DNA of 64,000 nucleotides, taken from assembly GCF_028728065.1 (NCBI RefSeq), contig NZ_CP117812.1, positions 620,001-684,000 on the forward strand. The letters are read 5' to 3'. This document shows, piece after piece, positions 1-64,000 of the stretch. The notes below the pieces were generated by a model. It had not been told where the DNA came from, ran no database searches, and saw only the letters and a program-made list of their open reading frames with translations. Numbering within the stretch: position 1 is the stretch's first letter; each line of letters starts with the position of its first letter. The DNA comes from Lentisphaera profundi. Lineage in GTDB: Bacteria > Verrucomicrobiota > Lentisphaeria > Lentisphaerales > Lentisphaeraceae. A program made the translations under genes and the position numbers.

Positions 1-1355
1 GCCTGCCCGCCAACCTACAGGGTGTATGGAGCCAGGATTATTACACTCCATGGTCGGGAGGATTTTGGCATAATATCAATGTGCAGATGAATTATTGGGG
101 CTCCATGAGCACCAATCTGGGCGAGTGTTTCCAGGCTTACACCAACTTTTACAAAGCCTACCTACCCATAGCACGAGGGCATGCCGCCGACTACGTTCGC
201 AAGTACAATCCAAAGCAGTTGACGAAGGGAGGCGATAATGGCTGGATCATTGGCACCGGAGCCAATGCCTACTATATACCCAGCGCTGGCGGACATTCTG
301 GCCCGGGAACGGGAGGCTTTACGGCGAAACTTCTCGTCGATTATTATAAGTTTACACAGGACAAAAAATATCTCGAAGAAGTCGCCTACCCGGCAATGCT
401 CTCCTTGAGTAAATTTTATTCAAAAGTACTGATTCCCCATGGCAATAAACTTTTAGTAGAACCTTCTGCTTCGCCAGAACAGACTTCTAGTGCCGAGCAA
501 GTGAAGGGCATGCCGGGCCATCTGAAAGGAGGGAGAAACTACATTACTGCCGGCTGTACTTTCGATCAGGGCTTTGTCTGGGAAAGCTATTCCGACACAC
601 TGTCACTCGCCAATGAACTCGGTAACAAAGACCCCTTCCTCGATACCATCCGCGAGCAGATTACCAAGCTCGATCCTATTTTGGTCGGGGCCGATGGTCA
701 GATTAAGGAATACCGTGAGGAAAACCATTACAGCGATATCGGTCAGCCAAGACACCGCCACATTTCTCATCTTTGCCCGCTCTATCCGGGAACCCTCATT
801 AATTCTAAACCAGAATGGATGCAGGCCGCAAGTAAAACACTGGATCTGCGCGGCGACAGAACCACCGGATGGGCCCTGGCTCACCGCATGAATAGCCGTG
901 CCCGCCTCGGCGAGGGCGATAAGGCACATGAAGCCTATAAGCGTTTTATTCGCGAACGTACCGCGACCAACCTCTGGGCTCTTCACCCTCCCTTTCAGAT
1001 TGACGGCAGCCTCGGCACCATGGCAGGAGTCGCAGAAATGCTGCTGCAGAGTCACGATAATTCTATAAGAGTGCTCCCAGCGCTGCCAAAAGTGTGGAAA
1101 ACCGGACACTTTGACGGCCTGGTGGCGCGAGGCAATTTTGTGGTCTCCGCAAAATGGCAAGAGGGAAAAGCAAGTTTGATTTCTATCCAGTCCAGAAGCG
1201 GTGGCGTATGTCGCGTCAACTACCCCGGAATCGCCAAGGCCACGATTGCAGACAGCAATGGCAATGCAGTAGAAGTCACGCGTGAAGGAACAGATCAGAT
1301 CCACTTTTCTTCCACTCTTGGAGAGACTTATTTAATTAAACAAATTCAACAATAA
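1..1355 (+). CDS. GH95-type alpha-L-fucosidase, C-terminal part
   Basis: The reading frame is already open at base 3 and ends at 1355, so about 450 C-terminal residues are present and the N-terminus lies outside the window. The segment beginning L-P-A-N-L-Q-G, followed by H-N-I-N-V-Q-M-N-Y-W, matches the GH95 active-site strand that carries paired Asn residues. Further on, the R-H-R-H-I-S-H-L segment and the H-P-P-F-Q-I-D-G-S motif match the region holding the catalytic Asp in this family. GH95 enzymes are inverting alpha-fucosidases or galactosidases with an (alpha/alpha)6 barrel. Only 25 bases separate it from the next gene, so it probably heads or belongs to a polysaccharide-degradation operon. 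The fold call is firm; the exact sugar specificity is not known. Confidence 0.87.
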   Translation, partial: LPANLQGVWSQDYYTPWSGGFWHNINVQMNYWGSMSTNLGECFQAYTNFYKAYLPIARGHAADYVRKYNPKQLTKGGDNGWIIGTGANAYYIPSAGGHSGPGTGGFTAKLLVDYYKFTQDKKYLEEVAYPAMLSLSKFYSKVLIPHGNKLLVEPSASPEQTSSAEQVKGMPGHLKGGRNYITAGCTFDQGFVWESYSDTLSLANELGNKDPFLDTIREQITKLDPILVGADGQIKEYREENHYSDIGQPRHRHISHLCPLYPGTLINSKPEWMQAASKTLDLRGDRTTGWALAHRMNSRARLGEGDKAHEAYKRFIRERTATNLWALHPPFQIDGSLGTMAGVAEMLLQSHDNSIRVLPALPKVWKTGHFDGLVARGNFVVSAKWQEGKASLISIQSRSGGVCRVNYPGIAKATIADSNGNAVEVTREGTDQIHFSSTLGETYLIKQIQQ

Positions 1356-1380
1356 AAGAATGATATACAGGACTAAGGTG

Positions 1381-2952
1381 ATGAACAAACGATTGATGAC
1401 AGCCATGATGCTTTCTTTCAGTATTGTCACTGCCTTTGCGGCTGAGAGCATTGAGCTTTCGGCTGGAAAAGAGCTCGGTGCGATCTGGTTCATTGGCGAT
1501 TCGATCACCCAGAGCAACGCCGACGGCGATGCCAAGGGCTCGCCACGTAAATCGCTTTACGACCTGCTGAACGCGAAGGGCTATTCGTTCAGTTATACCG
1601 GGCATCACACCAGGAATGTCGATGGTCTTCCCATGTCTGGAAACTCTCCGCTAGACAATCTCTATCACTATCACACGGGGATATCGGGCTATCTAATCAC
1701 CAAGGGAAGCATCCAAAAACGGAAACGCCCATTAAGGGGAATTGGCTCGGGGCTTTCGCAATATTGGAAAAGCGGCCGTCTGACCTTGGTAAAGCCGGAT
1801 ATAATTTTGATTATGATCGGAACCAACGATATCGGGCATGCTTATGAGCTCGCCGGCGCTCCGGCGCGTTTAGCGACCTTGCTGGACGATATCTACGCAT
1901 TGCCCGGTGCAGGCAAGCCGACCATCTTTTTGGCGTCAATTCCGCCGAATCGCCGCAATGAAGCCGATCGAAGCAGGGTGGTCCTCTTTAATGAATCCAT
2001 TCCCGGGATCGTCGACTCCTATCGAACGAAAGGAAAGAAGATCTTCTATGTGGATCAGTTTACGCCCATTGATAAGGCCTATAAAAAAAATATGCGTGGC
2101 GATAATCTCCACCCCAACGCAAGCGGCAACGACACGATGGCAGCGCAGTGGTTCAATGCCATTGAAGCATCACTCAAGCCAGAGTCAGCTCTGTTTCCTG
2201 GCAAGAGAAGCGATTTTCGTGGCTATGATCGCTACGATAATGTGAAGACCGCAAAGGGGGATTTTTCGATCGTTTGTCCAAAGAATGCTGCCCCCGGGAA
2301 ACCTTGGCTATGGCGCAGCCTCTATTGGGATGCCATTAAGCAATTTAGCAATGCTGATCTTCAATTGGTCGATCAGGGCTATCACGTCGTGCTCGCTCAC
2401 GGTGATGTTTCCGGACATCCCCGTGGTAATGCCAATATTGATGGTGCCTACGACTTGCTGACACAAGAGTATGGGTTCTCGAAGAAATGTTCGATGGCAT
2501 CGATGAGTCGAGGAACCTTGTCTCTTTTCCGCTGGGCGACTGAGAATCCGCAAAAGGTGGAAAGCATCTATGTAGATAATGGGGTTTGCAACGTGTTGAG
2601 CTGGCCAGCGGGAAAATCCGTTCCTGGCAACAAGTCAAGCTCTAGTGGGAATCGTAAATCCTGGACGCTCTTTAAGCAGGCCTTCGGCTATGCCACGGAC
2701 GCAGAGGCACTCAAAACCAAAGAAAGCCCGATTGATTTGTTAGAACCTCTAGCCAAAGCTGGTGTGCCGATTCTAATGGTTTGCGGAAGCAAAGACTCCG
2801 CGGTGCCGTACGAGGAAAACGACGCCATCATGGAGCAACGCTATAAGGCGCTCGGTGGTTCCATTGAAGTGATTGTGGAGAACAAGGGTCACTCCCACGG
2901 TATGAAAGATCCGACACCCGTACTCGAATTTATTAAAAAGAATACAAAATAG
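1381..2952 (+). CDS. secreted SGNH (GDSL) hydrolase fused to alpha/beta hydrolase
   Basis: The start at 1381 is preferred over the in-frame ATG at 1360 because AGGA lies 8 bases before it and it opens directly into a signal peptide ending near A-F-A-A. The first half is an SGNH esterase: block I is G-D-S-I-T with the nucleophile Ser near residue 41, block III is G-T-N-D near 147, and block V is D-N-L-H-P near 241. The second half (from about residue 285) is an alpha/beta hydrolase with a nucleophile elbow S-M-S-R-G near 376, an acidic residue in C-G-S-K-D-S and a final G-H-S-H-G histidine. Two esterase types in one chain suggest removal of acyl groups from decorated glycans before the fucosidase acts. 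It sits between two carbohydrate-active genes in the same direction. The substrate is unknown. Confidence 0.82.
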   Translation: MNKRLMTAMMLSFSIVTAFAAESIELSAGKELGAIWFIGDSITQSNADGDAKGSPRKSLYDLLNAKGYSFSYTGHHTRNVDGLPMSGNSPLDNLYHYHTGISGYLITKGSIQKRKRPLRGIGSGLSQYWKSGRLTLVKPDIILIMIGTNDIGHAYELAGAPARLATLLDDIYALPGAGKPTIFLASIPPNRRNEADRSRVVLFNESIPGIVDSYRTKGKKIFYVDQFTPIDKAYKKNMRGDNLHPNASGNDTMAAQWFNAIEASLKPESALFPGKRSDFRGYDRYDNVKTAKGDFSIVCPKNAAPGKPWLWRSLYWDAIKQFSNADLQLVDQGYHVVLAHGDVSGHPRGNANIDGAYDLLTQEYGFSKKCSMASMSRGTLSLFRWATENPQKVESIYVDNGVCNVLSWPAGKSVPGNKSSSSGNRKSWTLFKQAFGYATDAEALKTKESPIDLLEPLAKAGVPILMVCGSKDSAVPYEENDAIMEQRYKALGGSIEVIVENKGHSHGMKDPTPVLEFIKKNTK

Positions 2953-2966
2953 AGCATAAGGAGCAA

Positions 2967-5408
2967 ATGATGAAAAAAGATAATATGCAGCAAAGTAGAG
3001 TTTTTAGGGGATGGAAGTTTTTGATGGTCATCATTCCAATATTTGGAAGTGTTGCAATGGCTGGGACCGAGCTCTATGTGAGCCCGGCGGGTAGCGATAC
3101 GAATCTGGGAAGCCAAAGCAAGCCCTTGGCCTCCTTGGCGAAAGCACGTGATCTTGTACGATCGCATGCGGGAAAAGATGCGGTGACGGTGAATATCGCC
3201 GACGGCATTTATTACTTGCCCGAGACCTTGATCTTCTCTCCCGAGGATTCCGGAACGGCGGAGTTTCCAGTTGTTTACCGTGCTGAAAATGAAGGTGGGG
3301 CGGTGCTGAGTGGTGGCTCAAGGCTCAATCTCAAATGGTCCGCTTATAAGGACGGCATCTTTCAGGCAAAAACGCCTCAAGGCTTGGAAATCGATCAGGT
3401 CTTCCTCGATGGCAGCGCACAGCGTATGGCGCGTTATCCAAACTACGATGCCAAAAAGAAAACTGATGCTTACCAGGGCTATTCTGCCGATGCCTTTTCT
3501 AAAGAGCGAGCGGCCAATTGGGCCGATCCGACTGGTGGCTATATTCACGCCATGCACCTTCATCGATGGGGTGGCTATCATTACCGCATTACTGGCAAGG
3601 ATGCCAAGGGTGAGGTGACTTATGAGGGTGGTTGGCAGAACAACCGTCAGATGGGCATGCACAAGAAGTTCCGTATGGTAGAGAATATTTTCGAGGAACT
3701 CGATGCGCCTGGCGAGTGGTTCCACAATGCCAAGACCTCCACCCTCTACTACATGCCCGCGCCCGGCGTGGATTTAACAAAAGCTAAGCTCGAGGTCGTG
3801 CGCCTTCGTCACTTAGTCGAATTCCAGGGAAGCCAAGAAAAACCTGTAAAGCAGATCGCCATACAGGGTTTTACGCTTCGTCACACCGCAAGAACTTTTA
3901 TGGATTGCAAAGAACCCTTATTGCGCTCGGATTGGGCAATCTACCGTGGCGGTGCCTTCCTACTGACTGGAACTGAGGATGTATCTCTTCTTGATTGCGA
4001 ATTTGATCAAGTTGGTGGCAACGCAATCTTTGTTAATAATTACAATCGTCGCGTTCAGGTTAAAGGCTGCCATATTCACGATGCAGGTGCGAGTGGGGTA
4101 TGTTTTGTGGGCGATCCGAAGGCGGTGCGCAATCCGCGTTTTGAATACAAAGAAGTTAATGATTTTTCAGAAATCGACCTTACTCCGGGACCAAAAACCG
4201 ATAACTATCCAGCCGACTCGATTGTTGAGGATTGCCTCATACACGGAATCGGAACAGTTGAAAAGCAACCCGCTGCAGTACAGATTTCCATGGCGCAGGG
4301 CATCACTGTCCGTGACGTTTCCATCTATGATTGTGCTCGCTCAGGCATTAATATAAGTGAAGGCACCTGGGGTGGACACCTGATCGAAGGCTGTGACGTC
4401 TTTGATACCGTGCTAGAGACGAGTGACCACGGCTCGTTCAATTCTTGGGGCCGCGATCGCTTCTGGCATCTTAACTCTGCACCCGCAGGCAAGCTCGCCG
4501 AATTATCCTTACTCGATGCGGTGAAAACCAGCGTCATCCGCAATAGTCGCTGGCGTTGTGACCATGGTTGGGATATTGATCTAGATGATGGCTCGAGCAA
4601 CTACGACATTTATAATAACCTGCTACTTGCGAAGGGGCTCAAACTACGAGAAGGTTTCCGTCGCCACGCCTGGAATAATGTTATCATAAATAATGGTCTG
4701 CATCCACACGTTTGGTATCTTGGCAATGGGGACGAAGTTCACGGCAATATCCTCATGAGTCGACATCGTCCGGCACGGATGAAACGCCCCAATGCAGATG
4801 CTGCACGAGTCGATAAAAACCTATTTTATGTTGCCAATGAATCTCAAGTCAAAGCGACTTCAAAAACATTAGGTTGGGATAAAAATTCGATCTTTGCTAA
4901 GCCACAGTTTATTGATCCCAGCAAAGGGGACTTTGCTGTCAAAGACAATTCGCCTGCCTTCGAAATTGGCTTCAAAAATTTCCCCATGGACCAATTCGGG
5001 GTGAAGAAGCCCGCACTCAGAAAAATTGCCCGTACGCCAATACTTCCCATGCCAGTGCTTACCAAAGCAAAAGCGAAGCGTCGACCTGCTAGAAAAGCAC
5101 CAGCCGCGAAGCAAGTTTCCAAAACCTCTGCCTGGCTCGGTGCGAGCCTGCAGACTTTGGCGGGTGAAGAATTCTCTGCCTACGGCGTGAGTAAAGAAGA
5201 TGGTGGAGTTATATTGATTGCGCTTGCAAAGAATTCCGTGGCGGCTAAAAAAGGTTTGAAAGAAGGCGACGTGGTACAAGAAGTCAATGGCCAAGCAGTC
5301 CGTACAAGTGATGCCTTGCTCAAGGCTTGTGGCCGCGTTGGAAACAAAGCCCTCACACTCAAGATCGTTCGTCAGCAGCAGTCACAAACTATTGTGATCG
5401 CAAAGTAG
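2967..5408 (+). CDS. secreted right-handed beta-helix protein with C-terminal PDZ domain
   Basis: AAGGAG lies just before two adjacent ATG codons (2967 and 2970); either could start the 813-residue product. A hydrophobic signal segment is followed by L-Y-V-S-P-A-G-S-D, the usual opening of secreted parallel beta-helix proteins of the pectate-lyase-like/GH141 type, and helix coils run to about residue 650. A Lys/Ala/Pro-rich linker (about 690-715) leads to a PDZ-like domain (about 718-813) with G-V-I-L-I-A and G-L-K-E-G-D-V-V-Q-E-V-N-G. PDZ domains bind peptide C-termini or hydrophobic ligands and are unusual behind a beta-helix. It lies 14 bases after the esterase fusion, so it is cotranscribed. 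It may be a lyase, a glycosidase or a binding protein. Confidence 0.8.
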   Translation: MMKKDNMQQSRVFRGWKFLMVIIPIFGSVAMAGTELYVSPAGSDTNLGSQSKPLASLAKARDLVRSHAGKDAVTVNIADGIYYLPETLIFSPEDSGTAEFPVVYRAENEGGAVLSGGSRLNLKWSAYKDGIFQAKTPQGLEIDQVFLDGSAQRMARYPNYDAKKKTDAYQGYSADAFSKERAANWADPTGGYIHAMHLHRWGGYHYRITGKDAKGEVTYEGGWQNNRQMGMHKKFRMVENIFEELDAPGEWFHNAKTSTLYYMPAPGVDLTKAKLEVVRLRHLVEFQGSQEKPVKQIAIQGFTLRHTARTFMDCKEPLLRSDWAIYRGGAFLLTGTEDVSLLDCEFDQVGGNAIFVNNYNRRVQVKGCHIHDAGASGVCFVGDPKAVRNPRFEYKEVNDFSEIDLTPGPKTDNYPADSIVEDCLIHGIGTVEKQPAAVQISMAQGITVRDVSIYDCARSGINISEGTWGGHLIEGCDVFDTVLETSDHGSFNSWGRDRFWHLNSAPAGKLAELSLLDAVKTSVIRNSRWRCDHGWDIDLDDGSSNYDIYNNLLLAKGLKLREGFRRHAWNNVIINNGLHPHVWYLGNGDEVHGNILMSRHRPARMKRPNADAARVDKNLFYVANESQVKATSKTLGWDKNSIFAKPQFIDPSKGDFAVKDNSPAFEIGFKNFPMDQFGVKKPALRKIARTPILPMPVLTKAKAKRRPARKAPAAKQVSKTSAWLGASLQTLAGEEFSAYGVSKEDGGVILIALAKNSVAAKKGLKEGDVVQEVNGQAVRTSDALLKACGRVGNKALTLKIVRQQQSQTIVIAK

Positions 5409-5460
5409 GCATTTTTAAGCGCCCGCGGAGGCTCTCCGTCCGCCGGAGGCATTTACATAT

Positions 5461-5731
5461 GGGGCTCTGCCCCAAACCCTGCAAGGAGCTGCCACTCCTT
5501 GACCTGGCGGATGGATTAAGTATGAATTGAATGTTATACGTGCTGCTACCTTTTTTAGTAAGGCCCCGAGGGCTCCTCGGCCACCGGAGGTATTTATACT
5601 GGGGCTCTGCCCCAAACCCTGCAAGGAGCTGCCACTCCTTGACCTGGCGGATGGATTAAGTATGAATTGAATGTTATACGTGCTGCGACCTTATTTAGTA
5701 AGGCCCCGAGGGCTCCTCGGCCACCGGAGGT
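5461..5731. repeat. 131-bp tandem direct repeat, two copies
   Basis: Bases 5461-5591 recur at 5601-5731 with two mismatches and a spacing of 140 bp. Each copy holds GGGGCTCTGCCCC, a CAAGGAG/CTCCTTG hairpin and CCGAGGGCTCCTCGG. The stretch from about 5696 to 5802 reappears inverted at about 12703-12812 and 13089-13199, and in part at 21319-21398. Confidence 0.9.
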
Positions 5732-5922
5732 GCTGCCACACAGGCGATAAAAATATCTGGGGCTCTGCCCCAAAGCTCGCTGAAGGTACTGCCGTACGGG
5801 CCAATGATTTTTATCCGCCCGCGGAGGCTCTCCGCTCGCCGAAGGCATTTACATCTGGGGCTCTGCCCCAAACCCTACAAGGGTATTTATACCTGCTGCT
5901 ACCTTTTTTAGTAGGGCCCTAA

Positions 5923-6163
5923 GGGCTCCTAATGGTAGGGAACTTAAGAGATATTTGAGCTCGAAGAGCTTAGGAATGTAGCCATGGACCTAAATCCGTG
6001 GTGTTTGAATAACAGAATCGTGCGTGCCGAAGGTACGCTGCAGAGCGTTTCCTTCATACCTTCGGCATGAGTATCATTTTTTTAACAATATCCACCGGAT
6101 AAATCCGGTGGCTACCATACTACATACCTTCGGCATGTGCTTAAGTTCCACCCATTAGAGGCT
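5923..6163. repeat. 241-bp direct repeat, copy 1
   Basis: This segment matches 8728-8968 over 241 bases with four substitutions and no indels, an offset of exactly 2805 bp. It contains a GTGCCGAAGGTA/TACCTTCGGCAT inverted pair and a CCACCGGA-TAAA-TCCGGTGG hairpin. Together the two copies flank the sulfatase remnant and the acyltransferase gene. Confidence 0.92.
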
Positions 6164-6437
6164 CATCGGCCACCGGAGGCATTAAAATCATAGACTGATT
6201 TTTATCATCCGCATTGGAATGCGGGGCTCCCAGGTACTGCCGTACGTGCGAATGTATTTTACCCGCTCAAAATCCCCCTTTTTTTTAAATTTTTTGGAGA
6301 TATTGATAAGATTCACAAGCAGATCATCACCTGGGAGCGCGAGCGTCTCGCCCGCATTTGCCATATCCGAGTATGTGAAAAACTTAATCGCATGGGTGCC
6401 CCCATTTTCACAGTGAACATAGTTCTTTTCAAGAATT

Positions 6438-6708
6438 AAATGTGTCATGAATGGGTGATGGCACCGTCAACAAATTTCCACTAGGAACTAGCCTTAGCCT
6501 TTAAGGGGAGTTTTGGCAGGCAGTCTTATTTTTCTGCTAAATTGACGAATCGCTCTTAGTTTTTCAGAGTTTTTTAGAATTACACCGTAGCGGTCGTCAG
6601 ATAAATGGGTTTAATAAGGATATAATTGTTTTGTAAAGGCAGAAGAAATTTTAAATGCAAAGCTGAGTATTAGATATACACTCAGGACAAATAAAGAGAG
6701 TTTCACTA
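6438..6708 (+). promoter_or_regulatory. duplicated copy of the sulfatase upstream region
   Basis: From about 6438 the sequence follows 13397-13669, the region upstream of the intact sulfatase gene. The match is moderate at first and almost exact from about 6600 to the ATG, so promoter and ribosome-binding region were duplicated with the gene. It now precedes only a truncated reading frame. Confidence 0.8.
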
Positions 6709-6840
6709 ATGATAAATAGTTTTTTTTAAACAGCGCTTCTAATACTTGTTTTTTCATTGCCGATGTTTGGACAAGAAAAAAAACATGATACCGATAAGAA
6801 GCCTAATATAATTTTCATCTTAACGGATGATCAGGGTTAT
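6709..6840 (+). pseudogene. truncated sulfatase gene remnant
   Basis: Bases 6709-6840 match the first 132 bases of the sulfatase gene at 13670 with only two substitutions. One turns the CAA codon 7 into TAA, so translation would stop after six residues. Homology ends abruptly after codon 44, just past the metal-binding Asp pair and before the formylglycine cysteine. The sequence that follows is unrelated. The remnant therefore cannot encode an active sulfatase. The near identity of the upstream region points to a recent duplication followed by truncation. Confidence 0.9.
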
Positions 6841-7184
6841 TATTTTTGCGTCTCAGACAAGCTTACCTTCCAGACGAGTCCGCCTCAATCCACGTCCTTT
6901 AAAGTTGGCTTAGAAGTGAACTTAGGTATAGACATGCTGACTGAACTTTTGAATGCCGTTGTCTAACAATATAAAAATATTTTTAGCGCGTCACATACGA
7001 GCTCTCCTAATGATGTGTGCGAAATTAGTGAATTTTATTTTTGTACACATCATTAAAAGGAAAAAACATGAACATGAGAATTTTTTTAAATCCTTTATTT
7101 TTAATTATTTATAACTTTTATAACATAAAGTGTTTAATTTGTGCTTAAGCTTCAATTACAATAAAAATGTAAAGTGAGTAGATA
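6841..7184. other. intergenic, possible insertion scar
   Basis: No firm gene was recognised. The first 120 bases after the sulfatase remnant have no relative elsewhere in the window. An inverted repeat AATGATGTGT (about 7009-7018) pairs with ACACATCATT (about 7045-7054). A possible 26-residue hydrophobic peptide frame (7068-7148) follows AGGA by 7 bases, but nothing else supports it. The rest is very AT-rich leader of the acyltransferase gene. Confidence 0.5.
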
Positions 7185-8354
7185 ATGGAAATGAATAAAA
7201 GAGTTTTATCTCTAGATATACTCAGAGGTATTTGTATTATGATTGTATTAATACATCATGTGAGTATTGATAGTATTCCTAATATGCCTGAGCTTACAGG
7301 GCTGACAGGTTTTATCTTTTGGAAAATAAGAGGACTTGGTTGGTCTGGGGTTGATTTATTTTTTGTTTTGAGTGGTTTTTTAATTGGAGGCCTTCTTTTA
7401 TCTGAACTTGAGCAATTTAAAAAAATTAATATCAAGCGCTTTTTATTAAGAAGAGGTTTGAAAATTTGGCCTTCATATTATTTCCTAATTGTTGTTTTGG
7501 CACTGTTTGGTGCAACTAATTGGATTAGAGAGGGAGATTTTAGTGATCAATTGACTCAGGTGATCGTTCATGTTTTGTATTTGCAGAATTATTTCGATAT
7601 AGGCACTAATGGACCTACTTGGTCATTGACAATTGAAGAACATTTTTACACCATTTTACCCTTCTTGATTTTAGCCATTTACAATTTTTCTGACAAGGTT
7701 AATAAAAACCTTAAATCCCTGCCTATCGTTATGAGCATTATCATTATTTTGATTATTGCAAATAGATTCATACATAGCTATAACGTAGATGATTTAAAGA
7801 ACCATTTTATGCTATCTCACTTTCGTTTTGATAGTTTATTAGCAGGGGTCGTTATACAGTACTTTTATCGCAATAATAAAGAAAAAATGAAAGCTTTATT
7901 GACTAAGCATCAACTCACTATATTTAGCTTGGCTTTTTTATGTGTGATCCCGTCGATGTTCTGGGGTAGAAATACCCCCTTTATGTTTACGTTAGGTTTT
8001 GCACTTCTAACCTTGGGGTACGGATTAATATTATCACGAGTTATTTGTCATGGTTTTGGTTCTTTTGAATCTACTTATGCAGCAAAAGCTTTAGCTCACA
8101 TAGGATGTTGGTCTTATAATATCTATCTATGGCATTTCTTTTTACCAAAACTTTTTAAACCTTTTTATGAGCCGATTCAAATAGCTATTTCAAATATTAG
8201 TACAGTTCCTGAAATTGTTCTTTTAATTCAGGCGACCTTCTATATAGGGCTTTCGATTTTAGTAGGTTACTTAGCGACAGTGATTATTGAAAAACCTTTT
8301 CTTAAACTTAGATCAAAATATGTTCCACAAGGCTTTAAGCCCAATGTAATATGA
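7185..8354 (+). CDS. acyltransferase family 3 (OafA/YrhL type) membrane protein
   Basis: The 389-residue protein is an integral membrane O-acyltransferase. Family landmarks are L-D-I-L-R-G at the N-terminus followed by a conserved H-H, F-F-V-L-S-G-F-L-I in the second helix region, G-P-T-W-S-L-T-I-E-E-H-F-Y in the middle, and S-Y-N-I-Y-L-W-H near the C-terminus. About ten hydrophobic helices are apparent. Such enzymes transfer acetyl or other acyl groups to surface polysaccharides or other exported substrates. A second ATG two codons in (7191) is an equally possible start. The gene is clearly more AT-rich than its neighbours and lies alone between the two 241-bp repeats, which suggests acquisition or rearrangement. 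Confidence 0.9.
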   Translation: MEMNKRVLSLDILRGICIMIVLIHHVSIDSIPNMPELTGLTGFIFWKIRGLGWSGVDLFFVLSGFLIGGLLLSELEQFKKINIKRFLLRRGLKIWPSYYFLIVVLALFGATNWIREGDFSDQLTQVIVHVLYLQNYFDIGTNGPTWSLTIEEHFYTILPFLILAIYNFSDKVNKNLKSLPIVMSIIIILIIANRFIHSYNVDDLKNHFMLSHFRFDSLLAGVVIQYFYRNNKEKMKALLTKHQLTIFSLAFLCVIPSMFWGRNTPFMFTLGFALLTLGYGLILSRVICHGFGSFESTYAAKALAHIGCWSYNIYLWHFFLPKLFKPFYEPIQIAISNISTVPEIVLLIQATFYIGLSILVGYLATVIIEKPFLKLRSKYVPQGFKPNVI

Positions 8355-8727
8355 ACTTTTTAATTCTAGGAATTGTCCGTGATTAGACTACTTGGCCAAA
8401 AGGCTGCGCCGATGAACAAATAAAGACAATTAGAAAATTTCTATTATCAGTTTGCCATCATTGGCCCTTGCTGAAACCTAAGTTCGAAACGAGCACAAGA
8501 CAGGCGTTAGCGCCACCTAGGGCAACTTGTTGCCGCCCCCAAAAGTCGAAGGTGCTCAAGTAAAAAATAACTCTCAGTAGATTTTAGTCCTTATATAAGA
8601 TTATTAATTTGGAGACCCCTGATTAAGCAAACTTTTACTGAAAAACTTTCAGTTTTAAAAAAAATTAATGCGTCTAAGTCAAATCTACCTCCAGGAAGGT
8701 CTACCTTATCCTTTAATCCGCCCGCGG
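8355..8727. other. intergenic stretch with a possible structured RNA
   Basis: No gene was recognised. Between 8491 and 8557 an outer stem GAGCAC/GTGCTC encloses two hairpins, GGCG-TTAG-CGCC (8503-8514) and GGCAAC-TT-GTTGCC (8521-8534), which would form a three-way junction. It may be another repeat element or a small RNA; it is not a recognisable tRNA. Confidence 0.4.
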
Positions 8728-8968
8728 GGGCTCCTGATGGTAGGGAACTTAAGAGATATTTGAGCTCGAAGAGCTTAGGAATGTAGCCATGGACGTAAGT
8801 CCGTGGTGTTTGAATAACAGAATCGTGCGTGCCGAAGGTACGCTGCAGAGCGTTTCCTTCATACCTTCGGCATGAGTATCATTTTTTTAACAATACCCAC
8901 CGGATAAATCCGGTGGCTACCATACTACATACCTTCGGCATGTGCTTAAGTTCCACCCATTAGAGGCT
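8728..8968. repeat. 241-bp direct repeat, copy 2
   Basis: Second copy of 5923-6163, 237 of 241 bases identical. Here the hairpin CCATGGACGTAAGTCCGTGG is better paired than in copy 1, which suggests this copy is closer to the ancestral form. Confidence 0.92.
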
Positions 8969-9454
8969 ACCCGCTCGCCGGAGGCATTAAAATCATACAT
9001 TAATTTTTATTATCCGCATAGGAATGCGGAGCGCCCAGGTACTGCCGTACAGGCGAATGTTTTTTTTACCCGCCCGCGGAGGCTCTCCGCTCGCCGGAGG
9101 CATTTATAGCTTTTAATATATAGGGGCTCCTCACCTTAAGGTACTGCCGTACGGGCGAATATTTTTTTCACCCGTTCGCACGCGCTCTTCAAAAAACTTT
9201 AATCATTTGCTAATAAAGCTGAGGTTTTTGGGGTATGCATAAAATTCACAAGTAGATCATCACCTGGGAGCGCGGGCGTCTCGCCCGCATTTGCATATCC
9301 GCGTATGTAAAAATGATACCCCCATTTCTCACAGTGAACATACCGCTTCCCAAGAATTAAATGTGGCATGAATTGACGATGGCACTGCCAATAATTGCGA
9401 CTAGCAAGAGACGACTAAGTTCTAGCCTTCAGATGAAGCTTTTTCAGGGCTGTC
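8969..9454. repeat. diverged continuation of the repeat cassette
   Basis: Beyond copy 2 the sequence keeps a looser match to 6164-6535: the CCGCATAGGAATGCGG hairpin, GGAGGCTCTCC modules, and the block from 9243 with GCGGGCGTCTCGCCCGC that parallels 6311-6440. The cassette runs up to the stop codon of the prepilin-like gene at 9455. No gene lies in it. Confidence 0.75.
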
Positions 9455-10201
9455 TTATTTTGTAGCGTCCCACAAACTGTCATAAGTAACCCACGTATTG
9501 GCTTGAAACGGGACTACGGTGGCATCAATTTCCAAGCCTTCGACATGTCCGTCGGCCATAAGGTAGTTCGACTTATAAGGGCCGTGTAGCATTGACGTAC
9601 CGCCGTTTATTAGAGCCCGCTGATCTGTAGCCCGCTTTATATTATAATTATCCCAGCCAAGACGACAACGTGAATAGGGATATTCAAAAAGCATTATTGC
9701 TAAAGCGGGTTTTCCAACCTCATGAGGTCTTGGTGCATCTGTACCCATAAGCCCTAGTGCATCTTGAGTATTTGAGAACCGGGTAAAAGCATAAGTCATG
9801 TTTGGGGTCGTAGCATTCGGTGTCTCAAATGGGCACTTATATATTATACCATAGTTCTCCCCATAAGTATCTTTTAAGAAAGCATGCCCATTTCTTTCCT
9901 CATCCTCTAATGCCTCACGACCATCGTAGCCAGAAAGCATATCGTCCCACGACACCTGATTGTTAAGGCCTGATCTATCGGGAACATATCCGCCATTATC
10001 ATCAGCATACATGGCTATGGCTAAATGCAATTGCCTTAGATTGTTCATGCATAGGACGTTTCTAGCTGTTTTTCGGGCCTTGCCTAGGACAGGCATAAGT
10101 AGGGACGCTAAAATGCCAATAATCGCCACCACCACGAGTATTTCAATTAAAGTAAAGGTTTTTCTATTCTTTGGGGCTCTGTGATTTATACTTTTTTTCA
10201 T
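9455..10201 (-). CDS. prepilin-like protein with N-terminal cleavage/methylation segment
   Basis: The start at 10201 is preferred: it gives a short basic leader directly before the F-T-L-I-E segment, while upstream in-frame ATGs add an atypical extension. The 248-residue product has one hydrophobic helix (about 17-40), then an R-K-T-A-R-N and N-N-L-R-Q-L-H-L-A-I-A-M-Y region and a C-terminal A-D-G-H motif with final W-D-A-T-K, the usual layout of pseudopilin-like proteins abundant in Lentisphaerota and Planctomycetes. The residue before Phe is Thr rather than Gly. It is the first of three paralogues on this strand. Function is unknown; a surface or secretion role is inferred from the pilin-like N-terminus. 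Confidence 0.88.
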   Translation of the reverse strand: MKKSINHRAPKNRKTFTLIEILVVVAIIGILASLLMPVLGKARKTARNVLCMNNLRQLHLAIAMYADDNGGYVPDRSGLNNQVSWDDMLSGYDGREALEDEERNGHAFLKDTYGENYGIIYKCPFETPNATTPNMTYAFTRFSNTQDALGLMGTDAPRPHEVGKPALAIMLFEYPYSRCRLGWDNYNIKRATDQRALINGGTSMLHGPYKSNYLMADGHVEGLEIDATVVPFQANTWVTYDSLWDATK

Positions 10202-10263
10202 AATAAGCTCATCTATTATTTGATACACATATCTAATAAAGCCTGTGATATCTATTCTCACGC

Positions 10264-10330
10264 TGTATGATTAGTTGAATTGGCTGTAAAAAGAATCGAT
10301 AAGTGCTTTTTATTCCAAATATTTACTGAA
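10264..10330 (-). promoter_or_regulatory. conserved upstream element of the prepilin-like gene, copy 1
   Basis: Read on the minus strand, this region shares a run AATAAAAAGCACTTATC then TTTACAG and a TATACAG-like hexamer with 11468-11522 and 12488-12545. TTTACA and TATACA/CATACA spaced by about 15 bases resemble a -35/-10 pair. It probably holds the promoter. Confidence 0.5.
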
Positions 10331-10600
10331 ATAGGGACAGGCTGATGCTTATACCTCGGTATGTAGTCCACTCTTTAGAGTGCCGAATAATCAGATTTAA
10401 TACTGAAATGGGGACAGGCTGATTAAATTTACAAATATTTACTGAAATGAGGACAGGCTGATTAAATTTAATACTCATGCCTCAGCTATGTACTCCACTC
10501 TTTAGAGTGCAGAATGACTAAATCAACATAAAAAACCGCAAGCTAAAGCTTGAACTACATACCAAATCCACAATTTGGTGGGGGCGCATGGTCTAGCCCA
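10319..10600. repeat. short direct repeats with GGGACAGGCTGAT core
   Basis: A unit TACTGAAATRGGGACAGGCTGAT occurs near 10326, 10401 and 10442, and a variant at about 12548-12568. Each is near a GTCCACTCTTTAGAGTGC hairpin unit (10366, 10494, 11570 regions). A further hairpin pair, CAAGCTAAAGCTTG and CCAAATCCACAATTTGG, lies at about 10540-10575; the first recurs at about 11613. They resemble REP-type palindromic units. Confidence 0.7.
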
Positions 10601-10627
10601 GCCTTCAGCTAGCTTTTGCCGGCGTTC

Positions 10628-11407
10628 TTATCTTGTCGCATCCCACATAGTTCCTCTAACATTATTAAATGCGGCTCCGGGCTTATAGTAATGGAGTGTA
10701 TCCAGAACATCCATCTCCTTCACACTGCCGTCGATCATGAGGTAGTTCACATCATAATTGCCGTGCATCATTTCTCCAGTTGTACCTGAAAGCACTTCCC
10801 ACTTAAAAAAATCTGTCGCCCTTTCAATACTATGGTCATTTCTGCCGAGTTTGCTATAACCTGGACGATTATAATCAAAAAGCATGATGGTTTCATCGGG
10901 CTTTGATATCCTAGTAATTTTTGCTGTATTCGCATTAGTACCAGTATCACTGATAACCCCTAGGCCGCTGGCAGCACCACCGCTGTAATTGCTCACAGCA
11001 TAAGAGATGTCTAGTGTACTAACAGTAGGAGATCCGTCAAAGAGTGGGCACCGGTATAATTCACCATGATCCTGACCATATGTACTGCTGTTCATGGTAT
11101 GGTCACCTTTTTGCGCTGATGTTAGGTTACGGCCATCGTAGTCAGAAAGTAAGTCGTCCCAAGACCAAGCGCCAGGTTTCGGGAGGTAGTTGTCATTATC
11201 ATGCGCGGAAGAGTAAAAGGCTATGCCTATTTGCTTTTGATTGCTAGCGCATACGGCAATTCTGGCTGCTTTCTTCGCCTTATTTAGAACTGGCAACAAG
11301 AAACTACTCAAAATAGCAATAACTGCAATAACCAACATAAGTTCAATCAAATTGAAGCGCTTGTTTAAACTAGGATTAGCCTTCTTTCTAAAATCTATTT
11401 GTTTCAT
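10628..11407 (-). CDS. prepilin-like protein, paralogue 2
   Basis: The start at 11407 is chosen because GCGAGGA lies 5 bases upstream; an earlier in-frame ATG at 11425 lacks a site. The 259-residue product has the leader, the F-N-L-I-E segment (with Arg before Phe instead of Gly), one hydrophobic helix, a K-A-K-K-A-A-R-I-A-V-C region and the C-terminal I-D-G-S motif ending W-D-A-T-R. It is more diverged than the other two paralogues but collinear with them along the whole length. It is probably membrane-anchored with an exported globular domain. Confidence 0.86.
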   Translation of the reverse strand: MKQIDFRKKANPSLNKRFNLIELMLVIAVIAILSSFLLPVLNKAKKAARIAVCASNQKQIGIAFYSSAHDNDNYLPKPGAWSWDDLLSDYDGRNLTSAQKGDHTMNSSTYGQDHGELYRCPLFDGSPTVSTLDISYAVSNYSGGAASGLGVISDTGTNANTAKITRISKPDETIMLFDYNRPGYSKLGRNDHSIERATDFFKWEVLSGTTGEMMHGNYDVNYLMIDGSVKEMDVLDTLHYYKPGAAFNNVRGTMWDATR

Positions 11408-11467
11408 AAAATCCTCGCTATCCAAATTGTTGTTAAATTGCTAAACCCTATGAACAGCCATAGTGCC

Positions 11468-11522
11468 ACTGTATAATTAGTTTTTTTACTGTAAAAATAA
11501 CAGATAAGTGCTTTTTATTCCC
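11468..11522 (-). promoter_or_regulatory. conserved upstream element of the prepilin-like gene, copy 2
   Basis: Same element as at 10264-10330, with AATAAAAAGCACTTATCTG followed by TTTACAG and TATACAG on the minus strand, about 60 bases before the start at 11407. Confidence 0.5.
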
Positions 11523-11662
11523 ACTTTTTAGAGTGCCGAACCATCAAATTTAATGCTTATGCCTACGTATTTAGTCCACTTTTTAGAGTGCCGAACCCTC
11601 AAATTTAAGGCAAGCTAAAGCTTGAACTACATACAAAATTCACTAGAGCTTTTGCGCTCGCG

Positions 11663-12427
11663 CTATTTCTCGGTATCCCACAAACTTTCTCGAACATCGT
11701 TATAAGGTACCCATATAGAATCACGGGATAATTTCTCAATATGTCCGTCGGCAAAAAGAAAGCTCTGCCTATCGTCGTGCATCTCTTTATTACCCTCGTT
11801 TAAACTATCGTTTATTGCAGTTCTATAATTGGCCATAGAAATTAAAGTCCAAACATTATTGCCCATGTAGCTATAACGGTTACGGTAATATTCACCAAGT
11901 ATCATTGCTGTATCAGGATTTGCTATATCCATAACTCTTCTACTATAATTAGTGCCCGCAACGCCCATGTAACCAGGATTACCATCCACTCCACGATTCA
12001 GGGCATAAGTCATAGGTATATAATCCTCCCTAATAATTGTGTATGATGTCTCGTTAAACAATGGGCACCTGTATATTTGACCATACTCATCCCCATAGAC
12101 ACTTTTAAGCTGTACCCCCTGAGCCTGTTGCGCTGCTGTTAATGACCCACGTCCATCGTAGCCTGCAATTAGATTGTCCCAGGTCACATTGCCTGTGGAT
12201 CCCGTCGGGAAATAGTCATTACTATCATCAGTATACATGAGCAGGGCTAAATTTACTTGTTTTATCTGGCTAGTGCATACCGCGATTTTGGCTTTTTTAC
12301 GCGCATTGCCAAGAGTAGGCAACAACATGCTCGCCAAAATCCCAATAATCGCCACCACCACCAGTATTTCAAGCAAAGTGAAGGATTTTCGATTATTTAA
12401 GCTGCTGTAATTCACATTTTTTTTCAT
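11663..12427 (-). CDS. prepilin-like protein, paralogue 3
   Basis: Three in-frame ATGs (12442, 12433, 12427) are possible. The last is favoured because GAGG lies 9 bases before it and the first ATG overlaps that site. The 254-residue product carries F-T-L-L-E with Ser before Phe, a hydrophobic helix, K-K-A-K-I-A-V-C-T-S, and F-A-D-G-H near the C-terminus with a final W-D-T-E-K. It is closest in sequence to the gene at 9455, including an S-Y-N/R-Y pattern near two thirds of the length. The three genes are separated by 425 and 255 bases of repeats, so each probably has its own promoter. Confidence 0.87.
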   Translation of the reverse strand: MKKNVNYSSLNNRKSFTLLEILVVVAIIGILASMLLPTLGNARKKAKIAVCTSQIKQVNLALLMYTDDSNDYFPTGSTGNVTWDNLIAGYDGRGSLTAAQQAQGVQLKSVYGDEYGQIYRCPLFNETSYTIIREDYIPMTYALNRGVDGNPGYMGVAGTNYSRRVMDIANPDTAMILGEYYRNRYSYMGNNVWTLISMANYRTAINDSLNEGNKEMHDDRQSFLFADGHIEKLSRDSIWVPYNDVRESLWDTEK

Positions 12428-12487
12428 AATCATCTGCCTCATCTAATTGTGTTATATAGCTACTAAACCCCCTTTTTTTTACCGTGA

Positions 12488-12545
12488 TACTGTATAATCA
12501 TTTTAATCCGCTGTAAAAATAACAGATAATTGCTTTTTATTCCCA
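12488..12545 (-). promoter_or_regulatory. conserved upstream element of the prepilin-like gene, copy 3
   Basis: Minus-strand copy of the element seen before the other two paralogues: AATAAAAAGCAATTATCTG, then TTTACAG and TATACAG. Its conservation against diverged genes suggests function or recent spread. Confidence 0.5.
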
Positions 12546-12568
12546 ATATTTTCTAAAATAGGAACAGG

Positions 12569-13396
12569 CGAAATTAAGAGATTACAAGATTAAATTCGTA
12601 ATTAATCAGACCTGTGGGCTTGTGAAGATTAAGCGCTGGAGCGAAGCTCCGAGTGTAGGAATTCTTAAGGGGTGTTGCCACACGGGCGGATAAAAATTAT
12701 TGGCTCGTACGGCAGTAGCTTAAGCGAGGTGTGGGGCGGAGCCCCAGATATTTTTATCGCCTGTGTGGCAGCACCTCCGGTGGCCGAGGAGCCCTCGGGG
12801 CCCTACTAAAAAGGTGGCAGCAGGTATAAATACCCGCCTGCGGAGGCTCTCCGCCCGCCGGAGGCATTAAAGTCATCCACTAATGTTCATCATCCGCATT
12901 GGAATGCGGAGCTCCCAGGTGTTGCCACACAGGCGGATAAAGATTATCACGATTAACCAGAATAAAGGGCATGGTGCTTCGCACACGAGAAGGACGCTGT
13001 CCCCCTCGAGCTCCCCCTGCAAGGAATTGCCATTCCTTGACCAGGCGACTAGGGGCTCTGCCCCGCTTTATGGGTAATCGTGAAAATTATTGGCTCGTAC
13101 GGCAGTAGCTTAAGCGAGGTTTGGGGCGGAGCCCCAGATATTTTTATCGCCTGTGTGGGAGCACCTCCGGCGGCCGAGGAGCCCTCGGGGCCTTACTAAA
13201 AAAGGTAGCAGCAGGTATAAAGACCCTTAAGGACCCCAAGCTTGTCCTTAGGCAGCTAAACTTGATAAAATATAGCTAATTAAGCATAAATAGTATTTAT
13301 TAGTCATGTCATGATATGTCATATTACGTCATGATATGTCATGCCATGATCACTCAATCGCCCTATAGATATGACATGGGCAAGGAGGCTCTAAAA
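12569..13396. repeat. intergenic repeat block, mainly inverted modules
   Basis: No gene was recognised. Two copies of a module of about 110 bp (about 12703-12812 and 13089-13199) are the reverse complement of about 5696-5802. CCGCATTGGAATGCGG hairpins and GGAGGCTCTCCGC units lie between them. At 13308-13342 GTCATGATATGTCAT occurs twice with a 20-bp period. Confidence 0.82.
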
Positions 13397-13669
13397 ATTA
13401 AATGTGAGCATGAATTGATGATGGCACCGTCAACAAATTTCCACTAGGAATCAACCCAAGCCTTAAGGGGATTTTTGGCAGGCGGTCATATTTTCTGCAA
13501 AATTGACGAGTCGCGCTTAGTTTTTTAGAGTTTTTAAGAATTACGCAGTAGCGATCATGAGATAAATGGGTTTAATAAGGATATAATTGTTTTGTAAAGA
13601 CAGAAGAAATTTTAAATGCAAAGCTGAGTATTAGATATACACTCAGGACAAATAAAGAGAGTTTCACTA
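13397..13669 (+). promoter_or_regulatory. upstream region of the sulfatase gene, intact copy
   Basis: This is the parent copy of 6438-6708. Conservation is highest over the last 90 bases before the ATG, which hold GGATATAATTG (a possible -10) and a purine-rich AAAGAGAG ribosome-binding region 9 bases from the start. Confidence 0.6.
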
Positions 13670-15166
13670 ATGATAAATAGTTTTTTTCAAACAGCGCTTC
13701 TAATACTTGTTTTTTCATTGCCGATGTTTGGACAAGAAAAAAAACATGATACCGATAAGAAACCTAATATAATTTTCATCTTAACGGATGATCAGGGTTA
13801 TGGCGATGTAGCGAAGCATGGTCACCCGTATTTAGATAGCCCCAATATGGATCGCTTATATGATGAGAGTGTACGTTTCGATAGCTTTTATGTAAGTCCA
13901 TCCTGTTCTCCTACTCGTGCGGCCTTGTTGACGGGTATGCATGAGTTCCGCAATGGCGTGACGCATACAATTCAGCCACGTGAGCATTTACATAAGGATG
14001 CGATCACTTTGCCTGATTTATTAAAGACGGCGGGTTATAAGACAGGCTTTGTGGGCAAGTGGCACCTTGGTAATAGTAAGGGTTATGCACCACAATATCG
14101 AGGTTTTGATTGGTATGCGAAGAACGCAAAAGGTCCCCATAAACATTTTGATGTAGAGATGATTCGCAATGGCAAGAGGCGTCAAGTTAAAGGCTTTCGT
14201 GAAGATGCCTTCTTCGATGAAGCGATGACTTTTATTAATGAGGCAGATGATCAGCCATTTTTTCTCTACCTCTGTACTTATTCACCTCATACACCCTTGG
14301 GTGCCCCGCAAGATCTTGTGGCCAAATATGAAGCCAAGGGACTCAATAACAAGCATGCAACTTATCTTGCGATGATTGAAAATATTGATTACAATCTTGG
14401 ACGCTTGGATGCTTTTCTAAAAAAACGAGATTTAGCAGAAGATACAATACTGATTTTTATGAATGATAATGGTGTGACCGAGGGGCTTGATGTTTATAAC
14501 GCGGGCATGCGAGGTCCAAAATGTACCGTATGGGAAGGTGGAACACGAGCTTTTTCCTTTTGGCGTTGGCCAGGACAGTGGAAGCCCCAAACAGTCAATA
14601 ATCTAACGGCTCATCTCGATGTACTTCCTACGCTATGTGAATTAGCTGGGGTAGAAATCCCGAGTGAATTAGAAGAGGAATTAGAGGGCTATAGTTTATT
14701 GCCCTTAATAAACGATCAAAAATGGGATCAAGATAATCGTCTTTTGTTTCACAATGTCGGGCGTTGGCCCAGTGGAACGGCTGCAGCACATAAATATGCC
14801 ATGAGCTCGATCCGCAAAGGCAATTACCTGCTCGTTCATAGTAGTGACTGTGGGGATGCGGTATGCGCAAGATATCCGAGTCAGTGCACGACAATGAGAA
14901 AGGTTAAAAAAGGATTGATTAGTACAACTTATACCCAGAAAAATGCTCAGTTTCATTGGGCTGTCACTCCTGGAGATAGCTGGCAACTCTTTAATGTGAA
15001 AGATGATCCTGCTTGTCTCAAAGATTTATCTAAATCAAAGCCCGAACTCATTTTTGAAATGACCAAAGCTTATGACCAGTGGTGGGACGAACAATTTCCG
15101 ATCATGATGGCGCGCAATGGTGACGCGGGTAGTCCTGAAGCGAATAAGCGTGTTAAGAAAAAATAG
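13670..15166 (+). CDS. secreted type I sulfatase
   Basis: The 498-residue protein starts with a signal peptide (about 1-21). Metal-binding Asp40-Asp41 lie in I-F-I-L-T-D-D-Q-G-Y, and the formylglycine signature is C79-S-P-T-R followed by A-A-L-L-T-G. Other family landmarks are G-K-W-H-L-G near 130, a S-P-H-T-P histidine, and N-D-N-G near 265. It belongs to the arylsulfatase A-like S1 family, which hydrolyses sulfate esters of glycans after an anaerobic or aerobic maturase converts the Cys. Length is typical. Export is expected before or after maturation. The substrate cannot be told from the sequence. A truncated duplicate of its 5' end lies at 6709. Confidence 0.93.
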   Translation: MINSFFQTALLILVFSLPMFGQEKKHDTDKKPNIIFILTDDQGYGDVAKHGHPYLDSPNMDRLYDESVRFDSFYVSPSCSPTRAALLTGMHEFRNGVTHTIQPREHLHKDAITLPDLLKTAGYKTGFVGKWHLGNSKGYAPQYRGFDWYAKNAKGPHKHFDVEMIRNGKRRQVKGFREDAFFDEAMTFINEADDQPFFLYLCTYSPHTPLGAPQDLVAKYEAKGLNNKHATYLAMIENIDYNLGRLDAFLKKRDLAEDTILIFMNDNGVTEGLDVYNAGMRGPKCTVWEGGTRAFSFWRWPGQWKPQTVNNLTAHLDVLPTLCELAGVEIPSELEEELEGYSLLPLINDQKWDQDNRLLFHNVGRWPSGTAAAHKYAMSSIRKGNYLLVHSSDCGDAVCARYPSQCTTMRKVKKGLISTTYTQKNAQFHWAVTPGDSWQLFNVKDDPACLKDLSKSKPELIFEMTKAYDQWWDEQFPIMMARNGDAGSPEANKRVKKK

Positions 15167-15269
15167 GACTACATCCTAAGCAGTTTTATTGTCTGAGCTT
15201 GATGATTTCTAGCTCGAAAAATGATGTTTCAGAGTGAGAATATACCTATTGATCCGATAATGAATTAGA

Positions 15270-15510
15270 GTGAGAAAGTGTTAGTAGATAATGCTGAAAG
15301 CATGAATGAATATAGCCCAATGGCGTAAGCCTTGGGAAGTATTATCGAGAATAGTATTATGAATGCTGTAAGCATGGATTAGAGCTTTAATGCGTTCCTT
15401 CAGAACTCTACGGTTCAATTATTTCTCGGACCTAGCTCTCACGAGCTAGGCTAAGTTAATTCGTGCTTTCAGCACTAAAAAGTAAATCTAATTCATTACT
15501 GGACTAATAG
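15270..15510. repeat. 240-bp hairpin repeat, copy A
   Basis: This segment between the convergent sulfatase genes resembles 24800-25041 along its whole length. It is built of small hairpins: ATGCT-GAA-AGCAT, ATGCT-GTA-AGCAT, CCCAATGGCGTAAGCCTTGGG-like, CCTAGCTCTCACGAGCTAGG and GTGCT-TTC-AGCAC. No gene was seen in 15167-15525. Confidence 0.82.
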
Positions 15511-15525
15511 ATACAATTGAAGAAT

Positions 15526-16929
15526 TTATTTATTTTTAATCTCTTCTTGCCATTTTTTGAGGGCAAGTTTCATGTCGGAGACTAAGTCGGGGTATAAGGT
15601 GGCTAGGTTCTTGGTTTCGCCAGGGTCGAGCTCGAGATTATACAAGAATTCACCTGTGGGTGTCTCAGTTATCTGCAAGCGTTTATTTGGCGTTTTATTT
15701 GTCTTTATGTACTTCCACTTGCCGCGCCGGAGGGCTTCTTGGTACTTGGTATCCCAGAACAAGGTCCGTTTTTTGATTTCGCCTTTAGCGGAAAGTATGG
15801 GGAGCAGATTTATGCCATCGAGGTGGGACGGTATTTCAGCCTTCACTAAAGAGCAAATAGTCGGGTAAAGATCCATCGTGCTCGTTACAGAGTCAATCAC
15901 TTTTGTAGTACTATTTAATCGTGGATACTTGATAATTAATGGCACTCGATTACCACCTTCAAATAAAGTGTATTTTCCCCCATTCAATTCACCGTTATTT
16001 GCATAAGTCACCAATGATCCACCATTATCACTGATAAAGAAAACGGCGGTATTATCCGTGAGTTTTAGTTCGTCTAGCTGCTTCATGACTAAGCCGATTT
16101 CACGATCGAGAAAATAGAGTTGACCGAGGTAATAATCGCGCCCTTCCGGATGAGCCGGATAGCCGATTTTCTGACGCCATTGCCAATAGGTCTCTTTGCT
16201 CTCATTATCGGCAAAGCCCTTGAGACCTTTTTCTTTCAAATAACTCTCAGGTAACTGATGAGTGAAGTTATGGACGGCATTGAATGAGAGGTGCAGATAA
16301 AAAGACTTGTCTTTATTTTTATTGATAAATGAGCGTGCCTGCTCACCGAATAGCTCGGTTGTAAAACCCTCCACATTTTTTTTCTCTTTCTGCACATACA
16401 TGGCGCCTTCATGGAGGTTGCGGTCTTGGTAGCTATCGCTGTGGTGTAGGTAATGTTTGGTGCCGCCGCTGAAGCCATAAAAAAAGTCAAAACCGTGATT
16501 TAAGGGAAAACCACGACCATTTATATGATCAGTCTTGCCATGATGGAATTTCCCCACGAGTCCAGTCGCATAGCCCTTTTCTTTTAGGCTCTCGGCAATG
16601 GTGGTAAATTTTGCACCGTGCAAACCCGGCCCGCCATACCAATAGACCCCTTGACGCTGCTGGTAAGATCCTGTCATAATAGCTATGCGAGATGCATTGC
16701 AGATGGGAGCGGTGGCATAAGCATTTGTGAACCGAACTCCAGCTTCAGCTAGAGCATCTATATTAGGCGTGGATACATCGCTTGCCATAGCAGTGTGCGA
16801 CATATCGGCATAACCCAGGTCATCGACAACAATGACAATGATATTCGGTGGAGTATTGGCTTTTTCGTCTGCAGTAATAAGGCTGCTAAGATAAAATACA
16901 GACACGAGAATGATTAATAATTTATTCAT
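15526..16929 (-). CDS. secreted sulfatase with C-x-A-x-R signature
   Basis: The 467-residue product has a signal peptide (about 1-20), I-V-V-D-D-L-G-Y with the metal-binding Asp pair, and the maturation signature C77-N-A-S-R followed by I-A-I-M-T-G. Ala instead of Pro in the third position is accepted by the family. G-K-F-H-H-G (where G-K-W-H is usual) and S-D-N-G complete the active site. AAAGGG lies about 8 bases before the ATG. It is the last of three genes on this strand (21030 to 15526) with gaps of 47 and 73 bases, after an unknown secreted protein and a double esterase. Together they could remove sulfate and acyl groups from one polymer. Confidence 0.92.
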   Translation of the reverse strand: MNKLLIILVSVFYLSSLITADEKANTPPNIIVIVVDDLGYADMSHTAMASDVSTPNIDALAEAGVRFTNAYATAPICNASRIAIMTGSYQQRQGVYWYGGPGLHGAKFTTIAESLKEKGYATGLVGKFHHGKTDHINGRGFPLNHGFDFFYGFSGGTKHYLHHSDSYQDRNLHEGAMYVQKEKKNVEGFTTELFGEQARSFINKNKDKSFYLHLSFNAVHNFTHQLPESYLKEKGLKGFADNESKETYWQWRQKIGYPAHPEGRDYYLGQLYFLDREIGLVMKQLDELKLTDNTAVFFISDNGGSLVTYANNGELNGGKYTLFEGGNRVPLIIKYPRLNSTTKVIDSVTSTMDLYPTICSLVKAEIPSHLDGINLLPILSAKGEIKKRTLFWDTKYQEALRRGKWKYIKTNKTPNKRLQITETPTGEFLYNLELDPGETKNLATLYPDLVSDMKLALKKWQEEIKNK

Positions 16930-17002
16930 GACTTGACCCTTTTGATAAAATGTTTTCGTCTTATAGACGGATCTAATCCATATGAGATGACGGGTTTGGC
17001 TG

Positions 17003-18616
17003 CTAGCTTACTTTTTTGTGATCAAGCTGTATTGGTGGAGCGAGAATTTCCTGAAGATAATTAAGTTCCTTGAGGAAAGCTTCCATATAATGCAGTGTGC
17101 CACGAAAGTGGAGATCGTTTCTGTGCCGCTTAAAGAGTGTATGTCCTTTTCCAGTGTACTCGATAAAGCTAGCTTTATTGTGATACGAGTTCATTTTTTT
17201 GATAAAGGCTAGGTTTGTTTCGCTTGTTGAAATGGGGTCTTTGGAACCGGCTAAAATAAGAGTAGGAGGCGTATTCTTATCGACGAGTAAGGCCGGAGAA
17301 AATTTCGCGGGATTCATGCCTTTTTCACGGCAAATGACACCACCTTTTTTCCAGCCCTTCACTAATTCAAAGGCAGGATAGAGCAATATTAAAGCATTGG
17401 GGATAGATGAAATCTGTTGATTATCGTGTGTATGCTTATCAGCCTTTATTGTGGCTAGTGCAGATGCAAGATGGCCTCCAGCAGAGCCACCACAGGCAAT
17501 GATTTTATCTGGGTTTATATGTAGTTCAGTGCTATGTTTACGAAGGTAACGCATGGCTGATTTTACATCTTCTAGGCAATCGGTGGGAGATTTAGCACCT
17601 GCCTTTTGAGCCAGTAAACGATAGCTTATGGTGGCAGTCACAAGTCCTCGTTTGGCAAAATACATAGATTCGAGCGCATGAACGGCAGGGTTTCCTGCAT
17701 GCCAGCCACCGCCATGGATAAACAATAGGGCTGGTCTTAGCTCTGATTTTTTCAAATCTGTAGGCAGGTAGATATGCATTTTTAGATTTTTGTCAGCAAG
17801 GCTTTTATATGTGAGGACTTTGTCTGCCTTGGCCAAAGCTTGTTTTTCGTTATCAGGAAGAATATTTATCGGGCTATTATTTAAACGGTGTGTTTCTTTT
17901 AGGATAGGCTGCAAGCTATTAAACCACTTGTCCGCCATTTTTTCGGCTCCGAGGGCATTGGGATGAACTTTGTCCTTTACGGTGTCCGTCTTCCAATTAA
18001 AATCCTTGTCTTGATCAACAATAATTATACTTGATGATTTCAGCTTTGTACCAAGTAAAGTTATTTCTTGATTAAGCTTGGGGAGATATGAATACTTAGG
18101 AAGTTTGCCACTCGTGATGCCTCGGGCGATTAAAATGGTGACTTGCGGATTAATCTTTTTTGCTTTTTCGATTATAGAGCTCAGGCTAGCAATGACCTTT
18201 TTTATGGGTTTTTGCTCTTGAGTATAATTGTGAGCTGAATGGATGAGGATAATATCGGCAGGATACTTCTTATAGATGCCATTGAATTTGGCATTGATCT
18301 GCTGGGCATTGTTTCCGCTATAGCCTGCGTGACCAAGTCGGATGCCATCTTCGACAGAACTTTTCGGTCCGATGAATTTTACATTATAGCCTGACTCGAT
18401 CAGTTTCTTGTAAAGGGGATGACGATAAACTTTGAATTTTGAGCCTCCTTCGGTAATGGAATCTCCTAGGCAAAGTATTGATGTTGGAGTCCCATTATTT
18501 CTCTGCTTAAGCGGCTCAGCAGCAAGGCTCTCATAATGAAAAAAACCAAGAAAACATACTAATAATAAATAAGTGTAAGAAGACGTTATTTTATTGAAAT
18601 TATCTTTTGTTTTCAT
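17003..18616 (-). CDS. secreted SGNH-like hydrolase fused to acetyl-esterase-type alpha/beta hydrolase
   Basis: A signal segment is followed by an SGNH domain (about 45-240) with L-G-D-S-I-T-E-G as block I and D-K-V-H-P as block V; block III reads S-A-H-N in place of G-T-N-D. From about residue 260 an HSL/BD-FAE-like esterase follows: oxyanion H-G-G-G-W, nucleophile elbow G-G-S-A-G-G, acid in G-S-K-D-P and base in G-K-G-H-T-L-F. The second domain looks fully active. The order resembles the fusion at 1381 but the second domain belongs to a different subfamily, so the two fusions seem independent. It probably deacetylates glycans together with its sulfatase neighbour. Confidence 0.85.
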   Translation of the reverse strand: MKTKDNFNKITSSYTYLLLVCFLGFFHYESLAAEPLKQRNNGTPTSILCLGDSITEGGSKFKVYRHPLYKKLIESGYNVKFIGPKSSVEDGIRLGHAGYSGNNAQQINAKFNGIYKKYPADIILIHSAHNYTQEQKPIKKVIASLSSIIEKAKKINPQVTILIARGITSGKLPKYSYLPKLNQEITLLGTKLKSSSIIIVDQDKDFNWKTDTVKDKVHPNALGAEKMADKWFNSLQPILKETHRLNNSPINILPDNEKQALAKADKVLTYKSLADKNLKMHIYLPTDLKKSELRPALLFIHGGGWHAGNPAVHALESMYFAKRGLVTATISYRLLAQKAGAKSPTDCLEDVKSAMRYLRKHSTELHINPDKIIACGGSAGGHLASALATIKADKHTHDNQQISSIPNALILLYPAFELVKGWKKGGVICREKGMNPAKFSPALLVDKNTPPTLILAGSKDPISTSETNLAFIKKMNSYHNKASFIEYTGKGHTLFKRHRNDLHFRGTLHYMEAFLKELNYLQEILAPPIQLDHKKVS

Positions 18617-18663
18617 TATGGAGCCTATTCCGTGAGTATGATTATAAACGATTTGATTATGGC

Positions 18664-21030
18664 TTATTCGTAAGTGAATAGAGCAGTAGCTTTTGTGTTG
18701 GATGAACTAATAGCTCGAACCCAGTAAGCTGAGAAACCCTCAGGGAAAGTATGATTCAGAGTCTTGCCGGCGACGAGCTCAAAGGATTTATATTTAACCC
18801 AGAGACCCGTGCCATCAATATCCACTTCCAAAGTGATTTTGGCATCTTTATCTGACGTCAATTCAAGAGACTTTTTGTCGTAGCCCGTCATGAGGTAGGG
18901 ATCAGAAGCAACACCAGCTTTGACACTTGTGTTTTTCCAGGGGCCGCCTAAACCGCGGGGTTTACCGAGCTTCCAGAGATCATCAATGACGCCGGCCCAT
19001 ACTGCCGCGTTGCCATCTTTATTTTGAATGGTGCGTTCATTTGTTTCAGAATTGAGTCCAGTGATAAAAATGAGCCCGAAATGAGATGCGTAATCATCGA
19101 TGGCTAAATTATGAGTTGCAATCGGACGAATCTTGGCAAATCCTTGAGCATTTCGTGCGGGGAGTTCATAGAAAGTACCGTGGAAATTAAACAAGTCGCG
19201 CTCGGTGGCAACTTCACGGCAGATACGGCCATCAATATTTTTATAAGCATCATTTTTTGGGAGGCGGTAACGTTTGCCATCTTCGTTAATAATGGCAGAA
19301 GCTTCATCAACTTGGATGATATTTTGAACTTGCTCAGCTCCTTTGAAAAAGGCGCTATTATCAGGGGTCTTAATCATCTCGAGTTCAGTATTTACCGCAA
19401 AACTACCACTATCATTTTGAAGACTGAGAACTTTGCGATTACTGCGAATGAGTCCCTTAGTTTTTGCCGTTTCACCAAGTTTTGCGATGGGTGTAAATAA
19501 GGCGTCGTTTTGCGTAGAGCGCAAATCTTTGTTTGAGTAATGGAAGTGAACTGATACAGCTTTGGCATCACTATTTGTTTTAAGGCGAATCCAAGCAGCT
19601 TTTTGAGTCGAGGGGAATTGGTGAATGAGTGACTTTTCTACTGAGAACTGCTCTAGTTTGGTCCATTGATTATTGCCTTTTACATCCACTTCTATTGTGA
19701 ACTCTACAGCTTTTTTGGAATTGTGGGTGATCACCATATTGCGATAGTCATAGCCTGAAAATAGGTAAGGATCACTCGTTTGATTAGCTTTCACATCATC
19801 GCGTAACCATACCGAACCACGTCCGATAACGGGACCCATTTGATCGAGTTGTGCAGGATCGATAAACCAGAGATTGGAATTGGATTGAGCGGGAGCGCCC
19901 TTGGTGGATTTAAAGGGGCGGTGATTGAGGAACTCTTTTTGGGCTGAGTCGTCGCAACCGAGTACGAGTTTATCTTTCCAAATAGAGAAGTCGCCAATCA
20001 CTTTGAGATAGTTGGAACGAGGTACGATGCCCGCAGAGTTTTCGAGAGAGAAATCTTTCGGGAATTTCCAAAAAGTGCCGTGCATAGTAGCGAGAAGATC
20101 TTTTTCTTCGATGTCGCGAATTCGTGGCCATTCGGTATTCCAGCCGTGAGCACCATCATAGGAATGACTTCCTTTGGGGAGGCGGTAAGCGTGCCACTGC
20201 TTATCCTGTAAAAGCATGAGGATTAGCGAGCGATAATCCCAGCCCATGGCCCAGATTTGATCGTCGGTATTTTGATTGCCGTAGATGCCGCCAGGTCCAG
20301 TGACTTCAGTGAATTGATTACGACGAATGAGTTTCCAGTCACCTTTTCCTTGCCAAGAGGCGAGGGCACCGGAAGGGATGTCAGGACGCTTTCTTGCAAG
20401 GCCAGTTTTTTCGCCATTATTTGAATAAATCAGCATGCCTTGACCCGAATAGAGGCCCTTACCGTGATAACCAGGAAGTTTCGAATGAATACCTTTGCCA
20501 ATCGCTTTTTGTTTATTGCCATCTTTAATATGTTCTTCGACTTCCAAAGTATTAACATCTACGGAGTAAAGTCCTTCTTCCATGGTGGCAATATAAACTT
20601 TATTCTCAGGGTCAGTTAAATGGCGCGCGGTACCTGTGTGACGTCCAGGCATTTGTTTTGGACTAATTGTTCTCACAGAAGCATCTTTTTTGATGAAGTA
20701 GGGGCCAATATTGAGTTGCTGTGATTCTTTATGGATCATACGATTGGCGGGCGTGCCACCAACGCTCTCGGGACGGATGATTTGCGTGAGTTCGGGAGTG
20801 ATCTGATAAAGCTTACTTGTCGAGCCCATGGGGTAATGAGGGCTATAAGTAATGATCCATAGATTATCACCCCAAGGTACAACAGCTCCGGGGCCACATT
20901 CACCTTCATTATTATACATGGTGAGTGAGGGATAAACGCCAGCGATATTTTTAGGGCTTTCAGTTTGAGAGTAAAGAGTGCTAGTCAGAGTGGCGACGAG
21001 TGCAAAGCTTTTTATAAAGTTTTTGATCAT
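18664..21030 (-). CDS. large secreted protein of unknown function with a duplicated domain
   Basis: The start at 21030 has AGGA 6 bases upstream and opens a clear signal peptide (M-I-K-N-F-I-K-S-F-A-L), so the 19 residues upstream of it in the open frame are discarded. The 788-residue product is rich in W, G and Y and looks like beta-propeller or beta-sandwich repeats. A segment of about 95 residues beginning near D-P-Y-L-F-S-G-Y-D is repeated at the C-terminus as D-P-Y-L-M-T-G-Y-D, both with an E-V-D-(V/I)-(K/D)-G core. I do not recognise the family. It leads an apparent operon with the double esterase and a sulfatase, so a role in binding or cutting the same polysaccharide is inferred. Confidence 0.75.
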   Translation of the reverse strand: MIKNFIKSFALVATLTSTLYSQTESPKNIAGVYPSLTMYNNEGECGPGAVVPWGDNLWIITYSPHYPMGSTSKLYQITPELTQIIRPESVGGTPANRMIHKESQQLNIGPYFIKKDASVRTISPKQMPGRHTGTARHLTDPENKVYIATMEEGLYSVDVNTLEVEEHIKDGNKQKAIGKGIHSKLPGYHGKGLYSGQGMLIYSNNGEKTGLARKRPDIPSGALASWQGKGDWKLIRRNQFTEVTGPGGIYGNQNTDDQIWAMGWDYRSLILMLLQDKQWHAYRLPKGSHSYDGAHGWNTEWPRIRDIEEKDLLATMHGTFWKFPKDFSLENSAGIVPRSNYLKVIGDFSIWKDKLVLGCDDSAQKEFLNHRPFKSTKGAPAQSNSNLWFIDPAQLDQMGPVIGRGSVWLRDDVKANQTSDPYLFSGYDYRNMVITHNSKKAVEFTIEVDVKGNNQWTKLEQFSVEKSLIHQFPSTQKAAWIRLKTNSDAKAVSVHFHYSNKDLRSTQNDALFTPIAKLGETAKTKGLIRSNRKVLSLQNDSGSFAVNTELEMIKTPDNSAFFKGAEQVQNIIQVDEASAIINEDGKRYRLPKNDAYKNIDGRICREVATERDLFNFHGTFYELPARNAQGFAKIRPIATHNLAIDDYASHFGLIFITGLNSETNERTIQNKDGNAAVWAGVIDDLWKLGKPRGLGGPWKNTSVKAGVASDPYLMTGYDKKSLELTSDKDAKITLEVDIDGTGLWVKYKSFELVAGKTLNHTFPEGFSAYWVRAISSSNTKATALFTYE

Positions 21031-21139
21031 ATCAATTCCTGTTATGTTTAATGTTCCTTGCCTGCAATTGTCTTGAGTCGTAGGCATGACACATGGTTTT
21101 GTAGTTTTTATTATAAAAAATGCCGAGATAGCACAAAAA

Positions 21140-21535
21140 GGCAGGGCCGAGGAGCCCTCGGGGCCCTACTAAAAAAGTTAGCCGCAGGGGCGGATAGTTT
21201 TTTTTACCCGCCTGCGGAGGCTCTCCGCCCGCCGGAGGCATTAAAGTCATCCACTAATTGTTATCATCCGCATTGGAATGCGGAGCTCCCATGTGTTGCC
21301 AAATGGCGGATAAAAATTATTGGCTCGTACGGCAGTAGCTTAAGCGAGGTTTGGGGCGGAGCCCCAGATATTTTTATCGCCTGTGTGACAGCACCCCTTG
21401 ACCCGACGACTGGTGCGGAGCCCCATATGTTTTTATTCGACCAACCGAGGCATTAAAGTTCCCACTAATGTTTATCATCCGCATTGGAATGCGGAGCTCC
21501 CAAGTGTTGAATCCCCACTCGAACGGGTCGCATCA
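21140..21535. repeat. intergenic hairpin repeat block
   Basis: No gene was found between 21031 and 21555. The block has two CCGCATTGGAATGCGG hairpins (about 21268 and 21479) and inverted copies of modules from 5.7 kb, including the stretch at 21319-21398. Its position after the esterase stop and before the start at 21030 separates two otherwise collinear gene groups. Confidence 0.8.
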
Positions 21536-21555
21536 TGCTTCTAGCTAATCGAGTA

Positions 21556-22386
21556 TTATTTTTCTTTGATGATTTTCCAAAACCAATCCCTGAGGATTTT
21601 TCTTTCCGGGAGGTCCCGAAGCACCCAGGCATCAGTGTGATTTGAGAAGGGCATTGCTTGAAATGTAAAATTTCCTGCTGGCAAGGCATTCTTGAGGTAT
21701 GTCTTGGTCGTATCAATACTTTTTTCTTGACTGATGAACTGTGGTCTCTTGCCTAAGCGTTGCAAACGTAGCTTGGCAGATGCTTTGTCGCTAGCGTTGT
21801 ATGGCCATTTTCTGACGCCATCATAATGACTGTGACAGATAAATCCCCGCCACAATGAGGCTATCTCATCATCGTGAAGACCGATGTAATTACAGGCAAT
21901 AGCACCCCGTGAAAATCCAGCAATAAATACTTTGGAAGAGTCCCCACCATAGTCAGCACAAATTAGTTGGACGGTCGTTTTGCAGTAGGCAACTGTAGCA
22001 TCAACATTGCCCCACCAAGTTTTGGCATTTTTCTTGTTTAGCTTATCGACAAAAGGCATACAAACCCAAATGACGCCTTGGCCACCAGAAATTCCGTAGC
22101 CAAGATTACTGCCTTCCACAGTACCAGGACTCGACTTCCATTTATTACCGGCATACTCAACAATCACTGGGTAGCTCTTTCCTTTTACCCAGTCGGTAGG
22201 AAGGTAGAGGGTGTGATAAACCTTGCTGCCAACATAATTCTTATGGAACTGACGTACTCGTTTGCCGGGAGCAGGGCTATGGTTTGTTACTGATTGTGTG
22301 ACCAGATCGGTTCGAACCTGATCAAGATCTATGGCCATGAGAGAATGGAAAAATATCCAGCTAATGAAAATGATTGATTTAGTCAT
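21556..22386 (-). CDS. secreted alpha/beta hydrolase (esterase-like)
   Basis: The 276-residue product has a signal peptide (M-T-K-S-I-I-F-I-S-W) and an alpha/beta hydrolase fold: V-I-V-E-Y-A-G-N as the oxyanion strand, G-F-S-R-G-A as the nucleophile elbow near residue 155, and S-N-H-T-D near the C-terminus as the likely His. Such proteins are feruloyl- or acetyl-esterase-like or PHB depolymerase-like. It lies 22 bases after the FecR/LamG gene, on the same strand, so it is probably transcribed with the sigma factor pair. The substrate is unknown. Confidence 0.75.
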   Translation of the reverse strand: MTKSIIFISWIFFHSLMAIDLDQVRTDLVTQSVTNHSPAPGKRVRQFHKNYVGSKVYHTLYLPTDWVKGKSYPVIVEYAGNKWKSSPGTVEGSNLGYGISGGQGVIWVCMPFVDKLNKKNAKTWWGNVDATVAYCKTTVQLICADYGGDSSKVFIAGFSRGAIACNYIGLHDDEIASLWRGFICHSHYDGVRKWPYNASDKASAKLRLQRLGKRPQFISQEKSIDTTKTYLKNALPAGNFTFQAMPFSNHTDAWVLRDLPERKILRDWFWKIIKEK

Positions 22387-22408
22387 TATGGTTTCTATGC
22401 TAAAACCC

Positions 22409-23956
22409 CTATAGAGAATTTGTGTCCATCAGGTTTTGAATTTGCTCCTGATTGAGTGCTGCATCAAAAATGAAAATTTCATCGAGCCATCCACGGAAGA
22501 ATTTGTCACGAATATTTTTATCATCAGTACTAAAAGCCATGTTGCGCCCAAAGATCAAGGGGCGTGAGTTCTTGTTATCCAAAATGGTATCAATGCGATG
22601 AACCGCTTTATGTGAAGTATTTTCCAATTTTCCATCGACGTAAAGTAGGATATGAGTCGAAGTATCAGCTTCGCCTCCATACATGACCACGGCAATATGA
22701 TGCCAACGACGGTCGCGTAAATCAGTAGTCCCTACAACAGGTGCCTCCATGGTACCAATCCGAATACGACCGATTTGACCTTCTTTTTTAGCTGGATTAG
22801 GGGAGATTTGCCAGGCCGCACCCTTTTGGTGTAAACCCCAGCTAATCATGCCGTAGCCGTTGCGACTTGTGAAATCTTCTGGGACTTTGGTCCAGAAGGC
22901 GACGGTCCTTGGCTTGTTTCCGCTAATACCTTTGAAAGAGGTTTCGACATAAGCATCTTTACCATTATAAAAGAGAGCTTTGCCAAACTGACCGTTTTCA
23001 TAGATGGGGCCCGTACCATTATTGATGGCTTTCAGTTCACCAGGAAATTCTTCAGGATTAAAGCCTTTTCCAGAGGCGGAAGTTATAGCAGCATTATCAT
23101 CAAATGACCAATGGAGGAAATTGGGGTCGTGGGGAGATTGACCCGGAAGTGAGCGACGAAAGCGCATCGGGTCACTTTCAATGATGGACATTTGATGATG
23201 AACATCAAAAGCTCTGGCATCATCTTTATATAAATTGACAAATTGTTTTTCTTTGAGCCCGCGAGCTTTAACTTCACCCAATATGACGTGGACTTCGGAA
23301 GCGCCATCAGCATTCACTCCTACGGCAAATTCAGTGCCTAAATCAATGATTTCTGAACTAGGAGTCAAGACAGTGAAACCAATGGCCTGTTTGGGGACAT
23401 TCGCAACTAAATTACCCTTGAGTAAATGGATGAGATCGGGATTTTTGAAATCCAAGGTGATGGGAGCCTCAAGGGTCAGTTGGACACCATTTTTTAGCGT
23501 CATTTCGGCATAACCCGTCTCAAGAGTGAATAAGCCAGCTAAGACTTCTGAGCCTGCGCTATACTGAGAATTGCCAAGGCTTTTTGCGATCTTAGCAATT
23601 GGCATTGATTTAGGTGCAGGAGCCACAGAGGATTTAAACAAAAATAAAGGAAGGATAAGCATGCACGCTACAGCCGCAATCTTGATAAATGTAAAACGAG
23701 ATTCTTGTTGTTTTTTAAGCTTCTGATTAAATTGATCAGTAAAGGAATCTTCTTTTTCTAGTTTGAGTTTTTGCTCAAATTCTTGAACAAATAAATCGTC
23801 TTCCACTGCGTTAAATTGTAAAAGGCGCTCGGTGGCGACAAAATCGGCAAGGTCCTTGAGCAATGCGGGGTTTTGGCGACAGGCATCGAGCAAGGGCTCA
23901 TCAACATTCTCCCCGGCAAGGTAGCGGGCAATGAGTAGTTCTTCATCGGTATTCAT
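22409..23956 (-). CDS. FecR-like anti-sigma regulator with LamG domain
   Basis: The ATG at 23956 overlaps the sigma factor stop by four bases (ATGA), which indicates translational coupling; GGAG lies 10 bases upstream. The product (515 residues) has a cytoplasmic N-terminus (about 1-85), one membrane helix (about 88-110), a FecR-like domain (about 120-255) and a C-terminal concanavalin/LamG domain (about 280-510) with the usual V-A-F-W and W-H-H-I-A-V-V motifs. FecR proteins hold or activate ECF sigma factors in response to an outside signal; the LamG domain may bind carbohydrate. This architecture is common in Planctomycetes and Lentisphaerota. Confidence 0.9.
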   Translation of the reverse strand: MNTDEELLIARYLAGENVDEPLLDACRQNPALLKDLADFVATERLLQFNAVEDDLFVQEFEQKLKLEKEDSFTDQFNQKLKKQQESRFTFIKIAAVACMLILPLFLFKSSVAPAPKSMPIAKIAKSLGNSQYSAGSEVLAGLFTLETGYAEMTLKNGVQLTLEAPITLDFKNPDLIHLLKGNLVANVPKQAIGFTVLTPSSEIIDLGTEFAVGVNADGASEVHVILGEVKARGLKEKQFVNLYKDDARAFDVHHQMSIIESDPMRFRRSLPGQSPHDPNFLHWSFDDNAAITSASGKGFNPEEFPGELKAINNGTGPIYENGQFGKALFYNGKDAYVETSFKGISGNKPRTVAFWTKVPEDFTSRNGYGMISWGLHQKGAAWQISPNPAKKEGQIGRIRIGTMEAPVVGTTDLRDRRWHHIAVVMYGGEADTSTHILLYVDGKLENTSHKAVHRIDTILDNKNSRPLIFGRNMAFSTDDKNIRDKFFRGWLDEIFIFDAALNQEQIQNLMDTNSL

Positions 23957-24507
23957 AGTTGACAAGCTCCACGAGTTTCAGTTATACAGCGACGCAATTG
24001 GTCGCGCATGCGATGCAAGCGCATGGTCATGGCGCTATGCTTGACTCCTAGTTTCTCAGTGAGTTCAGCGACAGAAAGGCCGTCGTGGTAATGAAGTTGG
24101 ACAATGTTTTGCAGGCCCTCGTCCAGTTTTTTGGTGCATACTTTGAGTGCAGCAAGAGAGTCGGACTCATTATTATCGGAATATTTTAGACCAATTTCTT
24201 CGTCAATGAGTATTTGTAGTTCAGCCGAGCCACCAACTGCATCGGGTTTGTGCTTGCGCCAGTAATTTTTAAGAAGGTAAAAAGAAATACTGCGGATCCA
24301 GGGACCAAAAGCTTTTGAGCCATCGAAATCATTAATCTTGCGGTAGGCAACGAGGAAGGCTTCTTGAGCGAGGTCATCGACTTCAAAGCGATTGTTTAGA
24401 CGCACGGCTAAGCAGGCGCGTACATTGCGCTGATAGCGTTCTACTAGCTGAGAAAAAGCGTGCATATCGCCTTTTTGTGCTGCTTCAATGAGTTCCGTGT
24501 CAGTCAT
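23953..24507 (-). CDS. ECF sigma factor (Rhodopirellula/Verrucomicrobium type)
   Basis: The 184-residue protein has sigma region 2 with D-D-L-A-Q-E-A-F and region 4 with L-S-V-A-E-L-T-E-K-L-G-V-K-H-S-A-M-T-M-R-L-H-R-M-R as helix-turn-helix. CGAGG precedes the ATG by about 4 bases. It overlaps the FecR-LamG gene by four bases, so the two proteins are probably made in fixed ratio. The N-terminal T-D-T-E-L-I-E-A-A-Q-K-G-D is typical of the group. It probably controls nearby polysaccharide genes, but no target is shown by sequence alone. Confidence 0.94.
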   Translation of the reverse strand: MTDTELIEAAQKGDMHAFSQLVERYQRNVRACLAVRLNNRFEVDDLAQEAFLVAYRKINDFDGSKAFGPWIRSISFYLLKNYWRKHKPDAVGGSAELQILIDEEIGLKYSDNNESDSLAALKVCTKKLDEGLQNIVQLHYHDGLSVAELTEKLGVKHSAMTMRLHRMRDQLRRCITETRGACQL

Positions 24508-24799
24508 ATTACCTCGATTAATAAGCTTATTCTAAAAGAATATTGTTACAGATGAAAGCTTTGACACATGAATTTTTATAAAAGTTATAGATTCTCTTCA
24601 TTTTCTGAACTTAGTAGCGTGTCGAATTCATCAATTTCACTTCAAAGTGATGAAATCTTCAGTGATCCGCGATTGACTACAAAGAATTATCCATTTTTTA
24701 AAGAGAGCCTGTTAGCCAGGTGATAATGCTTTTAGGATTTACCTATCTGAGTATTGAAAAGGGGGAAGTACGCAAAGCTATTAATTTGGCGACAATATA

Positions 24800-25041
24800 G
24801 ATTGAAAAAGTATTAGCTAATAATGTTGAAAGCATGAATTAATAAAGCCCAATGGCGTAAGCCTTGGGGAATATGATTGTCAATATATTATGAATGCTGT
24901 AAGCATGGATTAGTGCTTTGATCCGTTCCTTCAGAACTCAGTTATTCAAGTATTTCTCACCCCTAGCTCTCACGAGCTAGGCTTGATTAAGCCATTCCTT
25001 CAGAATTCAAAAGTAAATCTAATTCATTGCCGGATTAATAG
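24800..25041. repeat. 240-bp hairpin repeat, copy B
   Basis: Collinear with 15270-15510 at moderate identity, with the best match in the hairpins: ATGCT-GTA-AGCAT, CCCAATGGCGTAAGCCTTGGG and CCTAGCTCTCACGAGCTAGG. The remaining parts of 24508-25094 hold the sigma factor leader and no gene. Confidence 0.82.
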
Positions 25042-25094
25042 CTCATAGATTTAGGTTAAAGTAATTGAACTCAGGTATAAAACTAAATACTGCT

Positions 25095-26369
25095 CTAGTG
25101 ATATATGGCACACTTGGTAAGGGTCGTTTTGAATTTAGTGATACCTGCATCAGTAATTGATGCGCCTCCAATGTATAATATTTTCATGTTTTTAATTTGA
25201 GCGAGATGTATGAGGCCTTGATCGGTGATTTTTTTATCTCCTGCTAAATTTAAATCATGGAGTTTACTTAGCTTAGTCAAAACCTTGAGGCCTTTGTCTG
25301 TAAGTGAAGTGGCTTCCATGCATATACTCGTAAAATTTCGATTCGAAGCAATATATATTAATCCTAGGTCAGTAATTTTGGGGCCCCCAAAATTAACCCT
25401 ACGTAAGCTCTTCATACTACCCAGATATTTAGCGCTGAGATTTGTGAGCTTGGCACCTCGAACATATACATAGACCAAATGGTTCAGTTTAGTTAAATAT
25501 TGAACACCAAGGTCGGTAATCCGTTCTGTATTACATCCCCAGAGATCGATCGAGCGTAAAGCGGAACAATTTGTCAAGGTTTTTAAGTCGTCATTAGTAA
25601 AGGCGTAGGAGCCCGGCGTCTTGTAATGTATTTGGAGGATTTTAAAGGGTTTATTAGGGAGCTGGGCGATAGATGAGATGACGACTTCTTTGTTGGAAAC
25701 CATGATTGTGATATGGGGTGTGCCTTTTTCGGAGAAGAAATACTCGGCGACTTTGCGATCAGTAAGTTTAATATTTCTAGGGCTGGACACAAGCTGCTTT
25801 TTAGGGAAGCTTTTTTCTGCCGTGTGGGAGACTTTTTTTGGTCCGGGTAAGTTAGCTATATCAGTCTGAAAATTAATGGCTTTTGTCTGTGTGGGTAAGT
25901 TAGCTATTTCAGTCTGAAAATTAATGGCTTCAGTGATATTATCTTGCTGAGTTAAGAGTTTCATTTTCTTTTGTAGTGCGAGACGATAATTAGCCTGCAG
26001 TCTAGACTTCGCTAAGTTGTATTTCTTTAAGGCGTTATTGTTGTTTTTTGCAAGCTTATTGAGTGTTGATTGAACCTCGGGAATTTCAGAGGATTTAAGC
26101 TTAGGCAAAGCACTTGCTTCAAGACCTTTCAAAAACTTCCTTAAGAGAACGAGTTCATTTAATTCACCTTTTTTTTGATGCATGAGTTCAATGTTTTTTA
26201 AATCTTTATAAGCTAAGTCACTGTTAAGGATTTTGACGTCATTAAGCATTTTGTTGAGTTTTTCAATATGACTGGCATAGGTATTTTTATACTTCTCCAA
26301 ATGACTTGTTTCCGCTGAGAATAAGGCGAAATTGAATATTAATAAGTGTAAAAAAATCAACTTTTTCAT
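25095..26369 (-). CDS. secreted leucine-rich-repeat protein
   Basis: A signal peptide (M-K-K-L-I-F-L-H-L-L) is followed by a helical Lys/Glu/Leu-rich region (about 25-170), then a C-terminal 220 residues that parallel the end of the kinase encoded at 26557, starting at D-R-K-V-A-E-Y. This part has five or six leucine-rich repeats of the cysteine-containing type (pattern I-T-D-x-G-L-x-x-L). A 16-residue unit, A-I-N-F-Q-T-(E/D)-I-A-N-L-P, is repeated in tandem near residues 150-180 (a 48-bp repeat near 25860-25930). It may be an exported partner or decoy of the kinase LRR domain. A motif shared with the sigma operon lies upstream. Confidence 0.82.
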   Translation of the reverse strand: MKKLIFLHLLIFNFALFSAETSHLEKYKNTYASHIEKLNKMLNDVKILNSDLAYKDLKNIELMHQKKGELNELVLLRKFLKGLEASALPKLKSSEIPEVQSTLNKLAKNNNNALKKYNLAKSRLQANYRLALQKKMKLLTQQDNITEAINFQTEIANLPTQTKAINFQTDIANLPGPKKVSHTAEKSFPKKQLVSSPRNIKLTDRKVAEYFFSEKGTPHITIMVSNKEVVISSIAQLPNKPFKILQIHYKTPGSYAFTNDDLKTLTNCSALRSIDLWGCNTERITDLGVQYLTKLNHLVYVYVRGAKLTNLSAKYLGSMKSLRRVNFGGPKITDLGLIYIASNRNFTSICMEATSLTDKGLKVLTKLSKLHDLNLAGDKKITDQGLIHLAQIKNMKILYIGGASITDAGITKFKTTLTKCAIYH

Positions 26370-26414
26370 TCTGTATCCTTTGTTTTATTGGGCCTTATTC
26401 GTGGCTTAAGCGGT

Positions 26415-26450
26415 GGTTCTTACACCAAATTGTAAAAAAATAAGTATTTT
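26415..26450 (-). promoter_or_regulatory. candidate ECF-type promoter of the LRR gene
   Basis: On the minus strand the sequence reads AAAATACTTA, a short T/A run, then TTTGGTGTAAGAACC. The same two blocks (AAAATACTA and TTTCGTGTAAGAATC) occur before the sigma factor gene at 30283. Shared blocks before a sigma operon and a paralogous effector suggest common control. Confidence 0.5.
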
Positions 26451-26556
26451 CAAGCTTTAAGTCTGAGTAGGCATGCGCCATGGCTTTTGAATTTTGAGGT
26501 GGGTAGAAGACTGTGAGAGCTTATTAAATTTGAGTCTGAAACTAAATGATGGTGTT

Positions 26557-29517
26557 TTATTTAAATATTTTGCACTTGGGAAGAGCGACTTTTAGTTTAG
26601 CGATACCGGTATCAGTCACTGATGTTCCATTGAGATGCAATGACTTCATATTTTTAATTTGGCTTAGGTGTATGAGGCCTTTGTCTGTTACGCTTTTAAC
26701 TCCTCCTAAATGTAATCCTTGGAGTTTATTTAGCGTAGTCAGTGCCTTAAGGCCTGAGTCTGTAAGTACGGTGTCTTCTAGACATATATCAATAAGATTT
26801 TTGTTTGAACAGACATAGCTAAGTCCTTTGTCGGTTACTTTTTTCCCGCCAAAGTTGAGCTCGCGCAAACTCTTGATGCTACTAAAATGCTTAGCACTGA
26901 GGTCCGTTAGAGGAGCTCCTCGCAGATAAATATATTCTAATTTTTTTAATTTGATCAAATGCTGAACTCCGACATCCGTAACAGCTCTAGTGTTACATCC
27001 CCAAAACCTGAGAAATCGTAAATCTGTACAAAGTGATAAGGTTTTTAAATCATCATTAGTAAAAGAACTAGATGGCTTTACTAGATAGTCGATGAGGACG
27101 ATTTTAAACGCTTGATCGGGAATCTCCTGTAAAGATGATATGGAGATTTCTTTATTCGCCAGAGCAATTGTCATTGCGGGCTTGCCTTTTTTTGTAAAAA
27201 TATACTCGGCGATTTTGCGATCCGTGATCTTTGTGTCGAAAGCTTCATTTGTTAGATTAGTTTTGGCTAGCGATGTCAAAGCAATAGCACCTTTCTCGAC
27301 CCGCCACGCATGTTTCCATTCTCCATCCCAGGGGTATTCGCCATTATTAAGCCAGCTCAGGCCTTTCCATTTATCTAGGATGGGAGCACCTTTTTCAAGT
27401 ACCCAACCCTTTCTCGTTCTCGCCCAGTTTAATTTTCGGCGGTAAATATAATATCCATTAGCAGAGATATAGACGGGTAAGTCATTAAATAAATTTTTTC
27501 GATCAATTTGGTATATGCCATGAGCATTTTTGTGTTTGCCCTTGGATACGGTGATCTGTGTTGGCCAATCCTTGAAGGGGCTTGTACTAGGAAGTTCTTT
27601 AAGAGTCGGGACAGTTTTTTTAGATATATTTACGGGTGATTTACTTTTATCATCAAGTAGGGAAGGCATTCTTTTGGCGCCGCGTTGATAGAGGTCTTGG
27701 ATTTCACCCAAAGATAAATCTTTCTTATAAATTAAGAGTTCATCCATAAGCCCGTCATAAAGGAATCGTGAGTGATCGGGGTGTTTAGCTATATGAAGAC
27801 CGACAAATGATCCCGTGTCAAAAACCGTCCCAGTCCCACTTTGCTTAAGCTTTTGTAAGACTCCATTGATATAGATTTTAGCACTTTTATTAATATTAGT
27901 AGTTCCTGAAGGAATTGTCAGCGCTATATGTGTCCACGTATTGGCGGACATAGTGTAATCACTCGAAATAAATTGATAATTTATTCCAAACCTTAACTCA
28001 TCATTTTCTAAATAAAGTTTAAAGCATTTGCCCGCAGCGATCTGACCATAAAAGACTATGGTTTGTTTTCCTTGAAGCTTATGTGGTAATAACCAAAGGC
28101 TAACACTTCTAGCTTTATTGCCACTCACGGGTATGAAATTTTTGAAATATATAAAGTCATAAACACCATCAAAGTCTATAGCTTTCCCCGTAACATGAGG
28201 CACATCTACAAATTTTGGATTATTTTGGATCAAACCCTTCTTATTGGAAATCTTATCATGAATGATTTTGCCATTTGTATCATTAAAATCGGCCTGGAAA
28301 ATCAAAGCTTCATTGAGGATGCTTGTCGTTTTTAAGGGCTTCTGACTTGAAGTGTTGAGCGAGTCACCATTTATTTTTACGGGTCGTGTTTCGGCAAGTT
28401 GCTGTTTTTTGATTTTGCCTTTATTTACACCCGCGATAGCAGGACCCAGTTCAGATGAGCGACTTAGGGAATAATAGAGAATCATTGCTAGTACCGAGAT
28501 GGATAGACATAATGCAATAATAAAATTCTTGTGAGTCTTAGATAAGCTACTTGTGCCCTTGCTCTTGCTATGAGTAAGCTTTTTACTCGCTTTTTTTGTG
28601 CCCGATTTTTTACTGGGCTTAGTGACCTTTGTTCTCGCCAGAGAATCATAAATAATAGTAGCATGAAGAGCGCCTACATCAGCATTTGTGTATTTGATTT
28701 TATTTAAATCGTCTAAAAGGGTATCGAAATCCTGATAGCGCTCAGCAGGGTTTTTCTCCATCATGCGGCAAATCACCGCACAAATATTATCCGGTAAGTC
28801 TGGCTTGATATTCTTAGGATGAACTAAGGGCTCTTGCACTTGCTTCATCATTATTGTTTTTGAACAAGTGTCATCAAAGGGTACCTGGCCAGTCAAGAGA
28901 TGGTACATGGTGGCTCCCAGTGAATACATATCACTTCTATGGTCGGCATCTCTGGCATCAAGAGCTTGTTCCGGAGGGATATAGTGAGGCGTACCAATGG
29001 CGTAGCCTTTTTCTTCTTGAACCCCTGTAGCCCTTTTAGCGATCCCGAGATCTGCAAGCTTAAGTTTACCTTCGCTGGTCATCATAATGTTTTCAGGTTT
29101 TATATCTCGATGAACGATGCCCACACTCTGGGCTTCTTTAAGGGCTTCCGTCATCTTGATTGCAAGTTCTAAAACTTCTTGAACGGGTAAGCTGCCACCG
29201 GCTTGTTTAGCCTTCTGACGAATATTGCAGCCATCGACATATTCCATGACGAGGAAATGTTCTCCGTGGTCGTGATCGGCATCATAGATACGAACAATAT
29301 TGGGATGGTTAATGATTGCGGCTGTTCGCCCTTCTTCAATAAAGGACTGAATATATTCAGTAGATTCGAGCGCCAAAGAGCGATCAAGGATTTTGACTGC
29401 TACGGGTAAATTCAAACGAGGATGCGAACTCAGCCAAACGGTTCCCATGGCCCCTTTGCCGAGTATTTTTTTGAGGACGTACTTCCCAAGAACTTGGACA
29501 TGATCATCATTAGACAT
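26557..29517 (-). CDS. Ser/Thr protein kinase with membrane helix, LamG and LRR domains
   Basis: The start at 29517 has GGGAGG 8 bases upstream and overlaps the preceding stop codon (TAATG), so 27 residues of upstream open frame are excluded. The 986-residue product has a Hanks-type kinase domain (about 12-280): G-K-G-A-M-G loop, V-A-V-K lysine, H-R-D-I-K-P-E-N catalytic loop and D-L-G instead of D-F-G. A Lys-rich linker and one membrane helix (about 335-358) follow. Outside are a LamG domain (about 410-590), a W/Y-rich segment (about 640-740) and six LRR units to the end. The LamG and LRR parts would face the periplasm and could sense glycans or proteins. Confidence 0.92.
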   Translation of the reverse strand: MSNDDHVQVLGKYVLKKILGKGAMGTVWLSSHPRLNLPVAVKILDRSLALESTEYIQSFIEEGRTAAIINHPNIVRIYDADHDHGEHFLVMEYVDGCNIRQKAKQAGGSLPVQEVLELAIKMTEALKEAQSVGIVHRDIKPENIMMTSEGKLKLADLGIAKRATGVQEEKGYAIGTPHYIPPEQALDARDADHRSDMYSLGATMYHLLTGQVPFDDTCSKTIMMKQVQEPLVHPKNIKPDLPDNICAVICRMMEKNPAERYQDFDTLLDDLNKIKYTNADVGALHATIIYDSLARTKVTKPSKKSGTKKASKKLTHSKSKGTSSLSKTHKNFIIALCLSISVLAMILYYSLSRSSELGPAIAGVNKGKIKKQQLAETRPVKINGDSLNTSSQKPLKTTSILNEALIFQADFNDTNGKIIHDKISNKKGLIQNNPKFVDVPHVTGKAIDFDGVYDFIYFKNFIPVSGNKARSVSLWLLPHKLQGKQTIVFYGQIAAGKCFKLYLENDELRFGINYQFISSDYTMSANTWTHIALTIPSGTTNINKSAKIYINGVLQKLKQSGTGTVFDTGSFVGLHIAKHPDHSRFLYDGLMDELLIYKKDLSLGEIQDLYQRGAKRMPSLLDDKSKSPVNISKKTVPTLKELPSTSPFKDWPTQITVSKGKHKNAHGIYQIDRKNLFNDLPVYISANGYYIYRRKLNWARTRKGWVLEKGAPILDKWKGLSWLNNGEYPWDGEWKHAWRVEKGAIALTSLAKTNLTNEAFDTKITDRKIAEYIFTKKGKPAMTIALANKEISISSLQEIPDQAFKIVLIDYLVKPSSSFTNDDLKTLSLCTDLRFLRFWGCNTRAVTDVGVQHLIKLKKLEYIYLRGAPLTDLSAKHFSSIKSLRELNFGGKKVTDKGLSYVCSNKNLIDICLEDTVLTDSGLKALTTLNKLQGLHLGGVKSVTDKGLIHLSQIKNMKSLHLNGTSVTDTGIAKLKVALPKCKIFK

Positions 29518-29696
29518 TATGATTTCCTCCCAATATTTTTCTCTAAACCCTGATAGAACTGGAGGTTCTCTTTGACTTCTTGCTGGCGATTTTGACAAAG
29601 TTCACAGGAGTTCAGGTGGCGCTGCCATACAAACTTTTTAATGCCAGCCTTGTCCTTTAATAAGAGCTCATGTTGAAATTCACTAAGACAATTCAT
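29517..29696 (-). CDS. small zinc-finger anti-sigma-like protein
   Basis: This 59-residue gene was read directly from sequence. Its ATG (29696) overlaps the sigma factor stop as ATGA and its TAA overlaps the kinase ATG as TAATG, so it is locked between the two by translational coupling. The motif H-L-N-S-C-E-L-C is the H-x3-C-x2-C of ZAS/zf-HC2 anti-sigma domains, and the remainder is helical and charged. ZAS proteins usually bind the ECF factor and release it on signal. Here it is soluble and much shorter than usual; the membrane part may be provided by the kinase. The function is inferred from motif and position. Confidence 0.78.
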   Translation of the reverse strand: MNCLSEFQHELLLKDKAGIKKFVWQRHLNSCELCQNRQQEVKENLQFYQGLEKNIGRKS

Positions 29697-30283
29697 TTTT
29701 CATCTCCCATTAAGCTATTGACGATAGGCCGTAAGCGTTTAAGAATTCGATGCTTGGCAACGTAGACTGACTCGATACTCAAACCAAGGGAGTCTGCAAC
29801 ACGATTGGCGTCTATCTGATCAATAAAGAGCATGACGAATGCCTCATAGGTCACTTCTGTTACTTGAGACTTAACTTTACTCAAAGCCTGATCAAGTAAA
29901 TGACGATGCCACTCGTCCATCCAATGCTGTTCACTTGACTCCAAATCTGTACTTTCCAAAACAACGCCACCTGTAGCGAAAGGGATTAATGTGCACTCTT
30001 TATTTTTTCGTTTGCGTAAAATATCAAAGGCCCGACGATCAATAATTTTCTTTAAATAATCTCTAAATCGACCTTTAGATTTATCAAACTTAAAGAGCGT
30101 TTCCCCCCTGTAGAGGCTTAACATAACTTCTTGAAAAAGGTCCGAGCTTTCATGATCAAATAGACCTCGGTCTTTACCTCGGAGATAAACTAGCTTACGA
30201 TAAGTCTTCGCAAATTCTTCCCAGGCGATGCCTTCTCCTGCGCGTAACTTTTCTATTACAGTATGTTGTGTTGTAAATGCCAT
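29693..30283 (-). CDS. ECF sigma factor linked to a Ser/Thr kinase
   Basis: The 196-residue protein has a sigma-70 region 2 (E-S-S-D-L-F-Q-E-V-M-L-S-L-Y) and region 4 (R-V-A-D-S-L-G-L-S-I-E-S-V-Y-V-A-K-H-R-I-L-K-R-L). The long linker with W-M-D-E-W is typical of the kinase-linked ECF groups described from Planctomycetes. GGA lies 7 bases before the ATG. It starts a three-gene overlapping operon with the zinc-finger peptide and the kinase. Phosphorylation of the sigma factor or of the ZAS peptide is a reasonable hypothesis, not shown by sequence. Confidence 0.9.
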   Translation of the reverse strand: MAFTTQHTVIEKLRAGEGIAWEEFAKTYRKLVYLRGKDRGLFDHESSDLFQEVMLSLYRGETLFKFDKSKGRFRDYLKKIIDRRAFDILRKRKNKECTLIPFATGGVVLESTDLESSEQHWMDEWHRHLLDQALSKVKSQVTEVTYEAFVMLFIDQIDANRVADSLGLSIESVYVAKHRILKRLRPIVNSLMGDEK

Positions 30284-30322
30284 AGAGTTTCCATTTTTAC
30301 CCTTCTTCGGAGCGGAGATAAA

Positions 30323-30352
30323 GATTCTTACACGAAATAGTATTTTTTTTAA
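30323..30352 (-). promoter_or_regulatory. candidate autoregulated promoter of the sigma operon
   Basis: Minus-strand AAAATACTA followed by TTTCGTGTAAGAATC, about 40 bases before the sigma ATG. The match to the region before the LRR gene (26415-26450) covers GTGTAAGAA exactly. It may be recognised by the sigma factor itself. Confidence 0.5.
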
Positions 30353-30448
30353 AGTTTATGAAGCTACTGAGCGATTTTGCTAGAAATAATGACTGCTTTA
30401 GAGTCGACGAGTGTTCATTAGCGATGATTTGAAAGATTTCGGCAAGTG

Positions 30449-30778
30449 CTACTTTCGATCATTGTCCTCGACTTTAAGTCCCGTGTCTTTTTTGTTTTCT
30501 TGCTTAGACTCATTTTTATGCAAACGAGACTGTCTTTCTATTTCGATGGCTTCTCCGACATTTTTTGCACTTAGGCTAGAGCCGAAAACTCTTCTGGAAA
30601 GGTAGGATAAAAAGAGCTCATGATCATCAGGTGAAAGTTCTTCACAGAGTTCTTTTTCACTTGTGGTATAGGGTTTTTCTTTTGTGGGGAGGCGCATGTC
30701 TTGTACTTCTTGCTTACAAGCCGTTAAGCATAAGATTACGCTAGCTAAAATCATTAATGTTTGCAGTGTTCTTTTCAT
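30449..30778 (-). CDS. small lipoprotein of unknown function
   Basis: The 109-residue product has a short basic N-terminus, a hydrophobic stretch and a lipobox L-T-A-C (Cys21), so it should be a lipid-anchored envelope protein. GAGG lies about 8 bases before the start. The mature part is charged, with E-L-S-P-D-D-H-E-L-F-L-S-Y-L as the most structured piece and a Lys/Glu/Asn-rich tail. I do not recognise a family. It lies 165 bases upstream of the sigma operon on the same strand, so it may share its regulation. Confidence 0.72.
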   Translation of the reverse strand: MKRTLQTLMILASVILCLTACKQEVQDMRLPTKEKPYTTSEKELCEELSPDDHELFLSYLSRRVFGSSLSAKNVGEAIEIERQSRLHKNESKQENKKDTGLKVEDNDRK

Positions 30779-31150
30779 CTCTTAGCCTCAAGCCGGTAAT
30801 AGTGTTTTTAATTTAAAATCTTCAAAAAGTACCTTATGAATATATAGGAGAGAGTTCTTCTTTATATATATATTTTCTTAAGATATAATGTAAGCGTTAA
30901 TTAAACTCAATATTTGAATTGCTTATTTGAAAAAAAGTCTATTTTCCTCAGTATTGTGCTAAGAATGCCGCTGATTATTGCTATGGAGAGAATAATAACT
31001 CGCATGAGGAGACTCACTTTGTTTGGATCAAGGTGCGCTAGCTTTGTATTAAGGAGAAAATCTGCAAGTGATAAAGTGACTATTATCCGCCTGTAAATAG
31101 AAGGATAATGAAGCAGCTAAGACGACTCGTAAGAGAAGTGAATTACTCAT
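30779..31150. other. intergenic, no firm gene
   Basis: Short frames exist on both strands (for example 30914-31096), but none has a good start or clear family. A minus-strand frame in the same place reads like a single membrane helix followed by charged residues, perhaps a gene remnant. A possible TTG-initiated frame is weaker still. Nothing else was seen. Confidence 0.5.
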
Positions 31151-31326
31151 CTCTTTTACTCTTTTACTCTTTTACTCTTTTACTCTTTTACTCTTTTACT
31201 CTTTTACTCTTTTACTCTTTTACTCTTTTACTCTTTTACTCTTTTACTCTTTTACTCTTTTACTCTTTTACTCTTTTACTCTTTTACTCTTTTACTCTTT
31301 TACTCTTTTACTCTTTTACTCTTTTA
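31151..31326. repeat. octanucleotide microsatellite, 22 perfect copies of CTCTTTTA
   Basis: The unit CTCTTTTA runs from 31151 to 31326 without a single mismatch, 176 bp in all. On the + strand every frame through it is open and would give an L-L-L-F-Y-S-F-T-type repeat. Because 8 is not a multiple of 3, any change in copy number shifts the frame. It sits 57 bases before the candidate operator of the next operon, so copy number could also change promoter spacing to elements further upstream. Confidence 0.95.
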
Positions 31327-31382
31327 GCGTGCCAAAGCCTTGATCACTTAAGGGTTCTTTTGTTGGATGCCTATCAATAAAA

Positions 31383-31401
31383 TGAACGTTTTGAACGTTT
31401 T
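31383..31401 (+). promoter_or_regulatory. candidate MerR/LitR-type operator, site 1
   Basis: TGAACGTTTTGAACGTTTT is a direct repeat of GAACGTTTT with a 9-bp period. The identical 19 bases lie at 47403-47421 and a 17/19 match lies at 33307-33325 (minus orientation). All three stand 40-80 bases before operons of the light-response cluster. CarH/LitR proteins are known to bind tandem direct repeats. Confidence 0.65.
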
Positions 31402-31455
31402 ATTGTGGAAATCGAGCGATTTTGGATATATACTTAAAGAAAAAGGTTAGATGAA

Positions 31456-31920
31456 ATGAAGGTCTTTAAGTTAGTCAGGCAACAGGATTTAGCAGTAAAC
31501 AGCAAAAGCTGCTGGGATTTTTTTGCAGATCCCCAAAACCTGAAAAAAATCACTCCCGCTTATATGGGATTCGATATTGTAGAAGGCGGGGGCAGTGAAA
31601 TGTATGCAGGACAAATTATAGCTTACAAAGTGAGCCCCCTACTAAATTTTAAAGTAACTTGGGTGACAGAAATTACTCATGTGAAAGAAGGGGAATTCTT
31701 TGTGGATGAACAGAGGTTTGGACCCTATAAATTTTGGCATCACAAACACTTTTTCCAAAGTATTCCCGGAGGGACACGTTGTCGTGATGAGATTCATTAT
31801 ATACCTCCAGTAAGTTTAATAGCACCTTTACTAAACCACTATTTAATTAAAGGTAAATTAAATGAGATATTTGATTATCGCGCAAAAATTTTAGAAGCAC
31901 AATTTGGCTTGGTGAAATAA
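31456..31920 (+). CDS. SRPBCC-family ligand-binding protein
   Basis: The 154-residue protein has the START/SRPBCC layout: an N-terminal strand ending with W-D-F-F-A-D-P-Q-N-L-K-K-I-T-P, central strands with V-T-W-V-T-E-I, and a long C-terminal helix. Such proteins bind hydrophobic ligands, lipids or polyketide-like molecules. AAAGG lies about 10 bases before the ATG; an overlapping ATG at 31451 is out of frame. The stop codon abuts the next start. Related genes are often found next to photolyase and SDR genes in light-response clusters, and a candidate operator lies upstream. Confidence 0.82.
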   Translation: MKVFKLVRQQDLAVNSKSCWDFFADPQNLKKITPAYMGFDIVEGGGSEMYAGQIIAYKVSPLLNFKVTWVTEITHVKEGEFFVDEQRFGPYKFWHHKHFFQSIPGGTRCRDEIHYIPPVSLIAPLLNHYLIKGKLNEIFDYRAKILEAQFGLVK

Positions 31921-32637
31921 ATGATTAAGATTGATTTGAGTAGTAAAAATATCTTGGTTGCGGGGAGTTCAGGAGCCATAGGTCAAGAACTGTGTAAGCA
32001 ATTCAAAGTGGCGGGAGCTAATGTTTGGAGCTTAAGTCGACATGAATCAGAGGCAGTGGATCATTTTTGTATTGATTTAAGCAAGCAGGAAAGTGTCGAA
32101 AGTTTAAAAGAACAATTTCAAGAAAGTAAAATCAAGATAGATGGAGTCATCAATTGTGCTGGTTTACTGCACGACGAGACAAATTTACCTGAACGTCAGT
32201 TAAGAGATATAAAAGATGATTGGCTATTGCGTAGCATGGAAGTAAACCTTTTGAGTCATATTCATTTAGCTCAGTCTGTAGAGGGTTTTATGGAAGATTC
32301 AAAAGCTTTTAAATGGATGTCTTTATCTGCCATGGTGGGAAGTATAGAAGACAATGGTTTAGGAGGTTGGTACAGCTATAGAATTAGCAAAGTGGGTTTG
32401 AATATGTTTATCAAGGGTTTGTCGATCGAATGGAAGCGAAAAAATAAAGAGCTTTGTGTAGTGGCCGTGCACCCTGGGACAACGGAATCGAAGATGTCAA
32501 AAATTTTCAAAATTAAGAAAGACAAGCTCTACTCAGCAGAATTGAGTGCGTCGAGATTATTGAAAATCTATGGGACTTTGACAAATGAGTCTAATGGTCA
32601 GTTTTTAAACTGGGACGGAAGCCAATTGGCGTGGTGA
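31921..32637 (+). CDS. short-chain dehydrogenase/reductase
   Basis: The 238-residue protein has the nucleotide-binding stretch V-A-G-S-S-G-A-I-G-Q-E (about 12-22), N-C-A-G near residue 80, and the catalytic Y-S-Y-R-I-S-K (Tyr and Lys three apart) near 155-161. It starts directly after the SRPBCC stop codon, so the two are translationally linked. Classical SDRs of this length act on small alcohols, sugars or lipids with NAD(P). Within this cluster a lipid or aromatic substrate is possible. A homologous SDR leads the operon at 47479. Confidence 0.88.
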   Translation: MIKIDLSSKNILVAGSSGAIGQELCKQFKVAGANVWSLSRHESEAVDHFCIDLSKQESVESLKEQFQESKIKIDGVINCAGLLHDETNLPERQLRDIKDDWLLRSMEVNLLSHIHLAQSVEGFMEDSKAFKWMSLSAMVGSIEDNGLGGWYSYRISKVGLNMFIKGLSIEWKRKNKELCVVAVHPGTTESKMSKIFKIKKDKLYSAELSASRLLKIYGTLTNESNGQFLNWDGSQLAW

Positions 32638-32638
32638 G

Positions 32639-33064
32639 ATGATGGATATTTTATTGATTTTACATATACTGACCGCGATATTTTTATGTGGATTAATTTG
32701 GGTGATTCAAGTGCTTCATTATCCGAGTTTTCATTATGTAGAAGAATCGAAGTTTATACAATTTGAAAAATTTCATGCGAAAAAAATATCGTACTTGGTG
32801 ATGCCAGCTATGCTGATAGAGTTTTTGACTGCGATATATTTTTGCTACCATTTTCAAGATGACTATTTATGGTGGATAAATTTGAGTGCAATAGCTTTAA
32901 TTTGGTTGTCAACAGCATTTTTAAGTGTGCCCTGTCACAACAAATTATCTCGTGGAAAAGATACAGGAGTGATTAATCGCTTAATCATTTCTAATTGGCC
33001 ACGAACAATAATTTGGTCAGCAAAGCTAATTGTATTGTGGATGATTATTAGAAAATTTTATTGA
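32639..33064 (+). CDS. small membrane protein with four helices
   Basis: The 141-residue product begins at 32639 or at the adjacent ATG (32642), with GGTGAG just upstream. It has four hydrophobic helices with H-Y-P-S-F and a cytoplasmic F-H-A-K-K and a P-C-H-N-K-L motif between helices 3 and 4. The family is not recognised with certainty; it resembles small DUF1772-like membrane proteins. It ends the first operon of the light cluster, overlapping the 3' end of the opposite-strand gene at 33058 by seven bases. Confidence 0.75.
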   Translation: MMDILLILHILTAIFLCGLIWVIQVLHYPSFHYVEESKFIQFEKFHAKKISYLVMPAMLIEFLTAIYFCYHFQDDYLWWINLSAIALIWLSTAFLSVPCHNKLSRGKDTGVINRLIISNWPRTIIWSAKLIVLWMIIRKFY

Positions 33065-33255
33065 CTCCATCCACTTTCCCAAATTTCTGGATTCTTGAGG
33101 TCGTCCAAGCTGTGAAAATGAATTGAATTATCAATGATAGAGATGAGTTCCACACGCTTTTTTGATTTACTAAAACTAAGTACGCGAAAGTGTCGGCGCC
33201 TTTGCTCCACTTGAAGATGTGTCCATTTGCTATTCACGAGGTGTTTAATATCCAT
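33058..33255 (-). CDS. TIGR02450-like (DUF2389) small tryptophan-containing protein
   Basis: The 65-residue protein reads N-S-K-W-T near residue 8-12, a middle H-F-R-V-L-S-F strand and a C-terminal D-L-K-N-P-E-I-W-E-S-G-W, matching the TIGR02450 family of short conserved proteins that often sit beside photolyase/cryptochrome genes. AAGGA lies 6-7 bases before the ATG. The biochemical role of the family is unknown. Its start faces the photolyase gene, and a candidate operator lies in the 126-bp region between them. Confidence 0.8.
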   Translation of the reverse strand: MDIKHLVNSKWTHLQVEQRRRHFRVLSFSKSKKRVELISIIDNSIHFHSLDDLKNPEIWESGWSQ

Positions 33256-33306
33256 GGTGTTTCCTTTTTAGTATAAAAATAGTCGACAAATTAAGCTCTT
33301 CAATTA

Positions 33307-33325
33307 AAATCATTCAAAACGTTCA
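33307..33325 (-). promoter_or_regulatory. candidate MerR/LitR-type operator, site 2
   Basis: On the minus strand the sequence reads TGAACGTTTTGAATGATTT, differing from sites 1 and 3 at two of 19 positions. It lies between the divergent small gene (33255) and the photolyase gene (33382), so it could control both. Confidence 0.6.
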
Positions 33326-33381
33326 TATTGATTAGGAAAAAGTAATGAAACATAATAAATTAAAAGAAAAAAGGAAATAAG

Positions 33382-34679
33382 ATGATTGCGTATTGGTTTA
33401 GAAGAGATTTGCGTTTAAAGGATAATCACGCTCTTTTTCGTGCTTTGAGTGAAAATGCTGAAGTCTTACCAGTTTTCATCTTTGATAGAAGGATTTTAGA
33501 GAAATTAGCTAAGAAAGATCGTAGAGTTGATTATATACATCGTCGTTTAAGTGAATTAGATTCTTATTTGCGTTCCAAGGGATTGAGCGGGATACTCGTT
33601 CTTCATGGTGATGTTGATAAGTGTTGGCAAAAAATTCATGAAGAATATGATTTAGAGGGAGTTTATTGTAATCGTGATTATGAACCGAATGCAATAGATC
33701 GCGATTTTCGCCTTGAAGAGTATCTAAGAGCAAAGGGCTCCTATCTGAAGAGCTTCAAGGATCAAGTGATTTTTGAAGAATCCGACATTCTTAAATCTGA
33801 TAAGACACCCTATACGATTTATACTCCATACAAAAAACAGTGGCTAAATCATTTTGATGATAGTTTAGTAGAAGCCTATCCAAGTGAGAAACATTTAAAG
33901 AATATGAGTCGTAAACAGATTCCTGAAATGCCAAGTTTAGCAAACTTAGGATTTGAAAAGAGTGATTTAATTGAACCACCTATGGAAATTAATGAGAGTT
34001 TTGTAAAAGACTACGACCAGGTACGTGATTTTCCTGCACTCAATAAAACGAGTCGTCTTTCTGTCGCTTTACGCTTTGGTACTGTGAGTGTGAGATTCTT
34101 AGTACGCCGAGCTCGAGTTCTGAATGAAACGTGGCTAAGTGAACTGATTTGGCGTGAATTTTTCATGATGATTATAAGTCATTTTCCCGACTCAAGTCAT
34201 GAGGAGTTTAAACAGAAGTACAGTAAAATTAAGTGGCGTAATGATGAAGAGGAATTTGCCTTGTGGTGTGCGGGTAAAACAGGCTATGAATTAGTGGATG
34301 CGGGAATGCGAGAACTCAATGAAACAGGCTTTATGCATAATAGAGTGCGCATGGTAGTGGCCTCATTTCTGGTAAAACACTTACTCATTGATTGGCGTTG
34401 GGGGAGCGTTATTTCGCTAAAAAATTACTGGATTATGATTTGTCTGCTAATGTGGGTAACTGGCAGTGGGCGGCAGGAACTGGCTGTGATGCGGCCCCAT
34501 ACTTTCGAGTTTTTAATCCCTATACCCAAGCAGAAAAATTTGATAAAAAGCGCGAGTATATTAAACGTTGGGTTCCCGAAGTGGATACAGTTTTATATCC
34601 CCAAGTCATGCTTGATCATAAAGAAGGACGTGAACGAGCCTTACGTGTTTATAAAGAAGGCTTGGCATTATATGATTAA
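33382..34679 (+). CDS. phr: deoxyribodipyrimidine photolyase, broken by a -1 frameshift
   Basis: The N-terminal part (W-F-R-R-D-L-R-L at residue 5) and the FAD-binding C-terminal domain (V-D-A-G-M-R, M-H-N-R-V-R-M, L-L-I-D-W-R-W-G) are those of a class I CPD photolyase. At 34400-34404 there are five G where six are needed. After that point the conserved continuation G-E-R-Y-F-A-K-K and N-V-G-N-W-Q-W-A is read in another frame and ends at the TAA at 34677. With one added G the gene would give 432 residues, a little short but complete. As it stands, translation runs on in the wrong frame into the downstream gene. It may be a real mutation, a slippery site or a sequencing error. Confidence 0.92.
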
Positions 34680-35169
34680 GTTATTATTATTATTTATGTT
34701 TTGCTTGAGTTTAAATGGGCAAAGTAGCAAATTCAATTTTGATAAACGCGATTATCAAGTTTTCAGTGAATTAGACTTTACCTGGTATTTTTTCGATGTT
34801 TACCATGTTAAAGTGTGGACGACGGATAATGAATTCCCCGATTATGTGAAGCCATTTATTATGACTTATGAATATCGCAGAGACATAAAAGCGAAAGATT
34901 TGATAAAGACGAGTCAAGAAGAATGGGATAGATTAAAACTGTGTACTCTGACACAAAGTAAGTTGTGGGCAGATCAATTAAGTAAGATTTGGCCAGATAT
35001 CAGTTCAGGCGATTCATTAAGCGCATGGTTCGATGGAGAAAATACGCATTTTTATCAGCAAGAAAAATTCTTAGGGAAAGTATCCAATAAAGATTTTAGT
35101 CGGGCCTTTTTTCAGATTTGGCTCCATAAAAAATCACAAACATCTGAATTGCGAAAGGGCTTAAAATGA
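34672..35169 (+). CDS. chalcone-isomerase-like exported protein
   Basis: The ATG at 34672 overlaps the photolyase stop region (ATGATTAA) and opens a signal peptide M-I-K-L-L-L-L-F-M-F-C-L-S-L-N-G. The 165-residue product has the F-D-V-Y-H-V-K-V-W strand and the M-T-Y-E-Y-R-R-D segment of the chalcone isomerase-like family seen in bacterial photolyase/Cfa clusters. Its catalytic activity is unknown; a fatty-acid-binding role has been suggested for the fold in plants. Because of the photolyase frameshift it is also the C-terminal end of a long fused frame starting at 33382. Confidence 0.8.
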   Translation: MIKLLLLFMFCLSLNGQSSKFNFDKRDYQVFSELDFTWYFFDVYHVKVWTTDNEFPDYVKPFIMTYEYRRDIKAKDLIKTSQEEWDRLKLCTLTQSKLWADQLSKIWPDISSGDSLSAWFDGENTHFYQQEKFLGKVSNKDFSRAFFQIWLHKKSQTSELRKGLK

Positions 35170-36608
35170 AAATTCTTATTACAGGTGCAAGCGGATATAT
35201 AGGCGGACATTTAATTTCTCACTTAGATGAGTATGAACGTCGGTGTTTTATGCGTAGTAAACGAGTTTATTTGGAGAATCAACACCCCGAAGTCGAGTTC
35301 TGTTATGGTGATGCGGGTTCCAAAGAAGAGGTAAGAAAAGCCTGTGAAGGAATCGACGTGGTATACTATCTCATTCATGCGATGGGTAGTGCTGGAGATT
35401 TCTCTGTAGAAGATCGTTTATATGCACAAAATTTTGCAGATGCCGCACGTGAATGTGGTGTAAAACGAATTGTGTACTTGGGTGGCTTAGTTAATTCCAC
35501 AGATGGGATGTCGCTGCACATGGCAAGTCGCTGTGAAGTTGGTGATATATTGCGTGCCAGTGGCGTACAAGCCATTGAACTTCGTGCCTCTATTATCCTT
35601 GGTGCCGGGAGTTTAAGTTTTGAATTGGTACGGGCTTTAGTTGAGCATTTGCCAATGATGATTTGTCCTCGTTGGGTGAGATCTGCGAGCCAACCAATTT
35701 ACATAGGGGATTTACTTATATTTTTAAAACTGGTGATTGATAGTGATTGTCAGGGCAATCAAATTTATGAAGTGGGTGGGCCGGAACAAAGTTCCTACAA
35801 AGAAATTTTACTTACCTATGCACATTTACGTGGCTTAAAGCGTTATTTGATTCCCGTACCTGTATTGACTCCACACCTATCTGGACTTTGGTTGGGTTTG
35901 GTGACTCCGGTATATGCTCGAGTAGGGCGAAAGATTGTCGATAGCCTTCGTCATGATAGTATTATCACCCAACAAGATGCCAGTAAAATTTTTGATGTAA
36001 AATGCCTTAATTTGAGAGCTTCACTCGAGCAGACGATTAAAGCAGAAGATGAAAATTACCAAAAAATTCGTTGGAATGATGCCATGGCTTCTGCTGGGGT
36101 TCAAAAAGTGGATTGGCGCGGTGTTCAATTTGGGAATCGCTTGGTAGATTCACGTACTTTTAAAGTGAAAGCGAGTCTAGAAGATAGTTTTCGCCCAATA
36201 CGGGAATTGGGAGGTTCCAATGGCTGGTATTATGGTGATTGGCTCTGGGCTTGCCGTGGTTGGCTTGATTTATTGTGTGGAGGACCTGGTATGAGACGAG
36301 GTCGAAGAGATCAAGATAATTTGCATGTGGGAGATGTGATCGACTTCTGGCGCGTTGAAGATATTGTCGATAATGAAAAACTCTTACTCTTTGCAGAAAT
36401 GAAATTGCCTGGACGAGCTTGGTTGGAGTACGAGGTTAAGGAAATAGGAAATGGAGAAGTAGAAATACGGCAAACCGCAATTTTTGATCCCGTTGGAATT
36501 TTGGGAGTACTTTATTGGTATTCAGTAGCGCCTTTACATCACTTTGTGTTTGGCGGTCTTTTGAAAGCAATAGCAGATAAAGCTAGCAGTACTTTAAGAG
36601 ATAAATAA
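35166..36608 (+). CDS. NAD(P)-binding epimerase-like protein with C-terminal DUF2867
   Basis: The first half is an atypical SDR/NmrA-like Rossmann domain (T-G-A-S-G-Y-I-G-G at residue 7, Y-L-I-H-A-M-G near 70). From about residue 330 a DUF2867 domain begins, with R-E-L-G-G-S-N-G-W-Y, D-W-L-W and an L-P-G-R-A-W-L-E-Y core. AUGA overlap with the preceding gene indicates coupling. The same domain pair is often found in photolyase operons. Possible roles are binding or reducing a hydrophobic metabolite. The 480-residue length is normal for the architecture. Confidence 0.86.
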   Translation: MKILITGASGYIGGHLISHLDEYERRCFMRSKRVYLENQHPEVEFCYGDAGSKEEVRKACEGIDVVYYLIHAMGSAGDFSVEDRLYAQNFADAARECGVKRIVYLGGLVNSTDGMSLHMASRCEVGDILRASGVQAIELRASIILGAGSLSFELVRALVEHLPMMICPRWVRSASQPIYIGDLLIFLKLVIDSDCQGNQIYEVGGPEQSSYKEILLTYAHLRGLKRYLIPVPVLTPHLSGLWLGLVTPVYARVGRKIVDSLRHDSIITQQDASKIFDVKCLNLRASLEQTIKAEDENYQKIRWNDAMASAGVQKVDWRGVQFGNRLVDSRTFKVKASLEDSFRPIRELGGSNGWYYGDWLWACRGWLDLLCGGPGMRRGRRDQDNLHVGDVIDFWRVEDIVDNEKLLLFAEMKLPGRAWLEYEVKEIGNGEVEIRQTAIFDPVGILGVLYWYSVAPLHHFVFGGLLKAIADKASSTLRDK

Positions 36609-36612
36609 TTTA

Positions 36613-36649
36613 TGGCTGCGGGGAAAAATGATCGTAGCCAAATTTTTTC
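36613..36649 (+). terminator. rho-independent terminator of the photolyase operon
   Basis: TGGCTGCG (36613-36620) pairs with CGTAGCCA (36633-36640) with one G-U pair and a 12-base loop, followed by AATTTTTTC. It is placed right after the stop of the DUF2867 gene and before the opposite BLUF gene. Confidence 0.7.
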
Positions 36650-37051
36650 TTAATTCTGATAGAAAGATGAAAGGAAATTCAGGGCAGTGAAGCCTTGATT
36701 GAAATCATTCTTGTCAGAGAAAAAACTATCGGGATCAACATGACCATCGGCTAAGTTTGAAGAGAGATTTTTGAAGCCCATGGACCAATCAGCAAAACAA
36801 CGCTCTGGAATTTCTTTGCGTGAGAGTACTAAAATTTCGTCATGTCGCTTATCTTTAGAAATGATGGTGAAGACCTTCTCTATATCTTCTTGCTTACCCT
36901 CGAGTGCCTGCATAAATTCGCCATTTTTATAAATGAGCATTCCACTAATATTCTTCTGTGAATTATTAGGTCGTGAAATTTTAAGGATAGCCTCAAGGTC
37001 CTGAGGGGCCATTGGACTCGTAGCACGGCTAATATAAATGAGGGTGAACAC
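36650..37051 (-). CDS. BLUF-domain blue-light sensor
   Basis: The GTG at 37051 is preferred: AGGAG lies 8 bases upstream and the protein then begins F-T-L-I-Y-I-S-R, the standard BLUF start. The upstream in-frame ATG (37099) adds an unlikely hydrophobic 16 residues. In the 133-residue product Tyr6, Asn30 and Gln48 have the same spacing as the flavin-switch Tyr, Asn and Gln of short BLUF proteins, in Y-I-S, P-N-N and F-M-Q-A-L-E-G; D-W-S-M-G-F supplies the Trp/Met region. It is a short one-domain BLUF and so must signal by protein contact. It sits next to the photolyase operon and is a candidate partner for the MerR-type regulator at 51967. Confidence 0.93.
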   Translation of the reverse strand: MFTLIYISRATSPMAPQDLEAILKISRPNNSQKNISGMLIYKNGEFMQALEGKQEDIEKVFTIISKDKRHDEILVLSRKEIPERCFADWSMGFKNLSSNLADGHVDPDSFFSDKNDFNQGFTALNFLSSFYQN

Positions 37052-37288
37052 GGTAATAACTCCTAAGCAATTTCCAAAAATATACCCGAGTATAGACAAA
37101 GCTCAACTGTAATGTCTGATTGTCAATGATAATATTTTTGAGGGCATAGAAGTGATCGAGAGATTTTGTGGAGTCACAGTTCTGTGGGAAAGCTTTGTTA
37201 CCTAGCTGATTTCTAAATAAAAATTCCTCGGCTAGAGCTTCCAGAAACCACCTGATAAAAGATATATGTTCAGTATTAGGGCTAAAGC

Positions 37289-37313
37289 CTGGCTTTTATA
37301 CACTTTTTTGAAG
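37289..37313. repeat. left terminal inverted repeat
   Basis: Exact reverse complement of 39272-39296. The stop codon of the small gene (37296-37298) lies inside it. Confidence 0.95.
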
Positions 37314-37631
37314 AGCTAATAATTCGAGGGAAAGGTCTATCCATTCACCAGTCAATTGTTTAAGTTTTTTATAGTTGTGAATTTGCTCTGAAACATTGTG
37401 TAGATCTGCTTCTTTTATGAACTGTGTATATCCTTTGCCTTTTCTCCTATAACTAAGCTTATGATATGGCCCATGCTTTTGGGGATCCTGCTTGTCTTTA
37501 CACTTACAGCTGGGGTTTCCACACACATTATATTGTTGTGAAATACTTCCAGGTCGGAGTTCTCCTAGTTCAGAGATTTCCTGTTTTATTCTTTCGATTC
37601 GTGCTTTTATTTCCTGATCAGTTTTACTCAT
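37296..37631 (-). CDS. small DUF6788-like Cys-motif protein of the insertion element
   Basis: The start at 37631 (G-rich site AGGGGC about 8 bases upstream) gives 111 residues; the 26 residues upstream would be encoded by a palindrome and are rejected. An N-terminal coiled coil is followed by C-G-N-P-S-C-K-C and H-G-P-Y-H-K-L-S-Y-R-R-K-G-K, a zinc-finger-like module found in small proteins that accompany transposases. A leucine-rich helix closes the protein. It is transcribed away from the transposase. It could be a DNA-binding regulator or a target-selection protein, but no activity is known to me. Confidence 0.72.
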   Translation of the reverse strand: MSKTDQEIKARIERIKQEISELGELRPGSISQQYNVCGNPSCKCKDKQDPQKHGPYHKLSYRRKGKGYTQFIKEADLHNVSEQIHNYKKLKQLTGEWIDLSLELLALQKSV

Positions 37632-37651
37632 TATAAAGCCCCTTTTATTCG

Positions 37652-37699
37652 TTGAAATAATTACCGATATCACTATAGTGATATCGGTAATTATTTCAA
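37652..37699. promoter_or_regulatory. perfect 48-bp palindrome between the two IS genes
   Basis: Bases 37652-37675 are the exact reverse complement of 37676-37699; the centre reads TATCACTATAGTGATA. It lies 20 bases before the small gene start and 29 before the transposase start. It could be an operator for both genes, or a hairpin that hides their ribosome-binding sites in read-through transcripts. Confidence 0.9.
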
Positions 37700-37728
37700 T
37701 ATAAATCAATCGATGGAAGGTGATTAAA

Positions 37729-39264
37729 ATGATAGCGGAAAAAGAACTGGAGCTATGGCATGAACTTGCTCAAAAAGTTGGGATGAAACATCTTTCTACG
37801 AAGAAGGCTTTTCTACGTCAGCTGGAGCTATATAGCAACTCACCTACGGGATCATCATGTCAAATAGCGGGTAGGTCCCCAAGTACTCTTCCTTGGAGTG
37901 AAGTTATTTCTACGTATCGTTTTATGGATAATGAAAATATTAGTTTAAAGGCTTTGCGTAGTTTTCGTCGTGAGCTCAGCTTAGCACATCACCCCAAAGG
38001 AAGTGATGTACTAGTCATGAACGATATTTCATTATTAGACTATTATCATCACACTACCAAGGAAGATCGACGAGCTATTGGTGACGGCAAAGGGAAAGGT
38101 TATGAGTATGTTTGTAACCTTGCGGTCAACCCAAGTGATGGAGGTGTCCTAGGCGTTCTTCACGATTGTCTAGTTAACTGTGATGGGCCTGACGATGTGG
38201 ATATGGTGGATTATTCAGATTCGTATCTGAAGAAATATCTGAGCACAGATGATTTAGAAGAAATCAAAGAAAACCATAAACACCAAATGGTCTCTCATAT
38301 TCGCGCTAGTGCAGAGCACTTGAAAGAGTGGAACCCAATTCATGTAGGAGATCGGGAGTTTGATGATATTTTTATCATGTTAGCCACGATGGATAAAAAC
38401 CATGATTTTGTACTGCGAGCCAAGAGTATTCGGAATGTTCAAACACCAAATTTTGACGCGTTACCTGAATCCGCTCTTGTAAAAAAACAGGGTGGACATC
38501 CCATGAAAGATGGATATGTCTGTACAAAAATTAGTGAACTTATCAAGTATATCCCACTCAGTCCTTATAAGGAATTGCCCTTAGATGGACGCGGTCGAGT
38601 AACGGAGCAGATAAATGCTAAACGTAACGCGCAATTACATATAGGCAGTGTACCAATCAGCTTATATCGTCAGGCCAAACGAAATCATAAATATATAAAA
38701 ACCCCGCAAGCAGTAGATGTCAATTTAGTTGTTATCAAAGAACTTAACCCTCCTGAAGGTGAAGAACCTTTGTTGTGGATTCTTTTTACAAACAGGGATG
38801 TAGATACCTTAGAAAAAATGACCTATATTGGAAAAATTTATGAATTGAGGTGGAAAATTGAGGAATTTTTTCGCCTCTTAAAGACCACTTATAAATTGGA
38901 GCAAGCACGCTATAATTCAGCTTCCAAAGTCGCCCGTTACCTAGTTTTAATAACTATTGCAGCTCAAATGACCATGAAACTCCGAAGTCTTGCGGGTATT
39001 AGTCAATCAGCTTCTCTCGACGATGAGGAATACCATAAAGTCAAAGAAGCCATGAAACACCCAAATGATGATAAGATCGACATCAATTTGAGACTCTTTG
39101 CTCTTATCGCTCGTAGAGGCGGTTGGTTAGGACGAAGGCGAGACCCCATTGGTTCAACAATTTTATCCAGGGGTATGATGGATGTCTTGACCGTATTGCA
39201 ATTTCAACAAGAACACAAAGACTTGTTAAATGAACTGCAAAATAATCCTCAAAATATCTTTTAA
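37729..39264 (+). CDS. IS4-family DDE transposase
   Basis: The ATG at 37729 has GGAAGG 8 bases upstream, so the GTG at 37720 inside that site is not used. The 511-residue protein has a short N-terminal DNA-binding part with S-P-S-T-L-P-W-S-E-V and M-D-N-E-N, then the catalytic domain with V-M-N-D-I-S (first Asp), H-V-G-D-R-E-F-D (second Asp) and the Y-(2)-R-(3)-E-type signature in Y-E-L-R-W-K-I-E-E-F-F-R-L-L-K. This is the IS4/Tn5 organisation. Length and reading frame are complete. Confidence 0.94.
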   Translation: MIAEKELELWHELAQKVGMKHLSTKKAFLRQLELYSNSPTGSSCQIAGRSPSTLPWSEVISTYRFMDNENISLKALRSFRRELSLAHHPKGSDVLVMNDISLLDYYHHTTKEDRRAIGDGKGKGYEYVCNLAVNPSDGGVLGVLHDCLVNCDGPDDVDMVDYSDSYLKKYLSTDDLEEIKENHKHQMVSHIRASAEHLKEWNPIHVGDREFDDIFIMLATMDKNHDFVLRAKSIRNVQTPNFDALPESALVKKQGGHPMKDGYVCTKISELIKYIPLSPYKELPLDGRGRVTEQINAKRNAQLHIGSVPISLYRQAKRNHKYIKTPQAVDVNLVVIKELNPPEGEEPLLWILFTNRDVDTLEKMTYIGKIYELRWKIEEFFRLLKTTYKLEQARYNSASKVARYLVLITIAAQMTMKLRSLAGISQSASLDDEEYHKVKEAMKHPNDDKIDINLRLFALIARRGGWLGRRRDPIGSTILSRGMMDVLTVLQFQQEHKDLLNELQNNPQNIF

Positions 39265-39271
39265 CCTAGCC

Positions 39272-39296
39272 CTTCAAAAAAGTGTATAAAAGCCAG
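39272..39296. repeat. right terminal inverted repeat
   Basis: Exact reverse complement of 37289-37313, directly followed by the second GGCTAAAGC target duplicate. Confidence 0.95.
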
Positions 39297-39369
39297 GGCT
39301 AAAGCCCAGGCTAGACTTCGCAACTTGGATTGATTTTGAATTCTCCAATATATAAAAAACACTGCTTTT

Positions 39370-40089
39370 TCATGCGGTTCTTACAAGATCGACAAAATCA
39401 AAAAACAGCAATTCAGCATCTTGATTAGCAGCGATATTTAACTCGCCCGAGCCCTTGATGGCGGCACTATCGCCGGCCTGTAAGAGCCGTCCATTGAGCC
39501 TTAGTTCACCACTTGCGAGCTGTAACCATGCTTTACGTCCTTGAGGAAGTTGATAGTTAAGTGATTTTCCAGCTTCAATTAGAGCCGCATAAAGGTCGAC
39601 GTCCTGGCGGATAGAGAATGATTCACCTCGTCCATTAGCAGAAGCGAGTAATTGCCATTTTCCATCTCGGTCTTCTCGGTCAAAATGTCTTTGTAGGTAG
39701 CGCGGTTCGGTATTTTTTTCATTTGGAAGAATCCATATTTGAAAGATGTGGACGGGTTCTGCCTTGGATGAATTAAATTCGCTGTGGGTAATGCCACTGC
39801 CGGCGCTCATGTACTGTACATCTCCGGGTCGAAGTATACCTCCGTTTGCCATAGAATCCTCATGTTTGAGTCCTCCGGAAAGTACGTATGAAATAATTTC
39901 GGCATTATGATGAGAATGCAGGCCGAATCCTTCTCCGGCTTGAATAATATCCTCATTGAGGACCCTTAAAGGTCCAAAGTGCATGTGCTTTGGATCATAG
40001 TAATTGGCGAATGAAAAGCTGTGTTTTGCTTGTAACCAACCGTGGTCAGCCTGACCCCGTTCGGCGGATTTACGTATGGTAATATTCAT
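39370..40089 (-). CDS. pirin-family cupin protein (YhhW-like)
   Basis: The 239-residue product has the pirin N-terminus (S-F-S-F-A-N-Y-Y-D-P) and metal-binding H-S-H-H-N-A-E near residue 58, then F-G-L and G-D-V-Q-Y-M-S-A-G-S-G-I-T-H. Bicupins of this type include quercetin 2,3-dioxygenase activity in vitro. AAGGA lies 8 bases before the ATG. It follows DoxX and a glutathionyl-hydroquinone reductase on the same strand; a common role in detoxifying quinones or electrophiles is inferred. LysR at 41878 is the likely regulator. Confidence 0.93.
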   Translation of the reverse strand: MNITIRKSAERGQADHGWLQAKHSFSFANYYDPKHMHFGPLRVLNEDIIQAGEGFGLHSHHNAEIISYVLSGGLKHEDSMANGGILRPGDVQYMSAGSGITHSEFNSSKAEPVHIFQIWILPNEKNTEPRYLQRHFDREDRDGKWQLLASANGRGESFSIRQDVDLYAALIEAGKSLNYQLPQGRKAWLQLASGELRLNGRLLQAGDSAAIKGSGELNIAANQDAELLFFDFVDLVRTA

Positions 40090-40216
40090 AGTTGCTATCC
40101 TTTTTAAGTAGTGCTTATTGTTCGTCTTGAGGTAGAGATTTTCGACTTTCTATTCACTTGATATGTATTGAATTTGACTGGTTTAGTAGAGCGTAGAACG
40201 CTCTACTGAATCGTAC

Positions 40217-40675
40217 TTAAAGTGCTTGTCTTTTTCTCAAAAAAGCATCCAAAGAGAATTTTCCTGCCCCGCTAATAAGTAGACTGAACATCATACCGAT
40301 ATATAGTAAGTGATACTCAATACCTTCTCCGCTCTGATTTCCGAACCAGTTAATAAAGAAACCATTTCCTAAATGCATTTTTAAAGCTCCGAACATGATA
40401 ATGGCCTGGCTCGCAGCGACGAAACGGGTAGCGATTCCGGCGACTAACATCAGTGAGCCAATTGATTCTCCGATAATCACTAGAAAAGCTATTAGGGCGG
40501 GTAGTCCGGCACCTTCAGTCATAAATTTCATTGTGCCTTCAAAGCCATAGCCTCCGAACCATCCAAAGAGCTTTTGTGCTCCGTGAGCGAACATCACTAT
40601 GCCAGCCATAGTTCTGATAGTTACAGGAGCCCAACAATCTTCAGTATTAATGAGTTTTAAGAGTATTTTTTTCAT
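40217..40675 (-). CDS. DoxX-family membrane protein
   Basis: The 152-residue protein has four membrane helices and the family features G-I-V-M-F-A-H-G-A-Q-K-L-F-G-W-F-G-G-Y-G and G-E-S-I-G-S-L near the middle. AAGGA is 7 bases before the ATG. DoxX-like proteins are linked to quinone or thiol redox reactions and to membrane-associated oxidoreductase complexes. It lies between the pirin and the glutathionyl-hydroquinone reductase genes, 127 and 108 bases apart, so cotranscription is likely but not assured. Confidence 0.92.
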   Translation of the reverse strand: MKKILLKLINTEDCWAPVTIRTMAGIVMFAHGAQKLFGWFGGYGFEGTMKFMTEGAGLPALIAFLVIIGESIGSLMLVAGIATRFVAASQAIIMFGALKMHLGNGFFINWFGNQSGEGIEYHLLYIGMMFSLLISGAGKFSLDAFLRKRQAL

Positions 40676-40783
40676 GATATGTTCCTTTTTGTGTGGGTGA
40701 TTATTTATAATAAAGACAATATTTGATATATAGGGTTACTCGTGGAATCCATGTTAAGTCCGGCCATGGATATGAGTGCTAGA

Positions 40784-41764
40784 TTATTTTATCGACTCGC
40801 GATTATGCGCTTCAAGAAAATTAATATTAGGACCACTTGGCACGATGCCTGTAGGATTTATCGTAGCATGGCTTTCATAATAATGCTTTTTGATATGATC
40901 CATAAAGACGGTGTCTTGGATGCCTGTTATTTGATAGAGTTCACGGGTGTAGTTCCAAAGATTTGGGTAATCCGCCAAGCGGCGAATATTACATTTGAAG
41001 TGACCTACATAAACGGCATCGAAACGCACCAGAGTTGTGAATAAGCGCCAGTCGGCTTCCGTTATTTTTTCACCTACTAAGTAGCGAGTTTTACTAAGGT
41101 CCCCTTCGAGTTTATCGAGGTGAGTAAACAAGTTCTGTACAGCGTCTTCGTAGGAGTCTTGTGTGGTAGCAAAGCCAGCTTTGTAGACGCCGTTATTGAC
41201 ATTGTGATAGATGCTTTCATTTATGGTGTCGATTTCTCCTTGTAAGTCATTGGGATAGTAATCACCAGGAAGTGCTCCTATCTCGTCAAATGCGCTATTG
41301 AAAATACGGATAATTTCTGACGACTCATTATTGACGATGGTTTTGGTTTTCTTATCCCAGAGGATAGGAACGGTAACACGACCAGTATAACTTGGGTCTG
41401 CCGCGGTGTAGATTTGGTGGAGTAAGTCGGCATTATTTATTGCGTCAGGAATGACACCTTCACCATCAGCAAAGGTCCAACCTTTATCAGCCATATACCA
41501 ATGGACCACGGAAATAGAGATCATATCTTCGAGACCTTTAAGTTTGCGAAAGATGATTGCTCTATGAGCCCAGGGACAAGCGTAAGAAAGGTAAAGATGA
41601 TAACGTCCAGCTTCAGCTTTGAAGCCTCCCGTACCACTGGGGCCAGGAGAGCCGTCTTTTGTTACCCAATTACGAAATTGGGATTCAGCACGTACAAAAC
41701 GTCCTTGTGAAGATTTTGTATCATACCATTGATCTTTCCATTGACCGTCGATTAATAAACCCAT
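40784..41764 (-). CDS. yqjG: glutathionyl-hydroquinone reductase (YqjG/Ecm4 type)
   Basis: The 326-residue protein has the omega-class GST-like layout with catalytic C63 in S-Y-A-C-P-W-A-H-R, then V-P-I-L-W-D and N-N-E-S-S-E-I-I-R as the glutathione site, and a C-terminal helical domain with L-V-G-E-K-I-T-E-A-D-W-R-L-F-T-T. These enzymes remove glutathione from glutathionyl-hydroquinones. AAGGA lies 8 bases before the ATG. It faces the LysR gene across 113 bases, the usual arrangement of a LysR-controlled target. Confidence 0.95.
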   Translation of the reverse strand: MGLLIDGQWKDQWYDTKSSQGRFVRAESQFRNWVTKDGSPGPSGTGGFKAEAGRYHLYLSYACPWAHRAIIFRKLKGLEDMISISVVHWYMADKGWTFADGEGVIPDAINNADLLHQIYTAADPSYTGRVTVPILWDKKTKTIVNNESSEIIRIFNSAFDEIGALPGDYYPNDLQGEIDTINESIYHNVNNGVYKAGFATTQDSYEDAVQNLFTHLDKLEGDLSKTRYLVGEKITEADWRLFTTLVRFDAVYVGHFKCNIRRLADYPNLWNYTRELYQITGIQDTVFMDHIKKHYYESHATINPTGIVPSGPNINFLEAHNRESIK

Positions 41765-41877
41765 TTTGTTATTCCTTCATTTATATTCATTGTTGATCTA
41801 ACTAAATTGACTTTAAGGGGCTTTGATATAAAGTAAATATATCGTTTTTTAACTTAAAGTATTAATAATATTTATAT

Positions 41878-42771
41878 ATGACTTTAGATCAACTAGAAAT
41901 ACTCGAAGCAGTAGTGAGCACCGGTAGCTTCCGCGCAGCGGCAGATCAACTTGGGCGAACTCAGCCGGCAATTAGTATTGCTGTGAAGAAACTCGAAGAT
42001 GAACTTAAACTACAGATTTTTGTACGCTCTCACCGTCATACTCAACTGACTCCTGCGGGAGAGAGGATTTTTGAAGAGGCTCGCTATATCCTGAAGGGTA
42101 GTCAGCGCCTGAAAGACCTTAGTCGTTATTTAAATTCTGAAAACGAGCCAGTCTTACGTCTCGCGGTAGATGTCGTGAGTCCCCTGAATCAATTACTGCC
42201 ATCATTACGCAGTTTCTTTTCTATGCATAAGCAGACGCAGCTTGATTTGAGTTTTGAAGTTCTCGGTGGGGTGATTGAAAAACTGGAACAAGAAAAAGCT
42301 GACTTGGTAATAAGTAATTTAAGTTCTACACAAACAAAAGTAGAAAGTTTACCAATTTGGGAGGTAGAGATGATACCAGTTTGTGCGCCCGCTTATATGG
42401 ACTTGCAAGGGAATGGTTTTATAGAGGAAGTAAAGCTTCGCGATTACACCCAGATTGTCATTAGTGAAACCTCTGAGGCGCGTAGTTCTCGACAAAGTAT
42501 TTTAGATGGAGCTCATCAGTGGTATGTATCGAGCTTGGAAATTAAGTATGAACTAATTCTAGCGGGAATGGGATGGGGTAGTATGCCTCGAGATAAAGTG
42601 GCTGATGATCTAGCTAAAGGAAAATTATTATCACTTCATAGCGAGAATCTCAATTCACAAAATATACCTTTTTATATGTTTCGCCGTCAAGATAAGTTAC
42701 ATGGACCTGTGGCGACGGCTCTTTGGAGTCATTTTCTTGATCAAGTTGAACTAAGACCAGAAACCACCTGA
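41878..42771 (+). CDS. LysR-family transcriptional regulator
   Basis: The 297-residue protein has the N-terminal winged helix-turn-helix (S-F-R-A-A-A-D-Q-L-G-R-T-Q-P-A-I-S-I-A-V) and a periplasmic-binding-like effector domain from about residue 90. No good ribosome-binding site is seen before the ATG. It is divergent from yqjG and probably controls yqjG, DoxX and pirin. Its last 21 bases overlap the end of the convergent MAPEG gene, so its final residues (R-P-E-T-T) are read from the opposite strand of the MAPEG tail. Confidence 0.95.
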   Translation: MTLDQLEILEAVVSTGSFRAAADQLGRTQPAISIAVKKLEDELKLQIFVRSHRHTQLTPAGERIFEEARYILKGSQRLKDLSRYLNSENEPVLRLAVDVVSPLNQLLPSLRSFFSMHKQTQLDLSFEVLGGVIEKLEQEKADLVISNLSSTQTKVESLPIWEVEMIPVCAPAYMDLQGNGFIEEVKLRDYTQIVISETSEARSSRQSILDGAHQWYVSSLEIKYELILAGMGWGSMPRDKVADDLAKGKLLSLHSENLNSQNIPFYMFRRQDKLHGPVATALWSHFLDQVELRPETT

Positions 42772-43131
42772 TAAAAGATATATATTCAAAATTAGGGCTA
42801 AAGCCCAGGCTAGACTTCGTAACTTAGATAGATTTTGAATGTAAAAATATCCATAGAGTAGGCGAAGACCACAAAAAGTGAGAGCCGCCGTATCAAGATA
42901 AACTTGATTTAAACCGACTAAGTGTGCAATGATCACTCCCGCGCAGAAAGGAGCCATAGCTTCAAGAGAATTTTGATGCGCCCAATGAGCCCGTTGTGCT
43001 TTACCGCTAAGTGAATTTAAATAAATTCGCGGTTGTTGATTATCATAGCCAGCTCGAGCAAACTTTGCATAAGCAACAAAAGCATAGCTGATGAGCAAGT
43101 AAATGAGGATGGAGCTGTAGCCGATAGTCAT
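42751..43131 (-). CDS. MAPEG-family membrane protein
   Basis: The 126-residue product has four helices and the MAPEG features R-A-H-W-A-H-Q-N-S-L-E-A-M-A-P-F and the R-L-L-Y-G-Y-F-Y...L-R-S-L-A-W pattern near the end. MAPEG proteins act in glutathione and eicosanoid metabolism in eukaryotes; the bacterial ones are poorly known. It is the last gene of an eight-gene minus-strand operon; the preceding flavin reductase stop is nine bases away. A fragment of a second copy surrounds the insertion element at 37289. Confidence 0.88.
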   Translation of the reverse strand: MTIGYSSILIYLLISYAFVAYAKFARAGYDNQQPRIYLNSLSGKAQRAHWAHQNSLEAMAPFCAGVIIAHLVGLNQVYLDTAALTFCGLRLLYGYFYIQNLSKLRSLAWALALILNIYLLSGGFWS

Positions 43132-43140
43132 CTTAATCGT

Positions 43141-43755
43141 TTAGGCTTTAGGATACGCAAGGCGTGAAATTTCACTAGTGCTATGATAGGTATCTAAGCC
43201 ACTCACTGTTATGCTGCGAGCTTTCTCGATGTCTAAAGAGCCATCCTCACGGACGATCTCATTTGGCATCATGACTTCAATGACTTGTCCAATAAGGAGG
43301 TGAGTTCCATTAGCTTGAATCGTAATTTCTTCTTTTAATTCTAAGCCTATTTGGATACTGGATTGTTCGACATAGGGAGCTGAAATAGAACCATAATATG
43401 GACTAAGACCGGTAGCTTTAAATTCAGATATATCTGCAGGGTATCGGGCGGCACATTGATGCGCGGCTTTGAAAAAATCAGCTGTAATATGATTAAGAGT
43501 CCAAAATTTAGTCTCACGAATATTTTTCAGGGTATCACGAGTGACGGTGTCGGGACGCATGACCATGCCCATGAGAACGGGATTGGCGCCGATATGAACG
43601 ACCGAACTTATGGGCGCTAAATTAGTCATTCCATCAGTAGAGATGGTGCCTGCAAGGCATAGACTTTTGAACCCGCTCAAAGAATTGACGAAGTTGGTTC
43701 GGTATCGTTTTTCCATAGTTTGGAAATCATCTTTACTAATAAGCTGTTGTGACAT
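43141..43755 (-). CDS. flavin reductase-like FMN-binding protein
   Basis: The 204-residue protein has the DIM6/NTAB flavin-binding fold: S-L-C-L-A-G-T-I, N-L-A-P-I-S-S-V, M-R-P-D-T-V-T-R-D-T near residue 70 and H-L-L-I-G-Q-V in the second half. Members reduce flavins or act as FMN-dependent oxidoreductases. It is 26 bases after the CIA30 gene within the eight-gene operon divergent from the SDR/COG2907 operon. Confidence 0.9.
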   Translation of the reverse strand: MSQQLISKDDFQTMEKRYRTNFVNSLSGFKSLCLAGTISTDGMTNLAPISSVVHIGANPVLMGMVMRPDTVTRDTLKNIRETKFWTLNHITADFFKAAHQCAARYPADISEFKATGLSPYYGSISAPYVEQSSIQIGLELKEEITIQANGTHLLIGQVIEVMMPNEIVREDGSLDIEKARSITVSGLDTYHSTSEISRLAYPKA

Positions 43756-43781
43756 ATTAATGCTAACCTTGTAATAGTTTT

Positions 43782-44345
43782 TTATAAGTGAGAAATTGAT
43801 TCTATCAATAATTTGAAAGAGCCTGGTTTTTTATCAGCCAATAAGAAAGAAATCTGCTGTATATCTTGAGCTTTAGGTGCTGTGTAAGAAGGCATGTGAC
43901 GTCCTCGAAATGTAGATTTCATGTCCGCAATAGGAATCGAAATGTCTAGCCACTGATTAGCCACAGTCGCAAAATCATACTTATAGGAAATACCATCAAA
44001 TTTATTACTTGCACGTACGCGAAACTGATAAGTTCGACCATCCCCTTTAATACGAAGATGAATATGAGAGCTGGTCTTCATAGGATTCGTTTTAAGTTGA
44101 TGACGGATAGATGCAAAGCCACCATTATTTTCGAGTGAAAGTGAACCACTAAAAATTCCTTTGTTATCTTTGGTGCTAAAGCTACCAGAAGATATGCCAC
44201 CCATGACACCATCATTAACTGCCGACCAATCGGCAATTTTAACTGTACTGAAATCAATGAGTATCTGAGCTTCTTTTTTATCTGTAGCCATGGTGCTGAG
44301 GGATCCTAAAATAAGTAAACTAAAAATGTTAATAAGATTTTTCAT
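43782..44345 (-). CDS. secreted CIA30-like protein
   Basis: The 187-residue product has a signal peptide (about 1-20) and then the CIA30/galactose-binding-like fold: W-S-A-V-N-D-G-V-M-G-G-I-S-S-G as the family hallmark, G-G-F-A-S-I-R and G-R-T-Y-Q-F-R-V-R. Bacterial CIA30 homologues often occur in photolyase/Cfa gene clusters. AGGA lies 9 bases before the ATG, 12 bases after folE. The role is unknown; binding of NAD(P) or carbohydrate has been proposed for related folds. Confidence 0.9.
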   Translation of the reverse strand: MKNLINIFSLLILGSLSTMATDKKEAQILIDFSTVKIADWSAVNDGVMGGISSGSFSTKDNKGIFSGSLSLENNGGFASIRHQLKTNPMKTSSHIHLRIKGDGRTYQFRVRASNKFDGISYKYDFATVANQWLDISIPIADMKSTFRGRHMPSYTAPKAQDIQQISFLLADKKPGSFKLLIESISHL

Positions 44346-44357
44346 TAGATGATTTCC

Positions 44358-45026
44358 TTAATTTTTAAGAAGAGAAAGGAATTCACTGCGAGTCGCAGGA
44401 TTAGATTTAAACTTACCTCCAAGCTTCGACGTGTAAGTATGAGAGGAGCTATCTTCAACACCGCGAGCTTTCACACAATAATGTGTGGCATCGATCACTA
44501 CGGCAACATCTTGCGTATCGAGTATGTATGATAAGGCATGGAAAATCTGATGATTCAGACGTTCTTGAACTTGTGGACGTCGACTAAAGTAATTGACAAT
44601 ACGATTAATTTTACTGAGCCCGAGTACTTTTCCATTGGGGATGTAAGCGACATGAGCAAAACCATCGATGGTAACAAAGTGATGTTCACAATTGGACATG
44701 ACTTTTATGTCTCGAACGAGTACCATCTCGTCATAATTTATTTTATTATCAATAGTGGTACACTTCGGGAAATGAGCTGGATTGAGTCCGCAAAAGAGTT
44801 CGTTTACATACATTTTAGCCACTCGATTGGGGGAATCATGGAGGCTATCGTCACTCAGGTCTAAACCAAGTGTTTCCATTATCTCCTTGAAGTGTGAGGC
44901 GATTTTTTTAATCTTCTGAGCATCGCTCATGCTTGAAGGCTTCAAGGGTGTATTTTGGCCTTGTTGTTTGAGGAATTCTTCGAGTTCAAGACCAAGGGTA
45001 GGGTTGTTTTTTTGTAATGTAGACAT
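44358..45026 (-). CDS. folE: GTP cyclohydrolase I
   Basis: The start at 45026 is chosen because AAGGAG lies about 6 bases upstream; the open frame extends 7 codons further but overlaps the previous stop. The 222-residue enzyme has S-N-C-E-H-H-F with the zinc Cys/His, G-L-S-K-I-N-R-I-V and [11 protein letters not shown]. It makes dihydroneopterin triphosphate for folate and other pterins. An N-terminal extension of about 40 residues is present. In this context the pterin may serve as a photolyase antenna precursor or as a cofactor of an oxygenase; this is inference. Confidence 0.95.
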
Positions 45027-45039
45027 GGCGGACTCCTTT

Positions 45040-45483
45040 TTATTCACAAGTTGAGATTTTATTTAAAAAACGATCGGGGATAGGGATAGCTTCTGGATTG
45101 CTTTCACCATCACTACTATAGAGGCAGCAAATAGCAGAATAACTGCCTTTGAGAACAAGCTCTTCAGAGCTAGGGTTTATCTTGTATATTTCAACTGAAT
45201 AGATAATGCCTGCGGAGCGAATTTTTTTAATACTCAGATCAACGCGGACTTGATCGCGAAAGCGCAGTGGTCGGAGAAATTTCACGTTCATCTCTGCGCG
45301 TGGCCATCCGGTACCTTTATTATTTTCATCAAATTCACCGACGACGGGTTCATCAATCGCTTCAAAAAAAGCATACTCAGTTTCTTCGATCCAGTGGAAA
45401 TAATTTGAATGATGAACAATGGCTCCAAGATCGGTTTCGTGGAGTCGGACGGTAAAGTGTTTAGAATGAGAAGAAATTTTCAT
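45040..45483 (-). CDS. acyl-CoA thioesterase (4HBT hotdog fold)
   Basis: The 147-residue product has [20 protein letters not shown], the active-site helix start of the 4-hydroxybenzoyl-CoA thioesterase/YbgC group, with the catalytic Asp in T-D. AAGGA lies 5 bases before the ATG, 8 bases after the desaturase stop. It would free fatty acids or small acyl groups from CoA and may work with the desaturase before it. Confidence 0.92.
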
Positions 45484-45491
45484 AGTATTCC

Positions 45492-46403
45492 TTAAAGTTG
45501 TTTTTTAATATGATTAGGTAATTCTTTGAAACTGTGTACTAAGCCTACTTTTTTCATGGCACATAATATCCAATAAGTAGGATCAAATTCATTAGGTCGA
45601 AAACCTTGGCGAATAGTGTTGGGGTAAAAGTGATGATTATTGTGCCAGCCTTCGCCTAAGGTGATTATTGCCAAATAGGGATTGTTGCGGCTGTGATCGT
45701 CAGTTTTGAAGGGACGTGAGCCAAATTTGTGTGAGAGCGAATTAATGACAAAGGTTCCGTGGTAAAGAATAACCGTTGAGACAAAGAAACCCCAAACAAG
45801 GGCTTGTAGACAAGAGAGCCCGAGGACAGGAAAATAGTTTTCACAAATCCAGCCAAAACCAGCTATGAGCGAGGCGTATATAACTGGAGCAATCCAGTCA
45901 TAGCGATTGAGTAACTCCAATTCTTTAAACTTGAGCCAATCACGAACAAAACGCTTATTGGTCGGAAAGTTCTTCTGACAGAGGAACCAACCCATATGGC
46001 TCCACCAAAAGTTGTGTTGAACGGGTGAATGCGAATCATCGGGTTTATCTGAGTGATTATGGTGCTGGCGATGATGAGCTGCCCACCAAAGAGGTCCTCT
46101 CTGTGTGCTGGAACAGCCAAGAAATGCAAAAAAGAATTGTACGCCTCGTCCTGCTTTGAAAGTTTTGTGCGAGAAGTAACGGTGATAAAATCCGGTGATG
46201 GCAAACATGCGAATGAAATAGGAGAATATGCAGAGAAGCAATGCCGCCCAAGAAAAACCTACATAAAAGACGGCAAAGACCGAGAGATGCATAAGTATAA
46301 AGGGAAAGATACGTGCAAAATCAATCTTTTCTGAGTCACTCATTTTTGCATCGAGAGCATCACTATCAATTAAAGTGTTTATGTATGTGAAAATGGCTTT
46401 CAT
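45492..46403 (-). CDS. acyl-CoA/lipid delta-9-type fatty acid desaturase
   Basis: The 303-residue membrane protein has the three histidine boxes of front-end-less delta-9 desaturases: H-R-Y-F-S-H, H-H-R-Q-H-H and H-N-N-H-H, and four hydrophobic helices. The ATG overlaps the preceding lipoprotein stop (ATGA). It introduces a cis double bond, using iron and oxygen. Within this cluster it could provide the unsaturated acyl chains that the Cfa-type methyltransferase modifies. Confidence 0.95.
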   Translation of the reverse strand: MKAIFTYINTLIDSDALDAKMSDSEKIDFARIFPFILMHLSVFAVFYVGFSWAALLLCIFSYFIRMFAITGFYHRYFSHKTFKAGRGVQFFFAFLGCSSTQRGPLWWAAHHRQHHNHSDKPDDSHSPVQHNFWWSHMGWFLCQKNFPTNKRFVRDWLKFKELELLNRYDWIAPVIYASLIAGFGWICENYFPVLGLSCLQALVWGFFVSTVILYHGTFVINSLSHKFGSRPFKTDDHSRNNPYLAIITLGEGWHNNHHFYPNTIRQGFRPNEFDPTYWILCAMKKVGLVHSFKELPNHIKKQL

Positions 46404-46954
46404 AAGTTTGAATCACCTATAAATTTCTGCCATTTTTCTGAGGAGTAACGGCCATCTATACTATCGAGGATATTACCATTGGAATCCAAGAGGTAGACAT
46501 AGATAATTTCTTCATTTATTATCCCCAAATGTTTTTTAAATGGATCTTTGTCAATATGAAGTGTAATCACACTTGCGCGCATAGTATCATCTTTTATGCC
46601 GCCTCTCATACCGCGATAAATCCACCAGCGGATAGGACTACTTAGTTTTGATATTGTAGGGATCTCGTAATAAGCAAGATTGGGATTTTGCTCTAATAAG
46701 GGACCAATCTCTGCATAGTATTCATCAACCCAGGCTTGTTGTTCACGCTTGAAAGCCACAATAGCAATTGTTTTTTCCGCACTTAGGCAATCAGGGAATT
46801 GTTTCTCATCTCCATGGAGATTCATGCCACCAACTTGTGGGAATTGATCATCACCCATTTTGACGACTTCACTTGTTCCGACACATGAAGGTGTCAACAG
46901 GAGTAAGCAGAGGACTGAAAGACTTAGTAGTAAGATGTATTTTTTCATGAGCAT
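46400..46954 (-). CDS. lipoprotein with thioredoxin-like/ATP10-like domain
   Basis: The ATG at 46954 overlaps the previous stop (TAATG); an alternative ATG is two codons on at 46948. AGGA lies 4 or 10 bases before them. The product (184 residues) has a signal segment with lipobox L-T-P-S-C. The mature part shows a beta-alpha-beta start (T-I-A-I-V-A-F-K-R-E-Q-Q-A-W-V) and a later I-I-Y-V-Y-L-L-D-S-N-G strand-turn, which resembles ATP10/AhpC-like proteins but lacks a CXXC motif. Its function is unknown. Confidence 0.72.
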   Translation of the reverse strand: MLMKKYILLLSLSVLCLLLLTPSCVGTSEVVKMGDDQFPQVGGMNLHGDEKQFPDCLSAEKTIAIVAFKREQQAWVDEYYAEIGPLLEQNPNLAYYEIPTISKLSSPIRWWIYRGMRGGIKDDTMRASVITLHIDKDPFKKHLGIINEEIIYVYLLDSNGNILDSIDGRYSSEKWQKFIGDSNL

Positions 46955-47337
46955 TATTTCCTTGATTTGAATTGTAGAAGCGACCACCATGACAGGAGGC
47001 CTAGAGTGATTTCGAGAATGAGGTAGTAATGATGCCAGCCCAAAAAGCCAGCAAGGGCAACTCCAATAATTCTACCACCAGCAAAACCGATAAATGAAAT
47101 TAATGAGATGTAGGCTGCAGTTATAGGTTCTTTTTTGAGTAAAAATATGATACCAAGTCCAATAGCTACTTCGAGCCCGCCATAGATAGCTCGTATCTCA
47201 ATAAGGGCTTCTGGTGAAAGATTCACAAAACCTAAGCCCTTAGAGAATGAGGCTGGATCTACGAAAAACATAATACCAAAGCAAAGGTAAATGGTGGCGA
47301 TCATAAGTAGTGAAAATCGTGCAATTTTTGTCTTCAT
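46954..47337 (-). CDS. DUF4345-like membrane protein
   Basis: The ATG at 47337 (M-K-T-K-I-A-R-F) is preferred over the one at 47367, because a half operator box overlaps the latter. The 127-residue product has four helices with F-F-V-D-P-A-S-F, E-I-R-A-I-Y-G-G-L-E-V-A-I-G and G-R-I-I-G-V-A. These features suit the DUF4345 family. It opens the eight-gene minus-strand operon. The stop overlaps the next ATG. Its role is unknown. Confidence 0.78.
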   Translation of the reverse strand: MKTKIARFSLLMIATIYLCFGIMFFVDPASFSKGLGFVNLSPEALIEIRAIYGGLEVAIGLGIIFLLKKEPITAAYISLISFIGFAGGRIIGVALAGFLGWHHYYLILEITLGLLSWWSLLQFKSRK

Positions 47338-47356
47338 GGTCTTTTTTGAAACTCCT

Positions 47357-47366
47357 AAAACGTTCA
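47357..47366 (-). promoter_or_regulatory. half operator box of the minus-strand operon
   Basis: TGAACGTTTT on the minus strand, 20 bases before the start at 47337. It matches one half of the 19-bp direct-repeat box and lies 36 bases from the full box at 47403. Confidence 0.45.
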
Positions 47367-47402
47367 TTCAATACTTTAATATAGTGCCATAAAGGGAAAA
47401 AG

Positions 47403-47421
47403 TGAACGTTTTGAACGTTTT
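47403..47421 (+). promoter_or_regulatory. candidate MerR/LitR-type operator, site 3
   Basis: TGAACGTTTTGAACGTTTT, identical to site 1, in the 141-bp region between the divergent operons that start at 47337 (minus) and 47479 (plus). It can therefore act on both. Confidence 0.65.
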
Positions 47422-47478
47422 TGTTTTGTATTTTTTTCAAACGGCGGTTACAGTAAGGCAAATAACAGGAAAGAAATC

Positions 47479-48228
47479 ATGAGTACATCAATCAAAAGTC
47501 GAGTCGTATGGCTCTGTGGGGCCAGCACCGGAATAGGTCGTGCTCTAGCGAATGAATTGCTCTCGACTGAAGTGAATTTGATAGTTAGCTCTCGTGAAAT
47601 CAATCGTTTAAATGAATTTATGGGCAAGGCCTACTTTTTAAAATGTGATGTTAATAATCAAGATGATTGGCGAAGAAGTGCCCAAGAAGTCGAGAAGCTT
47701 TTCGGCAGGGTAGATACCTTTATATATAATGCGGGTGACTGTGAGTATATTGACGTTCGTGATCTTAAATATGATGCTTTTGAAAGAGTGATGAAAGTTA
47801 ATTTCCTTGGGATGCTAAGAGGCTTGGAGTATGTATTACCTATGATGCGAAAGGGTAATCATCCACACATTGTAGGTGTGAGTAGCTCGGTAGATTACTT
47901 CCCTTTACCCACTGCAGAAGCTTATGGTGCGAGTAAAGCCGCTCTCAATTACATGTTGGAGAGTCTTCGCGTAGATCTAGCACCTGAAGGAATTGATGTA
48001 AGCATTGTTAAGCCAGGATTTGTGAAAACACCCTTAACAGATAAGAACGATTTTCCGATGCCCTTTATTATAAGTGCGGAGGAGGCAGGAAAGAGAATTC
48101 ACAAGGGAATACAAAAACGTTCACATGTGATCGATTTCCCGAGACGTTTTACGTGGATGATACGTTTGATGGGGCTAATGCCGAGTTCAATACGGTTTAT
48201 ATTGAGTAGGAGATTTAGTAGAAGATGA
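47479..48228 (+). CDS. short-chain dehydrogenase/reductase
   Basis: The 249-residue protein has the cofactor motif C-G-A-S-T-G-I-G-R-A, Y-N-A-G near 86 and the catalytic Y-G-A-S-K. AGGA lies 8 bases before the ATG. It opens the operon with COG2907, DUF1365, the Cfa-type enzyme, DUF2878 and the MerR-type regulator; gene ends overlap by four bases. Such an SDR accompanies this set in many proteobacteria, so a role in making the modified lipid is plausible. Confidence 0.93.
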   Translation: MSTSIKSRVVWLCGASTGIGRALANELLSTEVNLIVSSREINRLNEFMGKAYFLKCDVNNQDDWRRSAQEVEKLFGRVDTFIYNAGDCEYIDVRDLKYDAFERVMKVNFLGMLRGLEYVLPMMRKGNHPHIVGVSSSVDYFPLPTAEAYGASKAALNYMLESLRVDLAPEGIDVSIVKPGFVKTPLTDKNDFPMPFIISAEEAGKRIHKGIQKRSHVIDFPRRFTWMIRLMGLMPSSIRFILSRRFSRR

Positions 48229-49466
48229 AAAAAGTTGCCATTATTGGAACGGGTATCTCGGGACTGAGTGCGGCCTACAAGTTGAAAGATGATTACGATG
48301 TTCATCTCTTTGAAGCGGGAAATTATATTGGTGGCCATACCAATACTCTTGAGGTAAAAGAAAATAACAAAACTTTAAATATTGATACTGGTTTCATTGT
48401 TTTTAACGATTGGACTTATCCCAATTTCATTAAATTGATGGATGAATTAGGCGTTGAATCACAAGTGAGTGACATGAGTTTTTCGGTTAAATGCGAGGAA
48501 TCGGGCTTAGAGTATAATGGCACATCACTGAATACTTTATTTGCTCAGCGTCGCAATATGCTCAAGCCAAGTTTTTGGAAAATGATTAAGGATATATTGA
48601 ATTTTAATAAAGCGGCTTTGCTTTGGTTAGAACAGGCAGATGTAAATGATGCTACCACCTTAGGTCAGTATATAGAGCCTTATGGTGATTTGTTTAGAGA
48701 TAAATATATCTTACCTATGACGGCCGCGATTTGGTCAGCAGGACGAGAAAGTTCTTTAAATTTCCCCTTGCGTTTTTATCTGAATTTCTTTAAGAATCAC
48801 GGTTTCTTGAGTGTGGATGAGCGCCCTGTTTGGAGGGTTATAAAAAATGGATCAAAAGCTTACATACCTAAAATAATAGCTGGTTTTGAAGATAAAATAT
48901 ATTTGGAATGTCCCGTAATATCTGTAAAAAGACTTAAGGGAGGCGTGAGCTTATCGACCAAACGTGGTGAAGAGTTCTTTGATGGAGTTATTTTTAGCTG
49001 CCACAGTGATCAAGCTCTAAAGATTTTAGGAGATGCAACGCAAGAAGAGCAAGATATTCTGGGAGCAATCCCGTACCAAGCGAATGAAGCCATTTTACAT
49101 ACAGATCAAAGCGTTCTCCCTAAGCGTCCTTTAGCATGGGCAGCGTGGAATTATCATCTCACGGGGCAGGTGTCAGATTTGGCTTCTTTAACTTATAATA
49201 TGAACATCCTTCAAAGTTTAGATTGTGAAAAAAGCTATAATGTGAGCCTAAATTATGATAAGATTGATAAGAGCAAAATTATTCGTAAGATTTCGTATTC
49301 TCATCCCGTCTTCACCTTAGAGGGAGTGAAAGCGCAAAAGCGTCATAGTGAAATAAGCGGAGTGAATAATACCTTCTTTGCAGGAGCTTATTGGTCTTAC
49401 GGTTTTCATGAAGATGGAGCGATGTCTGGACTCAAAGCTGCGGAACAGTTGCGAGGCATATTATGA
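48225..49466 (+). CDS. FAD-dependent oxidoreductase, COG2907 type
   Basis: The 413-residue enzyme starts with V-A-I-I-G-T-G-I-S-G-L-S-A-A, the FAD-binding Rossmann fold, then G-G-H-T-N-T and G-F-I-V-F-N-D-W-T-Y-P-N-F, and A-G-A-Y-W-S-Y-G-F-H-E-D-G near the C-terminus. COG2907 proteins are amine-oxidase-like and are found with DUF1365 and Cfa-like methyltransferases in clusters controlled by singlet-oxygen or light. They are thought to oxidise or desaturate acyl chains of lipids. Gene overlaps with both neighbours show one operon. Confidence 0.93.
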   Translation: MKKVAIIGTGISGLSAAYKLKDDYDVHLFEAGNYIGGHTNTLEVKENNKTLNIDTGFIVFNDWTYPNFIKLMDELGVESQVSDMSFSVKCEESGLEYNGTSLNTLFAQRRNMLKPSFWKMIKDILNFNKAALLWLEQADVNDATTLGQYIEPYGDLFRDKYILPMTAAIWSAGRESSLNFPLRFYLNFFKNHGFLSVDERPVWRVIKNGSKAYIPKIIAGFEDKIYLECPVISVKRLKGGVSLSTKRGEEFFDGVIFSCHSDQALKILGDATQEEQDILGAIPYQANEAILHTDQSVLPKRPLAWAAWNYHLTGQVSDLASLTYNMNILQSLDCEKSYNVSLNYDKIDKSKIIRKISYSHPVFTLEGVKAQKRHSEISGVNNTFFAGAYWSYGFHEDGAMSGLKAAEQLRGIL

Positions 49467-50212
49467 ATGCGGCAATCTTTCATGGGAAAGTGAGACATCG
49501 ACGTTTATTGCCGAAGTCGCATGAATTTGTCTATTCATTATTTCTTACTTGGCTTCCCGAAAAAGACCTCAACAAAAAATTTGATTTTTTAGGTTTATTT
49601 TCAAGTTCAAAATTCCCCGCCTTGATTAAATATAAGCGTGAGAATTATCTGAGTCCTCACGACATCAGTTTATCAGAAGCCTGTGCGCTTCGCATCAAAA
49701 ATGATCTGGGTTTCGATTATGAAGGAGAGGTCTGCCTGCTCACTAACTTACAGTATTTTGGTTTCTGTTTTAATCCCGTGAGTTTTTATTATTGCTACGA
49801 TTTAGATAATCAATTGGTAGCAGTTGTAGCTGATATTAATAATACGCCTTGGGATCAAAGACATAGTTATTGTATTGATATGCGAAAGAAGCATCAAGTC
49901 GTTAAAAATTTTGATAAAGAGTTTCATATATCGCCATTTATGCCCATGGATATTCGCTATCGCTGGATCTTTAAGAATCCCGATAAAAACTTATTGATTT
50001 ATATGCAGAACTATCGCCAAGATAATTTGATGTTTGATGTCTGTCTCAAGCTTAAAAAACAAAAATTTAGTTTATCCAAATTATGTCAATTTGCAGTCTT
50101 ATATCCACTTATTCCCATGAAAATCATGATGGGGATTTACTGGCACGCGCTACGTCTTTACTTAAAGAAAATACCTTTTTATAGTCATCCAAAAACAGGA
50201 GAAAACTCATGA
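49463..50212 (+). CDS. DUF1365 protein
   Basis: The 249-residue protein has the family start F-H-G-K-V-R-H-R-R-L-L-P-K-S-H, then F-G-F-C-F-N-P-V-S-F-Y-Y-C and N-N-T-P-W-D-Q-R-H-S-Y. Its function is unproven; it is nearly always between COG2907 and a Cfa-type methyltransferase. The start and stop overlap the neighbours by four bases. I infer a part in acyl-chain modification in the inner membrane or in transferring it. Confidence 0.94.
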   Translation: MNAAIFHGKVRHRRLLPKSHEFVYSLFLTWLPEKDLNKKFDFLGLFSSSKFPALIKYKRENYLSPHDISLSEACALRIKNDLGFDYEGEVCLLTNLQYFGFCFNPVSFYYCYDLDNQLVAVVADINNTPWDQRHSYCIDMRKKHQVVKNFDKEFHISPFMPMDIRYRWIFKNPDKNLLIYMQNYRQDNLMFDVCLKLKKQKFSLSKLCQFAVLYPLIPMKIMMGIYWHALRLYLKKIPFYSHPKTGENS

Positions 50213-51459
50213 GTGGAATCAAACTAGAAACCGAGAAGTTTGCCTTAGGGAAATCAATTTCACTTCCCAATAGCTTAGCCCGTAAATTCTTTTTTAAATT
50301 TGCGGAGAAATTACGCTTTGGCGAATTACATATTATTGAAGATGGTGAGCGTCATATTTTTGGAGAAAAAACGGATCTATGTGCAGAGATAAAAATACAT
50401 AGTAAAGATGTCTACGCTGATTTGATTCTCGGAGGGAGTTTAGCTGCTGGAGAATCCTATATGAAAGGTGATTGGGATAGCGATGATTTAAGTCAGTTTA
50501 TCAGTCTTTTTGCTCGTAATATGGAGCTAGTTAATAGTATGGATGGTGGGCTCGCTAAGATTGCTAGCCCGATTCTTAGAGGGGCACATTGGTTAAACCG
50601 CAATACTCGTAGTGGATCGAAAAAAAATATCGAAGCACATTACGATTTAGGGAATGATTTTTTCAAGACTTTTCTCGATGAAACGATGATGTATAGCGCC
50701 GCAATTTTCCCCAATGAGCAAGCGACCTTACATGAAGGGCAGCTCAATAAATTGAAAACAATTTGTGAGCGACTTGAACTGAGTGCGGACGATCATTTAC
50801 TCGAAATCGGAACGGGTTGGGGAGCTTTGGCCATCTACGCAGCAGAGAACTATGCTTGTCAGGTCACCACCACAACTCTTTCTAAAGAACAATTTAGCTT
50901 AGCAACTGAACGTATTAAGCAAAAAAATCTACAGGATAAAATTACCGTTGTCCTCAAAGATTACCGTGATTTAGAAGGGACTTACGATAAGTTGGTTTCT
51001 GTAGAAATGGTGGAGGCTGTGGGCCATGAATATCTCCCGGATTATTTTAGATCATGTAGCCATTTATTAAAACCCAATGGTCTCTTTCTGATGCAGGTCA
51101 TCACTATTCCAGATCAACGTTATGAAAGAGCTCGTAAAGATATTGATTTTATAAAACGTTACATTTTTCCAGGTTCGTGTATTCCTTCCGTTGAACGCAT
51201 TATGTCCTGTGTTAGTAAAGAAACAGATATGCGTTTATTAGATCATCGTGATTATACTAAGGATTACTCAAAAACCTTGAAAATGTGGCATCAGAATTTA
51301 CTCCATCAGCAGCAGCGTGTTATTGATCTCACGAGTCAAGAATTCCTCCGCATGTGGCGTTTTTACTTCTCGTATTGTGAGGGTGGTTTTCAAGAGTTTG
51401 CGATTGGTTCCGCACAGATGGTTTTTGCTAAACCCCATAATAGAACACAGTTAAAATAG
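50209..51459 (+). CDS. cyclopropane-fatty-acyl-phospholipid synthase-like methyltransferase
   Basis: The 416-residue enzyme has the family pattern: an N-terminal domain, Y-D-L-G-N-D-F-F near 145, and an AdoMet motif L-L-E-I-G-T-G-W-G-A-L-A near 200. Later S-V-E-M-V-E-A-V-G and Y-I-F-P-G-S-C-I-P are typical Cfa active-site parts. It adds a methylene or methyl group to a double bond in phospholipid acyl chains. With COG2907 and DUF1365 it may make methylated or furan-type fatty acids that act against singlet oxygen; that link comes from homologous clusters. Confidence 0.95.
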   Translation: MSGIKLETEKFALGKSISLPNSLARKFFFKFAEKLRFGELHIIEDGERHIFGEKTDLCAEIKIHSKDVYADLILGGSLAAGESYMKGDWDSDDLSQFISLFARNMELVNSMDGGLAKIASPILRGAHWLNRNTRSGSKKNIEAHYDLGNDFFKTFLDETMMYSAAIFPNEQATLHEGQLNKLKTICERLELSADDHLLEIGTGWGALAIYAAENYACQVTTTTLSKEQFSLATERIKQKNLQDKITVVLKDYRDLEGTYDKLVSVEMVEAVGHEYLPDYFRSCSHLLKPNGLFLMQVITIPDQRYERARKDIDFIKRYIFPGSCIPSVERIMSCVSKETDMRLLDHRDYTKDYSKTLKMWHQNLLHQQQRVIDLTSQEFLRMWRFYFSYCEGGFQEFAIGSAQMVFAKPHNRTQLK

Positions 51460-51467
51460 AGTCCTGT

Positions 51468-51980
51468 ATGCCGTCTAAATCCCATAAGATATTTAACGCC
51501 TTGCTCTATCAAGTGGGATGGTTTGCCTGTATGATAATTGCCAATCCGATATACGGTGCAATTGCTATGCTTGTGATGATAGCTCTACATCTATCTTTTG
51601 TAAAAGAGCGTGTGAAGGAATTTGTTTTTATTATTGTTGCAGCAAGCATGGGCTACGGGCTTGATATAGCTTTGTCGAAAATGGCTTATCTCGATCTTAC
51701 AATAAAAACCAGTGGAACTTATTATTTACTTATATTATGGATATTATTCTCTACGACTTTGCGTTCATCCATGAGTGTGGTTTTAACAAAGAGGAAATGG
51801 GCTGTTTTACTTGGCTTAAGTGCTCCATGGGCTTATTGGGTTGGACAAAATTTAGGAAGAGTTCATTATACCGAACCCTTTATTTTATCAATGTCGCTTC
51901 ATGCTTTATTATGGGCACTATTGATGTGTTTTTTATACTACTTTAACGACAAATTGTTTGGACATCATGAAAAGCTTTAG
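51468..51980 (+). CDS. DUF2878 membrane protein
   Basis: The 170-residue protein has six hydrophobic helices with Q-V-G-W-F-A-C near the start, L-Y-Y-F-N-D-K near the end and W-I-L-F-S-T-T-L-R-S-S in the middle. It fits the DUF2878 family that recurs in this cluster. The function is unknown. The 3' end overlaps the MerR-type gene by 14 bases, so both are made from one message. Confidence 0.85.
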   Translation: MPSKSHKIFNALLYQVGWFACMIIANPIYGAIAMLVMIALHLSFVKERVKEFVFIIVAASMGYGLDIALSKMAYLDLTIKTSGTYYLLILWILFSTTLRSSMSVVLTKRKWAVLLGLSAPWAYWVGQNLGRVHYTEPFILSMSLHALLWALLMCFLYYFNDKLFGHHEKL

Positions 51981-52800
51981 CCCCAGAGAAATAGCCACGG
52001 CCTTAGACGTGAGTCAAGCCAGCATCAAGCGCTGGGTTGACAAGGGCTTAATTGAGGCTGAAAAAACCGCTGGCGGTCATCGCCGCATTACCTTGCAGGC
52101 TCTAAAAAGCTATCTTGATGCAAATAATAAGACTTTGGCTAATCCGGATATTTTGGATTTGCCTCATAGTAGCGGACGCGCCAAAACAAAACTCAAAGAT
52201 AGCCAAGCAACTTTTAGTGATGATTTACGTCAATGCAATGATTCCCGTGTTCGTGCTTTGATTTACGATTTGTTTCTCAGTGGTACATCTTGTAGTCAGC
52301 TTTTTGATGAGCTGGTTAAACCTGCAATAAAGTCAATTAAATTGAGTTTTGCGAGTGGTGAGATTGATGATTTTCAAGAACAGCGCAGCTTACAGATTTG
52401 TCAGCGTTTACTCTTTGGTTTTGAACAATACTTTAAGGCGCCAAATCAAGATGCTCCCCATGCCTTATTAGGGACTTTAAGTAGTGATAAAAATACACTA
52501 GAAATCCAAATGTTGGAAGTTTGTTTACGGGAAAAAGGCATGCGTACAGAATTTTTGGGTAGTGAATTAAACCCATTATCATATCAGCGCGCTTTAAAAA
52601 TACTCAAACCTCAAGTCTTAGCCTTGGGTTTTTCAGTCTTGTCTGAGCAGTCTTTAGCAGAACTGCATGTTTTAGAGGAGTTTTGTTACGAAAATCAAAT
52701 TTTATTTTTCTTAATTACGGATTTACCTGTTAATGTAGAAGAAGAATTTGAGACCATTATTCCCGTCCCCAATTTTGCTGCAATAGATTCATTTTTATAA
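51967..52800 (+). CDS. MerR-family regulator with B12-binding-like domain (LitR/CarH type)
   Basis: The ATG at 51967 lies inside the end of DUF2878. The 277-residue protein has a MerR helix-turn-helix with S-P-R-E-I-A-T-A-L-D-V and A-G-G-H-R-R-I, a helical middle part (about 85-150) and a C-terminal cobalamin-domain-like fold. Where CarH has E-x-H-x-x-G for cobalt binding, this protein reads S-D-K-N-T-L-E, so the His ligand and Gly are absent. The W-x9-E-H light-switch motif was not found either. It resembles the class of LitR proteins that do not bind B12 and work with a BLUF partner in Pseudomonas. It likely represses the operons that carry the TGAACGTTTT boxes. Confidence 0.88.
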   Translation: MKSFSPREIATALDVSQASIKRWVDKGLIEAEKTAGGHRRITLQALKSYLDANNKTLANPDILDLPHSSGRAKTKLKDSQATFSDDLRQCNDSRVRALIYDLFLSGTSCSQLFDELVKPAIKSIKLSFASGEIDDFQEQRSLQICQRLLFGFEQYFKAPNQDAPHALLGTLSSDKNTLEIQMLEVCLREKGMRTEFLGSELNPLSYQRALKILKPQVLALGFSVLSEQSLAELHVLEEFCYENQILFFLITDLPVNVEEEFETIIPVPNFAAIDSFL

Positions 52801-52865
52801 TTTAGTATTTGATACAGTGCGTTAAGATCAAACTTTGATTTTGTGTACTAATAAAGGAGTAGGAA

Positions 52866-53810
52866 ATGAGTAAAATTAAGATAGGTTTATCTGCGTGTTT
52901 AGCGGGTGAAAACGTGCGTTACAATGGGCAGAATTCTTTAAATAAACTAATTACACAAGACTTGGAAGAGTATTTCGAGTATGTAAAAGTTTGTCCTGAA
53001 GTAGCTATTGGAATGGGGACACCGCGAGAGACTATTCGAGTAGTACGAGATGGTGAATTACAGTTACGTGCTTCGCGAAGCAATACTGATTACTCGAAAG
53101 ACATGCGCGATTTTGCGAAGGCAGATATGAAGCGTGTGGCCGATGCCGATCTCTGTGGTTTTATTTTCAAAAAAGGTTCGCCGAGTTGCGGAGTCTTTCG
53201 TGTCAAAATTTATAATACGGATGGGATGCCTCAGGTCGAAAAAACGTCAGGTTTTTATGCGGCTCAAGTGATGGAGAGTTTCCCATGGCTGCCAGTTGAA
53301 GAAGAAGGGCGACTCAATGATCCCCCCTTATTCGAGAACTTTATTCAAAAAACATTTGCCTTGGGTCACTGGAAAGAGATGCTTAAAGAAGGCTTAAGTC
53401 ATAAAGGCCTACTCGATTTTCATCAATATCATAAGTATTGGATTATGGCTCATAATCAAGCGGGGCTTAAGCGCTTGGGCAAAATGTTGGCGAATCGCGG
53501 TGAGCGTAGTGTCGAAGAATTAGCGAGTGAGTATCTTAAGGAGTACAGCGAAATAGTTCATCGCCCACCGACCTCACTCAAACATTCTAATGTACTGTAT
53601 CATCTCCTGGGATATTTTAAGCAGGATATAGATTCCTTCGACAAGGGAGAAATGGTAAAACTTATCGAGCAGTACCGTGAAAATCATATTCCACTCGTAG
53701 TACCAATTACACGTTTGGCATATTTTGCGAAAAAATATAAGCAGGAGTATTTACTCAATCAGAGTTACTTACGTCACCCCGAAAATTTGGGTGTTCTTAA
53801 TCGTTTATAA
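52866..53810 (+). CDS. DUF523-DUF1722 fusion protein (YbgA-like)
   Basis: The 314-residue product has an N-terminal DUF523 (S-A-C-L-A-G-E-N-V-R-Y-N-G, V-C-P-E-V near 41, G-S-P-S-C-G near 104) and a C-terminal DUF1722 (F-H-Q-Y-H-K-Y-W-I-M-A-H, about 180-300). GGAG lies before the ATG. The two conserved Cys of DUF523 may bind metal. Such fusions sit beside photolyase genes in many bacteria and are often under LitR-type control. The reaction is unknown. Confidence 0.94.
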   Translation: MSKIKIGLSACLAGENVRYNGQNSLNKLITQDLEEYFEYVKVCPEVAIGMGTPRETIRVVRDGELQLRASRSNTDYSKDMRDFAKADMKRVADADLCGFIFKKGSPSCGVFRVKIYNTDGMPQVEKTSGFYAAQVMESFPWLPVEEEGRLNDPPLFENFIQKTFALGHWKEMLKEGLSHKGLLDFHQYHKYWIMAHNQAGLKRLGKMLANRGERSVEELASEYLKEYSEIVHRPPTSLKHSNVLYHLLGYFKQDIDSFDKGEMVKLIEQYRENHIPLVVPITRLAYFAKKYKQEYLLNQSYLRHPENLGVLNRL

Positions 53811-54045
53811 TCGTCACTCAGTTCATTAAAGCCGAAGCAAGGGGCTTCTCGTAAGCTTATCTGAAGGAAGCCTCATGCTTAATAATGCCTTGAATTACGT
53901 TTCCTTAATTTAAATGAACATTGTATAGGTTTATATTTTCGTAAGTAATGGAATTTCTTACGTATTAGAGGCTAGGCTTATTCTAATATTAGAATCATAA
54001 GCTATTATATACGATATATATAATTATTTGAATGAGGAAGTGTTT

Positions 54046-55035
54046 ATGTCTGTAACAGTAAAAGACATCGCAGATCGTGCCAATGTATCAACGGCAACAG
54101 TATCGCGTGCTCTAAATCCTGAACAAACGGGAATAAAGCCGGAAGTGCGCAATGAGATTGTCGCACTTGCGGAGCGTATGGGTTATAAAAAGAAAGGGCG
54201 AAAAGCTAGTAAGACTGATAGTGGCTATGTAGGAATTATTTATAAGCGTGAACCGACAAGTTTTGTCAATGGCGGTGTACTTGGCGATCGTCTTTATCAG
54301 GCCATTGAAGTGGCTCTGTATAATCAGGGCAAACAAGCTTTGATGCACAATATTGCTCTTGATGATGCCGCACCTGATTTTTTAAAGGATGGCTTGGTTT
54401 CCGGGGTACTTTTGGTAGAGTTAGATATTGATAATGATCATAAATTACTGAAAGAGTTAAAGCAATTAAAAATTCCTGCGGTAGCCGTGAATCACCCTGG
54501 CTATCTCGATAAATTTGATGTTGTCAGTGTAAATTACGTACAATGCTTTCAATTATTGACCAAGCGTTTACTCGCTAAGGGTTGTCAAAAAATTGCCTTT
54601 GCCTCGAATGATTTTGGTCATTATGTGACGCGCAACAGTTTTCTGGGTTACGGTTTAGCCATGTATGAAGTGGGTAAGACACCTCAAGAAACATTTTGGT
54701 TAAAAGAAAAGGATTCCCTTGATGTGGGCCGTCAGATCGCGCGCGATATTGTTGCCGATGGTTCGATTGATGGCGTCGTATGTATGTCTAATCAGATCGC
54801 AGGAAATTTGATTAATGAACTCAATAACTTAGGAAAAAGAGTGCCTCAAGATATTAGGGTTTGTGGATTTGATCCTCAATCAATTGATGATACTGAGGTA
54901 ACTTCGGGAGTTTACGATTTACCTGAGATGACCACCCGTGCAGTGGAATTGCTTGCTTACCGCTCGCATCAAACTAAGATTCAGCCAGTGAAAGTGACGA
55001 CTTATTGCCGCATCCAAGAAGGTAGAAGTGATTAA
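54046..55035 (+). CDS. LacI-family transcriptional regulator
   Basis: The start at 54046 has GAGG 8 bases upstream. The 329-residue protein has the LacI helix-turn-helix (T-V-K-D-I-A-D-R-A-N-V-S-T-A-T-V-S-R-A-L) and a sugar-binding-like domain with G-V-V-C-M-S-N-Q-I-A-G and R-V-C-G-F-D-P. It probably controls carbohydrate genes. The convergent genes at 55125 and 57012 are likely targets, since a palindrome with central CG (58009-58022) lies before them. Confidence 0.93.
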   Translation: MSVTVKDIADRANVSTATVSRALNPEQTGIKPEVRNEIVALAERMGYKKKGRKASKTDSGYVGIIYKREPTSFVNGGVLGDRLYQAIEVALYNQGKQALMHNIALDDAAPDFLKDGLVSGVLLVELDIDNDHKLLKELKQLKIPAVAVNHPGYLDKFDVVSVNYVQCFQLLTKRLLAKGCQKIAFASNDFGHYVTRNSFLGYGLAMYEVGKTPQETFWLKEKDSLDVGRQIARDIVADGSIDGVVCMSNQIAGNLINELNNLGKRVPQDIRVCGFDPQSIDDTEVTSGVYDLPEMTTRAVELLAYRSHQTKIQPVKVTTYCRIQEGRSD

Positions 55036-55073
55036 TTTCGCCACTTATTTTTACTGATTAAAGTCCTATAGGC

Positions 55074-55106
55074 AAAATCCCCCAGAGAGATTCTCTGGGG
55101 GATTTT
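55074..55106. terminator. bidirectional rho-independent terminator
   Basis: A perfect 15-bp stem (55074-55088 with 55092-55106) with three-base loop GAT is GC-rich in the middle and ends in A/T runs on each side. It serves the convergent LacI gene and the lipoprotein gene at 55125. Confidence 0.93.
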
Positions 55107-55124
55107 GTGCTTATTGACTAATGT

Positions 55125-56864
55125 TTAGCGGTAGTCTACGATGACATCATTGATAAGAGTTTTGTGTCCGTCGCGGGTGAGTTTTCCACCTGCAGGGGCC
55201 AAGATGATGACGATGGAAGAATTGGCAGGGAGTTCGAGTTCTGTTTTACCAGAGACATGGCGTGCCAAAAACTCATTGCTGCGCGTTTCGTAAATATCGA
55301 AATCCCCTTGTGGAAGATCAAGGATCACTTTTTTACGGCTCTCGTAGGGATTGAAATAGAGATAGGTGGGATAGGCTTTGTTCGCAAAGACATCAGTCGC
55401 GAGGCAATCGAGTTGGAGGATGTATTTTTGATTTGTTTTTTTAATGATTGCGCCATAAATGCCGACATAAGATGAGCCATAGAGGCCATGATCAGTGGCG
55501 TAGCCCCAGTTGTGATTGACGGCGTCGCCACTCGCAAAAAGTTGCTCGTCCTTATCCCAGAGTTGGCGTAGACCTTCGTAGGCGACGGCATTATTTTTAT
55601 CTTCTTTCCATTGAGGTGATGATTGACGTTCAGGAGGATGAAATCCTCCGTAAAAGAGGCGTGAGGCGTTGGCGGCATTGAGCATCCATTTGCCAATACT
55701 ATCCGCGTAACGATCATCGTAACGCAACATTGAAACAAAGGGCCAGGCCATGGCAAAAGTATTCATGGCAAAAGCATAGCCTCCCTCGCGACTGCGCCAT
55801 GGGAGGCGGTTAAGAGAACCAACGAGGCCATGACAATCGTGTTCGAGCCAGCGTTTGTGGACGACACCCATGTCGGCACGAACTTGACTTGAATGTTCAA
55901 AAGACCAATTAATGAATTTGCTGGCGTCGTAATGGGTTCCCTGTTCGGCATTCATGCGTACGGCTGTGTAAGCGCCAAAAGGCAGTTGGATCTCGTAGTA
56001 AGGATTTTCCTTAAGGAGTTTATCATCGAGATCCTGCAGGCACCATTGGGCGGCCTGGAGATATTTCGGATCATCGAATTTTAAGTAAGCACTGTACATC
56101 AGCCAAGCAATACCTGCAGAGCTGTCGGGTTCGCGCCAGGTATCGTTGTATTTAGGCTGCTTAGTGTCAAAATCGAAGTAAGTGAAGTTGAAGCCAGTAG
56201 GGTTTTCACTGCCACCCATGATATAGGCGGCTTCATACCATTTATCTGCAGTGATGCGCATGATATTATCCATCTCACCAGTACCAGGGTAGCGATCGCT
56301 GAGTGAATAGAAAAGGATATGAGGAAAAACTGTGTACCAAAAGGAATCGTAGTCAGTATCCATCATGTTGAGAACTAGGTTTCGGCCATTGCCTTTATTA
56401 AAGTACTGCTGACACATGCTGGCCCAATTGTATTTGCCTGAGGATTTGTCTATTCCTGCAAAAGAGGCACTCAAAACACTGCCGATGACCGCGATAGCTT
56501 CGAATGAATGCTTGTGCTTCTCAATGGGGCCCACATAAGAAGTGAAGCCAAAAACTTGCTCTTTGTCATTGGGGTTGAGTTCCGCAGCTAATACTTTCAT
56601 GAGCGGAAGGTGTTCGCCTTTGGTATTTAAATCATAGAGAAAAGCATCAAAATCTTTTGTCACTTTTTGCCAATCACGCATGTGGTAGGGCTCGGGAAAG
56701 TTCGGCATGCGCTTGATGAGAGGTAGGTGAACTTGCGGTGTTATTTCACTTGACGTGGATTCGTTCTTAGATGCTTGACAGGCGGCAAGTAAAAAACTGA
56801 GGCCTAAGGAGAATAAGCCTTTTTTGAGACCTTGTTTAAGTCGTATGGAGTGAGTTAGGTTCAT
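55125..56864 (-). CDS. lipoprotein, probable (alpha/alpha)-barrel carbohydrate enzyme, unknown family
   Basis: The start at 56864 has AGGA 6 bases upstream and opens a signal peptide with lipobox L-A-A-C. The 579-residue mature part is mostly helical with many W, Y and H, for example W-Y-T-V-F-P-H-I-L, D-S-S-A-G-I-A-W-L-M and W-S-F-E-H-S-S-Q-V, which suits an (alpha/alpha)6/7 barrel, and then a C-terminal beta domain (about 500-579). I do not recognise the family. It follows a DUF1861-like protein 147 bases upstream, and a LacI regulator lies downstream, so a role in glycan use is inferred. Confidence 0.72.
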   Translation of the reverse strand: MNLTHSIRLKQGLKKGLFSLGLSFLLAACQASKNESTSSEITPQVHLPLIKRMPNFPEPYHMRDWQKVTKDFDAFLYDLNTKGEHLPLMKVLAAELNPNDKEQVFGFTSYVGPIEKHKHSFEAIAVIGSVLSASFAGIDKSSGKYNWASMCQQYFNKGNGRNLVLNMMDTDYDSFWYTVFPHILFYSLSDRYPGTGEMDNIMRITADKWYEAAYIMGGSENPTGFNFTYFDFDTKQPKYNDTWREPDSSAGIAWLMYSAYLKFDDPKYLQAAQWCLQDLDDKLLKENPYYEIQLPFGAYTAVRMNAEQGTHYDASKFINWSFEHSSQVRADMGVVHKRWLEHDCHGLVGSLNRLPWRSREGGYAFAMNTFAMAWPFVSMLRYDDRYADSIGKWMLNAANASRLFYGGFHPPERQSSPQWKEDKNNAVAYEGLRQLWDKDEQLFASGDAVNHNWGYATDHGLYGSSYVGIYGAIIKKTNQKYILQLDCLATDVFANKAYPTYLYFNPYESRKKVILDLPQGDFDIYETRSNEFLARHVSGKTELELPANSSIVIILAPAGGKLTRDGHKTLINDVIVDYR

Positions 56865-57011
56865 GAAAAATCCTTTGGGGGCTGGGGATGATCGTAGGCT
56901 TACTTGCGTGAACTTGATCAACTCACTAAATCTACTATTTAGTCAGCTGATAAGCAAAGTCGCTGTAGCTAAGACTTGCTAAATCTTAGTTTTTAAAAAA
57001 GCTATTTAGTT

Positions 57012-57944
57012 TTATTCCCACTCAGTGAAGGGGTCAGCAATCTCTAACCAGTGAGCTTCGGCGTCACCAGCACCAACATAAAGTCTAGCTTTGCCATTGC
57101 TTAACCTTTGCAGACCTCCGGAGAAAATTACATCCTCTAAATCAGGACGTTTAGCTTCCCCAGGTGAAAATAAATTGCGTGAGGCAATAATTTTCATTGC
57201 GGATTTGACTTGAGTTCGAGGATTATAAGAAAATGCTACTGAGGCATAGTGTCTTACAGTGTCATTTTGAGAAAATTTAGCAATGTGTCCTAGTATTCCT
57301 AAAGTGCCATTGGATAAAAGGTGAATTTCATTAGCTCCCCCCCATTCATCATCATGAAATTGATCAAAAATGGGAGCGTCATTGACGATATCAATACTTA
57401 AATCCTTAAGTGAATCAACTTCCGTGTAACCAATTTTACCACGTCCGCCTTTGTCTCCTTGAGGACGGGTGAAAACACCAATCCTGTGGTCAGTCAATTC
57501 GACCAAGCGTAAATCTTTCATGTGTTCAGGACCTTGGAAGAATTTTTCAAGGCTATAAATATCTTTGCCTTTCATGAAAATAGTACGCCAAGAGAGTTTA
57601 TTGGCAGTGCCACAAGGGGCTGGGAAAATTTCAACTCCACCAATAAGCAGTTCATTATTGATTTTGCTAAAGAAGGGATCTTGTAGAGAGAAAGTGGGAG
57701 CGGCTTCTATGGGGAGCCATTGATCATGGCTTTCTTCGAAGAAAAAGACTTCAGAGTGTTCGCTATCGCGACTTTCTACACGGCCAGCAATGATGGTTTT
57801 TCCCGCGGACTCAAAAGGGGCGGTGATGTTGTAGACATCTTTTTGGCCGACTCCCGAAAAAGTGATTTTCTTCGTGGCGAAAGATTTTTGCGAAAGGGTC
57901 ATCTCGAAGTCTTTAAGTGCATCTGCGTACTGAGTTTTGCTCAT
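57012..57944 (-). CDS. DUF1861-like beta-propeller protein
   Basis: The 310-residue protein has no signal peptide, so it is cytoplasmic. It shows repeated beta-strand blocks with A-G-R-V-E-S-R-D-S-E-H-S-E-V-F-F-F and L-Q-D-P-F-F, W-R-T-I-F and R-L-Y-V-G-A-G-D-A-E-A-H-W, which match my memory of the DUF1861 family, related in fold to GH130/GH43-type five-bladed propellers. A phosphorylase or hydrolase acting on mannosides is possible but unproven. It lies upstream of a secreted lipoprotein gene on the same strand. Confidence 0.65.
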   Translation of the reverse strand: MSKTQYADALKDFEMTLSQKSFATKKITFSGVGQKDVYNITAPFESAGKTIIAGRVESRDSEHSEVFFFEESHDQWLPIEAAPTFSLQDPFFSKINNELLIGGVEIFPAPCGTANKLSWRTIFMKGKDIYSLEKFFQGPEHMKDLRLVELTDHRIGVFTRPQGDKGGRGKIGYTEVDSLKDLSIDIVNDAPIFDQFHDDEWGGANEIHLLSNGTLGILGHIAKFSQNDTVRHYASVAFSYNPRTQVKSAMKIIASRNLFSPGEAKRPDLEDVIFSGGLQRLSNGKARLYVGAGDAEAHWLEIADPFTEWE

Positions 57945-58008
57945 AATTCATCCAGTTATTGTATTTGAAGATTAACTACTATTAGGGTGTAAAGTGGTTA
58001 ATTCAAAC

Positions 58009-58022
58009 TTATTACGTAATAA
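58009..58022. promoter_or_regulatory. candidate LacI-family operator
   Basis: TTATTACGTAATAA is a perfect 14-bp palindrome with central CG, 65 bases before the start at 57944. A shorter TTTACGTAAA palindrome lies at 58156-58165. LacI-family sites typically have a central CpG. Neither site has been tested; the link to the LacI gene at 54046 is by proximity. Confidence 0.45.
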
Positions 58023-58233
58023 AATATAATATTTCGTATATAATACATCGTGTCTATTTAAGTATAAACGATTATATTTATATAGGTAGGCGTCGAATTA
58101 TTTCTTCGAGGATCATGTCTGTATAACTCTCTACTTTTACGTCATTATATAAAATTTTACGTAAATCTATTAACATATTGTCGTGATTAATATAGAGCGC
58201 GTACATAACTTAAAACTGGGGTACGCTGTTATT

Positions 58234-58872
58234 ATGAAACAAAAATTCACGTTGATCGAACTTCTCGTGGTGATTGCCATTATCGGGATATTAGCCAGTT
58301 TGCTCTTGCCTTCTTTGGCAAAATCGAGAAAAAAAGCTAGAACAGCTGTCTGTCTTAATACACTAAAACAGATTTCTACAGCCCTTTATATCTACGATGA
58401 AGACTACAGTTTTTCCACAAGTAGAACATCTGCGAATACAGGAATAACTGATAGCTTAAATCTAAGTCCTGAAATGTGGGAATGTCCGGAGGATCAAGGG
58501 ACTTGGGACAATAGTGGTCAAGCTAATCTCGCTGGTACGACCTTTGAGCGGATAGGGACGAGTTACCATTAGAATGAATTTGCAGTGGCAGGTAAATTAG
58601 ACTCTTTAAATGATGTCATTGAGCCCAGTAAGTTGTTTTTACTCGGTAGTCGGGCGGTTATGGGCGCATGGGGTGCTAATGATATTCAGACATTTATGTG
58701 GCATGACGAAAAAGCCATGAAATGGCCGATTCTCTATGCTGATGGTCATGTGACATTTCGCAGCTATCTAAAGATCTTTACTGTTGAACCGATGACACAA
58801 AATACATATCGTTACGGTCATAATCAATACACTGGAGAAGAGCCTTTTTACATAAAACAGTTGGGGATGTAA
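58234..58872 (+). pseudogene. prepilin-like gene with one in-frame TAG
   Basis: The gene starts at 58234 with [17 protein letters not shown], one hydrophobic helix, and continues through [18 protein letters not shown] at 58570-58572 follows S-Y-H. The same frame stays open from there to 58872 with A-D-G-H-V as the typical C-terminal motif. A Tyr codon (TAT or TAC) at this place would restore the gene to 212 residues. The residue before Phe is Lys, not Gly. It is either a recent pseudogene or an assembly error; stop read-through is less likely. Confidence 0.85.
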
Positions 58873-59155
58873 GCTTTATTTATCATGCCAAATTTTATGA
58901 TAGTGCTGAGGGTGAGCCCTGTTACTGTAATAACAAAAAAATTAATGAGACTTAGCTTTGTCGCGATGCCTTGTGTAAGCTCTTGGTGCGCGATGATTGC
59001 GCTAGCAAAGATAAGAATAAAATGATTATTATTAGGAAGCTTGTTTAGAAAGTTCCGGGCATTGCAAATCAATAGATAAAGTAAGAAAATTCCTGCTGTG
59101 GACAATGATAAACCAAAGCAGCTACAATTTTAGATTGATATAAAAAGGAAAACAG
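58873..59155. other. intergenic, doubtful minus-strand frame
   Basis: A hydrophobic minus-strand frame (58848-59105, 85 residues) overlaps the end of the prepilin-like gene. It contains two helix-like stretches and H-Q-E-L-T-Q-G-I-A-T-K-L, which could be part of an old membrane protein gene. It has no clear ribosome-binding site, so it is not called. The remainder is the leader of the next gene. Confidence 0.4.
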
Positions 59156-62100
59156 ATGTATAAAAAATTAAGCACCTTTCTTGCCTTAGCGGCAATCACT
59201 TTTGTAAACGAGGCAAATGCGGCCAAAGTTTCAGCTGCGGAAGAGTTGGCAAATATCAAAGAAGCGATGCCCGGCGCAGTTAATGTAAAGAAGAAATACA
59301 AAGTCTTATGCTTTTCAAAGCCCTACGGTTTTCCGCATTCGTCGATCCACACAGCGAAGAAAATGATTCAGGTTATGGGAGATAAAACGGGAATGTTCAC
59401 GGTTGATTTTAGTGATGATGCTAAAGACCTTTCCGCTGCGAACCTCGCAAAATACGATGCGCTCTATCTTAATAATACGACCAAGATGGAGAAGGGGATT
59501 AAGGACCCTCTTAAACGTAAAGAACTAATCGATTTCGTAAAAAATGGCGGAGGCCTTTTTGCGGTGCACGCAGCAACCGATGGAGGTTGGCCCGAGTACG
59601 TAGAAATGACTGGTGGCGATTTCGATGGACACCCTTGGGGGCACGAAGGAACTTACTGCCTTTGTAATGAAGATCCGACACATCCGATTGTGGCCAATAT
59701 TTTTGATGGTGAGCAAAGTTTTAATATCAATGATGAGCTTTATCAGTATAAAAATTTTGACCGTGAAAACAATCGTGTCCTTGTCTCGATTGATATGTCC
59801 AAATTCCAAAATCATCGAGGAGGGATGAAAAGAGAGGATAATGATTACGCCATGGTTTGGATAAAAGAGTTTGGTAAGGGTCGTGTATTTGTTTCTAGCC
59901 CTGGCCATAATCACCATATTTATTGGAATAAAGATATGCTCAAGATGTGGGTAGAGGGCATGCGTTTTGTCCTTGGTGAGCTCGAGGTCAATACTGCTTC
60001 CAAATCTAAGCCAGCTTATGCATTGCCCTCTAAGAGTGGTAAACAAGATCCACTCGTGAAGCAACGCAGTGAAAAAGAAAGTATGAAAGAGTTCGAAGTT
60101 CAGGGTGATTACAGTCTCGAACTGGTTGCAGGCGATGATATGCTCTACGAACCCACCCTTTGTGTTTGGGATGGCAATGGTCGCATGTACGTAGCACAAT
60201 TCGAAACTTATATGCAGGATGTAGATGGCACGGGTAAATACGATGAAGTCAGTCGCGTCTTGCGTCTAGAAGATACCAATGATGATGGTGTCATGGATAA
60301 GCGTACGGTGTTTGCAGATAAATTAAATTTACCCCGTTTAGTTTTACCCCTCAAGGATTCAGTACTTATTGGGGAGACCAATACTAATGATATTTATGAA
60401 TACTTTGATACCGATAATGACGGTGTCTCCGACAAGAAAAAAATCTGGTATGAAGGCGGTAAGCGCGGGGGTAACTTGGAGCATCAACCCAGTGGTCTGC
60501 TGTGGTCAATGGATAACAATATTTACACCACTTATAATCAGCATGCCTATCGTTTTACTGATGGTACAGTCACTAAAGTTGAGACCAAAGGCAATCGTGG
60601 TCAATGGGGTTTAACCCAAGATAATTATGGTAAAGTGATATTTGCCGATGCGGGTGCAGGAGTGGGGCCAGTGCATACTCTTTTTCCTAATATCTATACT
60701 AAATGGGATCCAAAATGGGTTCGTGAAGATGGTTTCTCTACCGTCTGGGGAATTGATAAGGTCTATGATGCTCAAGGTGGAATGGGTTCCATGCGTGATA
60801 ACGGGACGATTCGTCGCTTTACCGATACTTGTGGTCAGGCGGTTTTTCGCGGAGATAAACTTCCTAAAGAAATGCAGGGTGAACTCTTCTTTAGTTCGCC
60901 AGTGGGACGCCTGACGCGTCGTACGACTTTCAAAGTGGATGATAAGGGTCGTCAAGTTATGCATAACGCCTACGACGAAAAAGAATTCATAGCAAGTACC
61001 GATGCTAACTTTCGACCCGTCAATGCAGCTACAGGACCTGATGGTACACTGTACTTAGTGGATATGCACCGCGGCATTATCCAAGAAGGTGCTTGGGTTC
61101 CCAAGGGATCCTTCATCCGTAAAGCAGTGGAGTTTTATGGCTTGGATAAAAATATTGGTCACGGACGTATTTATCGTGTACGCCATAAAGATTTTCAACC
61201 CAATGATAAAAAACCACGTATGTTGGATGAAACGCCCGCAGAATTAGTTCGTCACCTTTCGCATGCCAATGGTTGGTGGCGTGATGAAGCGCAAAAATTG
61301 ATTGTTTTGAGTGGTGATAAGTCAGTCGAATCAGCACTCAAGAAAGTGATTTCTTCAGGCAAATCAGACTTAGGTCGTTTACATGCTTTATGGACCTTGG
61401 AAGGACTGGGCTTAATAGATATTGATTACCTTAAAGTGATCTACAAAGATAAAAATCCCCATATGCGTGCTGCGGCAATTCGTATGACCGAGCCTTATTT
61501 TCATAAGGATATAAAAAATATTTACGTCTTGAAGAGCCTCATCAAAGATCCTGCTAAGGAAGTCGCGATTCAACTTATGCTCAGTGCATCTACTACAGTG
61601 ACTAAAGAAACTCGCTCTTTAGCCAAAGCAGTGATGAACGCGAATCCCGAGAATGATTACTTAGCAGAGATAGATGCTGAGCTTAATAAAGCTTATTTTG
61701 AAGAACAGCAGCGCTTAGCGGCCCTCGCAAAACTCAATGCAGAGGAAGCTGCGCTGATGGCGGCGGGTAAACAGCATTTTGATGCACTATGTGCGACTTG
61801 TCATGGTCCTGATGGTAAAGGCATGCCTGCGGGACATGGCCTTATGGCGCCCTCTTTTGTCAATAATACTCGTGTTCTTGGTGACAAAGGAGTCGTGACG
61901 CGAATTACTCTACACGGTTTTACGGGACCGATTGAGGGAAAAACCTATGCGGGTGGAATGATGATGCCCTTGAAGACCAATGATGATAAGTACCTCGCTT
62001 CAGTGCTCACCTATATTCGCAATAGCTTTGGCAATAAAGCAGAAATGATCAGTGAGCAAGATGTAGCGCAAGTCCGCAAAGAAAGCAAGGGCGTGAAAGT

Positions 62101-63025
62101 ACCCTTCACCGAGCAGACTTTAAAAGACTTATTACTTAATGCGGGTGGAGATATCAAACTCTGGAAATTGACTGCTAGTCATAAGCCTGAATTGCTGATA
62201 AATATGCAGGATGGCGATGAAAAAACAACTTTTGCGACTAAAGCAGCAATGAAAAAAGGAATGTGGATCGAGGCTGAATTTCCGCATCAACGCAATATTT
62301 TCAAAGTGAATTTAAAGGCTAAGGGTGGGGACTTTGCTAAATCGGTAAAAATTGAAGTTTCTAAAGATGGCAAAATCTGGAAGACGGTGATGGATCAAGT
62401 CAAAGGCAAGACTTTCACGAGCGTTAGCTTCCCCATGGTCGTAGCGAAAAAAGTACGTATCACTTGCTTAGAAGATAAAGGGGCTTGGTGGCAACTTTAC
62501 GACTTAGAAATTGTGGGGCCTGGTATGGGGGATATAGATCAGTACCCCAAAAATACACGTCATTACCTACTGTTCAAAGATGCGAAAAGCGCAAAGATTG
62601 GCTGGGGAAATTTTAAGCAGGATAAAAATATCAGCATTGGCAAAGTCAAATATAAAAAAGGTATTTGGACCCATGCGCATAGCGAGATGGTTTTCGATCT
62701 TGCAGGCAAGAACTACAAGCGTTTTTACAGTAAAGTAGGACACAGCGATAGTGGCCGTGATACCTTCCTGACTTTTGAAGTCTACCTCGATGGTGAACGC
62801 GCCTTTGATAGTGGCGATATGTTTAAAGGTGAAGCTGCCAAGTTTGTGGATGTCGACTTGTCAGGAGTTAAGCAACTTAAGTTAGTTGTCACTCAAGGAA
62901 AAGATGTTAAGCCCGATGGCGATCACGCTTGCTGGGCCGATGCTCTTTTTGTGAAAGAGGCTCCAAAGAAAGCAAAAAAGGCTCAGAAGAAAGCAAAAGA
63001 AGCCAGTACAACAATTAATATTTAG
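59156..63025 (+). CDS. secreted ThuA + PVC-type dehydrogenase + cytochrome c + discoidin-like + NPCBM protein
   Basis: A signal peptide (about 1-22) is followed by a ThuA/trehalose-utilisation-like domain (about 45-280; G-G-G-L-F-A-V-H-A-A-T). A PVC-type membrane-bound dehydrogenase propeller follows (about 320-680; L-E-H-Q-P-S-G-L-L-W, N-R-G-Q-W-G-L), then HEAT-like helices (about 690-850). A cytochrome c domain has C-A-T-C-H near residue 880 and distal Met in M-M-M-P near 940. The end carries an F5/8-type (discoidin-like) domain (about 1020-1120) and an NPCBM-like domain (about 1140-1270; G-I-W-T-H-A-H-S). The protein may oxidise a sugar and pass electrons to the periplasmic chain while bound to carbohydrate. 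Confidence 0.9.
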   Translation: MYKKLSTFLALAAITFVNEANAAKVSAAEELANIKEAMPGAVNVKKKYKVLCFSKPYGFPHSSIHTAKKMIQVMGDKTGMFTVDFSDDAKDLSAANLAKYDALYLNNTTKMEKGIKDPLKRKELIDFVKNGGGLFAVHAATDGGWPEYVEMTGGDFDGHPWGHEGTYCLCNEDPTHPIVANIFDGEQSFNINDELYQYKNFDRENNRVLVSIDMSKFQNHRGGMKREDNDYAMVWIKEFGKGRVFVSSPGHNHHIYWNKDMLKMWVEGMRFVLGELEVNTASKSKPAYALPSKSGKQDPLVKQRSEKESMKEFEVQGDYSLELVAGDDMLYEPTLCVWDGNGRMYVAQFETYMQDVDGTGKYDEVSRVLRLEDTNDDGVMDKRTVFADKLNLPRLVLPLKDSVLIGETNTNDIYEYFDTDNDGVSDKKKIWYEGGKRGGNLEHQPSGLLWSMDNNIYTTYNQHAYRFTDGTVTKVETKGNRGQWGLTQDNYGKVIFADAGAGVGPVHTLFPNIYTKWDPKWVREDGFSTVWGIDKVYDAQGGMGSMRDNGTIRRFTDTCGQAVFRGDKLPKEMQGELFFSSPVGRLTRRTTFKVDDKGRQVMHNAYDEKEFIASTDANFRPVNAATGPDGTLYLVDMHRGIIQEGAWVPKGSFIRKAVEFYGLDKNIGHGRIYRVRHKDFQPNDKKPRMLDETPAELVRHLSHANGWWRDEAQKLIVLSGDKSVESALKKVISSGKSDLGRLHALWTLEGLGLIDIDYLKVIYKDKNPHMRAAAIRMTEPYFHKDIKNIYVLKSLIKDPAKEVAIQLMLSASTTVTKETRSLAKAVMNANPENDYLAEIDAELNKAYFEEQQRLAALAKLNAEEAALMAAGKQHFDALCATCHGPDGKGMPAGHGLMAPSFVNNTRVLGDKGVVTRITLHGFTGPIEGKTYAGGMMMPLKTNDDKYLASVLTYIRNSFGNKAEMISEQDVAQVRKESKGVKVPFTEQTLKDLLLNAGGDIKLWKLTASHKPELLINMQDGDEKTTFATKAAMKKGMWIEAEFPHQRNIFKVNLKAKGGDFAKSVKIEVSKDGKIWKTVMDQVKGKTFTSVSFPMVVAKKVRITCLEDKGAWWQLYDLEIVGPGMGDIDQYPKNTRHYLLFKDAKSAKIGWGNFKQDKNISIGKVKYKKGIWTHAHSEMVFDLAGKNYKRFYSKVGHSDSGRDTFLTFEVYLDGERAFDSGDMFKGEAAKFVDVDLSGVKQLKLVVTQGKDVKPDGDHACWADALFVKEAPKKAKKAQKKAKEASTTINI

Positions 63026-63071
63026 GTTTCAGTTATACTCTGAAAAGAGCCATGAATAGCTTGGGTTTTTG

Positions 63072-63293
63072 AAGCCCTGGGTACGCCAAGCATTAGCTTG
63101 ATCCTTCCTCAAAGCCCAGTCCATTTATCTAGCCTGGGTACGCCAAGCACCAGCTTGGCCCTTCCTCAAAGCCCCGTCCATTTATCTACCCTGAGTACGC
63201 CAAGTACCAGCTTGGCCCTTCCTAAAGCCCAAGTCCGTTTATCTAGCCTAGGTACGCCAAGTACTAGCTTGGCCCTTCCTCAAAGCCAAGTCC
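63072..63293. repeat. 57-bp tandem repeat with hairpin, four copies
   Basis: GTACGCCAAG occurs at 63081, 63138, 63195 and 63252, exactly 57 bp apart. Each unit has a hairpin CCAAGC-ACCA-GCTTGG or a variant and a CCTTCCTCAAAG tail. Because 57 is divisible by 3, the block stays open as a 70-codon frame, which is not taken to be a gene. It lies in the 405-bp gap between two convergent genes. Confidence 0.9.
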
Positions 63294-63371
63294 TGCAATT
63301 TTCTTTTTGATATGGCTTAATGAATCAATGTTCGTCTCTTAGTTCCTGTGGCGTAGAATTTAGAATTGAAA

Positions 63372-63402
63372 AAAGCGCCGTAGTCAAAGACTACGGCGCT
63401 TT
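63372..63402. terminator. bidirectional rho-independent terminator
   Basis: AAAGCGCCGTAGTC (63372-63385) and its exact reverse complement (63389-63402) enclose a three-base AAA loop, with A and T runs at the two sides. It separates the 1289-residue protein gene from the opposite sulfatase. Confidence 0.94.
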
Positions 63403-63430
63403 ATGTATAAGCTATTTAGAAAAGCTAGGC

Positions 63431-64000
63431 TTAACGAATGGACTCTTCGGGCAGCTCGGATTTGATGCCCATATCGAGGGGCATTTTATCTGGCTTGGCA
63501 CCGGTTGCTTTAAGTGTCTTTGCTAATTCCGCCACTAGTTTTTTCTTGATTGAAGCGTATTGCGGGTCTTTGGCTAAGTTGCGGCTCTCGGCGGGGTCAC
63601 GCTCCATATTATAGAGTTCTTCCATGTGACGGAGTTTGCCACCATCACCATGGGGATAAGCTACATATTTCCACTTGCCATGACGGATGCCGCGAACATT
63701 AGGGGTGTAGGGAAATTGAATTTCGTAGTTGTATTCATAGAGCCAGGTCTTGCGCCATTCAGTTTCTTTTGAATCATCTAGAAGTGGAGCCCAAGAAAGG
63801 CCTTGTGCAGAAGGCATTTTTTTGCCTAGGGTAAGTTCCATAATAGTGGGAGCGAGATCAATAGAGAGCACTTGTTCTTTGATGAGTGTGCCAGCTTTGA
63901 TCTTTTTCGGGAAGCGTACAGTCAAAGGAACGCTGATACTCGCTTCGTGCATGGTGCGTTTATCAATCATGCCATGCTCACCGAGTAAAAAACCGTTGTC
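63431..64000 (-). CDS. sulfatase, C-terminal part
   Basis: The frame runs off the right edge of the window, so only the last 189 residues are seen. It starts within D-N-G-F-L-L-G-E-H-G, the typical sulfatase active-site Asp-Asn-Gly and following strand, then V-L-S-I-D-L-A-P-T-I-M-E-L and W-L-Y-E-Y-N-Y-E, R-H-G-K-W-K-Y-V and L-Y-N-M-E-R-D-P-A-E-S-R-N-L-A. These show an S1 family sulfatase. The signature Cys lies outside. It is read toward the terminator at 63372. Confidence 0.93.
   Translation of the reverse strand, partial: DNGFLLGEHGMIDKRTMHEASISVPLTVRFPKKIKAGTLIKEQVLSIDLAPTIMELTLGKKMPSAQGLSWAPLLDDSKETEWRKTWLYEYNYEIQFPYTPNVRGIRHGKWKYVAYPHGDGGKLRHMEELYNMERDPAESRNLAKDPQYASIKKKLVAELAKTLKATGAKPDKMPLDMGIKSELPEESIR

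Follow-up and report, generated by a model that had tools for sequence, protein, structure and literature searches.

A probable B12-independent CarH/LitR-like regulator with a candidate direct-repeat operator at photoprotection genes of Lentisphaera and Planctomycetota

The locus investigated in this study raises the question whether a MerR-type regulator of Lentisphaera profundi, which resembles the CarH-type photoreceptors, can still rely on cobalamin and, if not, by which route light would reach it. The protein is encoded within a window of 64,000 nucleotides (contig NZ_CP117812.1, positions 620,001 to 684,000), the whole stretch of DNA that was analysed, whose relevant features are listed in Table 1. 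A preliminary description of this DNA had assigned the protein to the MerR/LitR regulators, had considered its cobalamin binding to be apparently lost and had predicted a light switch formed together with a short BLUF protein. To our knowledge, no BLUF-MerR light switch with a free-standing BLUF protein is known outside Proteobacteria.

The assignment as a MerR/LitR-like protein is borne out by its domain organization and predicted fold. Its reading frame extends from an ATG at 51967 to a stop codon ending at 52800, with an alternative TTG start at 51958 being less likely. Pfam recognizes HTH_17 (2e-8) and MerR (1.2e-6), both within the first 53 residues, and finds no match in the rest of the protein, where B12-binding_2 and B12-binding are both absent at E<=0.001. 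The relationship of this remaining part is revealed by a profile of six relatives, which matches CtMerR (PDB 8jbs), a protein that binds adenosylcobalamin, with E=2e-29 over the HTH and the sensor domain, followed by photocobilins and methionine synthase. Structure prediction of the C-terminal domain, which had been proposed as a check, was carried out with AlphaFold and resulted in a model of the regulator with a pLDDT of 84, where this domain shows a cobalamin-domain fold and whose best matches in the PDB are 8jbs (E=2e-12) and full-length CarH from T. thermophilus. Since the profile match is accompanied by a confident model with these proteins as best matches, the C-terminal half is, as judged from the prediction, a genuine cobalamin-domain homologue. 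Pfam matches and predicted model together display the architecture of class I CarH, consisting of a MerR HTH, a four-helix cap and a Rossmann fold. The HTH matches BldC and the model also matches AppA, in which a BLUF domain is joined to a cobalamin-like domain.

Whereas the regulator shares the winged HTH, the four-helix cap and the Rossmann fold with class I CarH/LitR of T. thermophilus and with CtMerR, it differs from both in the absence of the cap Trp, the His of the Glu-His pair and the ligand His. The elements common to CarH-type photoreceptors were described as GxxW, EH, GxxH and GxxxP (PMC11796333); in comparison to the CarH signature, the regulator carries D-K-N in place of E-x-H and F..E-Q in place of W..E-H. 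The stretch S-D-K-N-T-L-E, comprising residues 173-179, is paired by HMMER with G-D-L-H of CtMerR, which places Asn 176 at the column of the ligand His and confirms the earlier observation that the His of the E-x-H-x-x-G motif is absent. This column contains a Tyr in 22 of the 25 other aligned proteins and a His in none of them. Similarly, Phe 128 is located at the position of the cap Trp, so that the Wx9EH signature is not present, and the Glu-His site reads E138-Q139, with Arg substituting for the His in 23/25 other proteins. The combination of D-x-Y and W-x9-E-R is found in the Lentisphaerales relatives and in most aligned members from Planctomycetota, whereas within the genus Lentisphaera the Tyr column has drifted to N/L/I and the Trp column to F/H/Y. 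The possibility that another His might have taken the place of the ligand was addressed by alignment and no such residue was identified: the regulator contains H38, H67, H165 and H234, the sole invariant His is H38 of the DNA-binding domain, and no substitute ligand His is conserved in the sensor domain in the family alignment with six relatives. The proposed loss of cobalamin binding thus stands with respect to the missing ligand set, but not as a recent change in one protein, since the His is missing throughout the family, where it is usually replaced by Tyr. As judged from the alignment, the whole family shares the absence of the ligand His, to which the genus Lentisphaera has added further drift, and the family probably does not use adenosylcobalamin in the manner of CarH, although a cofactor could still be coordinated by the Tyr of the relatives. 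In view of the absent ligand set, light would have to reach the regulator in some way other than B12.

The likely function of the protein is reflected in its genetic neighbourhood. The regulator is part of an operon spanning 47479-53810, which encodes a short-chain dehydrogenase (SDR), an FAD oxidoreductase, a DUF1365 protein, a fatty-acid methyltransferase, a DUF2878 protein, the regulator itself and RudS. In sister genomes the regulator is flanked by the same gene block, and in 10 of the 20 Planctomycetota loci that were fetched the genes of FAD oxidoreductase, DUF1365 and methyltransferase are found nearby, with a photolyase in proximity in two others; regulators of both phyla hence adjoin either this trio or photolyase genes. 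The photolyase gene of the window codes for 595 amino acids (33382-35169), with Pfam covering only part of its FAD domain, and an ECF-type sigma factor gene (29693-30283) lies at the margin of the light cluster.

Table 1. Location of the regulator, its candidate operators and associated genes within the window
Feature	Position	Strand	Remarks
Candidate operator TGAACGTTT-TGAACGTTT, 9-bp direct repeat, 60 bp ahead of the regulator's operon	47403..47420	+	
Candidate operator TGAACGTTT-TGAACGTTT, 57 bp ahead of the genes at 31456-33064	31383..31400	+	
Candidate operator in variant form, TGAACGTTTTGAATGATT, ahead of the photolyase gene	33308..33325	-	
Polyketide-cyclase-like protein, SDR and third gene, downstream of the operator at 31383	31456..33064	+	
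DNA photolyase with C-terminal chalcone-isomerase-like domain	33382..35169	+	
Short BLUF protein, candidate photoreceptor partner	36650..37054	-	Pfam BLUF 8e-31
GTP cyclohydrolase I (FolE), divergent gene set	44358..45047	-	
SDR, first gene of the operon	47479..48228	+	Order conserved in relatives
FAD-dependent amine-oxidase-type oxidoreductase	48225..49466	+	Close to regulator in 10/20 fetched Planctomycetota loci
DUF1365 protein	49463..50212	+	
Cyclopropane/UfaM-type fatty-acid methyltransferase	50209..51459	+	
DUF2878 membrane protein, overlapping the regulator start	51468..51980	+	Own operator in two sister genomes
MerR/HTH_17 regulator with cobalamin-domain-like C-terminal half, 277 aa	51967..52800	+	ORF, Pfam, profile match, AlphaFold
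Cap helix F128..E138-Q139, site of CarH Wx9EH	52348..52383	+	Alignments; signature from PMC11796333
S-D-K-N-T-L-E codons, ExHxxG site, N176 at ligand-His column	52483..52503	+	Alignments
RudS-type TudS-DUF1722 tRNA 4-thiouridine desulfidase	52866..53810	+	Family per PMC11417400; operator ahead of gene in sister genome G004

A related set of genes has been described for the class II LitR proteins of Pseudomonas, where the light-induced set includes photolyase, SDR, FAD oxidoreductase, UfaM and FolE, with folE being light-inducible (PMC9758184), and RudS genes were reported in light-responsive operons (PMC11417400). The latter study refers to class II LitR as adenosyl-B12 dependent, which contradicts PMC9758184. 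With respect to gene content, neighbours of the photolyase, FAD oxidoreductase, UfaM and FolE type are all present near the regulator, and its assignment to a light- and UV-protection cluster has held up. The resemblance to class II LitR, which we draw from its description rather than from a comparison of sequences, concerns a B12-independent MerR regulator with neighbouring genes of the same kinds, which class II LitR represses in the dark (PMC9758184). It does not extend to the partner, which in Pseudomonas is a short LOV protein, whereas none was found here, nor to the operator, which is T(G/A)TACA there and a TGAACG(T/A)TT direct repeat here. Moreover, class II LitR matches B12-binding_2 but not B12-binding of Pfam, whereas the regulator matches neither and is similar by profile only.

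The candidate operator has the consensus TGAACG(T/A)TT in two copies, which form an exact 9-bp direct repeat at the TGAACGTTT-TGAACGTTT sites. Three exact and two near copies are contained in the whole Lentisphaera genome, with the two located beyond the window preceding genes of a fasciclin-SOUL protein and of a photolyase-family protein. The former (L065, 126-1439), a heme-binding protein, is one of several cases, as fasciclin-like genes in sister genomes likewise carry the operator. In these genomes the repeat is found ahead of the regulator's operon every time, and it also heads genes of photolyases, a DPRP cryptochrome-like protein, RudS, DUF2878, flavin reductase and 4HBT proteins. Its occurrence among 79 genomes of the class follows that of the regulator, with 4-6 sites in each of the five genomes that contain it, whereas 71 of the 74 genomes without regulator lack the repeat and three carry a single one-mismatch site each; it is also absent in the family member devoid of the regulator. 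The arrangement is reminiscent of BldC, which uses a related HTH to bind direct repeats of 9 bp in a head-to-tail manner (PMC5859096), although BldC consists of an HTH alone, without sensor-like domain, and recognizes a different repeat sequence. As far as can be judged from sequence, direct repeats of the kind used in BldC-type DNA binding are thus present at the promoters. The Pseudomonas-type operator TGTACA was found in six copies in the window, compared to 9.8 expected, none of them at relevant promoters, and a search for core promoters identified only weak sigma-70-like matches with no confident placement. Upstream of the operon starting at 31456, the region 31151-31326 is made up of an 8-bp unit (CTCTTTTA) repeated 22 times without mismatch; this array ends about 57 bp before the operator and is a possible slippage-prone upstream element.

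The distribution of the regulator extends beyond its own order. Close homologues are found in five of six genomes of the family within Lentisphaerales, and the named relatives comprise Lentisphaera marina, Lentisphaerales MAGs and one Planctomycetota MAG. In Planctomycetota, 392 genomes were sampled, and 78 of them contain a member of the family at a threshold of E<=1e-15. A search of the phylum Verrucomicrobiota outside Lentisphaerales retrieved only general cobalamin or HTH proteins, and a plasmid collection contained a single distant match from Rhizobium. The predicted occurrence of such a regulator outside Proteobacteria is thus evident from its host. A weight matrix built from Lentisphaerales sites alone and scanned over 400 bp upstream of Planctomycetota regulator genes located the repeat in 16 of 30 loci, or in 18 if two incomplete loci read by hand are included, with shuffled upstream sequences providing no match. 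The same candidate operator is therefore kept across phyla at regulators that are only about 30% identical, which ties it to the regulator as a putative binding site. At 12 of the 30 loci no upstream site was detected, and subfamilies that use different operators or serve different functions may thus exist within the family.

The mechanism that we consider fairly likely is that of a B12-independent CarH/LitR-like regulator of photoprotection genes in a lineage of Lentisphaerales and Planctomycetota, which would act on a direct-repeat operator and receive a light or stress input other than B12. In such a mechanism, the BldC/MerR-like HTH_17 domain would bind the two copies of TGAACG(T/A)TT at promoters in a head-to-tail manner, as suggested by the TGAACGTTT-TGAACGTTT sites, and, by analogy to known systems, the bound protein would confer repression rather than activation. 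In the dark, the regulator would most likely repress its own operon from SDR to RudS, including itself, and likewise unlinked genes of photolyases, cryptochrome-like and membrane- or lipid-protecting proteins, thus probably acting as an autoregulating repressor of a photoprotection regulon. Light or photo-oxidative stress would relieve this repression by an input that is probably provided by a partner protein, as in case of Pseudomonas class II LitR and E. coli BluR.

For Lentisphaera, the best candidate for such a partner is the lone short BLUF protein, which upon excitation by blue light might bind the regulator and lift it off the operator. We regard this assignment as tentative. The gene is real and encodes the only BLUF protein of the genome; its description as a member of the same cluster is loose, in view of a distance of 15 kb from the regulator and an adjoining transposon, and does not hold in four Lentisphaerales relatives, where BLUF and regulator are unlinked, in one case residing on separate contigs of a three-contig assembly. 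The transposon (37296-39264, coding for a DUF6788 protein and a DDE transposase) suggests that the BLUF gene may have arrived at its position near the light cluster only recently. A precedent is provided by BluF-BluR of E. coli, the known BLUF-MerR pair (PMC3509220), and not, as previously stated, by class II LitR of Pseudomonas (PmlR2/PplR), which relies on a short LOV protein as partner (PMC9758184). Both the E. coli system and the one described here combine a MerR-type repressor, putative in our case, with a BLUF protein in the same organism, although BluF also possesses an EAL domain and its gene adjoins that of BluR (PMC3509220), a protein for which no cobalamin-like domain was described. 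Neither linkage nor shared regulation of this type was found in our analysis, as the genes are unlinked in relatives and no operator precedes a BLUF gene at any locus examined.

The pairing is also addressed by co-occurrence. A BLUF protein is present in all five regulator-bearing Lentisphaerales genomes compared to 2 of 74 without regulator (Fisher p=9e-7, uncorrected for kinship, which could explain the association), and the family member without regulator also lacks BLUF. The match of the regulator model to AppA is in line with such an interaction. Conversely, identity falls to 33-39% for the BLUF proteins from the other genus of Lentisphaerales, and in Planctomycetota BLUF was found in only 14 of 78 genomes with regulator, with none detectable in 64. 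The Planctomycetota MAG with the nearest homologue likewise has no BLUF. The excess in this phylum is weak once genome size is held constant (odds ratio 2.8, p=0.009), and six of the 14 genomes form one tight clade. In two sister Lentisphaera genomes (L025, 6182-8162; L026, 7686-9514), the genes of BLUF and a fatty-acid desaturase adjoin each other, a conserved pair that is separate from the regulator, and one Planctomycetota genome with regulator contains two adjacent BLUF genes (G457:C30:7759-8494).

A short LOV protein as alternative partner was not identified in six family genomes by either motif or homology, which favours BLUF as candidate. The motif D/NCRFLQ gave a single match (NCRFLQ), which falls within a helicase-like reading frame of a sister genome, and the best PAS matches of a PpSB1-LOV query are kinase-like proteins without the Cys motif. 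In Planctomycetota the motif occurs in 84 of 392 genomes, and as the reading frame around it in fetched loci could almost never encode a LOV protein, these matches are mostly due to chance. Since even this chance motif shows an apparent link to the regulator (Fisher p=0.002), the similar value obtained for BLUF has to be viewed with caution. With BLUF unlinked in relatives, devoid of an operator and absent in 64 of 78 Planctomycetota genomes, a BLUF-MerR switch in Lentisphaera is conceivable, but rather unlikely, and the more specific proposal of a B12-free LitR/CarH branch with a 9-bp direct-repeat operator that is switched in Lentisphaera by a free-standing BLUF protein appears doubtful.

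Alternatively, the degenerate cobalamin-like domain might itself act as sensor for another ligand, such as a tetrapyrrole, a flavin or a corrinoid bound without His, with D-x-Y being part of a new pocket. The strong conservation of the Tyr, Asp and Arg replacements in Planctomycetota suggests a functional pocket instead of decay, and there is precedent in the SCHIC domain of AppA, a cobalamin-like fold with another cofactor. We still consider this mechanism unlikely, as the genus Lentisphaera has lost both the Tyr and the Trp and a pocket based on Tyr would not work in the regulator studied here.

Rather than being controlled by a photoreceptor, the regulator might also sense reactive oxygen or a different light-generated stress signal, as proposed for the MerR-like VCA0056 of V. 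cholerae, which would mediate a blue-light response through reactive oxygen species (PMC5241685). Judged by its description, VCA0056 resembles the regulator as a MerR-like protein encoded beside a photolyase gene and is needed for some of the response to blue light (PMC5241685), although it originates from another phylum; from PMC9758184, it is probably a B12-independent class IV LitR. The C-terminal domain of the regulator contains no conserved Cys among the invariant positions of the family alignment, which argues against such an input, and we view it as improbable. Finally, it is very unlikely that the TGAACGTTT repeat is a sigma-factor promoter or the site of another protein, since, despite the likeness of TGAAC to ECF -35 elements and the ECF-type sigma factor gene in the window, two abutting 9-bp copies suit a head-to-tail binder and not a -35/-10 pair, and the repeat tracks the regulator and is located at its gene in a second phylum.

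Collectively, our study has newly identified a candidate operator and photoprotection regulon of a B12-free LitR-like regulator in two phyla. A literature search of partial coverage retrieved neither publications on this family or its operator nor a description of any regulator that responds to light in Lentisphaera or Planctomycetota. With candidate operator, regulon and regulator family at hand, a light-responsive regulator in these organisms becomes directly testable. Our results illustrate that CarH-like proteins can abandon B12 without losing their fold or the kind of genes they target, which raises the question of how the light input was replaced.
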